Made by a program: the position numbers and the translations under genes. This document shows positions 1 to 64,000 of a DNA stretch of 64,000 bases, piece after piece. Positions within the stretch are counted from its first letter, which is position 1, and every line of letters begins with the position of its first letter. The DNA comes from Candidatus Kuenenia stuttgartensis (lineage in GTDB: Bacteria > Planctomycetota > Planctomycetia > Planctomycetales > Planctomycetaceae): the NCBI GenBank assembly GCA_945861865.1, contig CAMAWN010000004.1, positions 1 through 64,000 of the forward strand, written 5' to 3'. Under the pieces are notes generated by a model that saw only the letters and a program-made list of their open reading frames with translations, made no database searches and was not told the origin of the DNA.

Positions 1-163
1 AATTCACCTGGGTCGTCTGAGCCGCCAGCAATTCGGCACGCACTTTGAGTTCGGTGTTGTGCAGCACACCGACCGCCCCCTGGTAAACCGTCAGCCCATC
101 CGCCAGGTCCTCGGCCAACGTGAACAGCAAATCCAGATTCGCGGGTAACGCATTGCTCGCCAT
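1..163 (-). CDS. Conserved hypothetical protein, N-terminus only (runs off the window)
   Basis: Minus-strand ATG at 161-163 reading MASNALPANLDLLFTLAEDLADGLTVYQGAVGVLHNTELKVRAEL..., open to the window edge. Confidence 0.55.
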   Translation of the reverse strand, partial: MASNALPANLDLLFTLAEDLADGLTVYQGAVGVLHNTELKVRAELLAAQTTQVN

Positions 164-241
164 GCTCAACTCCTGGGGTGAAAGGGAGAAAAACGGATGC
201 GATGAGGGCTCGCGAGGTTTCGGCCGCGCGGAAAAGTCCTG

Positions 242-297
242 AACACGACGCGCCCGCGAGTGGTGACCAACGAAACCACTCGCTGGCGCGTCGTGCT
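242..297. repeat. Palindromic dispersed repeat family A (arms ~23 bp)
   Basis: AACACGACGCGCCCGCGAGTGGT (242-264) / ACCACTCGCTGGCGCGTCGTGCT (275-297); same core at 57918-57977 and 63088-63112. Confidence 0.85.
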
Positions 298-607
298 GAC
301 TCACTTCAAGTTGCACCGAAAACTTCCCGACTCCTGGGAATCCTGCCGGCCAGACTGAAGCGGGAGCCGCGCGGTACGGCCCCTCTAAGTGCGTAGCCGA
401 AATGGAAATTTCTCACTAATTCTTCCAGAATTTCAGAAAATCCCGAAAATATCCGCCGCGACAGGCCGGAACTCGTCGCATGGACGCTGGCGGACCCCCA
501 AAGCCGGGTGCCGGAGGGTGAACAAGCCCCCGAGCCGCGCAGGGCGTCCCTGGGAGGGCTGAAACTGGGGCAAATGCCGTAACTCGAAGCGGCATAAGCT
601 TGCGCGC

Positions 608-880
608 CTCGGTTTTGTCCAAAATCAGGCCGCGCAACACTTTTTTGCCTCGGTTTTGTCCAAAATCGGGTCGCGCAACGCTTTTTTGACTCGGTTTTGT
701 CCAAAACCGGACCGCGCAACGCTTTTTTGTCTCGGTTTGGTCCAAAATCGGGACGCGCAAGGCTTTTTTGACTCAGTTTTGTCCAAAATCAGGCCGCGCA
801 ACGCTTGTGAGCCACGGTTTTGTCCAAAACCGAGCCGCGCAACGCTTGTGAGCCTCGGTTTTGTCCCAGACTGGGCCGAA
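608..880. repeat. 41-bp tandem repeat, about 7 copies
   Basis: CTCGGTTTTGTCCAAAA(T/C)CGG...CGCGCAACGCTTTTTTGA; unit starts at 608, 649, 690, 731, 772, 813, 854. Confidence 0.9.
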
Positions 881-917
881 AAACTCCCGTTTGCCGCGAT
901 TTCGGCCCAGATCGGGA
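865..917. terminator. Imperfect hairpin at the end of the tandem array, 3' of the sialidase gene
   Basis: CTGGGCCGAAA (871-881) pairs with TTTCGGCCCAG (900-910), with imperfect extension; no clear U-tract. Confidence 0.4.
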
Positions 918-957
918 GAAAACACGCTCGTTGGCAGCGGGCGGGGGCGGAATCGCT

Positions 958-2019
958 TCACCGCGTGATCGGGGCGGGGACTTTCGCGGGATCGAGCACG
1001 ACGTGCCGCACTCGCTGGCGTTTCCAGGTGTAAACGATGTGCACCAGCCCGTCGCTCGTCTGGATGACGGCCGGGTAGCTGTACTCACCCGGCTGGCTTT
1101 CCAGTACCAGCGCGGGCTGCCAGTCCTGGCCGTCTTTGGAGACCGCGACGTTGAGCGGCGAGCGGCCCTTCGGCGTGTGGTTGTAAACGATCACATGCCG
1201 TCCGTCTTTGAGCGTGACGGCGTCCGTCCCGGCGTTCGGATTCGGCAGCGTGGTGGCCGTGAGCGGTCCCCACGTTTGGCCCAGATCGTCGGAGGCCACT
1301 TGAAAGACCTGGCCTTGTTTCGAACGTCCGACCGCCAGCAGTTTGTCGCCACCAAGAAACAGGATGCTCGGCTGGATCGCTCCGAAGGCTTTGCCGTCGT
1401 TGACCGGACCGGTGCGCTGCCACGTCAGGCCGAGATCGCTGGTCCGCTCGAAGTGGACACGCCAGCCGTCGTGCTCCGTGCTGGACCCGCACAGCAAATC
1501 GCCGTTGGGCAACTGCACCGGTTTGTTCTTCACCGGGCCGTCGATGTGTTCGGGCAATCGCTGCGGGGCGGACCACGTCGCACCGCCGTCCTCGCTGGTC
1601 ATCAACATCCCCCACCAAGTGCTGGGGCTGGGACCGACCTTGTAGAACAACAGCAACGGCCCGCTCTTCGGCTGGAACAGCACCGGGTTCCAGCAAGGAT
1701 GCCGCTGCACCGAGCCGTCGGGCTTCGCGTACTGCACGCCATTGGCGACTTCGACCGGCGCCGTCCAGCGGCCAGCCACCTGCCGCGCGACCCAGATGCC
1801 CACCTTCGGATGCTTCTCGTACTCGCCGCCGAACCACGCCGCGACGAGCGATCCCTTCGCCGTCTCTTCGATCGTCGAAGCATGACAACTCGGAACCGGA
1901 GCGGTCTCGTAAATGAATTCCGACTTGATGACTCCAGGCGGCAATTTTTCTTGCGCGTTTGTCAGCGAGCAGGCCGTCACTGCGACTGCGAGCGATGCGA
2001 AGACGAGGGCTGATCTCAT
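958..2019 (-). CDS. Exo-alpha-sialidase / BNR-repeat neuraminidase family protein, secreted
   Basis: Signal peptide MRSALVFASLAVAVTACSLTNA; BNR-type motifs (SEDGGATWSAP, TSDLGLTWQ, SDDLGQTWGP). Confidence 0.8.
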   Translation of the reverse strand: MRSALVFASLAVAVTACSLTNAQEKLPPGVIKSEFIYETAPVPSCHASTIEETAKGSLVAAWFGGEYEKHPKVGIWVARQVAGRWTAPVEVANGVQYAKPDGSVQRHPCWNPVLFQPKSGPLLLFYKVGPSPSTWWGMLMTSEDGGATWSAPQRLPEHIDGPVKNKPVQLPNGDLLCGSSTEHDGWRVHFERTSDLGLTWQRTGPVNDGKAFGAIQPSILFLGGDKLLAVGRSKQGQVFQVASDDLGQTWGPLTATTLPNPNAGTDAVTLKDGRHVIVYNHTPKGRSPLNVAVSKDGQDWQPALVLESQPGEYSYPAVIQTSDGLVHIVYTWKRQRVRHVVLDPAKVPAPITR

Positions 2020-3260
2020 GTGGAAACTCCTGATGCAGACGATTCTCTGGGACGAATCAATAACACGATGACGACAGACAGCAGCGCGACGCCCGCGAAG
2101 ACTCCGAAGATCACATTGAGCGGCACGCCGCGATCTCGCAAAGCTCCGAAGCCCCAGTCGGCGAAGCCCCCGCAACTGATGCTGACGAGATTCATGAAGC
2201 CGTATCCGGTCGCTCGCAGTTCCGGCCGCACGAGCTGGCAGAGAATCGGCATGTTGTTGCAATCGAAGAAGCCCCAGCCCAGCCCGAAGAGCATCAGAAA
2301 CGCGATCGCGACACTCAGCGAATTCGAGTTACCGACTCCGAACAGCGCCGGCAAAAAGAACGACATGCCAATCGCACTGACGAAAATGCGGCCGCGATTC
2401 GATCGTCGCATCCAGAGGTCCGCCAGCCAGCCGCCAATCCCCACGCCGATCAACGACGCCACTTGCACATACAGCACCGCCGACATCCCCGCCTTGCCCT
2501 GGCCGAGACCGAACTGCTCTTTGAGGATGTCTGGCATCCAATCCTTCACCACCCAGCCCGCCATCGCCGGCAGCGTGAAATACAACACGAGCAAAATGAA
2601 ACTGAGGTTGCTGAATAACTCGCGAACCGCGGTCCAAGGTGCTGGTTGTGAGCGGCTCTCGGCGGGTCGCGGAGGATTCCGCAGCAGCCCGAACAGCGGC
2701 AGGGCGTAAACCACGCCAACCACGCCGCACGCACTGAAGGCGAACCGCCAACCGAGGCTCGGGCTCTCCGCCACATAGCCAGAGAAGCCGCCAATGATGA
2801 TGCCGGCATAGATGCCCATCTGATGAAAGCCCACCGCGCGCGAACGGGTCTCGCCGAGATGAAAGTCCGTGATCAATGCCAGCGCGGCCGGGATGTAGAA
2901 CGCCTCGCTGATGCCCATGATCGCTCGCGCGACGACCAGTTGCTGAAACGTCTCGACATGCCCGGTCGCCCAAGTCACGGCCGACCACACGAACAAGCTG
3001 GCCGCGATCACATGCCGCCGGCTCATGCGATCGGCCACATAGCCGCCGACCGGACTGAGCAACGCGTACACCCACTTGAACGAACCCAGCACGAAGCCCC
3101 AATTGGCCTTCGTGGCGATGTCCGGGATGTCGTCCATCATCGACGACTTCATCGCCGCCAGCATCTGCCGGTCGAGATAGTTCAGCAACGCCACCGGCAC
3201 GAGCAGCAGCACGACCAACCAGGCGGTGCGAGACGCGGAACCGGAAGTCGCATGCGGCAT
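2016..3260 (-). CDS. MFS transporter
   Basis: Polytopic protein, LNYLDRQMLAAM and ADRMSRRHVIA motifs; ATGA stop/start overlap with the sialidase gene. Confidence 0.85.
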   Translation of the reverse strand: MPHATSGSASRTAWLVVLLLVPVALLNYLDRQMLAAMKSSMMDDIPDIATKANWGFVLGSFKWVYALLSPVGGYVADRMSRRHVIAASLFVWSAVTWATGHVETFQQLVVARAIMGISEAFYIPAALALITDFHLGETRSRAVGFHQMGIYAGIIIGGFSGYVAESPSLGWRFAFSACGVVGVVYALPLFGLLRNPPRPAESRSQPAPWTAVRELFSNLSFILLVLYFTLPAMAGWVVKDWMPDILKEQFGLGQGKAGMSAVLYVQVASLIGVGIGGWLADLWMRRSNRGRIFVSAIGMSFFLPALFGVGNSNSLSVAIAFLMLFGLGWGFFDCNNMPILCQLVRPELRATGYGFMNLVSISCGGFADWGFGALRDRGVPLNVIFGVFAGVALLSVVIVLLIRPRESSASGVST

Positions 3261-3294
3261 TGAAAATCACTTGGGAATAAGGACGAAGACGAAT

Positions 3295-4197
3295 TCAGTA
3301 CCACGCCGTCGCGAGCTTGCGTCGGTACTCGCCCGCCAGTTCCGAAGCCGGACCTAACAGGCCGAGAATTTTGACCATCGCCTCTTTGACTTGCGGGCCG
3401 ATGCCCGCTTTGTCGCGAGCGATCAACGCCAAGCACAGTTCCAACGCTTCCGTGTGCTTGCCCGCGACAGCGAGCGCATCGGCGAGACCAATTTGCAGCG
3501 ACAGGTCATTCGGGTTCGCAGCGGCCGCTCGCCGAGCCTCCTCGACACCACCGGATTCTTGAGCGGAGGCGCGGACTTCAAGCTCGTCTTTGATCGCCTG
3601 ACCTTCCGGCTCCAAGAAACCGCGTTCTTCGAGTTGCTCGATCAACCGGCGTGCTTCTTCATCGCGATTCTGAGCCATGATGACTCGCGCCAAAGCGATC
3701 TTCAGCACGTCCGCCTTCGGTTCGAGATTCAGGGCCTCGCGAAATTTCAATTCTGCTCCGGCCGGGTCCGTCTCTTCGAGCTTCATGCCCGCCATCATCG
3801 CCATCTGCGCGGCAGACGGCAGGAACGTCGCCAACCATTCTCGAATCTGCGGCTCCGGCACCACGCCGACGAATTCGTTGACCAGTTGCCCGTCCCGAAA
3901 CGCCACGACCAGCGGGATCGACTGAATCTGGAAGGCTTGAGCAATCTGTGCTTCAACCTCGACGTTGATCTTCACCAGCAGGAACTTGCCAGCATACTCC
4001 TCCGCGAGCCGCTCCAGCACGGGACCAAGCTGCTTGCAGGGCTGGCACGACGGCCCCCAGAAGTCGACGACAATCGGCAGCTCAAAGGATTTCTTGATGA
4101 CGTCCGCATCAAACGTGGCGGTCGTCGTGTCTTTAATCCAGGCGGAGACAGGCATGGCGGGTTCATCAATCGGTGGGAAGTTATTCGGGGTGGTCAA
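3295..4197 (-). CDS. Thioredoxin-domain protein with TPR-like C-terminus (YbbN/CnoX-like)
   Basis: IVVDFWGPSCQPCKQLGPVLERLAEEYAGKFLLVKINVE; helical repeat C-terminal half. Confidence 0.8.
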   Translation of the reverse strand: MTTPNNFPPIDEPAMPVSAWIKDTTTATFDADVIKKSFELPIVVDFWGPSCQPCKQLGPVLERLAEEYAGKFLLVKINVEVEAQIAQAFQIQSIPLVVAFRDGQLVNEFVGVVPEPQIREWLATFLPSAAQMAMMAGMKLEETDPAGAELKFREALNLEPKADVLKIALARVIMAQNRDEEARRLIEQLEERGFLEPEGQAIKDELEVRASAQESGGVEEARRAAAANPNDLSLQIGLADALAVAGKHTEALELCLALIARDKAGIGPQVKEAMVKILGLLGPASELAGEYRRKLATAWY

Positions 4198-4783
4198 TCA
4201 GGTCTTGCAGTCGCGCGGCCAACTCCGGCGCGAACCGTTCTGGCCAGGTCGCGTCGATCAAACCAAGTTCGATCAGGTCAATTAAATGGGTCTGATCCTT
4301 GCGCCGAAACGACGTGAGCTTCATGCGCACCAGAGCATCCAGCGCCAACACTTGGAAGTGCGCGCCCGGCCGAGACTCGGTGACGTCCGCCGTGGGCGCG
4401 GTGTATTCGGGCCGGACTTTCTCACCGGCGAACAGCAGATGCACGCCGTCCCGAAACTTGGCGTCGGGGCCATCCAGAAAGAAGTCGATTCCGGCCGCGT
4501 GCCGATGTTCAAAGCCCGCGTTCTCCAACGCCACGATGACCGCATCCAAGTCTTGCCGACGAATTAAGAGGTCAACGTCCGCCGTGTTTCGCACCGCGGC
4601 TTCATCGACTTCGGCGACCCACGCGGCGACGGCGTTTCCACCGGCCACGGCATACGGGATCCCCGCCGCGGCCAACGCCCCGGCGGCTCGACGAACTCGT
4701 TCGCGTACTTTTTCCACGGCTCGTACCATCCGATCGAGGAGGTCGTCACGCATTCGATAATCAGGCGAGGTCATCGCAACCAT
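4181..4783 (-). CDS. Nucleotidyltransferase-fold protein
   Basis: PYAVAGGNAVAAWVAEVDEAAVRNTADVDLLIRRQDLDAVIVALENAGFE. Confidence 0.6.
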   Translation of the reverse strand: MVAMTSPDYRMRDDLLDRMVRAVEKVRERVRRAAGALAAAGIPYAVAGGNAVAAWVAEVDEAAVRNTADVDLLIRRQDLDAVIVALENAGFEHRHAAGIDFFLDGPDAKFRDGVHLLFAGEKVRPEYTAPTADVTESRPGAHFQVLALDALVRMKLTSFRRKDQTHLIDLIELGLIDATWPERFAPELAARLQDLIDHPE

Positions 4784-4875
4784 GAATCCAACCCGCTGTT
4801 GTCAGAATGTCGCCAGCCGAACGCTCGCTGGTTCGTCACACTCTATCGTCCAGACCCGAAGACTCACAAACCTGA

Positions 4876-6372
4876 TTATGTCCAAGCGAACCAACGCTCA
4901 AGCAATCGTTTCACGAAGGGCGTCAAACGGCGGCGCTGCGACTGGTCGGCCAGCCGCTTGATGATCTCGCTCTGTGTCGGATAGGGATGAATCGTCTTCG
5001 CCAACGAACTCAAGCCCAACTTGGCCGTCATCGCCAGTGTCAGTTCGTTGAGCATGTCTCCGGCATTGGACGCGACAATCGTTGCGCCGACGATTTGATC
5101 GGTGCCGCGTTTCAGCAGCACTTTCGCGAAGCCGGCGGTCTCACCGTCGAGGACCGCGCGGTCGTTGTGTGACATCGCTTCGACGAGCACATCCACGGCG
5201 ACGCCTCGCTCGCGAGCCTCTGTCTCCGTCCAGCCGACGGTGGCAACTTCGGGATCGGTAAATGTGCAGCGCGGGATCACCAACGACGAGCCTTTGCCGC
5301 GTCCCGGAAACAGTGCGTTCTGCAACACGATGCGGGCCATCGCGTCAGCCGCGTGCGTGAACTGAAACCGCGAACAGACATCGCCCGCCGCAAACACGCG
5401 CCGGTTGCTCGTCCGCAGTCGATCATCCACTCGCACTCCGGTTTGCGAATCGAACGTCACGCCAGAGACCTCCAACCCCAGCCCGGCGACGTTCGGAATC
5501 CGTCCCACCGCGACGAGCAACTCGTCCGTCGTCCGCTGGATCGCCTCGCCACCGCTCTCGATCGCCACCTGCTTTTCAATCCCGTTGCGTGACACACCCA
5601 CCACGCGAGCATTCAGTAAAATCTCCACGCCGTCGCGCCGCAACGACTCGGCCACGACGCGCGAGGCGTCAGCGTCCTCCCTCGGCAGGACGTTCGATTC
5701 CAAGTCCAGCAGAGTCACCTGCGACCCAAACCGCGCGAACGCTTGAGCCAACTCGCAGCCGATCGGCCCGGCACCCAGCACCACCAATCGACGCGGCAAC
5801 GACGTCAGCGAAAACACCGTCTCGTTCGTGACGAAGCCCGACTCGACCAAGCCCGAAATTCCGGGAACCGCCGCGCGAGCACCCGTCGCGATCATGGCTC
5901 GGCGGAATCGCAGCGACTGACCGGCAACGGCAATCGTATCGCGACCTGTGAACTGGCCTGCGCCGAAAAAGACATCGACGCCGAGACCTCGAAATCGCTC
6001 GGCCGAATCGTGTGGTGCGATCGACGCTCGCAGTTGTCGCATTCGATTCAGCACCGCGCCGAAATCGACGCGAGCACCAGCCGGCACATCGAGGCCGAAC
6101 TCGGCCGCATCGCGCACCGTCGCCGCGACACGTGCCGACTTCAGCAACGCCTTCGACGGTACGCATCCGTAAATCAAGCAGTCACCGCCGAGCCGATGCT
6201 TCTCGATCAGGGCGACCTTCGCACCCAGCCCCGCCGCTCCCGCCGCCGCCACCAACCCCGCGGGGCCACCACCGATCACGACCAGATGGTAGCGCTGCGC
6301 CGGAATCGGATTGATCCAATTCGCCGGTGCGACATGCCGGTCCAGTTCGCTGTCGAAGGGATCGCCGCTCAT
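4876..6372 (-). CDS. FAD-dependent NAD(P)-disulfide oxidoreductase (mercuric reductase-like)
   Basis: HLVVIGGGPAGLVAAAGAAGLGAKVALIEKHRLGGDCLIYGCVPSKALL; dimerisation-domain end HPYPTQSEIIKR. Confidence 0.85.
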   Translation of the reverse strand: MSGDPFDSELDRHVAPANWINPIPAQRYHLVVIGGGPAGLVAAAGAAGLGAKVALIEKHRLGGDCLIYGCVPSKALLKSARVAATVRDAAEFGLDVPAGARVDFGAVLNRMRQLRASIAPHDSAERFRGLGVDVFFGAGQFTGRDTIAVAGQSLRFRRAMIATGARAAVPGISGLVESGFVTNETVFSLTSLPRRLVVLGAGPIGCELAQAFARFGSQVTLLDLESNVLPREDADASRVVAESLRRDGVEILLNARVVGVSRNGIEKQVAIESGGEAIQRTTDELLVAVGRIPNVAGLGLEVSGVTFDSQTGVRVDDRLRTSNRRVFAAGDVCSRFQFTHAADAMARIVLQNALFPGRGKGSSLVIPRCTFTDPEVATVGWTETEARERGVAVDVLVEAMSHNDRAVLDGETAGFAKVLLKRGTDQIVGATIVASNAGDMLNELTLAMTAKLGLSSLAKTIHPYPTQSEIIKRLADQSQRRRLTPFVKRLLERWFAWT

Positions 6373-7076
6373 GCCTGCTCCCCTTCGACGGCAGCGGTCG
6401 CGTCTGCCAAAGCCTTCTTCGCAATGCGTGCCATCACGACCGTAACCGCCACCGTCGCGAGCAGGCCGACTCCCAACAGCACTTTCTGAGCGACGCCCCC
6501 TTCGGATCGTCCCGACACAATGTCGCTCAAACTCTTCGCCGCCGATCCGATCGAGACGTACAACAACGTCCCCGGAAACATGCCGATCCACGAGGCCAGC
6601 ACGAAATCACGCAGCCGAACCTTCGTCAGCCCAAATGCGTAATTCAGCAGATTGAACGGCAGCACCGGCGAGAGCCGCGTCAGGAACACGATCTTAAAAC
6701 CTTGCTCGGCGACCGCCGCGTCCAATGCTCGGAAGCGCGCGTCGCCCGCAACTTTGTGTTCGATGAATCGCCGCAACAGCGTCCGCCCGGCGAGGAACGC
6801 CGAGGTTGCACCCACCGTGCTGCCAATCGACACGGCGATCAGAGTCTTCACGACGCCGAATGCGAAGCCGCCCGCCAACGTCAACAACGATGCGGGAAAG
6901 AAGAACAAGCTCGCCGGAATGTACGACAGCGCCAACCACACCAAGCCGACATCGCCCTGAGCTTGCAACGTTTCAACAAACCGCTTGGTCTGCGCGGGCA
7001 CATCGAACCCCGAGCTCGCGGCAAGAACCGCGACAACGATCAGCAACATCAACAGGATTCCGATTCGCCACTTCAT
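6369..7076 (-). CDS. TVP38/TMEM64 family (VTT/SNARE-associated) membrane protein
   Basis: FFFPASLLTLAGGFAFG...GATSAFLAGRTLLRR...LNYAFGLTKVRLRDFVLASWIGMFPGTLLYVSIGS; 4-bp overlap with the oxidoreductase. Confidence 0.85.
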   Translation of the reverse strand: MKWRIGILLMLLIVVAVLAASSGFDVPAQTKRFVETLQAQGDVGLVWLALSYIPASLFFFPASLLTLAGGFAFGVVKTLIAVSIGSTVGATSAFLAGRTLLRRFIEHKVAGDARFRALDAAVAEQGFKIVFLTRLSPVLPFNLLNYAFGLTKVRLRDFVLASWIGMFPGTLLYVSIGSAAKSLSDIVSGRSEGGVAQKVLLGVGLLATVAVTVVMARIAKKALADATAAVEGEQA

Positions 7077-7106
7077 CGAGCATGTCTTCCCACAAAGCAA
7101 AAGTGA

Positions 7107-7157
7107 GATAACGGCCAGCGGCTGATAACCGATCGCTGACGGCCGCTGGCCGTTATC
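7107..7157. repeat. 16-bp inverted repeat (family H) between divergent genes
   Basis: GATAACGGCCAGCGGC (7107-7122) / GCCGCTGGCCGTTATC (7142-7157). Confidence 0.85.
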
Positions 7158-7223
7158 CTTTTCCTCGCCCCCAAACAGTATCCTGCACGCAGTCCACACG
7201 CTTGTCCGTCCCAGGAGTTCGTA

Positions 7224-8183
7224 ATGAGTATCTTGCCACCCCACGATTCCGCCAGTCGCAGGACGTTCTTGAAAACGCTCACAGCGGCGGCGGTCGGCGG
7301 CGTTTCACCAGCCATCACATGCGGTGCGAATGAGCCGCCGCCACAAATACCGCTCGGCTTCAGCCTGTACGGCATGAAGAGCCTGCCGGTTGCGGAGGCT
7401 CTGAAGGTCTGCTCGGAGATCGGCTACGAGTGCGTTGAACTCGCGGTGATGCCCGATTGGCCGTGTGCGCCGGAGAGGCTGTCGGCCGAACAACGCCGAG
7501 AACTCCGCCAGCAGTTGGAAGATCGCCATCTTCAACTCGCAGCGCTGATGGAGAACTTGTCGCTGGCCGTGGATGGGGAGAAACATCGCGACAACCTCGA
7601 CCGCTTCAAACGGGCGTTTGAACTATCTCGCGATCTCGCGCCGCAGCAAACGCCGCTGATCGAGACGATTCTCGGCGGTTCGCCCGATAAGTGGCCGATG
7701 CTCAAGGACAAATTCGTCGAGCGTCTGCGTGACTGGGCGACGGTCGCGGCCGAGCACAAAGCGATCATCGCCATCAAGGCTCACGTCGCAGGCGCGTTGC
7801 ATCTGCCGCGGGACGCCGCAGAAATCGCGCAGACGATCAACTCGCCGGCACTGCAATTGGCGTTCGATCAAAGCCATTTTCAGCTTCGCGAAGTGCCGCT
7901 GGTGGACGCTTGGAAAGCGATGGCCGAACGGACGCGATTCGTACATGTCAAAGACGGTCGAGGGAAACCGGGAGCGTTTCAATTTCTGCTCCCCGGCGAC
8001 GGCACGATCGACTTCGTCGAACTGTTTCGCTTGCTGAAATCCAGCCGCTACTCCGGCCCGGTCGTCGTCGAGGTCAGCGGTCAACTGAGTTCCAAGCCCG
8101 ACTACGATCCCATCGCGGCGGCGAAGAAGTGCTGGCCGGTGCTGCGCGACGCTCGCCAGAAAATTAGTCCAGTCACTCCGTGA
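7224..8183 (+). CDS. Sugar phosphate isomerase/epimerase (TIM barrel), Tat-exported
   Basis: ASRRTFLKTLTAAAVGG Tat-like signal; IGYECVELAVMPDW, HVKDGRG...GDGTIDF. Confidence 0.75.
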   Translation: MSILPPHDSASRRTFLKTLTAAAVGGVSPAITCGANEPPPQIPLGFSLYGMKSLPVAEALKVCSEIGYECVELAVMPDWPCAPERLSAEQRRELRQQLEDRHLQLAALMENLSLAVDGEKHRDNLDRFKRAFELSRDLAPQQTPLIETILGGSPDKWPMLKDKFVERLRDWATVAAEHKAIIAIKAHVAGALHLPRDAAEIAQTINSPALQLAFDQSHFQLREVPLVDAWKAMAERTRFVHVKDGRGKPGAFQFLLPGDGTIDFVELFRLLKSSRYSGPVVVEVSGQLSSKPDYDPIAAAKKCWPVLRDARQKISPVTP

Positions 8184-8305
8184 CCGGAATCTTCGAATCA
8201 CGGAGTGACTCGTCGACTTTTCTCTGCAAGTCCAAGTTGTCTCAGAGAGCGAGCTTGCCCTCCCACACCCGGTCCCGAACAATCCCGCCGACGAAAGGAT
8301 GAGTC

Positions 8306-9448
8306 GTGGATCATCGTGAACCGATCGAGTTGCCCGTCGAGCACATTTCGAATGCCCCGCCGCCGGACGCCGCGCGGCCATTTGTTTTCCAAGTACAATT
8401 TGGAAATTGGGAGCAACCGCCGGACGAGCCACCACTTCGCCTGCAAGCCAGACGTCCGCGGCGCGTACTGCCGTTGGTGCTGTTTGTCGCCACCTGCTTG
8501 AGCACGTTTTGGGCGGGGGGAGAGATGTTTGGCCTGGCGCTTCTGCCGGGCAATCCGCCGCAGGTCGCGATCGACTTCTCCAAGTTCCTGACGGGCGGAC
8601 TGCAATACTCCGTCGCCTTGATGGCGATTCTGGTCGCTCACGAAATGGGACACTTCCTGCAAGCTCGGCGTTACGGCGTTCCCGCAAGCTGGCCGTGGTT
8701 CATCCCGATGCCAATTTCACCGCTGGGGACAATGGGAGCCGTGATCGTCCAAGCCTCAGGACACGCTGACCGCAAGCAGATGTTCGACATCGGCATCACC
8801 GGCCCGCTGGCCGGTTTGGTCGTCGCGATCCCCGTCACGATCTTGGGATTGCAGAGTAGCCACATCGAAAACATCGAATCCTTCGGCGGCGGTCTGACGT
8901 TCGGTAACCCACTGCTCTTGCGGTGGCTCGCCGAGTGGCATTTCGGAGCGTCGCTGTTGCCCAATCAGGACCTCGTGCTGACTCCGCTGCTGCACGCGGG
9001 ATGGGTCGGAATTTTGATCACCGCGTTGAATCTGATCCCGATCGGACAACTCGACGGCGGGCACATCTTGTACGGCTTGATCGGCCGCCGAGCACACCGG
9101 GTCGCGTTCGTGTTGTTGTGGTCCGCCGTAATTTGGACGTTGACCACCGGGAACTGGTCCTATTCGGTCATGATCTTTTTGCTGCTGACGATGGGAGCAC
9201 GTCATCCGCCGACTCGAGATGACTCCGTTCCGCTGGGCGGATTTCGCATCGTGCTCGGCTGGCTGACGCTGGCGTTCATGCTGATCGGCTTCACTCCGAA
9301 TCCGATCAGCTTTCAGGACCACCCACAGCGTGAGAATCCGGCATCATCGAGCCGCCAGCGTCAGCGCGATGTTCCACAGGTTGAAGAAGCCATGCGCGAC
9401 GACCACCGACAGAAATCGCTGCTGGCGGTCGTACAGGCTTCCGAGTAG
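8306..9448 (+). CDS. Site-2 protease / peptidase M50 family
   Basis: AHEMGHFLQARRYG (HExxH), ITGPLAGLVVAIP, NLIPIGQLDGGHILYGLIG. Confidence 0.9.
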   Translation: MDHREPIELPVEHISNAPPPDAARPFVFQVQFGNWEQPPDEPPLRLQARRPRRVLPLVLFVATCLSTFWAGGEMFGLALLPGNPPQVAIDFSKFLTGGLQYSVALMAILVAHEMGHFLQARRYGVPASWPWFIPMPISPLGTMGAVIVQASGHADRKQMFDIGITGPLAGLVVAIPVTILGLQSSHIENIESFGGGLTFGNPLLLRWLAEWHFGASLLPNQDLVLTPLLHAGWVGILITALNLIPIGQLDGGHILYGLIGRRAHRVAFVLLWSAVIWTLTTGNWSYSVMIFLLLTMGARHPPTRDDSVPLGGFRIVLGWLTLAFMLIGFTPNPISFQDHPQRENPASSSRQRQRDVPQVEEAMRDDHRQKSLLAVVQASE

Positions 9449-10135
9449 CAGCGCCAGCGGCAACAGTGCGGCACCGTCCAGCGGCCCGTGGATGAACGCG
9501 AAGGCCAGCGACGAAATCCCGATCGCGTGCGTCGCCGTCGTTTTCGTCTTGAGCCATCCCAGCAAGATGACTCGGAAGAGCAATTCCTCCACCAGCGGCG
9601 CGAGCACCACTGCCGCGAATACCACCCAAGCCAGCGTTGCGAAACTGCGATCCTGATCCAACAGAACCAGCAGCCCGTTTTTCTCTCCGGGCTGACGGAG
9701 CGGCGAAGTGGCGAACAAAACATACAACACCGGCAGAAAACAGGCGTGCGCCGTCTCCAAGCCGACCGACACTTGTTGCCGCCAGTTCGCCCAGGTGATT
9801 CCAAACTCACGGGCGGAGCGTGCTCCAAAGCCCGTCAGCAGGCTCAACAGCATCGCGGCCAAAACAGCACGTTCCAGGCAACCGCCGCGAACATGCTCCA
9901 CCGTCATCGGCTTGGTCTCGCCGGACTGCGGCAACAACCCGAACAGCAAAAACATCGCGATGATCGCCAGAGCCAAGAACACCACGCCCGGATTCCAGGT
10001 TGGAGTCGCCGTCGGTTCGTGGTGCCAAATCTCGCCGAAGCGTCGCCAGCGCCGCCACCACATCCACCACACCGTCGAACTGATCGCAACCATCAGGACG
10101 ACGATCAAAACTTGAGCGTTGTCAGCATTGGGCAT
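9344..10135 (-). CDS. CPBP family intramembrane metalloprotease
   Basis: APLVEELLFRVILLGWL ... GISSLAFAFIHG ... VVAHGFFNLWNI. Confidence 0.85.
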   Translation of the reverse strand: MPNADNAQVLIVVLMVAISSTVWWMWWRRWRRFGEIWHHEPTATPTWNPGVVFLALAIIAMFLLFGLLPQSGETKPMTVEHVRGGCLERAVLAAMLLSLLTGFGARSAREFGITWANWRQQVSVGLETAHACFLPVLYVLFATSPLRQPGEKNGLLVLLDQDRSFATLAWVVFAAVVLAPLVEELLFRVILLGWLKTKTTATHAIGISSLAFAFIHGPLDGAALLPLALLLGSLYDRQQRFLSVVVAHGFFNLWNIALTLAAR

Positions 10136-10162
10136 GAGGAACTCCGGCAGCGATCGCGACCA

Positions 10163-11131
10163 CTAACGGCGATACGCCGGGAACTCGACAAAGACTTTGA
10201 TCGCGCCGTCGCGGCGATCTCGGAACGTCTCGAAGGCGGTTTGAATCTCGGCCAGCTTGAACGTGTGCGTCACCAGCGGATTCACATCGACCCGCTTCTC
10301 GGCGATCCACTGCATCGCCAGCGGGAAGTCGCGGCGGAAGTCCGGGTTGATGCTGGTGTGGACCGTGCCGTTCTTGAAGATCAAATCGCGCCACCGCAGC
10401 CCGTTGATGATCTCCGGAGCGACTCCGAAATACAGAATGCGTCCGCCGTAACCGAGCAGGTCGATGCACAGATTGAACTGTTGCTCGGCGTGGCCGACCG
10501 CCTCGATGACGATGTCCGCCCCTTTGCCGCCGGTCAGTTCTTTGAGCTTCGCCGCCGGATCATCGACGGCGTTGCAGATCGTCGCAGTCACACCGCATTT
10601 CAGACTGGTCTTCAGCCGCGATTCGAGCTTGTCGATGCCGATGACCTGCCGAGCCCCCAACGCCTTCACGCTCATGTTGAAGAGCTGCCCCATCGGACCT
10701 TGGCCGACAACCGCTACGTCGAGATCGACAAGCGTCGGCAGCTTTTTCAGCGCGAAGATCGCCGTCCCCAACGGCTGAGCCAGCACGGCCTCTTGGTCCG
10801 AGCAACGCGGATCGATCGCGACGCACTGATTTTCAGAGACCGTGTATCGCTCCCACAAACCGTTTTGTTCGGGCGGGACGCAGAGCACTCGGTCGCCAAC
10901 TTTCCAGCGTTGGCCGTTGGTCGCCACGACTCGGCCGATCATCTCGTGCAACGAATGCCCCAGTCGGATCGGCCATTCGCCACTCCATGTGAAATACGGC
11001 GTGTCCGAACCGCACAGGCAAGTCAGCTCTGGCTCAAAAATGATCTCGCCGCTGCCGCCCGGCGTGAGCTTTGGCTCCGGCGCTTCCACGAGGTCGATGC
11101 GATGCGGTGCGGTGAATTGTCCAGCGAGCAT
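10163..11131 (-). CDS. Zinc-type alcohol/sorbitol dehydrogenase-like oxidoreductase
   Basis: ELTCLCGSDTPYFTW, LGHSLHEMIGRVVATG-type MDR N-domain, VVGQGPMGQLFNMSVKALGARQVIGID. Confidence 0.8.
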   Translation of the reverse strand: MLAGQFTAPHRIDLVEAPEPKLTPGGSGEIIFEPELTCLCGSDTPYFTWSGEWPIRLGHSLHEMIGRVVATNGQRWKVGDRVLCVPPEQNGLWERYTVSENQCVAIDPRCSDQEAVLAQPLGTAIFALKKLPTLVDLDVAVVGQGPMGQLFNMSVKALGARQVIGIDKLESRLKTSLKCGVTATICNAVDDPAAKLKELTGGKGADIVIEAVGHAEQQFNLCIDLLGYGGRILYFGVAPEIINGLRWRDLIFKNGTVHTSINPDFRRDFPLAMQWIAEKRVDVNPLVTHTFKLAEIQTAFETFRDRRDGAIKVFVEFPAYRR

Positions 11132-11147
11132 GTCGTTCCTTTGAATT

Positions 11148-11216
11148 GCGATGTGTCAGCACCGCTTTCTGATGGCCACAGAAAACGAATCCAAAGCGGT
11201 GCTGACACACCGCGTC
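11148..11216. repeat. Dispersed inverted repeat family C
   Basis: GTGTCAGCACCGCTTT ... AAAGCGGTGCTGACAC; GCGGTGTGTCAGCACCGCTTTGGATTC also found at 41566-41592 in the other orientation. Confidence 0.8.
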
Positions 11217-11222
11217 CTAAAA

Positions 11223-12458
11223 TTACTTGCTCAAGCAATACAGCGTCCGGTCCGAGCGTGAAAACATCTGGCCGCGCGACGGTGTCAGCGAGGCTCGGAA
11301 GACTTCGCTTCCGGTTACCGGCAGCGTGTTCTCTGCGACGACCTCGAGTTTTGGGCCGGGCTTGATGACGGTTGTTTTGCCAGCATCGTCTTGCAAATAC
11401 GCCAGACCATTCGCGGCAATTGGCGATGACGTAAAACTGCCACCCAGCCGTTCCTTCCAGAGTTCTTTGCCGGTCGTCGCGTCGTAGCAGAAGCCCAGCC
11501 CGTCCATGCTGACCACGATCACAAACTCGCCGACTACGATCGGTGATGGCTGATCACGGCCGCTCTTGCGAGGTGTGTGCCACGCCATGTGCGACTGCGT
11601 GATGTCGCCCTCGCCACCGGGTCGCAGCGCATAGAAATCGCCCGGCTTGCCGTTGACGACGTAGATCAATCCGTGTCCCGGAGTCACGGTCGGTTCGCCG
11701 CGACCGTTGAAGGCCTTGCACGTCCACAACTTCTTGCCGGAATTGGGATCGTAACCCGTCACAACTTCCTCACCGTTCAACACCAGTTCACGGTGCGTCC
11801 CCGCGTTGACCAGCACCGGGGAACTCCAACCTCCACGCGGCGGAACATCACGCGGCGTCTGCCACACCACATTGCCCGTCTTCAAGTGCAGCGCCAGGAG
11901 CGAGGCTTCTCCCTGAGCATCACAATTCTGAATTACGAGGCCATCCATGATCAGCGGCGAGGCACCCGCGCCCCAGGGGCCGTCGAATTTTCCGAGGTCT
12001 TTCGACCAGAGTTTTTTCCCGGCAACATCGAAACAGTGAATGCCTCCTTTGCCGAAAAACGCGACGACGTGCTGGCCGTCCGTCGCGCAGGTCGCCGACG
12101 CCCAGCCGTTCATCTTGTGCGTCGCTTCGGGAGTCCCCGTCCAAACCGTTTCTTGCCAGACGATCTTTCCGGTCTTGCGATCGACACAAAACACGACGCG
12201 CTGCCGCCCCGACTCCAAAGCCGTCGTCAGAAAAATGCGATCGCCCGCGATGACCGGCGACGATTGGCCGCTGCCCGGCAGTTCTGTTTTCCAAACAACA
12301 GACTTTTCGTCCCATTTCACCGGCACGTTTGTCTCCGCCGAGTGTCCGTCGCTCGCCGGACCACGCCACTGCGGCCAGTCGCCTTCACCGCCGATCGCAG
12401 CCTGACACAGCCACGCACTCATCAAAACCGCCAACAGCCAACGTCCAATCGCATTCAT
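11223..12458 (-). CDS. PQQ-binding-like beta-propeller repeat protein, secreted
   Basis: Signal peptide; GDWPQWRGPASDGHS, repeated DRKTGKIVWQE/DATTGKELWKE blades. Confidence 0.85.
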   Translation of the reverse strand: MNAIGRWLLAVLMSAWLCQAAIGGEGDWPQWRGPASDGHSAETNVPVKWDEKSVVWKTELPGSGQSSPVIAGDRIFLTTALESGRQRVVFCVDRKTGKIVWQETVWTGTPEATHKMNGWASATCATDGQHVVAFFGKGGIHCFDVAGKKLWSKDLGKFDGPWGAGASPLIMDGLVIQNCDAQGEASLLALHLKTGNVVWQTPRDVPPRGGWSSPVLVNAGTHRELVLNGEEVVTGYDPNSGKKLWTCKAFNGRGEPTVTPGHGLIYVVNGKPGDFYALRPGGEGDITQSHMAWHTPRKSGRDQPSPIVVGEFVIVVSMDGLGFCYDATTGKELWKERLGGSFTSSPIAANGLAYLQDDAGKTTVIKPGPKLEVVAENTLPVTGSEVFRASLTPSRGQMFSRSDRTLYCLSK

Positions 12459-12505
12459 GGAGATCTCCGTGTCCCAGTGGCCACATTTGATTTTGAATCT
12501 GCCCT

Positions 12506-12949
12506 CTACGCCTTGATTTCAAAAATCGCCTCGACCTCAGCCGCCGGTCCCGTCGGCAGCGACGCGAAGCCCAGCGCGCTGCGAGCGTGCCAACCGTCTC
12601 CTTCTTTGCCGAAGAGTTGATGGATCAGGTCCGACGCTCCGTTGATGACCAAGTGCTGGTCGGTGAAATCCTGCGTCGAGTTCACGCAACCCAGCAGTTT
12701 CACGCACCGCAGCCCATCGAGCGTCCCGTGCGTGTGATGCACTGAGTTCAGAATCTTGACCATGCACTCACGAGCCGCCGCGTAGCCTTGCTCGACGGTC
12801 AGGTCACGACCGAGCTTCCCTTTCATGTCGCTGGTATGCCCCGACGAGAACAACAGATTCCCTGTCTTCGCACACAGATTGAGATAGCCGGGCTTCACTT
12901 CGGTGAACGTGAGTCCGTGTTCTTTGGCTTTCGCTTCCGGGCTGCTCAT
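12506..12949 (-). CDS. RidA family protein
   Basis: LLFSSGHTSDMKGKLGRDLTVEQGYAAARECMVKIL ... RSALGFASLPTGPAAEVEAIFEIKA. Confidence 0.8.
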   Translation of the reverse strand: MSSPEAKAKEHGLTFTEVKPGYLNLCAKTGNLLFSSGHTSDMKGKLGRDLTVEQGYAAARECMVKILNSVHHTHGTLDGLRCVKLLGCVNSTQDFTDQHLVINGASDLIHQLFGKEGDGWHARSALGFASLPTGPAAEVEAIFEIKA

Positions 12950-13058
12950 GGTCGGCACCTTGTCGTTGGACGTTGCGTTGTGTCTGATTCCCGCCACACC
13001 CGCCGCCGACGGTCGGCGACAGGGGACGCAGAATACTGTCCCACGCGCGAGTTCGGAA

Positions 13059-15395
13059 ATGAACACCCCAAGTTCGTTGCAGGTCGCTCAGCCGAAAGTC
13101 AGATACCGATGGCCGACAGCCGTTGTCCCATTTTTCTGGAGTCTCCTGCTGCCATCGCTCGCACCCGCCGCCGATGAGCAACTCGTCCAGTCGCTGCGAA
13201 CGCTGGACTCAAACGTCGTCCCCGCCGCCGAGCGTGAGTCGATGGCCAATCAAGTCCGCGATCAACAGCGGCAACTCCTCCGAGACGCCAACGAACGCAG
13301 CACCGTCGAATGGCGACAGGTCAAGAGTCGCGACGACTGGGAGCGGTTCAAAAAACAGAAGCTCGACGAGTTGAAGAAGTCAATCGGCACATGGCCGGAC
13401 CCGCCGAAGTCCGTCCCCGTGCGAGTCGCTTCCTCCTTCGACGGCGACGGCTTCGTCATCGAGAACATCCTGTTCGAAAGTCGCCCCGGATGGTGGGTGA
13501 CAGCAAATCTGTACCGCCCCACAAAGCCACGCGAGTCGATGCCCGGCATCCTGATCTGTCACGCGCATCACACACCGAAGGAACACGGCGAACTGCAAGA
13601 CATGGGGATGACCTGGGCACGAGCCGGCTGCATCGTGCTGGTCATGGATCAACTCGGACACGGCGAGCGGCGGCAGCATCCGTTCGCGACGGCCGCTGAT
13701 TTCGACAAGCCGTTCCGAGTCGGCCACGCTGACTACTCGTTCCGCTACGACAGCGCGATCCAACTGCAACTTGTCGGCGAGAGCCTCGTCGGTTGGATGG
13801 TGTGGGACATGATGCGCGGAGTTGATGTGCTGCTGGCTCGGCCTGGCGTTGATCCGCAGCGATTGATTCTGCTCGGAGCCGTCGCGGGCGGAGGTGATCC
13901 CGCCACTGTGACCGGCGCGCTCGACGAACGGCTAGCGGCAGTCGTGCCGTTCAACTTCGGCGGCCCACAGCCGGAGACGAAATACCCGCTCCCCGACGAT
14001 GCCGAGGCTTCATTCAATTACGCCGGGGGCGGCAGTTGGGAATCGACTCGCAACCTCCGCGATTCGGCGGCACGCGGATTCCTCCCGTGGGTCATCGTCG
14101 GCAGCATCGCACCACGGCGGTTGGTCTACGCTCACGAGTTCAAGTGGGATCAAGACCGCGATCCCGTTTGGAAGCGGCTACAAACGGTCTTTGGGTTTTA
14201 CGACCACGCGGATTCCCTCGCCTTCACGCACGGTCAAGGAGCCGTCACTGGCTCCTCGCCGCAGGACACCCATTGCACGCACATCGGCAAAACACATCGC
14301 GTGCGAATCCACGAAGCATTCCGTTCGTGGTTCGGTATCGAGGCGTCTCCGAAAACAGAGTTCAGTGCGCGTCTGCCCGCCGACCGCTTGCGGTGCTGGA
14401 CGCCGGAGCTGAAACAAGAACTGCAACCCAAATCACTCGCCGCAATGACGACCTTCCTGGCAGATCAATTCGCCGTTCGAAACCGACGCGCGCAATCCAA
14501 TCCGGCCTTCTTCGAAGAGTTTCATAAAATGCTGCGACATCGCTGGGCAGTTTTGCTGGGGGCCTCTTCCCAAAATCCGCTGGTGGCGGAGCACCGTGTC
14601 CGACAAGAAACGATCGCCAAGACCCGCACCGATGCCGTCGTGCTCATCAGCTCGTCCGGCAATCGCATCCCGATTTTTCTGCTCAGACCCCAAGAGTTTC
14701 GGGACCAGCAACCCATCGTCGTCGCGATCTGCTCGCAAGGCAAAGGTCGACTGCTGAAAGAGCGATCCGACGACATCGCCGAATTGCTCGAACGGGGTTC
14801 GCCCGTCTGCCTCGTCGATCCGCGCGGAATCGGCGAATCGAAGCTCGGCGACAGTCACGGCCGCCGCAGTTCGGCGACGTCGATGTCGTCGACCGCGCTG
14901 ATGCTCGGCACACCGCTGCTCGGCCAGCAATTGCGCGACGTGCGACTGGTGCTGTCTTGGCTGCGTGAGCAACCCGATCTGAAAGGCCGCCGGTTCGCGT
15001 TGTGGGGTGAATCGCTCACGCCACCGAATCCTGACACCGCGCTCTTCCGGCAACCGCGGGACGATGACGGAGCACTGCCCGCTCCGTCCGAGCCACAAGC
15101 TCCGCTGCTCGCGCTGCTGACTGGCTTGTTTGAGGATGACCTCTCCGCCATCTACACCGCTGGCGGCCTGACGAGTTGGCGTTCGCTGTTGTCCGACTAC
15201 CTCGTCCTGACCGCTCACGATAGTCTCGTCCCCGGAGTACTGACCGCCAGCGACATCACCGATTTGACGGAACCGTTCCGTTCCGACCGCCGAGTCCGCA
15301 TCGAGGCCGCTGTCGATGGCTGGAATCGTCTGGCACCCAGCACTCCGAAACGCGATGGCCCGGTGCAGTGGTTACAAACAGTCTTACGACCGTAG
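13059..15395 (+). CDS. Secreted alpha/beta-hydrolase (acetyl xylan esterase/dienelactone hydrolase-like)
   Basis: Signal-like N-terminus; LICHAHHTPKEHGE, MDQLGHGERRQHPF, LLGAVAGGGDPATVTGALDERLAAVVPFNFGG. Confidence 0.7.
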   Translation: MNTPSSLQVAQPKVRYRWPTAVVPFFWSLLLPSLAPAADEQLVQSLRTLDSNVVPAAERESMANQVRDQQRQLLRDANERSTVEWRQVKSRDDWERFKKQKLDELKKSIGTWPDPPKSVPVRVASSFDGDGFVIENILFESRPGWWVTANLYRPTKPRESMPGILICHAHHTPKEHGELQDMGMTWARAGCIVLVMDQLGHGERRQHPFATAADFDKPFRVGHADYSFRYDSAIQLQLVGESLVGWMVWDMMRGVDVLLARPGVDPQRLILLGAVAGGGDPATVTGALDERLAAVVPFNFGGPQPETKYPLPDDAEASFNYAGGGSWESTRNLRDSAARGFLPWVIVGSIAPRRLVYAHEFKWDQDRDPVWKRLQTVFGFYDHADSLAFTHGQGAVTGSSPQDTHCTHIGKTHRVRIHEAFRSWFGIEASPKTEFSARLPADRLRCWTPELKQELQPKSLAAMTTFLADQFAVRNRRAQSNPAFFEEFHKMLRHRWAVLLGASSQNPLVAEHRVRQETIAKTRTDAVVLISSSGNRIPIFLLRPQEFRDQQPIVVAICSQGKGRLLKERSDDIAELLERGSPVCLVDPRGIGESKLGDSHGRRSSATSMSSTALMLGTPLLGQQLRDVRLVLSWLREQPDLKGRRFALWGESLTPPNPDTALFRQPRDDDGALPAPSEPQAPLLALLTGLFEDDLSAIYTAGGLTSWRSLLSDYLVLTAHDSLVPGVLTASDITDLTEPFRSDRRVRIEAAVDGWNRLAPSTPKRDGPVQWLQTVLRP

Positions 15396-15453
15396 CCACG
15401 TTCGCCAGAACGTGGGCCAATCGGCGCAATTCCCACGTTCTGGCGAACGTGGC
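15395..15453. repeat. 22-bp perfect inverted repeat (family F)
   Basis: GCCACGTTCGCCAGAACGTGGG (15395-15416) / CCCACGTTCTGGCGAACGTGGC (15432-15453). Confidence 0.9.
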
Positions 15454-15467
15454 GACAGAGGCATCCC

Positions 15468-16247
15468 ATGATTCGCAACGCTGTCAAACACAAACTCCGC
15501 GAGGGCGGGGCCTCGATCGGCACGATGCTGTTCGAGTTCAACACGACCGGTATCGCTCGCATCGCTGCCAACGCCGGAGCCGAGTTCGCCCTCTTCGACA
15601 TGGAACATTCCGGTTGGAGCATCGAAACGATCCGCATGTTGATCGCCACGACTCCGAAGTCCGAGCTGGTCCCGATCATCCGCATCCCGGCGACCGAGTA
15701 CCACTTCGTCGCCAACGTGCTCGACATGGGGGCGATGGGGGTCATGATCCCGATGTGCGAGAGCGCGGATCAAGCGCGTCTGCTGGTCAGTTCGGCCAAG
15801 TATCCGCCAGACGGCCGCCGAGGTGCCGCCTTCGCCATCGCTCACGACGACTACCGCGGCAGTTCAATCCCAGAGACTGTCCAATCCGCGAACGATGAAA
15901 CGCTGTTGATCGCCCAGATCGAAACCGCTTGCGGCCTGGAGAACGTCGATGAAATCGCCGCCGTCCCCGGCATCGACGCCCTGTGGATCGGCCTCTACGA
16001 CCTGACGTTGTCGCTCGGCGTCGCAGGTCAAATGAATCACCCCGATATCCTCGCGGCCACCGATCGCGTTTTCGCCGCGTGTCACGCTCACAATAAGTCA
16101 CCGGCGGTGCTCGTAACCAGCATCGCGGAAGGGGAAGCTCAACTCGCACGCGGCTTCAAACTCATCGCCTACGGCGGCGACCTGTGGCTGTATCAGGCCG
16201 CACTCCGCGCCGGGATCAAGAGGCTGCGTGAGCAGCCATCCTCGTAG
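15468..16247 (+). CDS. HpcH/HpaI aldolase/citrate lyase family protein
   Basis: GTMLFEFNTTGIARIAANAGAEFALFDMEHSGWSIETIRMLI ... MGAMGVMIPMCESADQARLLVSSAKYPPDGRRG. Confidence 0.85.
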   Translation: MIRNAVKHKLREGGASIGTMLFEFNTTGIARIAANAGAEFALFDMEHSGWSIETIRMLIATTPKSELVPIIRIPATEYHFVANVLDMGAMGVMIPMCESADQARLLVSSAKYPPDGRRGAAFAIAHDDYRGSSIPETVQSANDETLLIAQIETACGLENVDEIAAVPGIDALWIGLYDLTLSLGVAGQMNHPDILAATDRVFAACHAHNKSPAVLVTSIAEGEAQLARGFKLIAYGGDLWLYQAALRAGIKRLREQPSS

Positions 16248-16394
16248 TCCGGACCCCCACGTCCGGACAATTCGATCGTTTTTGAACCGCTGAATCGACC
16301 GGAGGTAGGCGTCCGGTCAACTTTCGTTCTTTCCCATCGTGCGACCGACCGATTACTGTGATGCGGTCTTGAATGCCCGCAACGGAGTTCCGTC

Positions 16395-17774
16395 ATGCGC
16401 GACACGCCCAACACGAATGCCTTCTGCCGAGGTCCGGCCAGTCGCCGCGAGTTTCTGCGCGTCGGAGTGTCTGCCTTGAGCGGCATGAGCTTGGCGGATC
16501 TCTTGGCCGCACATGCTGCGGCGGGAACAAACTTAACCGGCGAACTGCCAACCTCCGTCATCCTGTTTTGGATGTGGGGCGGGCCAAGCCAGATTGAGAC
16601 ATTCGATCCGAAACCGAACGCACCTTCGGAATATCGCGGGCCGTTTCGACCAATCGCGACTTCGGTGCCGGGAATCGAAATTTGCGAGTTGTTCCCGCAG
16701 CTTGCGAAGATCGCCGACAAGTGCTCACTGATCCGCTCGCTGCATCACGAGATGGCGTCACACAACGACGGTTCGATTGAACTGCTCACCGGCAAGACGC
16801 CCAGCATCGCCGATCCGACTTCGACGGCAAAGTCCGAGCATCCCGATCTCGGCATGATCGCCAGCCGTCTGCGAGGCTCACGCTCCGATGGCTTGCCGCA
16901 GTACATCGGCATTCCGACGCAGCCGTTCATGACTCGGCCACAGTATTTGGGAGTCAGCCATTCGGCGTTTGTCACCGGCGACCCATCGGCTGAAAACTTC
17001 CGCCCGGCGAACCTGACGATTCACGGGGGACTCAACGGCCAGCGACTGGATGACCGCTTGGGTCTCGCGCGGCAGTTCGATCAGCATCGGCAACGGCTCG
17101 AAGCGACCGAAGGTCTCGAAGCCTTTCACCGGCAGGCGTTTCGATTGCTCACCAGCGCGTCGGTCGCGAATGCCTTCGACCTGACTCGCGAAGACCCGAA
17201 GCTCCGCGATCGCTACGGCCGACATCTGTGGGGCCAAAGCTGTTTGCTCGCGAGACGCTTGGCCGAAGCAGGCGCGGGCGTCGTCACCATCGACGCGCTG
17301 GCTCCGAAGCCCGGCATGCCGCTGTACTTCAGTTGGGACGACCACGCCAACGCACAACCCGGCTGGGACATGGCAAAAGGAATGACCTTGCGTGCCGAGT
17401 ACATGGACCCGGCGCTCTCGGCCTTGATCGAAGACATTCACCAGCGCGGTCTCGACAAGAAGATTCTCGTCGTCGCCGTTGGCGAGTTCGGCCGCACACC
17501 GCGCGTCACCATGAACAGCGGCAACCTCGGCCGCGACCACTGGCCACAAGCTCAATCCGCACTGATCGCCGGCGGAGGATTTCGGTCGGGCCAAGTCGTC
17601 GGAGCCACGAACTCCAAAGCCGAATACCCCGCCGAACGCCCGCTCCACCCGCAAGACTTGCTCGCGACGATCTACCACCACCTCGGCATCAACCATCGCC
17701 ACGAGTTCCCCGACTTCTCCGGCCGCCCGATCCCGGTGCTGCCATACGGCGAACCGATTCGCGAGCTGGTGTGA
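16395..17774 (+). CDS. DUF1501 domain-containing protein
   Basis: SRREFLRVGVSALSG Tat signal; VILFWMWGGPSQIETFDPKPNAPSEYRGPF; VGEFGRTPRVTMNSGNLGRDHWPQ. Confidence 0.9.
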   Translation: MRDTPNTNAFCRGPASRREFLRVGVSALSGMSLADLLAAHAAAGTNLTGELPTSVILFWMWGGPSQIETFDPKPNAPSEYRGPFRPIATSVPGIEICELFPQLAKIADKCSLIRSLHHEMASHNDGSIELLTGKTPSIADPTSTAKSEHPDLGMIASRLRGSRSDGLPQYIGIPTQPFMTRPQYLGVSHSAFVTGDPSAENFRPANLTIHGGLNGQRLDDRLGLARQFDQHRQRLEATEGLEAFHRQAFRLLTSASVANAFDLTREDPKLRDRYGRHLWGQSCLLARRLAEAGAGVVTIDALAPKPGMPLYFSWDDHANAQPGWDMAKGMTLRAEYMDPALSALIEDIHQRGLDKKILVVAVGEFGRTPRVTMNSGNLGRDHWPQAQSALIAGGGFRSGQVVGATNSKAEYPAERPLHPQDLLATIYHHLGINHRHEFPDFSGRPIPVLPYGEPIRELV

Positions 17775-19187
17775 TCAGCGAGGCGGTCGGTACATGTGCG
17801 TCGCTTGGCCGATGAAAGCTTCCGCGGCTTCCATCAGCGTCTCTGACAGCGTCGGGTGCGGGTGGATGCTGTCGGCGAGGTCGCGGGCGACGGCAGCGGT
17901 TTCGACGGCGAGCACGCCTTCAGAAATCAACTCGCCCGCGCCGACTCCGACGATGCCAACGCCGAGGATGCGTTCGGTTTTGTTTTCGACGATCAGTTTC
18001 GTCAGGCCCTCGGTGCGAGCCAGCGATTGAGCGCGGCCGCTGGCGGCCCAGGCGAAGCGGATGACTTTCACGTCGCGTTCTTGAGCCTTCGCTTCGGTTT
18101 CGGTCAGGCCGCACCAGGCGAGTTCCGGGTCGGTGAAGACGACGGCGGGGATCGCGATGTTGTCGAACTCGGCCGGTTCGCCGACGAGCGCTTCGATGGC
18201 GACCTTCGCCTCACGCGTGGCTTTGTGAGCCAGCATCGGTTCGCCCGCGACATCGCCGATGGCGAGGATGTTCGGATCGGCGGTGCGGCAGCAGCGGTCG
18301 ATCTTCACGAAGCCTTTTTCATCGACTTGGACCTTGGTGTTTTCGAGGCCGAGATTCTTGCTGTTCGGCTTGCGGCCGACGGAGACGAGGACTCGGTCGA
18401 AGGTTTGTTCCGGCTCAACGCCTTCGCCTTTGAGCGACGCGACGATGCCGGACTTCGTCGCTTTCAAGCCGAGCACCTGCGTGTTGACGTGAATCGCTTT
18501 GAACTGCGTTTCGAGCCGCTTTTGCAGCGGCCGCACGAGATCACGATCCGCGCCGAGCAAAATCCCGCTGAGCATTTCAACGACGGTCACATCGCTGCCG
18601 AGCGCCGCGTACACGCAACCCATCTCCAGCCCGATGTAGCCGCCGCCGATGACCAGCAGCTTCTTCGGGATGTCCTCCAAAGCCAGCGCCCCCGTCGAGT
18701 CCATCACGCGCGGGTCGCCGATCGCGAACATCGGCGGCATCGCCGGCTGCGAGCCGGTCGCGATCATCGCTTTGTCGAACGTCAGTTGTTCCGTCGAGCC
18801 GTCTGGCTTCGCGAGGTTCAGCGTGTTCGAGTTCGCGAACGTCGCGCGAGCCTGCACCAGCGTCACTCCGCGAGCCTTGCACAAGCTCTGAATGCCGCCC
18901 GTCAGTTGCCCGATGACGCCGTTCTTGAATCCTCGCAGCTTGTCGAGGTCGATCTTCGGCTTGCCAAAAGTCAGCCCATGCTCGGCCGCGTCCGCCGCCT
19001 CGTGAATCAACTTCGCGACATGCAACAACGCCTTCGACGGAATGCACCCGCGCTGCAAACAGACGCCACCGGGGTTCTGCTCCTCATTGACGAGCACCAC
19101 CTTTTTTCCATGATCCGCCGCCGCAAACGCCGCCGGATAGCCGCCGGGGCCAGCACCAATGACAACGATTTCCGCGTGTTGAGACAT
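17775..19187 (-). CDS. lpdA: Dihydrolipoyl dehydrogenase (E3)
   Basis: [47 protein letters not shown] ... [16 protein letters not shown]. Confidence 0.92.
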
Positions 19188-19215
19188 CAGAGAACCTCAG
19201 TGAAAACTCTGAGTC

Positions 19216-19263
19216 CTCGGTGTCTCTGTGGTGAATTCAGTTTTTCACCACAGAGACACCGAG
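19216..19263. repeat. 20-bp inverted repeat between E2 and E3 genes (family E')
   Basis: CTCGGTGTCTCTGTGGTGAA (19216-19235) / TTCACCACAGAGACACCGAG (19244-19263). Confidence 0.85.
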
Positions 19264-19283
19264 AGCACAGAGGGAGTACAGAG

Positions 19284-20570
19284 TTAAGCCTCGGCTAGCA
19301 ACGCGAAGAAGTCATTCAACAGGCTGCCGAGCTTGGCGACGAATCGGGCTCCGTCGGCTCCGTTAATGACTCGGTGGTCGTAGCTGAGAGACAGCGGAAG
19401 CAGCAGGCGTTCGACGACCGCTCCGCCGTGGAGTTTCAGTTCGGTGCGGCTGCGGCTCAGGCCGAGGATCGCGACTTCGGGCCAGTTGACGATCGGCGTG
19501 AACGCCGTGCCGCCGATGCCGCCGAGGTTCGTGACCGTGAACGTCGCTCCGCTCATCTCGTCGGGCTTGAGCTTCTTCTCGCGGGCGCGAGCGGCGAGGT
19601 CGGCCAAGTCGGTGGCGATCTGCACGATGCTCTTTTGATCGACGTTCTTGACGACCGGAACCAACAAGCCGTTGGGCGTGTCGACCGCGCAACCGATGTG
19701 GTAATAGCGTTTCAGAACCAACTCGCCCTTGGCCGAATCGAGGCTGGCGTTGACGTGCGGGAACGCCTTCAGCGCGGGAACGAGAGCTTTCATCACGATG
19801 GCCGTCATCGTCACTTTCGGCCCGTTCTTGCCAAGCGTCTCGCCGAAGCGTTTGCGAGCCTCTTCGAGATCGGTGATGTCGATGAGGTCGTGCTGCGTGA
19901 CGTGCGGAATCGTTTGCCACGCCATGCTCAAGTTCGTGGCGGAGACCTTCGCAATCTTGCTTTGAGCTTGTCGCTCGACCGAACCGAATTGGCTGAAGTC
20001 GGGCAGCGGCGGAGTCGCGATCGCGCCGCCACTCGGCACGGCGGCGCGGCCTTCAAGGATGTTCTTGACGTAACTCTGCACGTCCTCTTGCGTGATCCGT
20101 CCGCCTGGACCAGTTCCGGTGACTTGATGCAAATCGACGCCGAGATCGCGCGCGAGTCGCCGTGTTGCAGGACCGGCGGGAGCGGGTGGACGAGTCCCGC
20201 CTTGAGGCGGAACGTCTGGCCTCGGACTTGGTGCCGCAACTGGCTGAGCGACAGGAGCCGGCGTCGTTGCCTTCGCAGACGCGACTGGAGTTGCTGGCGC
20301 TGCGGTTCCGCTTGAAGGCGGGACTACGGAACTAGCGGCTTCGATGCTCAGAAGCGGCGTGCCAATTGGGACCGACTGACCGGCGGCGACGAGCACCTTC
20401 ACAACCGTGCCGACGTGAGGGCATTCGAGTTCGACGACCGCCTTTTCAGTTTCGAGATCCATAACCACCTGGCCGGCGGTCAGCACATCTCCGGCTTTGA
20501 CTTTGATCTCGGCGATATCGACGGACTTCACGCCGTCAGAGACTTCAGGCAATTTGAATTCGATGGCCAT
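19284..20570 (-). CDS. aceF: Dihydrolipoamide acetyltransferase (PDH E2)
   Basis: Lipoyl domain MDLETEKAVVELECPHVGTV, E3-binding PATRRLARDLGVDLHQVTGTGPGGRITQEDV, catalytic LSLSYDHRVINGADGARF. Confidence 0.9.
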   Translation of the reverse strand: MAIEFKLPEVSDGVKSVDIAEIKVKAGDVLTAGQVVMDLETEKAVVELECPHVGTVVKVLVAAGQSVPIGTPLLSIEAASSVVPPSSGTAAPATPVASAKATTPAPVAQPVAAPSPRPDVPPQGGTRPPAPAGPATRRLARDLGVDLHQVTGTGPGGRITQEDVQSYVKNILEGRAAVPSGGAIATPPLPDFSQFGSVERQAQSKIAKVSATNLSMAWQTIPHVTQHDLIDITDLEEARKRFGETLGKNGPKVTMTAIVMKALVPALKAFPHVNASLDSAKGELVLKRYYHIGCAVDTPNGLLVPVVKNVDQKSIVQIATDLADLAARAREKKLKPDEMSGATFTVTNLGGIGGTAFTPIVNWPEVAILGLSRSRTELKLHGGAVVERLLLPLSLSYDHRVINGADGARFVAKLGSLLNDFFALLAEA

Positions 20571-20610
20571 TGGAGGGTTCGCGGATATTGGAATTGAAAA
20601 CCGGTGTGGC

Positions 20611-20752
20611 TAATGACGAATGACAAAAGACCCAATGACGAAGGAATGACGAAGCCCGAACAACGAAGGACTCACGTCAACATTCTTGGTCATTCGGATT
20701 TCGACATTCGTGCTTCCTTTGTCATTGGGTCTTTCGGAATTCGTCTTTCATC
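20611..20752. repeat. Imperfect inverted repeat between E1 and E2 genes (family I)
   Basis: ATGACAAAAGACCCAATGACGAAGGAATGACGAAGCCCGAA ... TTCGTGCTTCCTTTGTCATTGGGTCTTTCGGAATTCGTC. Confidence 0.75.
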
Positions 20753-23425
20753 TCACGCCTTGAGCGGCTCGACCTTTTCGGGATCGATCCCCAAATCTTT
20801 GAGAGCCTTCGACAGCTTCTTCTTATCGAAGGAACCGTTCTGAGCCAACGCCACGAGGGTCGTGTACGCGACACTTTCACCGTCAATTTCGAAGTGACGG
20901 CGGAGTTCCTCGCGGGTTTCGCTGCGGCCGAAACCGTCGGTGCCGAGAACGTGGTACGGGCCGGGAATCCAACTGCGGATTTGATCGGGAACCAGCCGAA
21001 CGTTGTCGCTGGATGCGATGAACGGGCCGGTGATGCTATCGAGCGTCGATTCGAGGTAACTTTTCTTCGGCTTCTCGGTCGGATGCAGACGGTTCCATCG
21101 CAGAGCCATCGAGGCGTCGCGGCAGAGTTCCGAATAGCTCGTCACGCTCCAAACGTCGCAGCCGATGCCGAACTTGTCACTCAGGATTTGCTGAGCACGC
21201 AGCACTTCGTTCAGGATCGGGCCGCTGCCGAATAGCTGCGGTCGTTCCTTCTGACCTTTCGAGCCGTCGGTGCTCTTGAAGCGATACATGCCGCGCACGA
21301 TGCCGTCGGTCACGCCATCCGGCATCGCCGGCATCGCGTAGTCTTCATTGTAGACGCTGAGGTAGTAGAAGATTTCTTCGTGCTCGACGTACATCCGCCG
21401 CATGCCGTCTTGGATGATGATGGCCAGTTCGTAGCCGTATGCCGGATCGTACGCCTTGAGATTCGGGACGCTCGTTGCGAAAAGCTGGCTGTGTCCGTCC
21501 TCGTGCTGCAAGCCTTCACCGTTGAGCGTCGTGCGACCCGATGTGCCGCCGACCAGAAAGCCTTTCGTCCGCGAATCGCCCGCGAGCCAAATCTGATCGC
21601 CGACGCGCTGGAATCCGAACATCGAGTAGTAAATGTAAAATGGCACCATGTGGATGCCGAGATTCGAGTACGCCGTGCCGGCCGCGACGAACGACGAGAT
21701 CGCTCCGGCTTCGTTGATCCCTTCTTCGAGAATCTGGCCGTCCTTCATTTCTTTGTAGTACATGAGCTGGTCGGCATCGACCGGCTCATAAAGCTGACCT
21801 TTGCTGGCGTAAATGCCGCATTGACGGAACAGTCCTTCCATGCCGAACGTGCGTGCCTCGTCCGGGATGATTGGCACAATCCGCGAGCCGATCTGCTTGT
21901 CCTTCAGCAGGCCACTGAGCAAGTACGTGAATGCAAACGTCGTCGAGCCTTCCGTTGCTCTGGCGATGTAGTTGAGAAACGACTCGACCGGCGGAACCGC
22001 GAGTTTTTCCGCGGTCGGACGCCGCGAGGGCAAGTAGCCGCCGAGCGACTGGCGACGCTCTTGCAGGTACTGCATCTCTGGGCTGTCGGGTGCCGGTTTG
22101 TAGAACGGAGCCTGATCGACTTCGTCGTCGGCGATCGGAATGCCGAACCTCGAACGGAACTCACGCAACTCCTGCTCGTTCGCCTTCTTGACGTTGTGGG
22201 CAACATTGCGTCCCTCGCCCGCTTCGCCGAGGCCGTAGCCCTTGATCGTCTTGGCGAGGATGACTGTCGGCGAACCTTTGTGCTCGACGGCCGACTGGTA
22301 CGCGGCGAAGACTTTTTCTGGATCGTGCCCGCCGCGTTTGAGCTTTTGCAGTTGCTCATCCGAGAGATTCTCGACCAGCTTCAGGGTTTTCGGATTCGCT
22401 CCGAAGAAGTGCTCGCGGATGTACGAGCCGGGTTCGACGACGTACTTCTGATACTGGCCGTCGACGACCTCGCCCATGCGGCGAACCAAGTCGCCGTCAC
22501 GATCGTCTTCCAAAAGCGGATCCCAATCGCCGCCCCAGACTACTTTAAGGCAATGCCAACCGGCTCCGCGGAATGCGCCTTCGAGCTCTTGGATGATCTT
22601 GCCATTGCCGCGCACTGGCCCGTCGAGTCGTTGCAGATTGCAATTCACGACGAAGATCAAGTTGTCGAGATTCTCTCGTGAGGCCAGCGTCAACGCGCCG
22701 AGCGTTTCGGGTTCATCGACTTCGCCATCCCCGACAAAGCACCAGACGTGCGACTGCGACGTGTCGAGCAGACCGCGATTTTCGAGGTATCGCAGGAATC
22801 TCGCCTGATAGATCGCCGTGATCGGACCGAGGCCCATCGACACCGTCGGGAACTGCCAGAAGTCCGGCATCAGCCACGGATGCGGGTACGACGACAAACC
22901 TTCGCCGGCAGGAAGCTCTTGTCGAAAATGTTCGAGATGATCTTCCGTAAGCCGGCCTTCAAGAAAGGCTCGCGCGTAAACTCCCGGCGACGCATGACCT
23001 TGAAAGTAGACGAGGTCGCCGGTGTGCTCGGCGTTCCGCCCGCGAAAGAAGTGATTGAACCCGATCTCGTACAGCGTTGCCGAGGAGGCGTACGTCGAGA
23101 TGTGGCCGCCGATCCCATTTTTCTCACGGTTGGCTCGGACAACCATCGCCATCGCGTTCCAGCGGATGATCGACTTGATGCGGCGTTCGATCTCACGATT
23201 GCCGGGGAAACGCGGCTGTCGATCCGGAGGAATCGTGTTGATGTACGGTGTGTTGGCCGTGAACGGCAACGTCACGCCGCGAACATAAGCTCGCTCCTGC
23301 AAGGCGGAAAGGAGATGCTGCACGCCTCCCTGACCATGTCGGTGGAGGATGTCGTCCAACGACTCAAACCACTCGTCCAATTCCTGGGAATCCAGCGGTG
23401 TCGAAACCGGTACCTCAAGCGTCAT
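20753..23425 (-). CDS. aceE: Pyruvate dehydrogenase E1 component, homodimeric type
   Basis: LDEWFESLDDILHRHGQGGVQHLLSALQERA; GDGEVDEPETLGAL; NLQRLDGPVRGNGKIIQELE; VTSYSELCRDA. Confidence 0.95.
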   Translation of the reverse strand: MTLEVPVSTPLDSQELDEWFESLDDILHRHGQGGVQHLLSALQERAYVRGVTLPFTANTPYINTIPPDRQPRFPGNREIERRIKSIIRWNAMAMVVRANREKNGIGGHISTYASSATLYEIGFNHFFRGRNAEHTGDLVYFQGHASPGVYARAFLEGRLTEDHLEHFRQELPAGEGLSSYPHPWLMPDFWQFPTVSMGLGPITAIYQARFLRYLENRGLLDTSQSHVWCFVGDGEVDEPETLGALTLASRENLDNLIFVVNCNLQRLDGPVRGNGKIIQELEGAFRGAGWHCLKVVWGGDWDPLLEDDRDGDLVRRMGEVVDGQYQKYVVEPGSYIREHFFGANPKTLKLVENLSDEQLQKLKRGGHDPEKVFAAYQSAVEHKGSPTVILAKTIKGYGLGEAGEGRNVAHNVKKANEQELREFRSRFGIPIADDEVDQAPFYKPAPDSPEMQYLQERRQSLGGYLPSRRPTAEKLAVPPVESFLNYIARATEGSTTFAFTYLLSGLLKDKQIGSRIVPIIPDEARTFGMEGLFRQCGIYASKGQLYEPVDADQLMYYKEMKDGQILEEGINEAGAISSFVAAGTAYSNLGIHMVPFYIYYSMFGFQRVGDQIWLAGDSRTKGFLVGGTSGRTTLNGEGLQHEDGHSQLFATSVPNLKAYDPAYGYELAIIIQDGMRRMYVEHEEIFYYLSVYNEDYAMPAMPDGVTDGIVRGMYRFKSTDGSKGQKERPQLFGSGPILNEVLRAQQILSDKFGIGCDVWSVTSYSELCRDASMALRWNRLHPTEKPKKSYLESTLDSITGPFIASSDNVRLVPDQIRSWIPGPYHVLGTDGFGRSETREELRRHFEIDGESVAYTTLVALAQNGSFDKKKLSKALKDLGIDPEKVEPLKA

Positions 23426-23754
23426 TGTCTCGTCTTCTGTCTGCGTTTCGGGGAGGCGGCGACACGGCTTCGGAGCACTCCGCCGCATTTCCACAATTTC
23501 CAATGTCAAAAATGAGTTCGGGATTATTGCGGCAGGCCAGAATGGGAGCAACTCGCCGGAAGCCGACGACGATTTGAGTCCGACACAAGACAAGATCAGC
23601 CCGGTCCTTGGCGCAATTCTGACCGATCGGCAAACTCGGCACAAAAGGAATGGTGGCGAACCTCAGCCTACTCGCCAGCGTATGAGTTGATGACGTGACG
23701 GAGTTTGACCGACACAAGGGTGTGGCCTATATTCCTCTCGCATTTTGTCCACGG

Positions 23755-23853
23755 ATGTTTGTCATGCGACTCAATTTCCAATTTCCGATCTCCATTATCA
23801 CGGTCGCTGCCGGGATCAAGATTCCCGCCAGCGGCCCTTGCCATCGGCATTGA
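23755..23853 (+). CDS. Possible leader peptide upstream of cimA (32 aa)
   Basis: ATG...TGA encoding MFVMRLNFQFPISIITVAAGIKIPASGPCHRH; 5 Ile and 2 Val codons; followed by intrinsic terminator 23890-23918. Confidence 0.3.
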   Translation: MFVMRLNFQFPISIITVAAGIKIPASGPCHRH

Positions 23854-23889
23854 GCTTGGGGTTTGTTTCTTTTCGTCACGACGTTGTCA

Positions 23890-23918
23890 CCCTCAGGTCG
23901 ATCGCCTGAGGGTTTTTT
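23890..23918 (+). terminator. Intrinsic terminator / possible attenuator in the cimA leader
   Basis: CCCTCAGG tcgatcg CCTGAGGG TTTTTT, 52 bp upstream of the cimA start. Confidence 0.85.
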
Positions 23919-23969
23919 ATTGGATGCGTGGATCTCAAATTTCAAATTGCAAAATGAGGCGGCACTGCG

Positions 23970-25580
23970 ATGACTCGAATCCAAATCTACGACACGACCC
24001 TGCGCGACGGCAGCCAGGGCGAGGGCGTGAACTTCTCGTTGCAGGACAAGCTGCTCATCACGCAGCGGCTGGATGAACTCGGCTTCGACTTCATCGAGGG
24101 GGGCTACCCGCTGTCGAACCCGAAGGACGCGGAGTATTTTCATCGGGCGCGAGACCTCGACTTGAAACACGCAACGGTGACGGCGTTCGGGATGACTCGG
24201 CGGCGCGGAGCGGCCCCTGAGGACGACACCGGCATGGTCGCGCTGCGGGACTCGCAGGCGAAGATTTGCGTGATCGTCGGCAAGACGTGGGACTTGCACG
24301 TCTTCGAAGTGCTGCGTGTCGATGAAGCGGAGAACCTCGCGATGATCCGCGACTCCGTCGGATTCCTGCATGGCGAAGGGCGACGAGTCTTCTACGACGC
24401 CGAGCACTTCTTTGACGGCTATCGAGCGAATCCAGATTTCGCGCTCAAGACAATCAGGGCCGCCGAAGAAGCCGGTGCCGAGATCGTCGTCCTCTGCGAC
24501 ACGAACGGCGGACGTCTGCCGGAAGAGGTTGCCGACGCCGTCAAGGCCGCGCGGCAGGCACTGACGATCCCGGTCGGCATTCATTGTCACAACGATTGTG
24601 ACTTGGCGGTCGCCAATTCGCTCGCGGCCGTGGATGTCGGAGCGATCCAAGTGCAAGGCACGGTCAACGGCATCGGCGAGCGGTGCGGTAACGTCGATCT
24701 GTGCAGCGTCGTGGCCAACCTCGCCTTGAAGAAGTCCGGTTACGAGGTGCTGACCGACGGCGGCCTGAAGCATCTCGCCGAGTTGTCGCGCTACGTCTAC
24801 GAACTCGCGAACATGAACTATCGCAACGGCCAGCCGTTCGTGGGGACCAGCGCGTTCGCTCACAAGGGCGGCATGCACGTGCATGCCGTCAATCGCTTGG
24901 CGAAGAGCTACGAGCACATCGAACCGGAAACCGTCGGCAACGTGCGACGAGTGCTCATCAGCGAACTGTCTGGCAAGTCGAACATTGTCGCCAAGACGAC
25001 GAAGTACGCGATCCAGAATGACTCGGCGATGATGCAAAAGATTCTTGACCGCGTGCAGGACCTGGAAAACGAAGGTTTTCAGTTTGAGGCCGCCGAGGCG
25101 TCGTTCGATCTGCTCGTCCGCAAGATCGTCGGCCAGTACGTCCCCAAATTCGAGAAGGTGCATTACCGCGTGAACGTCGAATCCGACGGCGGCCTGCGCG
25201 ACGATTCGGTCGCGGTCGTCTCGAACAGTGAAGTCGCCCCCGCGACCGAGGCGACGATCAAGCTGCGAGTCGCTGGCCACCTGGAACACGTCGTCGCTGA
25301 AGGAGACGGCCCAGTCAACGCGCTCGACACGGCGTTGCGCAAGGCTCTGATCCCGGCATACCCGAACCTCACCGAGATGCAGCTTGTGGACTACAAGGTC
25401 CGCGTCATCAATTCGACGGCCGGCACGGCGGCTCGCGTGCGAGTCGTCATCGAGAGCCGCGACCCGCACGAAATTTGGACAACCGTCGGCGTCAGCGAAA
25501 ACATCATCGAAGCCAGTTGGCTCGCGCTGGTGGATAGCGTCGAATACAAGTTGTTCAAGGACGAACAACCGGCGTCGTGA
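23970..25580 (+). CDS. cimA: Citramalate synthase (LeuA/CimA family)
   Basis: IYDTTLRDGSQGEGVNFSLQDKLLITQRLDELGFDFIEGGYPLSNPKD ... GTVNGIGERCGNVDL ... FVGTSAFAHKGGMHVHAV. Confidence 0.9.
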   Translation: MTRIQIYDTTLRDGSQGEGVNFSLQDKLLITQRLDELGFDFIEGGYPLSNPKDAEYFHRARDLDLKHATVTAFGMTRRRGAAPEDDTGMVALRDSQAKICVIVGKTWDLHVFEVLRVDEAENLAMIRDSVGFLHGEGRRVFYDAEHFFDGYRANPDFALKTIRAAEEAGAEIVVLCDTNGGRLPEEVADAVKAARQALTIPVGIHCHNDCDLAVANSLAAVDVGAIQVQGTVNGIGERCGNVDLCSVVANLALKKSGYEVLTDGGLKHLAELSRYVYELANMNYRNGQPFVGTSAFAHKGGMHVHAVNRLAKSYEHIEPETVGNVRRVLISELSGKSNIVAKTTKYAIQNDSAMMQKILDRVQDLENEGFQFEAAEASFDLLVRKIVGQYVPKFEKVHYRVNVESDGGLRDDSVAVVSNSEVAPATEATIKLRVAGHLEHVVAEGDGPVNALDTALRKALIPAYPNLTEMQLVDYKVRVINSTAGTAARVRVVIESRDPHEIWTTVGVSENIIEASWLALVDSVEYKLFKDEQPAS

Positions 25581-26034
25581 GGCAATGATCGAACTCAAAT
25601 GCTTCATCGCGTGAAGCGGTCAGCGGGAGCGGTTCGCCTCGCTGTTCGGTGAGCACTCGCCAAACGTGGCTCAACCTGGGTTCCGCTTCACTGACCGAGA
25701 CTCTCACGCTGATCGGCCAGATCGAGCGTGTGCGACCATCGGAAGCACACCATGCTCCGTAACAGCAGACCCACAACGCCAGCGGCCAGCGACCAAAAGC
25801 CGAAGTGACCTCGGCAGCGGGGAATTCGTCCGGCCATGACTGGCAAATGATGACGAGGTCTGGATCGAAGAGCGGATTTTCAAGCCACTCGTCGTGTATG
25901 CCGCGTCGCCCCTCAAAGCCTTCCGAAATCTGTACGGTCGCAGCGGGGACGATTTGATGCAGCCAGTCGCGGACCCGTGAGAACTCGGTGCGGTCGATTT
26001 CACCGATGACAAGAATGTTGGGCTTGTCGGACAT
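25555..26034 (-). CDS. Hypothetical protein
   Basis: MSDKPNILVIGEIDRTEFSRVRDWLHQIVPAATVQI...; convergent with cimA, 26-bp tail overlap. Confidence 0.5.
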   Translation of the reverse strand: MSDKPNILVIGEIDRTEFSRVRDWLHQIVPAATVQISEGFEGRRGIHDEWLENPLFDPDLVIICQSWPDEFPAAEVTSAFGRWPLALWVCCYGAWCASDGRTRSIWPISVRVSVSEAEPRLSHVWRVLTEQRGEPLPLTASRDEAFEFDHCLTTPVVRP

Positions 26035-26051
26035 CGCCGCTCGCAGGAAAT

Positions 26052-26080
26052 GAAAAAAGGCCGGTTTAAAAAACCGGCCT
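26052..26080 (-). terminator. Intrinsic terminator downstream of korB
   Basis: AGGCCGGTTT aaa AAACCGGCCT, followed on the minus strand by a T-tract (AAAAAA at 26052-26057 on plus). Confidence 0.85.
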
Positions 26081-26097
26081 CTGTTTGGGTATCACGC

Positions 26098-27126
26098 TCA
26101 ATTCACGAACCAGGTGTCGCCACTGTTGAGCAGTTTCTCGACATCGCCTTCACCAAGCTTCGCGCGAGCGAATTCGACCTGCTTCGTCACGGACTCGTCA
26201 TAGGTCGAACGCTCGACGGCTCGGAAGATTCCCATCGGTTCGGGGAACTCCGGGTGTCTCATGCGGGAGAGCAAGAACGCCAATGACGGCTCTGTCGCCT
26301 TCTCATCGTGGAACAGCAAGTCATCTTCTTTCACGTCGCCGCCGAGTTGCACGATCTCGATGCGATTTCCTTCGGCAACGCGAATTCCCTTTTCACGATT
26401 CTTGCCAAAGATCAACGGCTTGCCGTGTTCGAGATAGACGATGCTGTCGCTGCGAGTCTCCTTGTCGGTGGCGTAGCTGAATGCCCCGGGGTTGAAGACG
26501 TTGCAGTCTTGATAGACCTCGACAAACGCCGTGCCTTTGTGGTGCGCGGCTCGTTCGAGAACCATCGTGAGATGCTTGATGTCCACATCGACCGAACGGG
26601 CGACGAAAGTGGCTTCGGCCCCGATCGCGACTGACAGCGGCGTCAGCGGGTGATCGATCGAGCCATACGGCGTGCTCTTGCTTTTCTTGCCGACCGGGCT
26701 GGTCGGCGAGTACTGGCCCTTGGTCAGACCATAAATCTGGTTGTTGAAGAGGATGATCTTCATATCGATGTTACGGCGGATGGAATGCAAAAAGTGATTG
26801 CCGCCGATCGACAGGGCATCGCCGTCACCGGTAATGACCCAAACTTGCAGGTCCGGATTGGCTAACTTCACGCCCGTCGCAACCGCTGGAGCGCGGCCGT
26901 GAATGCTGTGCAGGCCATACGTGTTCACGTAGTACGGAAAACGGCTGCTGCAACCGATGCCCGACACGAAGCAGAATTTCTCTTTCGGAATACCCAGCGT
27001 CGGGAGCACCTTTTTCATCTGGGCGAGAATCGAGTAATCGCCGCAGCGCGGGCACCAGCGGACTTCCTGGTCGCTGGCGAAGTCTTTCGATTGAAGTGTT
27101 GGAAGAGCTGGCAGATCGACGGACAT
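26098..27126 (-). CDS. korB: 2-oxoacid:ferredoxin oxidoreductase beta subunit
   Basis: RWCPRCGDYSILAQMKKVLPTLG, GIGCSSRFPYYVNTYGLHSIHGRAPAVATGVKLANPDLQVWVITGDGDALSIGGNH. Confidence 0.92.
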   Translation of the reverse strand: MSVDLPALPTLQSKDFASDQEVRWCPRCGDYSILAQMKKVLPTLGIPKEKFCFVSGIGCSSRFPYYVNTYGLHSIHGRAPAVATGVKLANPDLQVWVITGDGDALSIGGNHFLHSIRRNIDMKIILFNNQIYGLTKGQYSPTSPVGKKSKSTPYGSIDHPLTPLSVAIGAEATFVARSVDVDIKHLTMVLERAAHHKGTAFVEVYQDCNVFNPGAFSYATDKETRSDSIVYLEHGKPLIFGKNREKGIRVAEGNRIEIVQLGGDVKEDDLLFHDEKATEPSLAFLLSRMRHPEFPEPMGIFRAVERSTYDESVTKQVEFARAKLGEGDVEKLLNSGDTWFVN

Positions 27127-27165
27127 GAGACAATCACCTTTTGCAGAGTTCGCAGTTGTTTGAAA

Positions 27166-27190
27166 AACTAGCCCAAAGCGCGAGCGAGGT
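27166..27190. repeat. Dispersed repeat family B, in the korA-korB junction
   Basis: AACTAGCCCAAAGCGCGAGCGAGGT; near-identical to AACTAGCCCGAAGCGCGAGCGAGGG at 63045-63069. Confidence 0.8.
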
Positions 27191-27206
27191 TTTTGACTGG
27201 ATTTGT

Positions 27207-29084
27207 CTAACCGTGGAATTCGTTGATCACGTTGACCAGTTCGTTCACGAGGAACGGCTTGCCTTCGATCTTGTTGTAGCCTTGAGCATCGACGAGGAAC
27301 TGATTACGGAGCAACAGCCGCAACTGACCGCAGTTCAATTCCGGCACGAGCACCTTTTCGTAGCTCTTCACGATCGTGCCGAGGTTGCGCGGAAACGGGT
27401 TCATGTATTTCAGGTGCGTGTGAGCGACCGATTTTCCCGCGGCCTGAGCCTGTTGGACCGCCGTGCGGACGGCTCCGTAAGTCCCGCCCCAACTGATGAC
27501 GAGCAGCTTGCCGGACGCCGGACCATCCACCGTTTGTTCGGGAATGAAATTGGCGATGTTCGCGACCTTCTGAGCTCGCGTGTTGGTCATGTGCTGATGG
27601 TTCTTCGGCGAGTAATCGATGTTGCCGGTGACATCCTTTTTTTCGAGTCCGCCGATGCGGTGTTCCAAGCCTTTTGTGCCCGGCTTGGCCCACGGGCGAG
27701 CGAGCTTTTCATTCCGCTTGTACGGCAGGTATCCGCCGTTCTCACCGTTCGCTGAGGTGATGTGCTCGATCTTCAAGCGCGGCAAGTCTTCGATCTTCGG
27801 AATTTGCCACGGCTCAGCTCCGTTGGCGATGTAGCCGTCGGAGAGGAAGATCACCGGGCACATGAACTCGGTGGCGATGCGAAACGCTTCTTGAATCATC
27901 GAGAAACAATCGCCAGGGCCACTCGCCGCGACGATCGGCAGCGGCGATTCGCCGTTGCGGCCGTACATGGCGAGCAACAAATCGGATTGTTCTGTCTTGG
28001 TCGGCAAGCCGGTGCTCGGCCCGCCGCGCTGGACATCAATGATGACCATTGGCAACTCGGTCATCATTCCCAGGCCCATCGCCTCACCCTTCAGGCAGAT
28101 ACCGGGACCGCTGCTGGCGGTGACCGCCAGTTCTCCCGCGAAGGCGGAACCCACACACGCAGCCATCGCGGCAATTTCGTCTTCCGCTTGAAACGTCTTC
28201 ACGCCGAAGTGCTTGAACGCTGACAGGTCATGCAGAATGTCACTGGCCGGCGTGATCGGATAACCGCTGAAGACGACGGTCTTGCCAGAGAGCTTGGCCA
28301 TGGTCGCCAGACCCATCGCGACCGCTTCGTTGCCGGTGATCTTGCGGTACTTGCCAGCGGGCAGTTTGGCCGGCGGAACGTGATAATGGACCGTGAAGGA
28401 CTCGGTCGAGAAGCCGTAATTCATGCCGGCTCGCAGTGCCCGCAGGTTGGCTTCGACGACGTCCGGCTTCTTGGCGAACTTCGCCCGAATGTTGTCTTCG
28501 GTCGGCTTCGGATCACGGTCGTACAACCAGTAAACCAAGCCCAACGCGAAGAAATTACGGCACAGGTCCGCGGCTTTCAGCGAAAGCCCCAGACCTTCGA
28601 CCGCGTCGCGGTTGAGCCGCGTCATCGGCACTTTGTGGACGCGGAACTTGGCCATCAAGGTTTCGTTGTCGAGCGGGTTGGCCTCGTACAGCGCCTTCTG
28701 CAGACCGCTCTTGTTGAACTCTTCCTCGTTGACGATCAGCGTGCCGCCACGCTTGAGATCTTCGACGTTCGTCTTGAGCGCCGCCGGATTCATCGCAACC
28801 AGCGTGTCAACGGCATCACCCGGAGTGAAGATGTCGTGATTCGAGAAGCACAATTGATAGCCGGAAACACCGAAGAGTGAACCGGCGGGAGCACGAATTT
28901 CGGCGGGGAAATCGGGGAACGTACGAACGTCATTGCCAAACATGGCCGAGGCGTTCGTCATCTGTCCTCCGGCCTGCTGCATTCCGTCGCCGGAGTCGCC
29001 GCAAAAGCGGATGACGACTGTTTCGAGGTTCTCCAGTGGCTTGCCGTTGGTGGAGGCGGGAGCATCCAGTGTGGCGGTTGACAT
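27207..29084 (-). CDS. korA: 2-oxoacid:ferredoxin oxidoreductase, fused gamma-alpha subunit
   Basis: [24 protein letters not shown] (gamma) plus [37 protein letters not shown] (alpha). Confidence 0.92.
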
Positions 29085-29371
29085 TGCGGGTAAGACTCCT
29101 GATCTGCCGGTGAAAAACTAAAGTTGACGGTCAGCGGACGAGACGCCGAGCCAGTTGCAAATTCGCGGTGGGAAAGTCACACGGCCACGGATGATCGGCC
29201 AAACCACATCCTCGGTCGCAAATCATCCGGCCAGTGTGCGAGACGCCTGAAGTTGTCTCGACTTTCGGGGGAGTTTGTCAATTGAGTCATCCCTGCCGAT
29301 CAGTCCAACTTGAAGCACGACCATTCATCGGCCAAACGGAGTGGCTGCGTTTCGCTTTTCTGACGGAACTT

Positions 29372-31708
29372 TTACGACTCATCGGTCTTTTTTCGACGCT
29401 GTTGCCGCTGCTTGCGAACCACTTGCATGCCATCAATCGCTTTCTTGCGTCGCCGAGCAAGCCCCTCTTTCGGAGCCGTGCGGTAGCCCGTGACTTTGCC
29501 CTGCAAGATTTCTTTTCCGTCAGCCGTCATCGGACGCGGCGGTGGAGCCGCCCGCTGGCCTCGGCCGCGAGCCGGCAATTCACGATTGCCCGCTTGCCCA
29601 TATCCACGCGGGCCGCGAGCCGGACGACGTTGAGCCGAGTAGCCCCCCGCCGATCCCTGCTGCGAAGCCGCCTCGTCGGAAACATTGCGGCGACGTTGTG
29701 GCCGTTCGCCATCAGCCGGTCGAGGCGGACGTGATCCAACCGGGCGAGGTGGACGCGCGGGACGCTGATTGAACGACGACTCCGGAGTATCGTCCGTGAC
29801 GAACCGGCGACGTCCTCCGCCGAAGTCATTGTCGGTGGACTCGGGCTGAGGTGCTCCTGACTCTTGATCGTTTTGATAGCGACGTGGCGGCTGATCGTCT
29901 CGATCCTGATAACGGCGTGGCGGACGCTGATTGCCATCGGCTCCCCCCTGACCACCGTATGGTGGCCGTGACGAATATCCGCGTTGCTGCGAGTCTCCAC
30001 CCTGCTGATCTCCACCTTGATCCTGAGAGTATCCGCGTCGATTCCCCGGTGCGCCTTGTCCATATCCAGTTCGTCCGCGCGGCGGGCCTTGACCGTCACC
30101 GGTCGCACCTCGACTTGGGTAACGGCGCGGAGTTTGTTGAGCATCGCCTTGAGCATCATCGCGACGTGGCGGCCGGCGTTGTCCGCGCGGTGGACCGCTG
30201 ATTTGCTCGCCGTCATTGCGTCGCGTGTCACGGCGTTGGCCTCCTTGAGCACCAGATCCACCTTGGGAGTATCCGCCCGGACGCGGCCGACCGGCAGGAC
30301 GGCGTTCGCGAGATTCGTCTTGAATGACCTCGCCGCTGTTCGCGAGATCGAGCGCTTGCTCATCGGTCATCGCACCGAACTTCCCACGAGGCGGCCGATC
30401 GCCGTACGACGATTGCGTGCCGGATTTCGATTGGCCATAAGCCGGCTTCCCGCCACGCGGCGGCTGACCGTACGACGTCTTTCCCATCGGTGGCTTGCTG
30501 TCAATCTTTGGCTTGCTGACGAACGCGGGCTTGTCACCAAACTTTTTCTTGCGGCCGCGGCCGGCGGTGTTGTCGAGGTGCGCTCGCTGCTCGGACAAAT
30601 CTTGCAGCAGCTTCAGTTCGTCGCTGGCGAGTGCCCGGTACGCTCCGGCCGGCAGATCGCCCAGGCGGATCGGGCCGAAGCCGACTCGTTTCAAACGCAT
30701 GACCTTGTGGCCGACTCGCGCCATCAGCCGGCGAATCTCGCGGTTCTGGCCTTCGTTGAGCACGATCTCCAGATACGCACTGTCACCGACCGCCTTCTTC
30801 AACCGCGCCCCTTCGACATGGAATCGCCCTTCGTCGAAGTACATGCCACGCTTCAGTGACGCGAGCGTTTCGGCCGACGGGACACCCTTTACATGGCACA
30901 AGTAAAACTTGGCGACACGATACCGTGGATGCGCCATGCGGTTGGCCAACTCGCCGTCATTCGTAACCAGCAACAAGCCTTCCGACTCTTCGTCGAGCCG
31001 GCCGATCGCGAAAATTCGTTCGCGAAACTGCGGGAACAAGTCAATGACTCGCGGACGTCCCGACGGATCGTGATTCGTGCAGACGACCCCGCGCGGCTTG
31101 TTGAGCGCGAAGTACACCTTGCGCTGCAACTTGATCTTCTCACCGTCGAGTTCAATCTTCTGCGAATACGGATCGGCTCGGAACGCGACGTCGGTAATGA
31201 CCTCGCCATCGACGGAGACTCGGCCAGTGGTGACGTACTCTTCGCACTTCCGCCGCGCGTCAATGCCCGCCGCCGCGAGGATCTTCGCGAGACGCTGCGG
31301 AGCAAACTTCGCCGCTCCGGAATACTGGTGCTTGGCCAATCGTTCGCCCGGTGACGGATCGTTGTCGCCGTCGAATTCGTCCGCGAAGTCGGATGAGTCT
31401 TCGAGAGCTTCCGCGTGTTCTTGCTTCTTCGACTTAGACTCGCGTTTGCGTTTCGGCTTGGCTTGGGGTTCTCCCCCAGCGTCCTCCGATTCCGTGACGA
31501 TCTCGTCGGGAGCACCGTCGTAGTCAAACGCCTCAACGTCGCCATCGACAAATTCGTCGTCTGAATCATCGGACTCTTCGTAGGCGAAGTCATCCGAGGC
31601 GTCGTCGAACTTGCCGTGTTCGAGCGTCTCGGCTTCGAGTTCCTCGGCGCGTTCCAACGGCAGCGTGACTTCGAGTTCTGGATTCGGTTCTTGGATGTCA
31701 TCCGACAT
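29372..31708 (-). CDS. RsuA/RluB-family pseudouridine synthase with acidic N-terminal and Arg/Gly/Gln/Tyr-rich C-terminal extensions
   Basis: S4-like RLAKILAAAGIDARRKCEEYVTTGRVSVDGEV; ALNKPRGVVCTNHDPSGRPRVIDL; IGRLDEESEGLLLVTNDGELANRMAHPRY. Confidence 0.9.
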   Translation of the reverse strand: MSDDIQEPNPELEVTLPLERAEELEAETLEHGKFDDASDDFAYEESDDSDDEFVDGDVEAFDYDGAPDEIVTESEDAGGEPQAKPKRKRESKSKKQEHAEALEDSSDFADEFDGDNDPSPGERLAKHQYSGAAKFAPQRLAKILAAAGIDARRKCEEYVTTGRVSVDGEVITDVAFRADPYSQKIELDGEKIKLQRKVYFALNKPRGVVCTNHDPSGRPRVIDLFPQFRERIFAIGRLDEESEGLLLVTNDGELANRMAHPRYRVAKFYLCHVKGVPSAETLASLKRGMYFDEGRFHVEGARLKKAVGDSAYLEIVLNEGQNREIRRLMARVGHKVMRLKRVGFGPIRLGDLPAGAYRALASDELKLLQDLSEQRAHLDNTAGRGRKKKFGDKPAFVSKPKIDSKPPMGKTSYGQPPRGGKPAYGQSKSGTQSSYGDRPPRGKFGAMTDEQALDLANSGEVIQDESRERRPAGRPRPGGYSQGGSGAQGGQRRDTRRNDGEQISGPPRGQRRPPRRDDAQGDAQQTPRRYPSRGATGDGQGPPRGRTGYGQGAPGNRRGYSQDQGGDQQGGDSQQRGYSSRPPYGGQGGADGNQRPPRRYQDRDDQPPRRYQNDQESGAPQPESTDNDFGGGRRRFVTDDTPESSFNQRPARPPRPVGSRPPRPADGERPQRRRNVSDEAASQQGSAGGYSAQRRPARGPRGYGQAGNRELPARGRGQRAAPPPRPMTADGKEILQGKVTGYRTAPKEGLARRRKKAIDGMQVVRKQRQQRRKKTDES

Positions 31709-32066
31709 GATCGGCCCTTTCGTGGGCGAGAAAATCACCTCACAAGGGGAGTCTTGGAAGTGGCGACAATGCTGTGCCGCGAATGCAATGTGAATGCGAA
31801 ATAGGCAGGAATTCACAAAAGCGTGATGGGGGTGACCGTCGAGTTCTCCCAACCGTCGGTCTTCATCGGCCGTCTGGCCGTGGGCGGGAGTGTATCAACG
31901 CCCGTCGCGGTTGACACGGTTCCGCCCAGAATTCGGTGTGGACGCTGCCAGCGTCCGCACCGACGCAAGCGGCGTCGGCCACGGCCGGTTGGCTCAGGAC
32001 AATCGCCACCGATATGCTCCGCACCCACGTTTCATCACACCCCGTTTTGCTGCGAAGGATTCTCCC

Positions 32067-32744
32067 ATGATTCGCCAAATCTTGACCGTCGCACTGCTTT
32101 TGCTTTTGCTCGCTGCTTTCGCCCCGTTGCCCGCCGACGACAAGAAGCCGACTGAAGCTGGCTTTGTCACACTGTTTGACGGCAAGACGCTCAACGGCTG
32201 GACCGGAGCCAAAGACGCCTACAAAGTCGAAGACGGTGCGATCGTCTGCGTCCAGGGAACGGCCGGCAATCTGCTGACCGAAAAGGAGTACGCCGACTTC
32301 GTTGTGCGTTTCGATTTCAAACTCACCGCCGGAGCCAACAACGGCTTGGGCATCCGCTGCCCAAATGTCGCGAAGGGAAACCTGCACCTCGACGGCACTG
32401 AACTGCAAATCCTCGACAACACTGCCGAGAAGTACAAAGACCTCAAGCCGTATCAGTATCACGGCTCGGTCTACGGCATCCAGCCGGCCAAGCGAGAACA
32501 CCTCAAGCGGCTCGGTGAGTGGAACACTCAAGAGGTCACGCTTCAGGGCCGCAAGATCAAGATCGTGCTCAACGGCGAAACCATCGTCGACTGCGATCTG
32601 GACGAGGTTACCAAAAACGGCACGATGGACGGTGCCGAGCATCCCGGCCTGAAACGAACCACCGGCCATCTCGGCTTCTTGGGCCACGGCGATCGAGTCG
32701 ACCTTCGCAACATTCGGATCAAAGACCTCATGGCGAAGAAATAG
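32067..32744 (+). CDS. DUF1080 (3-keto-disaccharide hydrolase-like) secreted protein
   Basis: Signal peptide; GFVTLFDGKTLNGWTGAKDAYKVEDGAIVC ... NGLGIRCP ... LKRTTGHLGFLGHGDRVDLRNIRIKDL. Confidence 0.9.
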   Translation: MIRQILTVALLLLLLAAFAPLPADDKKPTEAGFVTLFDGKTLNGWTGAKDAYKVEDGAIVCVQGTAGNLLTEKEYADFVVRFDFKLTAGANNGLGIRCPNVAKGNLHLDGTELQILDNTAEKYKDLKPYQYHGSVYGIQPAKREHLKRLGEWNTQEVTLQGRKIKIVLNGETIVDCDLDEVTKNGTMDGAEHPGLKRTTGHLGFLGHGDRVDLRNIRIKDLMAKK

Positions 32745-32752
32745 ATGATCGC

Positions 32753-32777
32753 GAGGCAGGTTGAAAAACTGCCCCAC
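32753..32777. repeat. Dispersed repeat family D
   Basis: GAGGCAGGTTGAAAAACTGCCCCAC; related to 61640-61661, 63704-63728, 63784-63808. Confidence 0.7.
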
Positions 32778-32780
32778 GTC

Positions 32781-33581
32781 TCAGAACGGGAACTTCTCAT
32801 CAATCGGAGAGTCGGCGAGTTCCGCCAGGAATCCTGCCAGCCGCTCAGTGATTCGCTCGAAGAACGCACGCCCTTTTTCGGCGGAGGCTTTGTGCGGATT
32901 GCCGGAACCGCTGTTCGTCGTCAGCAGGTGCCACGGCCGGGTGATCGAGACCCAGCCCTTGTTGACGGCGTCAAAACGGCTCTTCGCCACCATGCCGGTA
33001 TCTGCGGCGATCTTGCCGGTCAACGGATTCGTCGCGACCAAGTGCGGCTTCAGGAACTGAATCAACGACGTCTCCACTTCGCCGGCGTGGTCGTCCGAGT
33101 TCTCGAATATTTTTGCCGTCAGCTCGGCAGCCATGCCCCGATACCACTCGCACAGGAACATCTTCACCGGAGTCTTGTCGGTCAGCTCTCGCAGCACCGG
33201 TTTGAAATCGTTGCCGCCATGACTGTTCAGAATGACCAACTTGAACAGCTTGTGTTTCGCCAGTGAATCGACGATGTCCGTGATCACGCGGGTCAGCGTG
33301 GACGGGTTGAGATTCATCGCCAGCGGAAACTCCATCATGTTGGTCTCGGTGCCGTAGGGCATCGTCGGCAGCAAGACCACTTTGGCTCCGCGCTGCCACG
33401 CCAGTTCGCAGGCACGCGAACCGATCGCTTCTCCCTCAAACGCATCCGTCCCGTAGGGCAGATGCAGGTTGTGCGGTTCGGTCGCCCCCATCGCCAGCAC
33501 GGCGACTTGGTACGGATTCTCTTTGACGTAGCCGTAGTTGATTTCCCGAAGGATCCACGGACGGGGTGCAGGGGTCGTCAT
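32781..33581 (-). CDS. Creatininase family protein
   Basis: VAVLAMGATEPHNLHLPYGTDAFEGEAIGSRACELA ... LVILNSHGGND ... DDHAGEVETSLI. Confidence 0.9.
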   Translation of the reverse strand: MTTPAPRPWILREINYGYVKENPYQVAVLAMGATEPHNLHLPYGTDAFEGEAIGSRACELAWQRGAKVVLLPTMPYGTETNMMEFPLAMNLNPSTLTRVITDIVDSLAKHKLFKLVILNSHGGNDFKPVLRELTDKTPVKMFLCEWYRGMAAELTAKIFENSDDHAGEVETSLIQFLKPHLVATNPLTGKIAADTGMVAKSRFDAVNKGWVSITRPWHLLTTNSGSGNPHKASAEKGRAFFERITERLAGFLAELADSPIDEKFPF

Positions 33582-35329
33582 GGTGCTTTCTCCTTGGTGG
33601 CACTCTCTGGATAAATGGCCGCGTGCCGGATCGGCGTTTCCAGAACCAGCAGGCACATCGCGGTGAGGTACAACCGGCCGCCTTTGGCCGCATATTCTTC
33701 ATTAGAACCAGGGGGCTTGGTGGGATGCCAGCTTCCGCCAACCTCTCCGCCACCGGTGATTTGGCCTTTGAGAATCAACTCGCTGGTGTGCTGATACCAC
33801 GCCTGCCATTCCGGTCCGCCGACGTTGTGCAACGCTTGAGCTGTGTAGTACCAGCCGTAGACGTTCCGCCGGCCAGGAGCCCACGACGGTTTGTTTTCCG
33901 CGGAGAGCAAATACTTCAGCGCGTCCTGCTGCGAGGGATGCTCCTTCGGCCAACCGAGCCACTGGCGGCAGAGCAATCCCTCGGCGGTCATCGCCGGCGA
34001 AATCTTTTCGAGCGGATCGTTCGGCTGATACTTGTAGCGCGCGCCGTTTTGCTCCGAGACCGATTCCAGAAACAGTGTCGCTCGCTCGAAGTTGTCGAAC
34101 GGCACGTTGATCTTGGCGATGCGCGCCGAGTGCAACGCCATCAACGCCCAGCCGGTGACGGACAAATCTCCCATCGACTCGCCCGACTGCGGCTGGTAGC
34201 GCCAGCCGCCGTCTTTCGGATGCTGCGAATCGAGTAAATACTTCACAGCTCGCTCGCACGACGACTTCAAGCTGGGATCGCCGGTCAGCGCGTATGCCTC
34301 ACACATCGCGATGGTCGCTTGCGAGTGCGCATAGAACGCCGTCTGTCGGCCCAGCTCTTCGTGATCGTGATAGTCGCCGTTCGCTTTTTGCTTCGACTTG
34401 AGATACGCGACTCCTTTCGCGACCGACTTCGCGTGCAGCCCTTCGGTCGTGGTGTTTCCGTCTCCGAGCATCGCTAGCAACGCCAGCGCGGTCGCTCCGG
34501 CGTCGGTGCGGATGACTCTCTCACCGGCATCGGGATAGCCTTCGTGCAACTTCCAGTTGCCACTTTTTTCTTGCTGCCTGGCCAGCCACGCCAGTCCTCC
34601 GGCGATGCCGGTCGGAGGTTTCGTGCCGACGCCGAGACCTTGCCAAATCCCAGCCTTACCGCCGCCACCGCCGCCTCCGCCATCAGCACCACCACCCCCG
34701 GAACCACGACCGGCCAAAGCTCCGTCAACACCCACCGGTTTCGCGGCGCTGCCGCTGGCTGCATCCGCTGTCTCAGATGCATTCACGGCGGAGTCGCCGC
34801 TCGACGTGGACTTGCCACGCCCTGCCGGCAAATCGACCGGCGTAATCTTCGTGTTGATCTGAATCGGACCCTCTGGGCCAGCATCTCCGCCAGGACCAAC
34901 GGTTGAGAATCCGTCGAGCACAACGTTGTTCGACCGGATGACCTGCGGCAGCGCCCAGATGGCAAACACCAGCAACAGAAATCCGTGAAGCCCGACACTT
35001 GTCAGGAACCCGGTGCGATTGCTCTTCCACCACAGTTGCAGCAAATCACTCGCGCCGAGATCCATCGGAATCGACCCGATCTCCACGGAGCCGCCCATCA
35101 AAAATCGCAGCGTCCGCACCGTGAACGACATCGGCGTCCGAGGCTCGGTTTTTTCAGCCATCTTCGCCGGACGTTTTTTTGCGGTCGAACTCGGCGATCG
35201 CTTCGGCGGCAGAGAGTTCGAATTGGACGAACTCGTTGACTCCCCTTGAGCCTCTGACGCATTCGGCTTCGACCGCTGTAACCACGCGGGCTTCTCGGGC
35301 GGCTGCGAACGTGAAGTCGGCTCAGACAT
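33578..35329 (-). CDS. Membrane-anchored prenyltransferase/squalene-cyclase-like repeat protein
   Basis: One TM segment, Gly-rich linker, then (alpha/alpha)6 repeats: GGLAWLARQQEKSGNWKL, KYLLDSQHPKDGGWRYQPQSGESMGDLSVTGWALMALHSAR; 4-bp overlap with the creatininase gene. Confidence 0.8.
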   Translation of the reverse strand: MSEPTSRSQPPEKPAWLQRSKPNASEAQGESTSSSNSNSLPPKRSPSSTAKKRPAKMAEKTEPRTPMSFTVRTLRFLMGGSVEIGSIPMDLGASDLLQLWWKSNRTGFLTSVGLHGFLLLVFAIWALPQVIRSNNVVLDGFSTVGPGGDAGPEGPIQINTKITPVDLPAGRGKSTSSGDSAVNASETADAASGSAAKPVGVDGALAGRGSGGGGADGGGGGGGGKAGIWQGLGVGTKPPTGIAGGLAWLARQQEKSGNWKLHEGYPDAGERVIRTDAGATALALLAMLGDGNTTTEGLHAKSVAKGVAYLKSKQKANGDYHDHEELGRQTAFYAHSQATIAMCEAYALTGDPSLKSSCERAVKYLLDSQHPKDGGWRYQPQSGESMGDLSVTGWALMALHSARIAKINVPFDNFERATLFLESVSEQNGARYKYQPNDPLEKISPAMTAEGLLCRQWLGWPKEHPSQQDALKYLLSAENKPSWAPGRRNVYGWYYTAQALHNVGGPEWQAWYQHTSELILKGQITGGGEVGGSWHPTKPPGSNEEYAAKGGRLYLTAMCLLVLETPIRHAAIYPESATKEKAP

Positions 35330-35348
35330 GATGGCCCATCGTAATGCA

Positions 35349-35380
35349 ACAGCCCGGCCGCTGGGGAGCGGTCGGGCTGT
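35349..35380 (-). terminator. GC-rich hairpin between the acetylesterase and squalene-cyclase-like genes
   Basis: ACAGCCCGGCCGCT gggg AGCGGTCGGGCTGT (13/14 pairing); no clear U-tract. Confidence 0.4.
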
Positions 35381-35420
35381 GAGATGCGGATCGCGCGGCG
35401 AGATCGCCACGAAAAACCAA

Positions 35421-36845
35421 CTAGCGCGACGTCCGGAACGGACCGGCTGGCAAACCGGCGGCGTTCATCAAGTTCGGCTCGGCGAGCTGATCCCAACCGA
35501 AGCGAACCGCGGCGGGATCGGCGACCTTGTCGCTGGAAACGACAACTGCGTTGCCGTCGATCGTGGCCGTCGCTTCGACGAAGTCCCCTTCCTTGCCGGC
35601 AATCGTGAACCACGACAGCGGCTTGCCATCGCGAGCCTTCAGGCCGCCGCCGATATGATCGAACTCAATCCGAACCTTGTTTCCGTCGACCTTCATCGAC
35701 TTGTACAACGGTCCGGAGTAGACCAAGTCCGATTTGCCATAGGTCTTCGCCAAGGCCCACAACGCCAGCCGTTTGCCAACGTCTTGCTTGTTCTTCGGAT
35801 GAATGTCGGTCAGGTTCGTGATGTCGGTCGTGACCGCCATGCCGGTGTTCTTCATCGCCAGCACTTTGGTCTGAGCCTCCCAAATCTGCGGCAACAAAAA
35901 CTGCGGATCGCTCGGCCCGTACTTGTACGGAGCGAGCTGGACATACAAGAACGGAAAGTCTCCCTGTCCCCAAACGCTGCGCCAGCCGTTGATCAGCGCG
36001 TGCATCCGTTGCTCGTAGCCCACGCCCTGACCGCGGTTCGATTCCCCCTGATACCAGATCGCTCCGCGAATCCCGAACGGCACCAAATGGTGCACCATGC
36101 CGTTGTAAAGATGCGACGGTCCGCCGGCTCCGGCCTTCGCGCCTTCCGGTTTGGCCTGCTGAGCCTTCACTTGTTCAGCGACGCCCTTCAACGACTCGAC
36201 CGATTCGAACCCGGCGATCGGCGTCCACGGCTCAATCGCCGTGCCGCCCCACGACGTGTTGATCAGCCCGATCGGCACGTTCAACTCTTTTTGCAAATGC
36301 CGTCCGAAGAAGTACGCCACCGCCGAGAAGTTCGAGATCGTCTCTGGCGAACATTCCGACCAATCGCGATCGAGCACCACTTCCTGCGGCGTCACGGCCG
36401 GCGTCTTGCGGACGTGAAACAACCGAATGTTCGGATGCTTCGCGGCATCGATCTCTTCCTTCGGATTCGCCGAGGCCGCGACCGACCACTCCATGTTCGA
36501 CTGCCCCGACGCGACCCACACTTCGCCGATCAGCACGTTGGTCAGCTTGATCTCGTTCTTGCCTTTGACCACGACTTCGACCGGAGCACCCCCCGCCGTC
36601 AGTTCCTTCAACTTGACCGACCACTTGCCGTCAGCCCCGGCCTTGGCGGTTGCCTTGTTGTCGCCAATCGAAACGGTCACGTCCTCGCCCGCATCGGCCG
36701 TTCCCCAAATCGGGATCGCCTGCTTCTGCTGCAAGACCATGTTGCTCGCGAGCACCTTCGGCAACTTGACGTCGGCACGAGCGAAACCGCTCGACGCCAA
36801 CAAACTCGCCAACACCACACCGGCACACCAACCCATTCGACTCAT
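35421..36845 (-). CDS. Sialate O-acetylesterase family protein
   Basis: ASNMVLQQKQAIPIWGTADAGEDVTVSI ... GEVWVASGQSNMEWSV ... LINTSWGGTAIEPW. Confidence 0.88.
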   Translation of the reverse strand: MSRMGWCAGVVLASLLASSGFARADVKLPKVLASNMVLQQKQAIPIWGTADAGEDVTVSIGDNKATAKAGADGKWSVKLKELTAGGAPVEVVVKGKNEIKLTNVLIGEVWVASGQSNMEWSVAASANPKEEIDAAKHPNIRLFHVRKTPAVTPQEVVLDRDWSECSPETISNFSAVAYFFGRHLQKELNVPIGLINTSWGGTAIEPWTPIAGFESVESLKGVAEQVKAQQAKPEGAKAGAGGPSHLYNGMVHHLVPFGIRGAIWYQGESNRGQGVGYEQRMHALINGWRSVWGQGDFPFLYVQLAPYKYGPSDPQFLLPQIWEAQTKVLAMKNTGMAVTTDITNLTDIHPKNKQDVGKRLALWALAKTYGKSDLVYSGPLYKSMKVDGNKVRIEFDHIGGGLKARDGKPLSWFTIAGKEGDFVEATATIDGNAVVVSSDKVADPAAVRFGWDQLAEPNLMNAAGLPAGPFRTSR

Positions 36846-36982
36846 GCTGTCTCCTTCACGGTTGAGAGGAATTTTGGAAAACCTTCACGGCGGTCATTCG
36901 TAAGCCCCGTCGCGCGGATCGTCAACGCACGAGCCGTTGAAGTTCCGTTCGATTGAATCGTCCGCGATCGGCGAGGCGACGC

Positions 36983-38093
36983 TTAACTCTTGCCGAGTCG
37001 CCACCGCAGAAACGCTTCGAGGAACTCGTCGATCCGGCCATCGAGCACCGGCTGCGGATTGCCGACACGCAGTCCAGTGCGAGCATCCTTCACGAATTGA
37101 TCCGGGTTGAGGACGTAGTGCCGCACCGGTTCACCGCCGAAACCGATCTTGGTTTTCGATCCTCGCTTGGCTGCTAGTTCCGCGTCCCGCTTATCCTTCT
37201 CGATTTGAAACAGCTTGGCGATGAGCATCTTCTTGGCGGTCGATTTGTTCTTGGTCTGAGATCGTTCGTTCTGACAAGCGGCAACGACGCCTGTCGGAAT
37301 GTGCGTGAGCCGCACGGCCGAGTCGGTCTTGTTGACGTGCTGGCCGCCAGCTCCGCCGGATCGATAGGTGTCGACGCGCACGTCTTTTTCCCAATCAACA
37401 TCGATGTCAACATTCTCATCGACTTCGGGAGTCACATCGACGGCCGCAAACGACGTCTGCCTTCGAGCCGCCGAATCGAACGGGCTGATGCGGATCAGCC
37501 GATGCACACCGATCTCGCCCTTGAGATAGCCGTAAATGTAGCTGCCTCGAATCGCGATAGTCGCGTTACGAATCCCCGCCTCTTCCCCCGGCGAGCGATC
37601 GAGTTCCTCCACCGCAAAGCCGTGTTCTTCGGCCCAACGCAGGTACATCCGTAGAAGCATCTCGGCCCAGTCGGCCGCGTCCGTGCCTCCTTCGCCCGCT
37701 TGCAGGGTGACGTATGCCCCACACACGTCTTCCGGAGCGGACATCATCTCTTGCAGTTCGAGATCCGCGAGTCGCTGCTGAACTTGTTCGAGCAACTGCC
37801 CAAGCTCGCGCTCGCTCTCGCCGGAGTCGTCGTCTTTGGCGAACTCTATGAGCACGGACATGTCATCCGCCGCCGCACAGAGCGTGCTCAACGGCTTCGT
37901 GATGGCCGTGAGCTGTCGCCGCTCATTGACCATGCCTTGAGCTTTGTCTTGGTTGTCCCAAAATCCCGTGCCCGCCATCGCCGCATCGATTTCGTCGACA
38001 CGTCGCTGTTTTCCGAGCAAGTCAAAGAGAGTCCCGCATCGTCAAGATGCGGGCCTGAACGTCATCGCATTTTTCGCGAAGCGTGTGATCCAT
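36983..38093 (-). CDS. prfB: Peptide chain release factor 2 with programmed +1 frameshift
   Basis: Zero frame 38093..38025 MDHTLREKCDDVQARILTMRDSL then in-frame TGA in CTTTGAC (38027..38021); +1 frame continues DLLGKQRRVDEIDAAMAGTGFWDNQ...; YRSGGAGGQHVNKTDSAVRLTHIPTG. Confidence 0.95.
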
Positions 38094-38167
38094 TGGGAAA
38101 GTCCTCGCCACAGGGTTCAAAGGGCGGGAAGAGATAACGGAAGCGCGGCGTGAAAGCGATGGCTACG

Positions 38168-39184
38168 TCACAGCCGTCCGCCGTATTGTTGCTCGTAGTA
38201 GTTGCGGTACTCGCCCGACTTGATGCGATCGATCCAAGCGGTGTTGGCCAGATACCAGTCGATCGTCTCGCGCAGTCCGTCGCGAAAATTGTGCTGCGGT
38301 TTCCAGTCGAGTTCCGTCTCCGCCTTCGCGCAGTCAATTGCGTAACGCAGATCGTGTCCCGGCCGATCGGCGACGTACTTGATGAGCGTCTGCGGCTTGC
38401 CGAGCAGTTCCAGCAGCGTCAGCGTCAGGTCGATGTTGCGGACTTCGCTGTGTCCGCCGAAGTTGTAGACTTCGCCGACTCGGCCGCGTCGCAAAGCGGC
38501 GTCGATGCCGCGCGCATGATCAAGCACATGAATCCAATCGCGCACGTTCTCGCCGGTGCCGTAGACTGGCAGAGCTTGATCCTGCAGCGCGTTCGAGATG
38601 AACAGCGGGATCAGCTTCTCGGGAAATTGATATGGCCCGTAATTGTTCGAGCAACGCGTGATGACCGCCGGAAATCCGAACGTGTGGACGTAGCCGCGGA
38701 CCAACAGATCGGCCGCCGCCTTCGATGCCGAGTACGGACTGTTCGGAGCCAACGGCGTCTCTTCGGTGAAAAAACCTTCCGCGCCGAGACTGCCGTAAAC
38801 CTCATCGGTCGAGACTTGCAGATACCGCTGCACGCCGATGGCTCGGCAGGCATCCATCAGCACCTGCGTCCCGACGATGTTCGTCCGCACGAACGGGCCA
38901 CTGTCGAGAATGCTACGATCGACATGACTTTCCGCCGCGAAGTTCACGACGAGGTCCGGCTGGTGAACCTTCAGCACGCGATCGACGAATTCGCGGTCGC
39001 AGATGTCGCCGTGCTCGAAGGCGTAGCGCGGATTGCTCGCGACGTCGGCGAGATTTTCCAGGTTGCCGGCGTACGTCAGCTTGTCGAGGTTGACGATCGT
39101 TTGTTCCGGATGCGTCAACAACTGCAGCCGCACAAAGTTCGCGCCAATGAATCCGCAACCGCCGGTGACCAGAAGAGTGGACAT
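38168..39184 (-). CDS. rfbB: dTDP-glucose 4,6-dehydratase
   Basis: LLVTGGCGFIGANFVRLQL ... STDEVYGSL ... YSASKAAADLLVRGYVHTFG ... RCSNNYGPYQFPEKLIPLFI. Confidence 0.93.
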   Translation of the reverse strand: MSTLLVTGGCGFIGANFVRLQLLTHPEQTIVNLDKLTYAGNLENLADVASNPRYAFEHGDICDREFVDRVLKVHQPDLVVNFAAESHVDRSILDSGPFVRTNIVGTQVLMDACRAIGVQRYLQVSTDEVYGSLGAEGFFTEETPLAPNSPYSASKAAADLLVRGYVHTFGFPAVITRCSNNYGPYQFPEKLIPLFISNALQDQALPVYGTGENVRDWIHVLDHARGIDAALRRGRVGEVYNFGGHSEVRNIDLTLTLLELLGKPQTLIKYVADRPGHDLRYAIDCAKAETELDWKPQHNFRDGLRETIDWYLANTAWIDRIKSGEYRNYYEQQYGGRL

Positions 39185-39253
39185 GCGCCAGAAATCCTCC
39201 ATGAGAGACAACGTTGGCCGAAAGGTATCGCCGCTCCTCGCGGACGGGCAACT

Positions 39254-40714
39254 TCAGTCCTCAAGCTGCTTGTGACTCGTGTCCGGTGCGAACCAGATCA
39301 CGATCAGTCCCACGGCGAAGCAGAGACTGGTGACTCGGCCCATCTTGGCGTAATCGCCGCCGAAGAACTCGGTCAACATGCCGGTCGCAAAGACGGTCAC
39401 GGCGGTCAAGATGCGGCCGAAGTTGAAACTCACGCCGGCTCCGGTCGAGCGGACGCGCGTCGGAAACAATTCGGGCAAGCAGAGCGGCAGCCAGCCGAAA
39501 TAGATGCCGCTGAAGAAGCCGACCGCTCCGACACCGCACAAAAACAGCGTTCGATCGGCTGGAGTCAAAAACCAAAACGTGAACTGAGCACACACCAGGC
39601 AAAGCAGGCTGATACAGAAGTACGTTCGACGACGCCCCAAGCCGCTCGCGATCCAACCACCCAGCAGGCTGCCGATCAACCCCGCGAACGACCGAGCCTG
39701 TTGCACGTTCGCACGCAGGTCTTTGTCGGGCGGGCTGAGCGAATCGCCCACTTCACCAGCCCACGGGACCATCCAGTTCGCACTTCCCCAACCGCCGATC
39801 AGCGGGATCGTCGCGAGTGCAATCCCGACGAGCGTGATGCGCAGCAACGGCCGACGAAAAATCTCGCCGTTGGCCGAAGTTGTCGGCGGACTGACCTCGG
39901 TGTTGCGACGAGTGGCCAGCCAGCGAGGTGACTCCGGGACAAACAACAACGCGAAGATGCCCAGAGCCAGCGGAATTGCTCCGACGACCGGCAGCCAACG
40001 CCACGCGAGGAACGAGCCATCCACGCCGACATGCCAGCCGCTCGGCAACAAGTCGACCGGGATCGACGCCCACAGCGACCACTTCGCGACGAGCGACATC
40101 TTCGCAGCCAACGTCGAGACCAGGAAGATGCCAATGTTCGCCGACGTCCCGATCACTCCTGCGGCGACCACTCGCGAGAGATTCGACCACGCCTCCGAAA
40201 CCAACGCCACGCCGTTCGGCCACATGCCGCCGACCCCCGTGCAGGCCAGATACCACAACACAAGCAACTGCCACGGCGACTGCGACAACGACGCCGCACC
40301 GGCCATCACCGAGTACGTGAGGATGCTCCACGCCATCGCCTTGGACCGGCCGAAACGATCCCCAAGCCGACCGAAGATCAATCCACCGCTCGCCGCGCCA
40401 AACAGAAACGCACAGGTCAGCCACGCGAACCAACGGGAGACGATCGTCTTCATCCCCTCCCATTCCAACTTCTCGCTCGCCGACATCTTGGAACTGACCG
40501 AGTTCTTTTTCGGCACCAGCTTGTTCAATGCCTGATAGCGAGCGACGTCGAGCGATCCCGTCCGCCCCAACAGATCCACCGCCGCCGGCTGCATCGCCAA
40601 CGACGAGATCGACAAATGAAATCCCGCACAGAACCAGCCGAGAAACGCGCAGATCAAAACGACATAGCGGCCAGTTGAAGACAATTCGGGAGCAGCCTCG
40701 AAGTCATTCGTCAT
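39254..40714 (-). CDS. MFS transporter
   Basis: Multi-TM; GASGGLIFGRLGDRFGRSKAMAWS-type motif; WLPLCLPELFPTRVRSTGAGVSFNFGR. Confidence 0.88.
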   Translation of the reverse strand: MTNDFEAAPELSSTGRYVVLICAFLGWFCAGFHLSISSLAMQPAAVDLLGRTGSLDVARYQALNKLVPKKNSVSSKMSASEKLEWEGMKTIVSRWFAWLTCAFLFGAASGGLIFGRLGDRFGRSKAMAWSILTYSVMAGAASLSQSPWQLLVLWYLACTGVGGMWPNGVALVSEAWSNLSRVVAAGVIGTSANIGIFLVSTLAAKMSLVAKWSLWASIPVDLLPSGWHVGVDGSFLAWRWLPVVGAIPLALGIFALLFVPESPRWLATRRNTEVSPPTTSANGEIFRRPLLRITLVGIALATIPLIGGWGSANWMVPWAGEVGDSLSPPDKDLRANVQQARSFAGLIGSLLGGWIASGLGRRRTYFCISLLCLVCAQFTFWFLTPADRTLFLCGVGAVGFFSGIYFGWLPLCLPELFPTRVRSTGAGVSFNFGRILTAVTVFATGMLTEFFGGDYAKMGRVTSLCFAVGLIVIWFAPDTSHKQLED

Positions 40715-40766
40715 GCGGAGTCCCTTCGTCGTTCGAGCTTCGCCTCTCATCAACAGCAATCGTCAG

Positions 40767-41546
40767 TCAGCCGTCCAGTGACTTCCGCAGATGTTCGATG
40801 TCGCTCTTGAGCGTGCGACTAAACGCCGCCACGTCGGAACTGTGCATCACCAGATTGCCGCCAGCTTTCGACCACTCGATTTCTTTTTCGACGTTCAACC
40901 AAAAATGAATGCCGGCTCCGACGCCGTGTTCGCGAGCGATGCGGAAAATCTTTCGCACCGCTTCGTCGAAGCGCGGGTGATCGTATTGCTCCGGGATGCC
41001 GAGGTTGCACGACAGATCGTGCGGCCCGATCAGGACCGAGTCCAAACCCGGAACCGAACAAATCTCGTGCAAGTTTTCGATCGCCGGCACGCTCTCGATG
41101 TTGGCGATCAAAATTTTGTCGCCGTTTCGCTTCTCCAAGTAGTCGCGTAGTTCCGGTTCGAGCGTGTTCGGATCGCGCAAAGCTTCTTGCAAGCGTCGCC
41201 CTTTGAGCGGCCGGTACTTCACCGCTCCGACCAGCCCACGGACTTGCTCGGCCGTTTCGAGGTACGGCCCGATGATCCCGCCCGCTCCGGCATCGAGCGC
41301 CTTGCACGCCTCAAACGGATCATTGCAAGGAATCCGCACGACCGGCGGCAAACCCGACGCGGAATACGTCTGACAAATCCACGACAGCGTCTCGCGGCCG
41401 ATCGGCGTGTGCTCGGTGTCGATGAAGACGAAGTCGATCCCCGTCTGCTTGACGAAGTTCGGCCACAGCGGCGAGGTGCTGACCATCGCCGACGAATACA
41501 CACGCTTGCCTGAGTGCAGAGCCTGAATGATTTCGCGTCCGGTCAT
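40767..41546 (-). CDS. HpcH/HpaI aldolase family protein
   Basis: GIDFVFIDTEHTPIGRETLSW ... DAGAGGIIGPYLETAEQVRGLVGAVKYRPLKGRR ... SVPGLDSVLIGPHDLS. Confidence 0.85.
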   Translation of the reverse strand: MTGREIIQALHSGKRVYSSAMVSTSPLWPNFVKQTGIDFVFIDTEHTPIGRETLSWICQTYSASGLPPVVRIPCNDPFEACKALDAGAGGIIGPYLETAEQVRGLVGAVKYRPLKGRRLQEALRDPNTLEPELRDYLEKRNGDKILIANIESVPAIENLHEICSVPGLDSVLIGPHDLSCNLGIPEQYDHPRFDEAVRKIFRIAREHGVGAGIHFWLNVEKEIEWSKAGGNLVMHSSDVAAFSRTLKSDIEHLRKSLDG

Positions 41547-41565
41547 TTGAGATTCCTTTGGAGTG

Positions 41566-41692
41566 CGGTGTGTCAGCACCGCTTTGGATTCTTCTCTCTC
41601 CGCGAGCTTTGCGCCTCTGCGTGAAAAGCATTCTCACGCAGAGGCGCAAAGCTCGCAGAGAAACAAAATGCGATGCTGACACACCGCACGCC
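41566..41692. repeat. Nested palindromic element, family C
   Basis: Outer TGCGGTGTGTCAGCACCGC...GCGATGCTGACACACCGCA around inner TTTGCGCCTCTGCGTGAAAAGCATTCTCACGCAGAGGCGCAAA. Confidence 0.85.
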
Positions 41693-41696
41693 AGAT

Positions 41697-43466
41697 TCAC
41701 TTCACCTCGACCGGCTTTCCGGTTCGACACGATTCGAGTGCTGCGGCGACCGTTGCGTAAATCGCTTGGCTGGCGCGGGCGTCCAAAATCGTGCCGCCGT
41801 TTGTATCAATCGCCTGAGCAAAGTTTTCGGCCAGCAGGAAATCGTTGTCGTTGGCGACGCGCCGCTGACGGAATTCCTTTTGCGGCTGGCCACGATAGTA
41901 GACGCCAACCTCCGGCCGCGCCTCGCTCACGACCAGCGCGCCGTCACTGCCGAGCACATGCAGTTTGATTTCGCCACCGCTGGGATGACACGCCGCGCCG
42001 ATGCGGCCAATCGCCAATGTGGCGATCAAACCGCCGTCGAGTTCCAGCGTCACACTCGCCAAATCCTCGACGCCGTTGTCCACATGGACTTGCTGAAAAT
42101 GGCTCGCCGAGCGAGCGAACACTCGCCGCACGTCGCGGCCCGTCAGCATTCGCAGATAGCCGAGCGGATAAATCCCCTCGACCGCCAACTCACCCATCGG
42201 TTCGACTCCAAGTCCGCCGTCCGAACCATCGACATGTGCCGCGATCAGATGCGATTGCCAGTGGATTGGCGGATAGCCCGATTGCCGGCTCCCCTTCGGC
42301 GGCCCCGCGTCTTTCGCGAAATAGAAATCGAGATGCACGGCTTGCGGCTGGCCGATCGCGCCCGCTTCGATTTGTTCTCGCGTCTGCTGGACAGCGGGAA
42401 TGAAATTGCGGTTCCACATCAGGAATTTCACACCACTCCGTTCGATCGCCTCAACCAGCCGATCGGCTTCGCTGCGTCGCGTCGATAGCGGCTTGTCCTG
42501 AATGACGTGAACTCCGAGCGCCGCCGCGCGGATGCTCAAGTCGCAATGCCGCTCAGCTTCGGGGCTGACGATCGCCACGTCGACGTTGAACTCGCGCAAG
42601 GCTCGTTCGATGTCGCGGACGTACGGAATCTTGAATGAGTCGGCGAGTTGCTGATTCCGCTCGTGTGCCCAATCGGGAACCTGTGGGTCATCGGTCACGA
42701 CGACCAACTCGAATCGCGGATGCGACGCGACTCCGCGAGCGACGTAATCGTGTTTGACCGCGCTGAGCACCGCGCACCGAAATATTTTTCCAGAGGACAG
42801 GCACTCTTGTTCGCCATTTTTGTCCGCGATCAAGACGGCCGAAGGCGCTCGTCCGACGGTGCGCATCACCGTTCGCACGAGTTCCGCGACGTTCAAAACG
42901 TTCTGCCAATCGGCCACGCACGACGCGACATCGTGACCGGCTTGCAGCGAATCGATCCGTTCCTGAACCGCAGCGTTGTGTCGCCGTCCGGTCTCTTCCG
43001 CTCGCACGGCTTGAGCCTGTCCGCCGCGAAACACGAGCTGCATGTTTTGATGGTCGTCGTCGTACGCCGCTCCGGCTGACCCGATCACCGACAATGACTG
43101 ATAGCCATCCCCGTTCGGCAACTGACTCGAAAAATCAATCAACGCCATCGCTCCGCCAGGGAAGCCGAGATGCAGTTGAATGGACTTGCCAGAAGAATCG
43201 CTCTGCTCAACGGCATGAATGGCATCCGGCAACTTGCCGACCAGCCACAGCACCAGATCGAGGTCTCGCAGCAATCCGGTCGGCAGGCCGCCATCATCGT
43301 GGGACAGGTTCGGCTCCCAGCGATGCACTCGCACGAGTCCGACGTCTCCGAGCTTTCCCGCGTCGAGCTGCTGCCGAATGAGCTGTCGCGACGGCAGAAA
43401 GCGATCCGGATTGACGACGACCACTTGCGGTTCGTTGCTCGTGTTGTTGATCGTCACGCGAATCAT
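41697..43466 (-). CDS. Gfo/Idh/MocA family oxidoreductase with extra N-terminal Gfo/Idh-like C-domain (589 aa)
   Basis: C-terminal half is a complete Gfo/Idh (CAVLSAVKHDYVARGVASHPRFELVVVTDD, VHVIQDKPLSTRRSEADRLVEA); first ~220 aa resemble only the post-Rossmann part. Confidence 0.75.
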   Translation of the reverse strand: MIRVTINNTSNEPQVVVVNPDRFLPSRQLIRQQLDAGKLGDVGLVRVHRWEPNLSHDDGGLPTGLLRDLDLVLWLVGKLPDAIHAVEQSDSSGKSIQLHLGFPGGAMALIDFSSQLPNGDGYQSLSVIGSAGAAYDDDHQNMQLVFRGGQAQAVRAEETGRRHNAAVQERIDSLQAGHDVASCVADWQNVLNVAELVRTVMRTVGRAPSAVLIADKNGEQECLSSGKIFRCAVLSAVKHDYVARGVASHPRFELVVVTDDPQVPDWAHERNQQLADSFKIPYVRDIERALREFNVDVAIVSPEAERHCDLSIRAAALGVHVIQDKPLSTRRSEADRLVEAIERSGVKFLMWNRNFIPAVQQTREQIEAGAIGQPQAVHLDFYFAKDAGPPKGSRQSGYPPIHWQSHLIAAHVDGSDGGLGVEPMGELAVEGIYPLGYLRMLTGRDVRRVFARSASHFQQVHVDNGVEDLASVTLELDGGLIATLAIGRIGAACHPSGGEIKLHVLGSDGALVVSEARPEVGVYYRGQPQKEFRQRRVANDNDFLLAENFAQAIDTNGGTILDARASQAIYATVAAALESCRTGKPVEVK

Positions 43467-43487
43467 GAGGCCGGCTCCTGTGACACC

Positions 43488-46229
<2,742 letters not shown>

Positions 46230-46537
46230 CTGGGCTACTCCTGTCCAAGATCCGCGAAATCGACTGTCCGAACCGGCCTTCATGGCCTTCGGAACACACC
46301 AGACAGACGGCCTCAAAACTCAGAGTTTCAAGGCCTGCGAATGGTAGTGAGATCGTCCTCGCCGAACAACGAACGGCGCGTCGTTCTGGCACGGCAAAAG
46401 GCGCGATTGCAAGCGACTCGCGGAATCGGCCTTCCGGCGAGTTTTCGCAACTCAGGACCGCATCTTCGCGGGCGCGGAGACGCACCGGTGATTCCGGATG
46501 CGGCACTCCATTCGGCTCGGAGTCAGGGAGCTCGCTT

Positions 46538-47218
46538 CTATTCCGACAGATGGCATTTGGACTGCACGCGGATGGAACTGCCGGGGACTGCTGGAACTCG
46601 ATCGGGCGTCCTGCGAGCATGGCTCAGGACCGAGTTTCGTCTTTCACGACGACGTTCGATCACGTCCAATGGGAATGGCGGCAGCGAGCGATTGGCCCAT
46701 GGTTTCAAGGCTTCTGCGACAACGCCAGGATTCTGAAAGCGATCTTCGGGTCTCTTTTCCAGCATCGTGTGAATGATGTCGGCCAAGGGAGTCGGCAGAT
46801 CGTGACGGTGCTGGTGAATCGGCCGCGGTTCGGCCGTTTGGTGCATGAGCAGTTTTTGAACGGTCGTCCGCGCCACAAACGGCAGTCGCCCGGCGAGCAG
46901 GGCATAGAACACGCAGCCTAGGCTGTAGATGTCGGCTCGCGTATCGACCACGCGACAGTCGACCGCTTGTTCCGGAGCCATGTAATCCACGGTGCCGACT
47001 TGGATCTCGCGCGATTTCCGAGCGTCGTCCTCGTCGCCGTCCCACAGGCACAGGCCCAAGTCCATGATTTTTAGTGTGCCGTCGGTGGCCACAAAGAGAT
47101 TCCTGGGCTTGATATCGCGATGCACCAACCCGTGCAGTCGAGCATGCTCCAGGCCAAGCGCCGCTTGCATCATGTAGTCGGCTGCTTGAGGCCACGACCG
47201 CTTGCCGAAACGCTCCAT
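46538..47218 (-). pseudogene. Ser/Thr protein kinase C-lobe without N-lobe
   Basis: AALGLEHARLHGLVHRDIKPRNLFVATDGTLKIMDLGL ... GTVDYMAPEQA ... DIYSLGCVFYALLAGRLPF; upstream frame stops in a repeat, no GxGxxG/VAxK region. Confidence 0.7.
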
Positions 47219-47250
47219 GACGCTCCAAATTCGCAGGCACTCTGAAGCAT

Positions 47251-47282
47251 CCGCCCTCGCTCACGCTTCGAGTGACATTGTG
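47251..47282. repeat. Dispersed repeat (reads VTRSVSEG on the minus strand) at the 5' edge of the kinase remnant
   Basis: CCGCCCTCGCTCACGCTTCGAGTGACATTGTG; resembles the GCGAGCGAGG core of family B. Confidence 0.55.
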
Positions 47283-47384
47283 AGTGCGTTGATTGAGGTG
47301 GCACCCGAGCGACATGCGTTGTCCTCTTTTGACAACGTCTTCACGCAGTTGCGACGCGCGAACTGCGCGGAACAACGGGACGTT

Positions 47385-47444
47385 CAGCACGCCGCACCAG
47401 CGAGTGATTGTTCGAGAACAATCACTCGCTGGTGCGGCGTGCTG
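47385..47444. repeat. Perfect 29-bp-arm palindrome, family A variant, upstream of nuoJ
   Basis: CAGCACGCCGCACCAGCGAGTGATTGTTC ga GAACAATCACTCGCTGGTGCGGCGTGCTG. Confidence 0.95.
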
Positions 47445-47532
47445 GGTGCATTCCCATCGCGAAGAGAGCCAACTACAGTACGCTCGCGTTCGAGATCGCT
47501 CGTTTGACGTTTGACGTTTGAAGGACAAGGGA

Positions 47533-48306
47533 ATGCAGTGGCTGGAGGAGCATTGGCTGCTCGTGCTACCGATGGTCTTGGGAACTTTCGCGGTGGCCCG
47601 GTTGATGCCGAAAGGTGAGCCACGCTCGTCGCTGGTCGCTCGGCTCGTGGGATTGGCGGCGATCGGAATCGTCGGCGGAACGCTGTTGCAACCGACCGGA
47701 GCCGCACTGAACGATGTCCTCTTTTTTCTCTTCGCCGGCGTCGCGGTGCTCGCCGCGATTCTCATGATTACCCACCGGAACCCCGCCTATTCGGCCCTGT
47801 GGTTTGCGGTCGTGACACTCGCAGTTTGCGGGCTGTTCCTGCTGCAATCGGCCCCGTTTTTGGCGTCGGCAACGGTCATCGTCTACGCCGGAGCAATCAT
47901 CGTCACGTTTCTGTTCGTGCTGATGCTGGCCCAACAAGCCGGGACCACGAACTACGATCAAAACTCCCGGCAACCTGGTGTCGCGACCTTCACCGGCTTC
48001 GTTTTACTGGGAGCGTTGCTGTTCGTCCTGCTGCCGTCGAAAGAGCAAGCCACCACTGGCCCCGTGACTGGATTCGTCTCGCTCGCGCCCAAAGTCATCC
48101 TGGCGGCCCAATCCCCGCCGGATCAATCCAGCACCCCGCAGTCCACCAGCGCGACGACGGCGGAAAACTTCGGCACCATGCGCGGACTCGGTCGGTCATT
48201 GTTCGGCGATTACCTGTTCGCGGTCGAACTGGCCGGCACGCTGCTGCTGGTCGCGTCCATCGGAGCCATCGTGATCGCTCCCAAGCGATCCAGCGGAAAG
48301 TTGTAG
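47533..48306 (+). CDS. nuoJ: NADH-quinone oxidoreductase subunit J
   Basis: NDVLFFLFAGVAVLAAILMITHRNPAYSALWFAVVTLAVCGLFLLQSAPFLASATVIVYAGAIIVTFLFVLMLAQQ. Confidence 0.9.
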   Translation: MQWLEEHWLLVLPMVLGTFAVARLMPKGEPRSSLVARLVGLAAIGIVGGTLLQPTGAALNDVLFFLFAGVAVLAAILMITHRNPAYSALWFAVVTLAVCGLFLLQSAPFLASATVIVYAGAIIVTFLFVLMLAQQAGTTNYDQNSRQPGVATFTGFVLLGALLFVLLPSKEQATTGPVTGFVSLAPKVILAAQSPPDQSSTPQSTSATTAENFGTMRGLGRSLFGDYLFAVELAGTLLLVASIGAIVIAPKRSSGKL

Positions 48307-48317
48307 AAAGCGGTTCT

Positions 48318-48746
48318 ATGGTCGTCCTGACGAATTATCTGATCGTCGGCAGCATCCTGTTTGTGCTGGGAGCCATCGGGTTTCTGACTCGACGCAATTT
48401 GATCACGCTGATGTTGTCGGCGGAGATGATGCTGCACGGCGTGTCGCTGAACCTCGTCGCGTTCTCGAATTTTCATCAGAACATGCAGGGGCAAGCCTTC
48501 ACCGCCTTCATTTTGACGGTCGCCGCTTGCGAGGCCGGCATCGCGCTGGCGTTGATCCTCACGCTCTACAAGCGGTCGAAATCGCTCGATGTGAATCTCT
48601 GGAGCCAACTGGGCGAAGCCGATATCGAATCGCCGCACGAGGAAGAACCGGCCGTGCCGACGGCTCAGCCGGCTCAAGTGTTCCCGCAACTCACGCCGAC
48701 GGGACGATCGCCACAGTTTCAGAAGGAGACCGCGAACCGTGTCTGA
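48318..48746 (+). CDS. nuoK: NADH-quinone oxidoreductase subunit K
   Basis: LIVGSILFVLGAIGFLTRRNLITLMLSAEMMLHGVSLNLVAFS ... TAFILTVAACEAGIALALILTLYK. Confidence 0.93.
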   Translation: MVVLTNYLIVGSILFVLGAIGFLTRRNLITLMLSAEMMLHGVSLNLVAFSNFHQNMQGQAFTAFILTVAACEAGIALALILTLYKRSKSLDVNLWSQLGEADIESPHEEEPAVPTAQPAQVFPQLTPTGRSPQFQKETANRV

Positions 48747-50763
48747 ACTCACGCCGGCATTGCTCTGGTTGATTCCCGGAGCACCGCTGATCGCGAGCGT
48801 GTTCATCGCCTGCTTCGGCAAGGCGCTGTTACGCGGGCGGAGCCATGTCCCTTGCGTCGCCGCCTTGGCAGTCTCGACGGCTTGCGCTGGCTTGATGATG
48901 CTGACCTTTCTCGCGATGCCGGCCAGCCTCAAACAGGACACGAGCCTGTTGAGCCGAATCCAAATCGACGATCTGCAGGCTGCCGCTGAGCAGCATGAAC
49001 CCAAACTTCTCGCGACGACTCCAGGCTATGACTGGTCGGTCACGGACAGCCTGCGAGTTCGCGTTGATCTGCAAGTCGATTCGATGACGGCCTTGATGCT
49101 CTGCACGATCACGTTCGTCTCGCTGCTGGTGTCGATTTACGCCAGCGGCTACATGCACGGCGATCCGGGCTATCCGAGATTCTTCGCGGCGTTCGCGCTG
49201 TTCGTGTTTTCGATGTGCATGTTGGTGCTGGCGGACAACTACTTGACGATGTTTGTCTTTTGGGAAGGGGTCGGATTATGCAGCTATTTGCTGATCGGCT
49301 TCTGGTTCCAAAAACCGAGCGCCGCTGCCGCTGCTCGCAAAGCGTTCGTCGTGAACCGCATCGGCGACTTCGGTTTCCTCATGGGCATCTTTCTGATTTG
49401 GAAAACCTTTGGTACGGTCAAGTTCTCCGAAGTCTTTGAACTTGTCCCACAAGTCGCGGCCACAAATCCCGAAGTCTTCACCACGATCTGCCTGCTGCTG
49501 TTCCTCGGAGCGATGGGCAAGTCCGCTCAGTTTCCGCTGCACGTCTGGCTGCCCGACGCGATGGAAGGCCCGACTCCCGTCTCGGCACTCATTCACGCGG
49601 CGACGATGGTCACGGCCGGCGTCTACATGGTCGCTCGCAGCACTCCGCTGTTCGTGATGTCTCCATCGGCTCAGATGGTCGTTTCCGGAATTGGAGCGAT
49701 CACGGCGTTGCTCGCCGCGCTCATCGCACTCACGCAGTACGATCTCAAGCGAGTGCTCGCGTATTCGACAGTCAGCCAACTCGGCTACATGTTCATGGCT
49801 CTGGGAGCGGCCTGCGTCAGCCCCGAACTGACGACCTTCGCCGTCACCGCCGCGATGTTTCATCTCTTCACGCACGCCTTTTTCAAAGCGCTGCTGTTCC
49901 TGGGAGCCGGCAGCGTGATGCACTCGATGGGAGACGTGATCGACATGCGTCGCTTCAGCGGCCTGCGGCATGTGATGCCGCACACGCGACTGACGTTCTT
50001 GATCGGCTCGCTGGCATTGGCCGGCTGTCCGTTGCTGGCAGGCTTCTGGAGCAAAGACGAAATCCTGGTCGCCCTGTTCGAGGGAACGAAGGCCGGCAAT
50101 CACGAGACATTCTTCACGGTGATCCTGGGTGTCGCCATTGTGACCGCATTCCTGACGGCGTTCTATTCCTTCCGAGCCTACAACATGACGTTCCTCGGCG
50201 AGGAACGCTTCCCGGAAGAGGCGCATCATCCGCACGAATCCTCACCGACGATGACGCTGCCGTTGTTCGTCCTCGCGGGATTCTCGGTGGTCATTGGCTT
50301 GTTTCTCGGCCCGACTGGGGTTTATGCCCGGCAGTTGGCCCAATCATCGTCGCTCACAGAGCACGGCGTTCATCCTCACAGCGTTCCCTTGATGGCACTC
50401 AGCGCCGCGATCTTTGCCGCCGGTTATGGACTCGCGCGGTGGATGTACGTGAAAGCTCCCGGTGTGCCGGCCAAGCTGGAGTCGGGCCTCAAGCCGCTGC
50501 ATCGCTTGTCGCTCAACAAGTTTTTCCTGGATGAACTTTTCACATACCTGCTGGTCGTCCCGGTCAAGGTGCTCTCGCTGATTTGCACGCTGTTCGACAA
50601 ATACCTGATCGACGGTCTGCTGGACTTCGTGGGTTCGATCCCCTCCACGATCGGCCGCATCGTGCGCCCGATGCAAAACGGACTCGTGTCCAACTACGCC
50701 TGGGTGATGCTGCTGGGGGTGGTGCTGTTCCTGATTCAGATGTTGCGGGCCTTCGCCGGCTGA
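48739..50763 (+). CDS. nuoL: NADH-quinone oxidoreductase subunit L
   Basis: FVFWEGVGLCSYLLIGFW ... LPDAMEGPTPVSALIHAATMVTAGVYMVAR ... STVSQLGYMFMALG; 8-bp overlap with nuoK. Confidence 0.95.
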   Translation: MSELTPALLWLIPGAPLIASVFIACFGKALLRGRSHVPCVAALAVSTACAGLMMLTFLAMPASLKQDTSLLSRIQIDDLQAAAEQHEPKLLATTPGYDWSVTDSLRVRVDLQVDSMTALMLCTITFVSLLVSIYASGYMHGDPGYPRFFAAFALFVFSMCMLVLADNYLTMFVFWEGVGLCSYLLIGFWFQKPSAAAAARKAFVVNRIGDFGFLMGIFLIWKTFGTVKFSEVFELVPQVAATNPEVFTTICLLLFLGAMGKSAQFPLHVWLPDAMEGPTPVSALIHAATMVTAGVYMVARSTPLFVMSPSAQMVVSGIGAITALLAALIALTQYDLKRVLAYSTVSQLGYMFMALGAACVSPELTTFAVTAAMFHLFTHAFFKALLFLGAGSVMHSMGDVIDMRRFSGLRHVMPHTRLTFLIGSLALAGCPLLAGFWSKDEILVALFEGTKAGNHETFFTVILGVAIVTAFLTAFYSFRAYNMTFLGEERFPEEAHHPHESSPTMTLPLFVLAGFSVVIGLFLGPTGVYARQLAQSSSLTEHGVHPHSVPLMALSAAIFAAGYGLARWMYVKAPGVPAKLESGLKPLHRLSLNKFFLDELFTYLLVVPVKVLSLICTLFDKYLIDGLLDFVGSIPSTIGRIVRPMQNGLVSNYAWVMLLGVVLFLIQMLRAFAG

Positions 50764-50765
50764 CC

Positions 50766-50804
50766 GGCAATCTCAAATTCCAAATCTCAAATTTCAGATT
50801 TCCA
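50766..50804. repeat. Short A/T-rich repeat in nuoL-nuoM junction (family J)
   Basis: CAATCTCAAATTCCAAATCTCAAATTTCAGATTTCCAAA; similar ATCTCAAATTTCAAATTGCAAA at 23934-23955 before cimA. Confidence 0.55.
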
Positions 50805-50806
50805 AA

Positions 50807-52513
50807 ATGCTGCTCCTGTCCATCATCCTGCTGCCATTGCTCGCCGCCGTGTTGCTGGCCTTATTGGGTGGCGGTCGGCCGCTCGCTCGCTGGGTCGCGC
50901 TGCTGACGGCAATCGGTACGCTGCTAATCTCATTGGGAATCGCTGCGAATTTGAGTTCGATCCGCGAGCACAAGTCGATCGCCGGAAACGAACCGGCTGT
51001 CAACGGCCCGATCCAGCCGAAGCTCGAGTGGCGGCGGACGTGGATGACACTGGGAAGTTTGACACGGCAAGAGCAAGTCCAAATGGACCCCGCCGCTGTG
51101 GAAGTCGATGCCACCGACACATCGACTCCCCCAGCAAACGATCCGCCGCCTCCAGAGTGGCGAACGGTGACGTCTCCCATTCGCTTGGAGTTCTACCTCG
51201 GAGCCGACGGCATCAGTGTGCTGATGCTGGCGCTGACGGCGATCCTCACCGTCTCTGCGGTGTTGATCTCCTGGGAGGCGATTCAAAACCGCGCGACCGA
51301 GTTTTACATCTGCCTGCTGGTACTCGAAGCCGGAATGCTGGGGGCCTTCGTCGCCTTCGACCTGATCCTCTTCTACGTCTTCTTCGAGTTCACACTGATC
51401 CCGCTGTTCTTCCTGGTCGGCATTTGGGGCGGAGTGCAGCGGCAGTTCGCGGCGTATCGCTTTTTCATCTACACGCTCGCCGGCAGCGTGATCACGCTGG
51501 TCGGCTTGGTCGCGCTGGTCCTGAAAGTCCTGCAAGAGGGACTGACGGCGACGCCGTTCTCGATTCCCGATATTGCCGCCGCGCTGCAAGCTCATCCGCT
51601 GCCGGAGTCGTGGCAGATTGGCTTGCTGCTCGCGCTCAGTGCGGGCTTCGTCATCAAAGTGCCGCTGTTCCCGTTTCACACCTGGCTGCCGTTGGCTCAC
51701 ACGGAAGCGCCGACCGCGGGCAGCGTGCTCTTGGCCGGCGTCTTGTTGAAGCTCGGAGTGTACGGCTTCCTGCGGATCTGTTTGCCGCTCCTGCCCGATG
51801 CCGTCCAAGGATTCGGAGTGCCGGTCTTCGCGACGATGGCCGTCATCGGCATCGTCTACGGAGCCTTGGGTGCGCTGGCTCAAAGCGACATCAAAAAGCT
51901 AGTCGCGTACAGCTCGGTCAGTCACCTCGGCTTTTGCATGTTGGGGATGTTCGCATTGAACTCCGAAGGGATCACCGGAGCCGTGCTGCAGATGGTCAAT
52001 CACGGCCTCTCGACCGGAGCGTTGTTCCTGCTGGTCGGCATGGTCTACGACCGCTACCACACACGCGAGCTGAGCGAACTCGGCGGCTTGGCGACTCGGC
52101 TGCCGCTGTTGTCGGTTTGCATGGTTTTCATCTGCCTCGCGAGCGCGGGGTTGCCGGGTTTGAACGGCTTCGTGGGCGAACTACTCTCGCTGATCGGCAT
52201 GTTCAAAGCGAATCCGATCTACTCGGCGATCGGCGCAACGGGTGTGGTGCTCGGCGCGTGGTACTTGCTCGACATGCTCCGCCGTGGATTCTTCGGACCA
52301 CTCAAGGAACCCGCCTCGACGCACGGCCCGATCCTCGACATCAACATGCGCGAGTTGCTCTCGGTCGCTCCGCTGATGGCACTCTGCTTGTGGATCGGCG
52401 TTTATCCGAAGCCGGTGCTCGACATCATCGAAGACGACGTGCGCGGCGTCGTGAATCTGTATCGGACAACCACGCCGGTCAAAGAAGTCCACGTCGGTCA
52501 CAACGACCGCTAA
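50807..52513 (+). CDS. nuoM: NADH-quinone oxidoreductase subunit M
   Basis: FFEFTLIPLFFLVGIWGG ... PFHTWLPLAHTEAPTAGSVLLAGVLLKLGVYGFLRI. Confidence 0.95.
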   Translation: MLLLSIILLPLLAAVLLALLGGGRPLARWVALLTAIGTLLISLGIAANLSSIREHKSIAGNEPAVNGPIQPKLEWRRTWMTLGSLTRQEQVQMDPAAVEVDATDTSTPPANDPPPPEWRTVTSPIRLEFYLGADGISVLMLALTAILTVSAVLISWEAIQNRATEFYICLLVLEAGMLGAFVAFDLILFYVFFEFTLIPLFFLVGIWGGVQRQFAAYRFFIYTLAGSVITLVGLVALVLKVLQEGLTATPFSIPDIAAALQAHPLPESWQIGLLLALSAGFVIKVPLFPFHTWLPLAHTEAPTAGSVLLAGVLLKLGVYGFLRICLPLLPDAVQGFGVPVFATMAVIGIVYGALGALAQSDIKKLVAYSSVSHLGFCMLGMFALNSEGITGAVLQMVNHGLSTGALFLLVGMVYDRYHTRELSELGGLATRLPLLSVCMVFICLASAGLPGLNGFVGELLSLIGMFKANPIYSAIGATGVVLGAWYLLDMLRRGFFGPLKEPASTHGPILDINMRELLSVAPLMALCLWIGVYPKPVLDIIEDDVRGVVNLYRTTTPVKEVHVGHNDR

Positions 52514-52533
52514 TGTTTTGAGGAGAGTTGCTC

Positions 52534-54075
52534 GTGTTTGGACACCTCACCAGCGCCGTCAGCCAGGTTCTGCCAGAGATTATTCTGCTGGCAGCGGCGT
52601 GCGTGAACTTGGCCGTGGGGCCGTTCCTGATTGGCGACTCCGGCCAAGCCGCGAGCGGCGTCCGTCACCGCTGGGGTGTGTGGTCGCTGCTGGCGATGCT
52701 GATCGCCGGTTGGTGCTCGCTCATGCCGACGCCGGTCATTGAGGCGACGGAACTGGCTCCCTTCCAAGTGGACGCGCTGGTCTGGTTCGTGCGACTCGTC
52801 ACGCTCGCGGCCGGCACGGTACTCGTGCTCACGAACTGGAACCAAACCAGCGACAACGACGCGGCGGAATCGCACGCCTGTCTGCTGTTTATCCTCGCAG
52901 GAGCGAATTTGATCGCGCTGGCCAACGACCTCGTCGTTCTGTTTCTGGCGTTGGAGTTGGTCAGCATCCCGACCTATCTGTTCCTGTACGTCGCCCGCCG
53001 AGACCGTTCCGGCCAGGAAGCGACGCTGAAGTATTTTCTGATGAGCGTTTTCTCCTCCGCGCTGGTGCTGTACGGATTCAGCTTCTTGTACGGAGTGGCC
53101 GGCACAACGAACCTGACCGCGCTGCATCACGTTTTCAAGAATTACGAATTCAGCGCCATGCCCGCCATGCTGCTCGTCAGCATTGTGACGATCGTCTCCG
53201 GCTTGGCGTTCCGCATCACGGCGGTCCCGTTTCACTTCTACGCCCCCGATGTCTTTCAAGGAACCGCGACATCGGCCGCCGCGCTGTTGAGCTTCATCCC
53301 CAAAGTCGCCGGCTTCATCGCGCTCATCCGCATCCTGGGTCAACCGAGCGTCGAAGCCGCAACTCACTTGGGCTACTGGAGCCTCGCCGCCAAGAGCGGC
53401 GACGTATTATTCCTGCTGGCGATCGCAACGATGTTCGTCGGCAACTTGCTCGCGCTGCTGCAAAAGAACGTGCGCCGACTGCTGGCCTATTCGAGTATCG
53501 CTCACGCCGGGTACATGCTGGTCGGTCTGAGCGTCGCCGTCAGCGTGCCGCAGATCAACGACGATGCGACCGCCGCCTCAGCCGGTTCCATCGGTGGCCT
53601 CCCCGCGCTACTGTTCTATCTCGGAGTCTATGGCATCACGACACTCGGTGTGTTCGCGCTGATCGCCAGCCTCTCGCTTCCCGAACGCCCGCTCGAAACC
53701 AGCGACGACCTCGCTGGCCTGAGCAAGACGCATCCCGCCGGAGCGTTCCTCGCCGCCGTCCTGCTCTTCGGTCTGACGGGCCTGCCCCCCACCGCCGGCT
53801 TCCTCGGCAAGCTGACGCTGTTCCTCTCCGCCTGGAATCACGGCACAGACCTCGGCCGCCGCTTAGCAATCTGCCTCGCGATCAACGCTGCCATCGCCGC
53901 GTGGTACTACCTCCGCCTGATCGGCGTGATGTACCTGCAACCCAGCCGCGACGACACACGACGTACGACGGGAGTGCCCGCCTTCGTCGGTGTCTCGCTA
54001 TGTGCGGTCGCCAGCATCGCGCTGTTCTTCGCCCCCGATTGGCTGTGGCAAGCTTTGCAACGGGTCGGCGGCTGA
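52534..54075 (+). CDS. nuoN: NADH-quinone oxidoreductase subunit N
   Basis: LALELVSIPTYLFLYVARRD ... TAVPFHFYAPDVFQGTATSAAALLSFIPKVAGF; GTG start with AGGAG 8 nt upstream. Confidence 0.93.
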   Translation: MFGHLTSAVSQVLPEIILLAAACVNLAVGPFLIGDSGQAASGVRHRWGVWSLLAMLIAGWCSLMPTPVIEATELAPFQVDALVWFVRLVTLAAGTVLVLTNWNQTSDNDAAESHACLLFILAGANLIALANDLVVLFLALELVSIPTYLFLYVARRDRSGQEATLKYFLMSVFSSALVLYGFSFLYGVAGTTNLTALHHVFKNYEFSAMPAMLLVSIVTIVSGLAFRITAVPFHFYAPDVFQGTATSAAALLSFIPKVAGFIALIRILGQPSVEAATHLGYWSLAAKSGDVLFLLAIATMFVGNLLALLQKNVRRLLAYSSIAHAGYMLVGLSVAVSVPQINDDATAASAGSIGGLPALLFYLGVYGITTLGVFALIASLSLPERPLETSDDLAGLSKTHPAGAFLAAVLLFGLTGLPPTAGFLGKLTLFLSAWNHGTDLGRRLAICLAINAAIAAWYYLRLIGVMYLQPSRDDTRRTTGVPAFVGVSLCAVASIALFFAPDWLWQALQRVGG

Positions 54076-54120
54076 ACTCCTTCGTTGAGGTTGCCTCGGA
54101 CTGCCGATCGTCTGTGGTTC

Positions 54121-54258
54121 ATGCAACCGTACGAAACTAATGCGACGATTCAGTCGGGCGGAATACTCACGCTCGACAATCTGCCATTTGGCGATGGGCA
54201 GGCGGTCCATGTTCACGTCGAACCTGTTGAATCATCGGCGGTGCCACCCTGTTGTTGA
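54121..54258 (+). pseudogene. Truncated antitoxin-like N-terminus (45 aa)
   Basis: MQPYETNATIQSGGILTLDNLPFGDGQAVHVHVEPVESSAVPPCC; N-terminal pattern of short beta-rich antitoxins, ends next to the IS scar. Confidence 0.4.
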
Positions 54259-54276
54259 TCCGCAAGCTTGGTGTCT

Positions 54277-54361
54277 CTCTAGGCCGTGTTGACATTCACG
54301 CGAGCAGGATCATGGCTGCGGCCAAGTGGAGAAAGGCGAGGAAGTTGCGAGCGGTTTTGTC
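54277..54361 (-). mobile_element. IS5-family transposase 3' remnant
   Basis: Minus strand 54361..54296 encodes DKTARNFLAFLHLAAAMILLA* (IS5-type transposase C-terminus). Confidence 0.75.
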
Positions 54362-54460
54362 AACGCGAACGCCATCCTTGGGGTGACGAACACCGCGACG
54401 ATCACCGCCACCGGCACGATCCTGTTGGGAAACAACGTTACCGACTCGGTCAACTTCGGC
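54362..54460 (+). pseudogene. Fragment of a second repeat-rich surface protein
   Basis: NANAILGVTNTATITATGTILLGNNVTDSVNFG, same style as the repeats at 55294-56917, fused directly to the IS scar. Confidence 0.45.
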
Positions 54461-54705
54461 GTCAACTGTTTCCGCGACGTGAGAATTCTCGGCGAATTGG
54501 AATTGCCAACAGACCGCGCTGAACGTCAGGTTGTACGGTTTGTTTCAAGGCAGCCTCGGCCCTTTTGCTGCCTGTGTGACTCAGCTCATTCTGACCACAA
54601 AGGCTGCAAGATACGAAGAGTATCGTGGCTGTTGGCAGAACTGTCATCCGGGACGTCGTACACAGCCGAAAACTGATCATCTCAATCCTGCCAGGAATCT
54701 CGAAA

Positions 54706-57027
54706 ATGCCTGTGTCAATTTGGAACCATCGGGTTTGGGAATCGTTGCTCGCTGGAGTGTTGGGACCGCGGCGGCTGCGGCGACCCAAACGCTCGTGGCA
54801 TTGCGCTGAGAATGCGGCAGTTTCTGCCGAGACACTCGAATCTCGGGAGTTGCTCGTCGTTCCTCCGCCGCTGCTAATCGTCGAGTTTGAGGCAGGTATT
54901 TTGACGCTGACGGGAACGGAGGATTCCGATGAGACGGTGATCGTCAAAACGGGACTCGCCTACTCGGACGTTTTCCTCAATGGCCAATTTCATTCGCGTG
55001 AACCATTCGCCCAGCAGGACACTCTGACGACCATCGTCTTCGATGGACTAACCGGCACGGACTCGCTGACGTTCATCGGCCAGACACCGGCCATCACCGT
55101 GCAACTGACCGACGTTGAACAACTGCAGTTGAACTGCCGCGACGCCGTCGTGGAATCCAGCGCGGCCGTCGCGTTTGCCGCCTCATCAGTGAACGGTCCC
55201 TTGGACGTGACCACGACGGACGGAGACGTCACACAGACGGGGCGACTCTCGGTGTCGGGCACCGTCACCATTTCGGCGGCGGACGGGGCGGCCAATATCA
55301 TCCTGACTTTCCCCAGCAATTTGTTCGGAACGCTGATCCTGACCGGAGCCGACGTCAGCATCCATGAAGCCGCATCCACCGAACTGGGACCATCGACCAT
55401 CGGCAACCTCACCGTCAAATCGGGGTCCACAATCACCGACACGGGAACGCTGACGGTGGCGGGCGACCTGACCCTGACCGCGAATCGCAACGTCATCACA
55501 CTCGACGATCCGGCCTCGACGTTCGACGGAACGATGCATCTGAAAGGGACCAAAATCGCCGTGACGAACGATGCCGACACCGACCTGGGCACGATCACTG
55601 CCACCGGCACGTTCACCCTGATCTCCTCCGGGGCCATCACGCATGATGAGGCCTTCAAGCTCACTCTGAGCGGTTTGGCGACCATGACCGCTGGCGGAGA
55701 CACCCCCGACATTACGCTGAACGGAACCAACAACAACTTCGCATCGCTGTCACTGTTTGGTCGTGATGTCACCGTCTCGGAAGCGAGCGCGACCGACCTG
55801 TTCACGACCGACGCCACGAATTTGACCGTGATCTCGAACGGAACGATTTCCGATTCCGGCAGACTGACGGTGTCCGAAGCAACCTCACTGATCGCCGCCG
55901 GTCGTCCAATCACATTGGATCATCCGGACTCGAAGTTCGAGGGAGTCGTGACTCTCAGCGGGACGAACCTCGACTTAGTCAATCACACGGCGACCATTCT
56001 CGGAACGGTGGTCGCGTCTGGACGCTGGAATCTGACTTCCGCCGGTGACGTGACTCAATCGGCGGCGACTACAACGGTCGTCGGTCGCGTGACCATCGTC
56101 GCCGCGGATCAAGACATCATGCTGGGCACCGGCAGCCGGTTTGGGTCGATTTCCGTGTTCGGCAAGGACGTCATCCTCGACGAAGCGAACGCGACCAACT
56201 TGTTCACGTCCACGATTGCCGGTGATTTCACACTGACCTCGGCGGGAGCCGTGACGGACAGCGGTGATCTCCACATTTCCGGGACGACCACGATCGACGC
56301 GGGAAATCACGCGATCACACTGGATTCCAATGGCTCCCACTTCGACGGGACCGTTTCGTCGATCGGCACGAATGTCACGCTCAAAAACGGAACCGCCACG
56401 GACCTGGGAACAATCATCGCCACCAGCAATCTGCGGGTCACTTCTGGCGGAGACGTGACTCAGTCAGGCACCGTGCGAGTCACCGGACGCGCGACATTCA
56501 TCGCCACCGAACAGAACATCACGCTGGAAGATTCCGACAACAAGTTCGGAGTGATTTCGCTCTTCGGTCAGGACATCACCGTCAGAGAATTGGATTCGAC
56601 GAACCTCTACACCTCGGCGGCTACGGGATCATTCAATCTCCGGTCGGGCGGCAGCATCACGGACAGCGGGCCGCTGACCGTCCTGGATGGCCTCACCACG
56701 TTGATTGCTGCGGAGAGTTCACCGAATAACATCACTCTCGATTCCACGGCGACCGCTTTCGGTGGATCAGTCATCTTGATCGGTCTGAATATCTCGCTCC
56801 GTTGCAATTCGTCGTTGGATCTGGGATTCGTGGAAGCGTCAGGCACGCTGACGATCATCGGACGAGGGGACATCACCGATAGTAATCCCACGGATGTACT
56901 CACCCCGGTCTTGGACGCGGCGGGAACTGTCTTCATCCGCGCCACGGGATTGCTCACGCTCGACGAGGATCGAGCCTTCACGGCCGCCAGCGTGACACTG
57001 GTTGGCGATGCGGGAACAAGTGTCTGA
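54706..57027 (+). CDS. Large secreted surface protein with LEPR-XLL-like N-terminus and four ~135-aa beta-repeats
   Basis: AETLESRELLVV near N-terminus; repeats starting near 55294, 55708, 56113, 56515 (e.g. DITLNGTNNNFASLSLFGRDVTVSEASATDLFTT / DIMLGTGSRFGSISVFGKDVILDEANATNLFTS / NITLEDSDNKFGVISLFGQDITVRELDSTNLYTS). Confidence 0.75.
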   Translation: MPVSIWNHRVWESLLAGVLGPRRLRRPKRSWHCAENAAVSAETLESRELLVVPPPLLIVEFEAGILTLTGTEDSDETVIVKTGLAYSDVFLNGQFHSREPFAQQDTLTTIVFDGLTGTDSLTFIGQTPAITVQLTDVEQLQLNCRDAVVESSAAVAFAASSVNGPLDVTTTDGDVTQTGRLSVSGTVTISAADGAANIILTFPSNLFGTLILTGADVSIHEAASTELGPSTIGNLTVKSGSTITDTGTLTVAGDLTLTANRNVITLDDPASTFDGTMHLKGTKIAVTNDADTDLGTITATGTFTLISSGAITHDEAFKLTLSGLATMTAGGDTPDITLNGTNNNFASLSLFGRDVTVSEASATDLFTTDATNLTVISNGTISDSGRLTVSEATSLIAAGRPITLDHPDSKFEGVVTLSGTNLDLVNHTATILGTVVASGRWNLTSAGDVTQSAATTTVVGRVTIVAADQDIMLGTGSRFGSISVFGKDVILDEANATNLFTSTIAGDFTLTSAGAVTDSGDLHISGTTTIDAGNHAITLDSNGSHFDGTVSSIGTNVTLKNGTATDLGTIIATSNLRVTSGGDVTQSGTVRVTGRATFIATEQNITLEDSDNKFGVISLFGQDITVRELDSTNLYTSAATGSFNLRSGGSITDSGPLTVLDGLTTLIAAESSPNNITLDSTATAFGGSVILIGLNISLRCNSSLDLGFVEASGTLTIIGRGDITDSNPTDVLTPVLDAAGTVFIRATGLLTLDEDRAFTAASVTLVGDAGTSV

Positions 57028-57149
57028 CCGGCAAACGTCCGCGGCGCGTTGGCGGCGGGCTTGCAGGTTTGCAACTCGCGACGGAAGACGGCAAGCTGCT
57101 CACCAATATGTGGGCAGGCCGAACACCTGCCCCATGCGGAGGACACCTC

Positions 57150-57911
57150 ATGAAGCTGGGCATCGTGACGTACATGTGGGGCGCGGATTGGGACTTGCCC
57201 ACGCTCATCAAAAACTGCGAGGCGACTGGTTTTGAAGGGATTGAGCTTCGCAGCACACACAAGCACGGCGTTGAGCCATCGCTGTCGAAAGAACAGCGGG
57301 CGGAGGTTCGCAAGCGGTTCGCGGACTCGAAGGTGACCTGCGTCGGCCCCGGTTCGGCGTGCGAATACCACAGCGTCGATCATGGCGTGCTGCAGCGAAA
57401 CATCGACCTGACCAAAGAGTTTGTCTTGCTCTCGAAAGACATCGGCGGCAGCGGCGTGAAGGTCCGGCCCAACGGCTTTAACAAGGGCGAGGACGAAAAG
57501 AAAACCATCGAACGGATGGGCCTCGCGCTGCGCGAGTGCGGGCAGTTCGCCGCAGATCACGGCCAAGAGATTCGCGTCGAAGTCCACGGCAATGGAACTC
57601 AAAAGCCGACCGTCATGCGCGACATTCTGAAGGTCGCCGATCATCCGCAGGTTGTCGCCTGCTGGAATTCCAATCCTGGTGAAACGGTGAACGGCTCGCT
57701 CAAGCAGAGTTTCGATCTGCTCAAGGACAAGCTCGGATCGACGACGCATATCCACGATCTTTACGACCCGGACTACCCGTACCGCGAACTGTTCTCGCTT
57801 TTGAAGAGCGTCGGCTACAAAGGCTGGTGCCTCTCCGAAAGTCCGGCCACGACCGACACCGTCCGCGTCATGCGGTACTACCGGGCACTGTTTGATGAGT
57901 TGACGAAGTAG
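57150..57911 (+). CDS. Sugar phosphate isomerase/epimerase family protein
   Basis: MKLGIVTYMWGADWDLPTLIKNCEATGFEGIELRSTHKHGVEPSL ... THIHDLYDPDYPYRELFSLLKSVGYKGW. Confidence 0.82.
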   Translation: MKLGIVTYMWGADWDLPTLIKNCEATGFEGIELRSTHKHGVEPSLSKEQRAEVRKRFADSKVTCVGPGSACEYHSVDHGVLQRNIDLTKEFVLLSKDIGGSGVKVRPNGFNKGEDEKKTIERMGLALRECGQFAADHGQEIRVEVHGNGTQKPTVMRDILKVADHPQVVACWNSNPGETVNGSLKQSFDLLKDKLGSTTHIHDLYDPDYPYRELFSLLKSVGYKGWCLSESPATTDTVRVMRYYRALFDELTK

Positions 57912-57917
57912 TCACAC

Positions 57918-57977
57918 CAGCACGACGCGCGAGCGAGTGGTCCCGACGCACACCACTCGCTGGCGCGTCGTGCTGGA
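57918..57977. repeat. Palindromic dispersed repeat family A (25-bp arms)
   Basis: CCAGCACGACGCGCGAGCGAGTGGT (57918-57942) / ACCACTCGCTGGCGCGTCGTGCTGG (57953-57977). Confidence 0.92.
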
Positions 57978-58059
57978 GGCGGCATCAAGATCGCGTCCGG
58001 CGTCGCCATGTTCGACAGAACGTGGGTCCCCAACCACCATCACACGTCGAGGACATGAC

Positions 58060-59112
58060 ATGACTCGTGCTTCGCTGTATTTGGGAATCGCGTTTCTGCT
58101 GACGTTGCGTGGCTCCGCTCGCGCCGCGGACGATCCGACGAAGCCGGTGGACTACGAATGGGTGAAGATCACGCTGAACGCCGCGTTCGCTCCGCGCGAC
58201 GGTGCGGGAGCGTTGTCTTTTCAAGGCAAGATGTGGTTCATCGGCGGCTGGAATCCGGGAGCGGCGACGCGCAGCTTCTTTCCGCGGATCTGCAACAACG
58301 AAGTCTGGAGTTCGCGCGACGGAGCCGAATGGCTGCTCGAAAAGCCGAACACGTTCAAAGACCGTTCGTTCGATGCGAAGGCCGATTGGGAAGGCCGGCA
58401 CACGGCGGGCTATGCCGTCTATCACGACAAGCTGTGGATTCTCGGCGGCGACTGCAACCAGGGAAATTATCAGCCGGACGTGTGGAACTCGGCGGACGGC
58501 AAGAATTGGAAGCTGATCAACCCGGCGACTCCGTGGGGTCAACGAGCGTTGCATTACACCGTCGTCCATGCCGACAAGATCTGGGTCATCGGAGGGCAGA
58601 CGATGCCCGCCTTCGCCAAGGCCGAGGAACTTTTTTATCGCGACGTCTGGACGACACAGGACGGAGTGAATTGGCAGCAGGTCCAGCCTAAAGAACCGTA
58701 CTGGCCGCAGCGTGGCATGATCGGCGGCAGCGCGGTTCATCAGGGCCGGATTTGGATTCTCGGCGGCGGGACGTACGACACGCCCAAGATTCCGACGCGG
58801 CAGTATTTCAATGACATCTGGAGTTCCGCCGACGGAGTCACCTGGAAAAAACATCTCGACGCCGCTCCGTGGGCCGCGCGGCAGTATCACGATGTCGCCG
58901 CCTGGGACGATCGCCTGTGGGTGCTCGAAGGCTACGCGAAGGCGAACCGCAACGACGCCTGGTACTCGGCCGACGGCGAGCACTGGTTCGAGGTGCCGAA
59001 CACTCCGTGGAAGCCGCGTCACGCCGCCAGCGTGTTCGTCCACAACGGCTCGCTGTGGATGGTCGCCGGCAACAACATGGAATCCGACGTCTGGCGGCTG
59101 CGCCGGAAGTAG
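58060..59112 (+). CDS. Secreted Kelch/galactose-oxidase-like beta-propeller protein
   Basis: Signal peptide; repeated GKMWFIGGWNPG, DKLWILGGDCNQGNYQPDVWNSADGKNWKL, GRIWILGGGTYD...NDIWSSADGVTW. Confidence 0.8.
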   Translation: MTRASLYLGIAFLLTLRGSARAADDPTKPVDYEWVKITLNAAFAPRDGAGALSFQGKMWFIGGWNPGAATRSFFPRICNNEVWSSRDGAEWLLEKPNTFKDRSFDAKADWEGRHTAGYAVYHDKLWILGGDCNQGNYQPDVWNSADGKNWKLINPATPWGQRALHYTVVHADKIWVIGGQTMPAFAKAEELFYRDVWTTQDGVNWQQVQPKEPYWPQRGMIGGSAVHQGRIWILGGGTYDTPKIPTRQYFNDIWSSADGVTWKKHLDAAPWAARQYHDVAAWDDRLWVLEGYAKANRNDAWYSADGEHWFEVPNTPWKPRHAASVFVHNGSLWMVAGNNMESDVWRLRRK

Positions 59113-59239
59113 TCCTTCCGCGTTCGGCATGCTCTGTTCGCACGGCCCAGCGACGAACCACAAATCGTCGTGCCCTGACCGGCGGTGGGAACAACGTCAT
59201 CGCGAGGGATCTCTTCACCACGAAGAGGCTGCACACCAC

Positions 59240-60420
59240 TCAGGGCTTTGCGTCGCCCGGCTGCGTCGCTGGCCGCTCGATGACCGGCTGCTGCGAGGCG
59301 GCGACGCCGACCAGCGGCAACGGTTCCGCCTTCGGCGGCGGGCCGGGAATGTAACCCTGATCGAGCGGCGTCCCGTCGTCGCTCTGCCGCAGCAGGAAGT
59401 AAATCACGGTCGTCGCGGACCAGAAGTAACTCCCGAGCACCGCCAATTGAAGCACCTTCAAGAAGTCTGCCCAGACATCGAATGAGGTCACGCCCCGAAC
59501 TCCAACGCTCCACTCTGCAAGTTGAAAGGTCATTCCGAAAAGCCAATCGGTGAAATAGGCCGTCAGCAAGCCGACTCCAAATGCGACAGCCACCAGGAAC
59601 AGGAATTCCCACAGACGATTCACCACATAACCGAAGGCTCGACTCAGCCCATCGAAGCCATCACTCCCCTCGACGCTAATGGCGGCCACCATCAGCGGCC
59701 AACTGGCCAGGATCAGCAACAGCAGCAACGCCATCGCCAAACTGGCCAGCGTCGGCAGCCAGCCCATGACGAGCAATACGCCCCCCTGCCCTTCGGCATA
59801 CCAAGCGTCCGCTCGCCCCACGATCCAGCCCGCCGCCGATAAGGCGAATGCCCCCAACAATGGCAACAGCGGCGCATAGAGATAACTCTGCCACAGACGG
59901 CTCGTGAATCGCACGGCATGCAATGGGGACACCGATTCGTCGCGAGCAAATCGCACGGCGTGCATCCGCACCATCGCTCCGCCGAAGATTCCCCAAACGA
60001 GCCAACTCCAGAGCAAGTCAGTCCAATGAGTCGCCACTGTGGACCAACTGCTGGCGGACCAACTGCTGGCCGTTGCTTGAGACGGCCTGAAGAACAACTC
60101 GGCTCCCGGACGACCCGTGGAAATCCACGGCCAAGCCAGCGACCAGCGATTGATGCCACCCTGCGGGTTCAAATCGAATCGGTGCGAGTCCAGCGACTTC
60201 GTGTTCAGAACGTCCAAAAATGTCGGACTTGCCCCGTCTCTCGCATGAAACGGCAGCCGATGAATCGCCAATTGTCCCACCGAAAACACGGCGACGGCAG
60301 CCAAAGCCAACAGCAACACCCGAATCCGCAATGCCAACTGAGCGGCCCGCAACAAATGCAGCCACGGCAGCACGCTGTGCCAGCGGATGCTGTCCACTGT
60401 GATGTGCTTGTCGGTCATCA
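59240..60420 (-). CDS. Conserved multi-TM membrane protein, unknown function
   Basis: Several hydrophobic segments; MTDKHITVDSIRWHSVLPWLHLLRAAQLALRIRVLLLALAAVAVFSVGQLA. Confidence 0.6.
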
Positions 60421-60514
60421 TCGCCTCCTGCGAACGGCGGTTGAAAAGTGGCGAATGATAGCTCGTGAGTTCTGGCTGCCAAATGAGGACTCGAAAGAAC
60501 CACGCAAGATTCGT

Positions 60515-60552
60515 GCGTGTTTCTTTGTGCCTTTGTGCCTTCGTGGTCAATT
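60515..60552. repeat. Dispersed repeat (reads [11 protein letters not shown] on the minus strand)
   Basis: GTGTTTCTTTGTGCCTTTGTGCCTTCGTGGTCAATTCA; low-complexity but motif-like. Confidence 0.45.
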
Positions 60553-60657
60553 CAACCGGTTTCGACGCGGGCAACCTGCACCGAGCGCGTCGTCATTCGT
60601 CGTTCTTCGCCCTATACTCCGTCGCGTTTGAACACCCAAGCCCCACGGAGTCGCCTC

Positions 60658-61608
60658 ATGGATTTGCTCAGCACGTTGCCTGGTTCGTTGATGGAAGGAT
60701 TCTTTCCCGCAGGTTGGGACTTGAAGAAAATTGATGCCTGCGTCGACGCCAACCCGGCAAACATCACGGTTCGGCAGAAGTCCTGGCACCGCCTGTTTGA
60801 GCCGATCCCGTGCGTGAGCGTCGCCGACTTCGACATGATGCTGGGCCACGAAATCGCCATGACGATCAAGAAAGCTCGCGACGCCAACGAAGAGGCGTTG
60901 CTCATTCTGCCGGTCGGCCCGATGGGCATGTATCGCTGGGCCGTCTACTTTCTGACCGAGTGGAATGTGTCGTGCAGCCACGTTTACGGCTTCAACATGG
61001 ATGAGTGGTCCGACGCCGCCGGAAACACGCTGCCGCCAGAAAATCCCGGATCATTCCAATTCTCGATGGAGAAAGCGTTTTACGGCCCGCTCGGCAAACT
61101 GACGCCGCCGAAAAGTCAGCGGTACTTTGCCACCAAGAAAATGCTGCCGACCTACGCCGCCCGCATCAAAGAACTTCGAGCGAACGGAGCCAAGCTGACG
61201 GTCATCTTCGGCATCGGCCGCGTCTGTCACATCGCGTTCTGGGAACCGCAATTCGCCTCCGAATTCGCGGCCGAGAATGAATGGAAGAAGCAGACTCATC
61301 GCCTCGGCGCGAAGCTGCATCCGCTGACCGTCGAGCAAAACGCGCTCACCAGTTTCAAGAGCCGCACGACGCTGGTTCCGGCATACGCCAACACCATCGG
61401 CCCCGGCCTGTTCCTCGGAGCCGACAAGGTCATCGGCGGTGCGGACGGCTCGTTCGGACGAGGCATGATGTGGCAAGGACTCAGCCTGTGGATGACGCTG
61501 CGTCATGCTCCGACATCTTGGATTCCATCGACGTACATGCCGACGCAACCCGGCCGACTGTTCTTCCTCAAGGAACTCGCCGGCCCGCTCGTCCCTGACT
61601 GCAATTGA
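60658..61608 (+). CDS. Glucosamine-6-phosphate deaminase/isomerase-like protein (NagB/6PGL fold)
   Basis: [42 protein letters not shown] ... [18 protein letters not shown]. Confidence 0.7.
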
Positions 61609-61639
61609 GCCTTGGGAGTGCAAGCACTTCGCAAATCGA

Positions 61640-61661
61640 GGGGCAGGTTTTAATCTGCCCG
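61640..61661. repeat. Dispersed repeat family D
   Basis: GGGGCAGGTTTTAATCTGCCCG. Confidence 0.65.
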
Positions 61662-61692
61662 GACATCTCAGGGCGGGACGACCGGAGGATTC

Positions 61693-62013
61693 ATGGCATC
61701 ATCACGAAACTACTCGCCGTACCAAGACAAAATCATCAAGCGGTTTTATGACAATCGCGACCAGATCGACCAAACGCGGCTGAGCGATCTCGCCGCCGAG
61801 CTGTACCTCGCCGAAGGCAAGAAGCGCGAACGTCTCTGGAAGCAAGCGGGCGAAGTCATGGAACGGCTCGGCGTGCCGCAGTCGCGACTCGATCACGTCC
61901 TGAAATCCGCCGACCCCGCCATCCTGGCCGCGGTCGTCCAAGACGTACTCAACGGCCACATCAAGCCGCCACCGAAGAAGAAGCCGGGTGACCAAACCAA
62001 GCCGGTGAAATAG
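61693..62013 (+). CDS. Conserved hypothetical protein (~106 aa)
   Basis: MASSRNYSPYQDKIIKRFYDNRDQIDQTRLSDLAAELYLAEGKKRERLWKQAGEVMERLGV. Confidence 0.65.
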   Translation: MASSRNYSPYQDKIIKRFYDNRDQIDQTRLSDLAAELYLAEGKKRERLWKQAGEVMERLGVPQSRLDHVLKSADPAILAAVVQDVLNGHIKPPPKKKPGDQTKPVK

Positions 62014-62061
62014 TCGGACAGGGTCGTGATCGCTTGAATGGTCGCGAAAGGAATCGAGCGC

Positions 62062-62445
62062 ATGAACTCCGACCCTAGCCAACCTGAAGCCTTCGTGGCT
62101 GATGCGCTTGAACGGGAGATCGCGCGGCATGAATCCGGTCAGTTTGAGGCACTGGGGTGCGAGTACGACACGGTCGAGTGCGAGATACTCCCCTTCCATG
62201 CAGGTGCCGAACAGACGCTCGGCCTCGCTTTTCGGTTTTGGGATAGCTGGGTGGATTCTTCCAATCATGAATGGCAGTACTACCCCGGCATTAAAAAAGA
62301 TGACTGGCCTCGCTTAGCGTCGGTCGTCATCGCGGCCCTACGCGCACATCAGCTACCGAACGATCCGGTCGTGCTGGCATCATTCGGCGCTCAGCCGCCC
62401 TCTCGACTTTGGATGTTCTTCAGGCGACTGTTTGGCGCGACCTAA
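62062..62445 (+). CDS. Hypothetical protein
   Basis: MNSDPSQPEAFVADALEREIARHESGQFEALGCEYDTVECEILPFHAG... Confidence 0.5.
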   Translation: MNSDPSQPEAFVADALEREIARHESGQFEALGCEYDTVECEILPFHAGAEQTLGLAFRFWDSWVDSSNHEWQYYPGIKKDDWPRLASVVIAALRAHQLPNDPVVLASFGAQPPSRLWMFFRRLFGAT

Positions 62446-62490
62446 CAACGCGGTGCAGCGGACTCGCTACGCTCACCGCTTAGCTGGATA

Positions 62491-63669
62491 TCATTCGGCT
62501 CTGAAGTTCGACTGCTCTCGTACGATTTCCACAACAGCGCTGGCGGCTGGCGGCTGGGCGAGAGCGAGAACATTTTGGCGGAGTCGGTCCCGCAACGAAG
62601 GATTGCTCAAAAGTTGGACGAGAGAGGCTCGCAAAGAGTCGGCAGCGGGCGAGGTCGGTTCGGCTACGAGGGCGGCGGAGTGGTCGGCGAACAGGCGGGC
62701 GTTGAGTCGCTGGTGGTCGTGAGCCGAGGTCGGGAGCGGAACCAGGAGAGCCGGCAGGCCCGCGCACGCGAGTTCGGCCAGCGTGGTGGCTCCCGCTCGC
62801 GAGACGACGCAGGTGGCGCGGCAGTACTGCTCGGCCATGTCGCGAAAGAAGGGTTGCACGTCGGCCGCCAGCGATAACTCGGCATAACGCTGACGAATGG
62901 CGTCGAGATCAGTCGCTCCGGTTTGATGCACGATTCGCCAACCAGCGAGTTCGGCTCGCAGAGTCGCGAGAGCATCGAGCACAGCGGCGTTGAGCGATGC
63001 CGCGCCTTGGCTCCCGCCGAGGATCAACAATGTGGGCGTTTCCAAACTAGCCCGAAGCGCGAGCGAGGGATTGTCGCTCTCATCATGACCACTCGCTGGC
63101 GCGTCGTGCTGGTGTGAGCCGAACGCTGAGTCGGCCAGCGCTGCGATCTCGGCTCGGATCGGATTGCCGGTCACGATCGTCTTCACGCCGCGAGGTAATC
63201 CGTTCGCGGCTTGTCGCCACGGCAAGCAAACGACCTCCGCGAAGCGACTCAACCAGCGAGTCGCTTTGCCGGGCACGACGTTCTGTTCCAACAGCACGAT
63301 TGGCACACCGGCCCGCCACGCGGCCAGCACCGGAGGAACGCTCGCGAAGCCACCCAGTCCCACGACCACGCTCGGCTGTTCGTGAGCCATGATTGCACGA
63401 GCCTGCCGGTATGCTCGCCCGTTGTTGAGCAGCGATGAGCCGATGCGCGTCGGACTTAGTGACGGCGAGACCGACGGCAACGCGACATGCTCGAACCCCG
63501 CACTGCCGATGATGTCCTGCTCGATCGGCTTCTGCGATCCGACGAACAGCACGCGTGCATCCGGTTCGCGAGCGAGCAACTCGCGCGCGACCGCGATGCC
63601 GGGAAATAAGTGCCCGCCAGTACCGCCACCAGCAAAGATCACGCTCCGTCGTGTCGAGGCATTCGTCAT
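62491..63669 (-). CDS. murG: UDP-N-acetylglucosamine--N-acetylmuramyl-(pentapeptide) pyrophosphoryl-undecaprenol N-acetylglucosamine transferase
   Basis: IFAGGGTGGHLFPGIAVARELL ... LLEQNVVPGKATRWLSRFA ... LLILGGSQGAASLN ... VSRAGATTLAELACAGLPALLVPLPTSAHDHQ. Confidence 0.93.
   Translation of the reverse strand: MTNASTRRSVIFAGGGTGGHLFPGIAVARELLAREPDARVLFVGSQKPIEQDIIGSAGFEHVALPSVSPSLSPTRIGSSLLNNGRAYRQARAIMAHEQPSVVVGLGGFASVPPVLAAWRAGVPIVLLEQNVVPGKATRWLSRFAEVVCLPWRQAANGLPRGVKTIVTGNPIRAEIAALADSAFGSHQHDAPASGHDESDNPSLALRASLETPTLLILGGSQGAASLNAAVLDALATLRAELAGWRIVHQTGATDLDAIRQRYAELSLAADVQPFFRDMAEQYCRATCVVSRAGATTLAELACAGLPALLVPLPTSAHDHQRLNARLFADHSAALVAEPTSPAADSLRASLVQLLSNPSLRDRLRQNVLALAQPPAASAVVEIVREQSNFRAE
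63045..63112. repeat. Family B + family A (half) repeats lying in frame inside murG
   Basis: AACTAGCCCGAAGCGCGAGCGAGGG (63045-63069) and ACCACTCGCTGGCGCGTCGTGCTGG (63088-63112); the murG frame reads HQHDAPASGHDESDNPSLALRASLE. Confidence 0.9.
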
Positions 63670-63703
63670 ATTGAGATCGGGAAGTTACGCTGCCATCGTG
63701 TCC

Positions 63704-63808
63704 GTGGGGCAGGTTTTCAACTTGCCCGGCCCATGACAATTTGTGTGCTCGACTTCGCCAAGTCGCGCCAGCATTGAGGTTCACGGGCAGGTTAAAAACC
63801 TGCCCCAC
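63704..63808. repeat. Composite inverted pair of family D repeats between murG and sulfatase
   Basis: GTGGGGCAGGTTTTCAACTTGCCCG (63704-63728) and CGGGCAGGTTAAAAACCTGCCCCAC (63784-63808). Confidence 0.85.
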
Positions 63809-63828
63809 GATGACAACCGAGGTGCCTC

Positions 63829-64000
63829 ATGGCAAGCTGCATGAAACTCTGGCTCGTCGCGTCGTTGCTGTTGTGGTCGAGCATGTCGCTCGCCGCCGAT
63901 GCCGCGCGGCCGAACATTCTTTTTATCGTCGCGGACGACCAAGCCGAGTGGGCGATGAGTTGTTCGGGGCATCCTGAGGCGAAGACTCCAAACCTGGACC
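63829..64000 (+). CDS. Sulfatase, N-terminus only (runs off the window)
   Basis: MASCMKLWLVASLLLWSSMSLAADAARPNILFIVADDQAEWAMSCSGHPEAKTPNLD. Confidence 0.85.
   Translation, partial: MASCMKLWLVASLLLWSSMSLAADAARPNILFIVADDQAEWAMSCSGHPEAKTPNLD

Follow-up and report, generated by a model that had tools for sequence, protein, structure and literature searches.

The window analyzed here, a stretch of 64,000 nucleotides from a planctomycete draft genome (G000), carries a murG gene whose reading frame stays open across a palindromic insert (Table 1). The product is a true MurG: its score against the TIGR01133 equivalog profile (279.9) was above the cutoff of 250.25, both GT28 domains were found, and the structure model had a MurG fold, with 3s2u as the best Foldseek match (E = 7e-25) and 1f0k also among the best matches. 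Sequence matches in the PDB were 3s2u, 1f0k, and 7d1i. Between G000 and its relative G011, synonymous differences outnumbered nonsynonymous ones in the two MurG domains (42 versus 10 and 24 versus 6), and thus, judged by these counts, both domains flanking the insert are under purifying selection. A pseudogene or decaying MurG was ruled out by the intact motifs, the equivalog score, and the synonymous excess. Recombination between the murG halves was also considered and rejected; half-by-half identities differed somewhat (90% for the N-terminal and 89% for the C-terminal half between G000 and G006), with no clear mosaic. Immediately upstream of the murG start, an inverted repeat (CGTGGGGCAGGTTTTCAACTTGCCCG ... 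CGGGCAGGTTAAAAACCTGCCCCACG) was seen at 63703-63809, and GQVFNLP-type sequences resembling it recur elsewhere in the genome, for example, at an ORF start on contig C13.

Table 1. Positions of murG, its insert, and related palindromic elements in the window
Feature	Position	Strand	Evidence or comment
murG, 392 aa	62491..63669	-	Frame open across insert; TIGR01133 279.9 bits; Foldseek 3s2u/1f0k
N-terminal GT28 (Rossmann) domain, residues 10-147	63229..63642	-	Pfam PF03033
Inserted/disordered interdomain segment, residues 182-209	63043..63126	-	pLDDT <50; alignment with relatives
C-terminal GT28 domain, residues 213-358, begins TLLILGGSQGA	62596..63033	-	Pfam PF04101
REP arm, sub-type CCC/GGG, CTAGCCCGAAGCGCGAGCGAGGG	63047..63069	+	- strand reading encodes PSLALRAS
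Spacer separating both REP arms of murG	63070..63089	.	
REP arm, sub-type CAC/GTG, CCAGCACGACGCGCCAGCGAGTG	63090..63112	-	Encodes HQHDAPASG
Intergenic inverted dimer	240..299	.	
Intergenic single arm, CCC/GGG sub-type	27168..27190	+	
Intergenic single arm	47254..47276	-	
Intergenic inverted dimer	47384..47445	.	
Intergenic inverted dimer	57917..57976	.	Same element as murG insert

The initial annotation had described two dispersed repeats inserted in frame in murG and adding about 28 residues. Both 25-mers are present; however, they are not separate repeats but the inverted arms of a single heterodimer at 63047-63112, with one arm per sub-type, and two independent repeats were thereby ruled out. 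The extension is in frame, as described, but amounts to about 25 residues over an uninserted linker, and the predicted MurG includes the peptide HQHDAPASGHDESDNPSLALR. The 25-mer ACCACTCGCTGGCGCGTCGTGCTGG at 63088-63112 has the identical intergenic copy that had been reported, although at 57952-57976, one base from the position first given, and its match at 275-299 (1 mismatch) was recovered, as was the match of AACTAGCCCGAAGCGCGAGCGAGGG (63045-63069) at 27166-27190 with 2 mismatches. Shuffled sequences gave 0 chance matches to either 25-mer when window copies were counted.

In the AlphaFold2 model of MurG, built from 11 sequences (mean pLDDT, 82.9), residues 182 to 209, which correspond to the insert, had pLDDT values below 50, and the only other stretch below 50 was residues 1 to 4. 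The insert was placed between the helix at residues 172 to 183 and the strand at residues 213 to 219, in the linker joining the two Rossmann domains, while the remainder folded well, which bears out the interdomain position that had been proposed from the sequence. On this model, the insert most likely forms a flexible connection, and the open frame suggests that it is translated.

A dispersed REP-like palindrome and its host genes

The reading of the insert as a mobile palindrome presupposes that the 25-mers recur elsewhere in the genome, and they do: when at most 2 mismatches were allowed, the core CCAGCACGACGCGCCAGCGAGTG had 139 copies in the genome and a reversed control had 0. A degenerate pattern spanning both 25-mers found 199 arms in the source genome (G000; 6.24 Mb in 351 contigs), where about 0.01 would be expected at random, and between 76 and 463 arms per genome across the genus, again with 0 in the reversed control. 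The arm consensus consists of a 5' CYAG tag followed by CNC-GA-NGC-loop-GCG-A-GNG, and the predicted hairpin, ....(((..(((....))).))), leaves a 4-nt 5' tag unpaired; in G000, the tag variants were CTAG and CCAG and also CTAA and CCAA. Stem positions 6 and 22 covary (A-T in 39 and C-G in 21 of 68 arms from 1.24 Mb), and by this covariation the CCC/GGG and CAC/GTG repeats are sub-types of one REP-like element. The elements are approximately 66 bp long, and 31 of the 37 found in 1.24 Mb were inverted dimers. Only 5 of these 37 lay wholly inside genes and 4 touched a gene end, in a tally that covered 1.24 Mb (20% of the genome, 89% coding according to a home-made hexamer-based gene caller). The binomial probability of 5 or fewer elements in genes, given 89% coding DNA, is approximately 5e-26, a deficit that would follow if most insertions into genes were purged or avoided.

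The same REP class was found in 63 of 120 genomes sampled from the family, some of them with a GTAA tag that is close to the classical REP tag GTAG. The GTAA variants were confined to other genera within this family (G021, G105, and G109), and they possibly link the CYAG class to classical GTAG REPs. A RAYT enzyme as the mobilizer of the element was left without support: none of three Y1_Tnp-like matches, two of them on short contigs, was flanked by this REP. Two other repeats were observed in the window, namely, a further dispersed palindrome, GCGGTGTGTCAGCACCGC, at 11187-11213, 41565-41591, and 41667-41693, and seven tandem copies at 567-958 whose period, 41 bp, is not divisible by three.

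Within the 1.24 Mb, the gene hosts of the REP encoded MurG, MutL, a dihydroorotate dehydrogenase (DHOD)-like protein (Pfam support for this assignment was weak), a DUF1549/DUF1553 protein, and a DUF7133/cytochrome c protein. Of the 12 genus genomes, 3 (G000, G005, and G003) had an in-frame REP insert of 24 residues in mutL, and in the remaining 9 the site was short and cleanly empty. In-frame REP dimers were present in the DHOD-like gene of G000, G009, G005, and G003, and the DHOD-like gene of G006, G011, G010, G007, G004, and G002 lacked an insert; no REP was seen in the more divergent genes of G001 and G008. Filled and empty sites in these two genes show that REP elements enter reading frames. 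The junctions of the MutL insert have a short GACT repeat, which is a candidate target-site duplication, and no matching duplication was recognized elsewhere.

A family-independent scan found 63 palindromes, of which 10 were inside genes, and some of these 10 were compared with relatives. The in-gene palindromes included those in a P-type ATPase and in a CbiM-PDGLE protein, the latter insert separating the N- and C-terminal parts. In the P-type ATPase (L144:7167-10568, on G000 contig C8), the 24-residue palindrome-derived insert LLWGKFSTCPPSESVQVENLPHDE follows DKTGTLTRGEL, and the same ORF unusually combines the ATPase with a C-terminal SPFH/Band 7 domain. Another large ORF of G000 (C19:19429-22554) contains two different palindrome-derived inserts.

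The MurG linker across the genus

We compared 12 genomes of the genus, all with a MurG and all multi-contig drafts. The relatives are metagenome-assembled genomes, mostly labeled Planctomycetota or Planctomyces sp., with two labeled Candidatus Kuenenia; the sample-series codes suggest that some came from lakes and that the group consists of freshwater planctomycetes. Measured from GNPIR to LLILGG, the MurG linker was 41 residues in G000, 34 to 79 in ten other genomes, and 16 in G008. It was 14 to 23 residues in 17 MurGs from other genera, so an insert common to planctomycete MurGs was ruled out. Thus, the alignment with relatives that had been proposed as a check showed the insert to be lineage specific, given the short linkers in G008 and the other genera. 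These short-linker relatives, the copy number, and the structure model agree with the original proposal that a mainly intergenic dispersed palindrome has become coding in murG.

The linker was filled in 11 of 12 genomes within the same window of 8 to 10 residues, and the inserted DNA varied by species. REP dimers were present in five genomes (G000, G011, G003, G009, and G002). The murG linkers of G004, G007, and G010 contained the palindrome GGCGGCGTTAGCCCCCGGA (family F2), with 29-bp arms GGCGAGCCGGGCGGCGTTAGCCCCCGGAC; that of G001 contained TGTAGGACGGGCGCTCCTGCCC plus its inverse (F3), and those of G005 and G006 contained a longer CCCTCATCCGGCC element with CCCTCATCCGGCCTTCGGCCACCTTCTCCC (F4). 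Each was a repeat in its carrier genomes, with 124, 101, and 50 copies of F2, 59 copies of F3, and 62 and 50 copies of F4, and controls were near 0. The inserts common to G004, G007, and G010 and to G005 and G006 are orthologous and have diverged normally. RNA hairpins predicted for the filled linkers ranged from -38 to -97 kcal/mol, compared with -4.8 kcal/mol for the empty linker of G008. The G010 murG (L041) also has a second in-frame insert, of approximately 54 residues, in the N-domain before VTGNPIR; it comes from a fifth dispersed sequence, which matches eight more places in G010, most of which have stops in frame.

The four palindrome families share no sequence with one another, and therefore at least four gains occurred at the murG linker, whatever the tree. 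The DNA tree, in which most forks were unresolved, implies no fewer than five state changes. It places G002, which bears a REP dimer, together with the three F2 genomes (support, 99/93), and this makes an exchange of one palindrome for another plausible. The number and order of insertions and replacements past the four gains are uncertain, owing to the poor resolution of the tree within the clade.

Origin of the inserts and relation to known elements

The reading that we consider very probable is that the murG segment is a non-autonomous REP-like heterodimer that entered the linker in frame in an ancestor within the genus and has been tolerated rather than used. The palindromes would have been spread by a transposase acting in trans and inserted roughly at random; most in-gene insertions would have been purged, leaving survivors where a linker tolerates 20 to 60 added residues. 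In MurG, translation of the insert would yield about 25 disordered residues, lengthening the linker and leaving both Rossmann domains untouched, and the linker would have been hit repeatedly as a tolerant site and not on account of a palindrome function. A counterpoint to tolerance is that every murG site in the ten-species clade was filled, a pattern that neutral tolerance by itself would not demand.

Four unrelated families inside a window of 8 to 10 residues, filled in 11 of 12 genomes, might also reflect a target preference, whereby the mobilizing enzymes of several families favor a DNA feature in murG and the hot spot matters more than tolerance. With uniform placement, four insertions in one 20-residue window would have a probability of approximately 1.6e-4; however, this estimate takes no account of the probable lethality of insertions at most other MurG positions. 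Furthermore, the families share no sequence, no common junction target was seen by eye, the MutL site received one insertion across 12 genomes, and the simplest factor that the insertions have in common is a linker able to tolerate them, so that we regard a target preference as improbable. It is also conceivable that, after the first insertion, a long linker or a strong mRNA hairpin between the two domains became a requirement in the clade, for which the palindromes are interchangeable, an explanation that agrees with the strong folding of every filled linker, the lack of an empty murG site in the clade, and the plausible palindrome exchange in G002. Yet a hairpin accompanies any insertion, since all four families are palindromes, and no compensatory change keeping the hairpin was seen among the five REP rows, which are too few for a test; we rate this explanation as very improbable. 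That the linker is kept filled by selection, with parasitic repeats recruited again and again in an essential enzyme for an extended linker or a pause-setting mRNA hairpin, appears quite improbable as well: the strong hairpins and the clade without an empty site leave room for a selected role of linker length or hairpin, and nothing requires one. A translational pause for domain-by-domain folding is an example of a role that a hairpin could have.

Repeats are typical break points in metagenome assemblies, and with twelve multi-contig drafts, false inserts could have arisen from contigs joined at repeats. However, both murG halves lay on a single contig with an uninterrupted frame in each genome (in G008, the contig stops within the C-terminal half), orthologous inserts with normal divergence were shared by G004, G007, and G010 and by G005 and G006, and the same MutL insert was present in three separate genomes. 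Misassembly is thus unlikely, and we consider it extremely improbable as the source of the inserts.

The tolerated REP-like heterodimer that we favor resembles several known systems. REP, BIME, and REPIN elements are imperfect stem-loops of approximately 23 bp with an unpaired 5' tag and form GTAG- and CGTC-tagged superfamilies (PMC3733652; Bertels and Rainey 2011, PMC3116915). The planctomycete element likewise has a covarying stem-loop with a tag and occurs in hundreds of mostly intergenic copies, mainly as inverted dimers that include heterodimers. However, its tag is CYAG, which is neither GTAG nor CGTC, and, unlike in REPIN/RAYT systems, no RAYT was flanked by it at the three Y1_Tnp-like loci. 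REPs inside genes encode 20 to 30 residues, often in DNA repair genes (Di Nocera 2013, PMC3733652), and those in recB of Xanthomonas campestris and X. oryzae lie at about the same site (PMC3733652); in contrast to classical REPs, four unrelated families occupy one site in MurG. The initial annotation had drawn a parallel to Rickettsia palindromic elements (RPEs), which are 105 to 146 bp long and of which the copy in Gmk is translated in an active protein, as reviewed (PMC2229807). The parallel holds only as an analogy: the planctomycete elements are palindromic, dispersed, and tolerated by the host protein, fall into several families per genome, and are in frame in conserved proteins (MurG, MutL, and the DHOD-like, DUF1549/1553, and cytochrome c/DUF7133 proteins). 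Nevertheless, they are REP-like dimers of approximately 66 bp, set apart from RPEs by size (PMC2229807), and most copies are intergenic. Intragenic MITEs, namely, ERIC and the 107-bp form of Correia elements, are likewise non-autonomous and supply open frames that are joined in frame to genes (PMC2229807, PMC10969869). The planctomycete elements differ from them in being REP-like dimers, with neither demonstrated target-site duplications nor the long terminal inverted repeats that a parental IS would have. By analogy, the planctomycete elements may work like RPEs and in-gene REPs.

A search of open-license papers for MurG with palindromic inserts returned nothing relevant, and an earlier report in a subscription journal is possible. 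In-gene REPs were already known; what is new is the host group, the core genes with empty-site controls, and the four families at one linker. RPEs in Rickettsia are the best-known protein-coding palindromes, and such palindromes also occur in Wolbachia, both being organisms with small genomes and weak selection, whereas here the hosts are large-genome planctomycetes and core genes such as murG and mutL. Repeats regarded as "junk" appear to have joined the MurG enzyme without visible gene breakage. In effect, nature has run an insertion experiment in the MurG linker, replicated independently several times and with empty sites as controls, and proteins that can be expressed in Escherichia coli make it possible to address a long-standing question, namely, whether inserts of this kind are used or tolerated.
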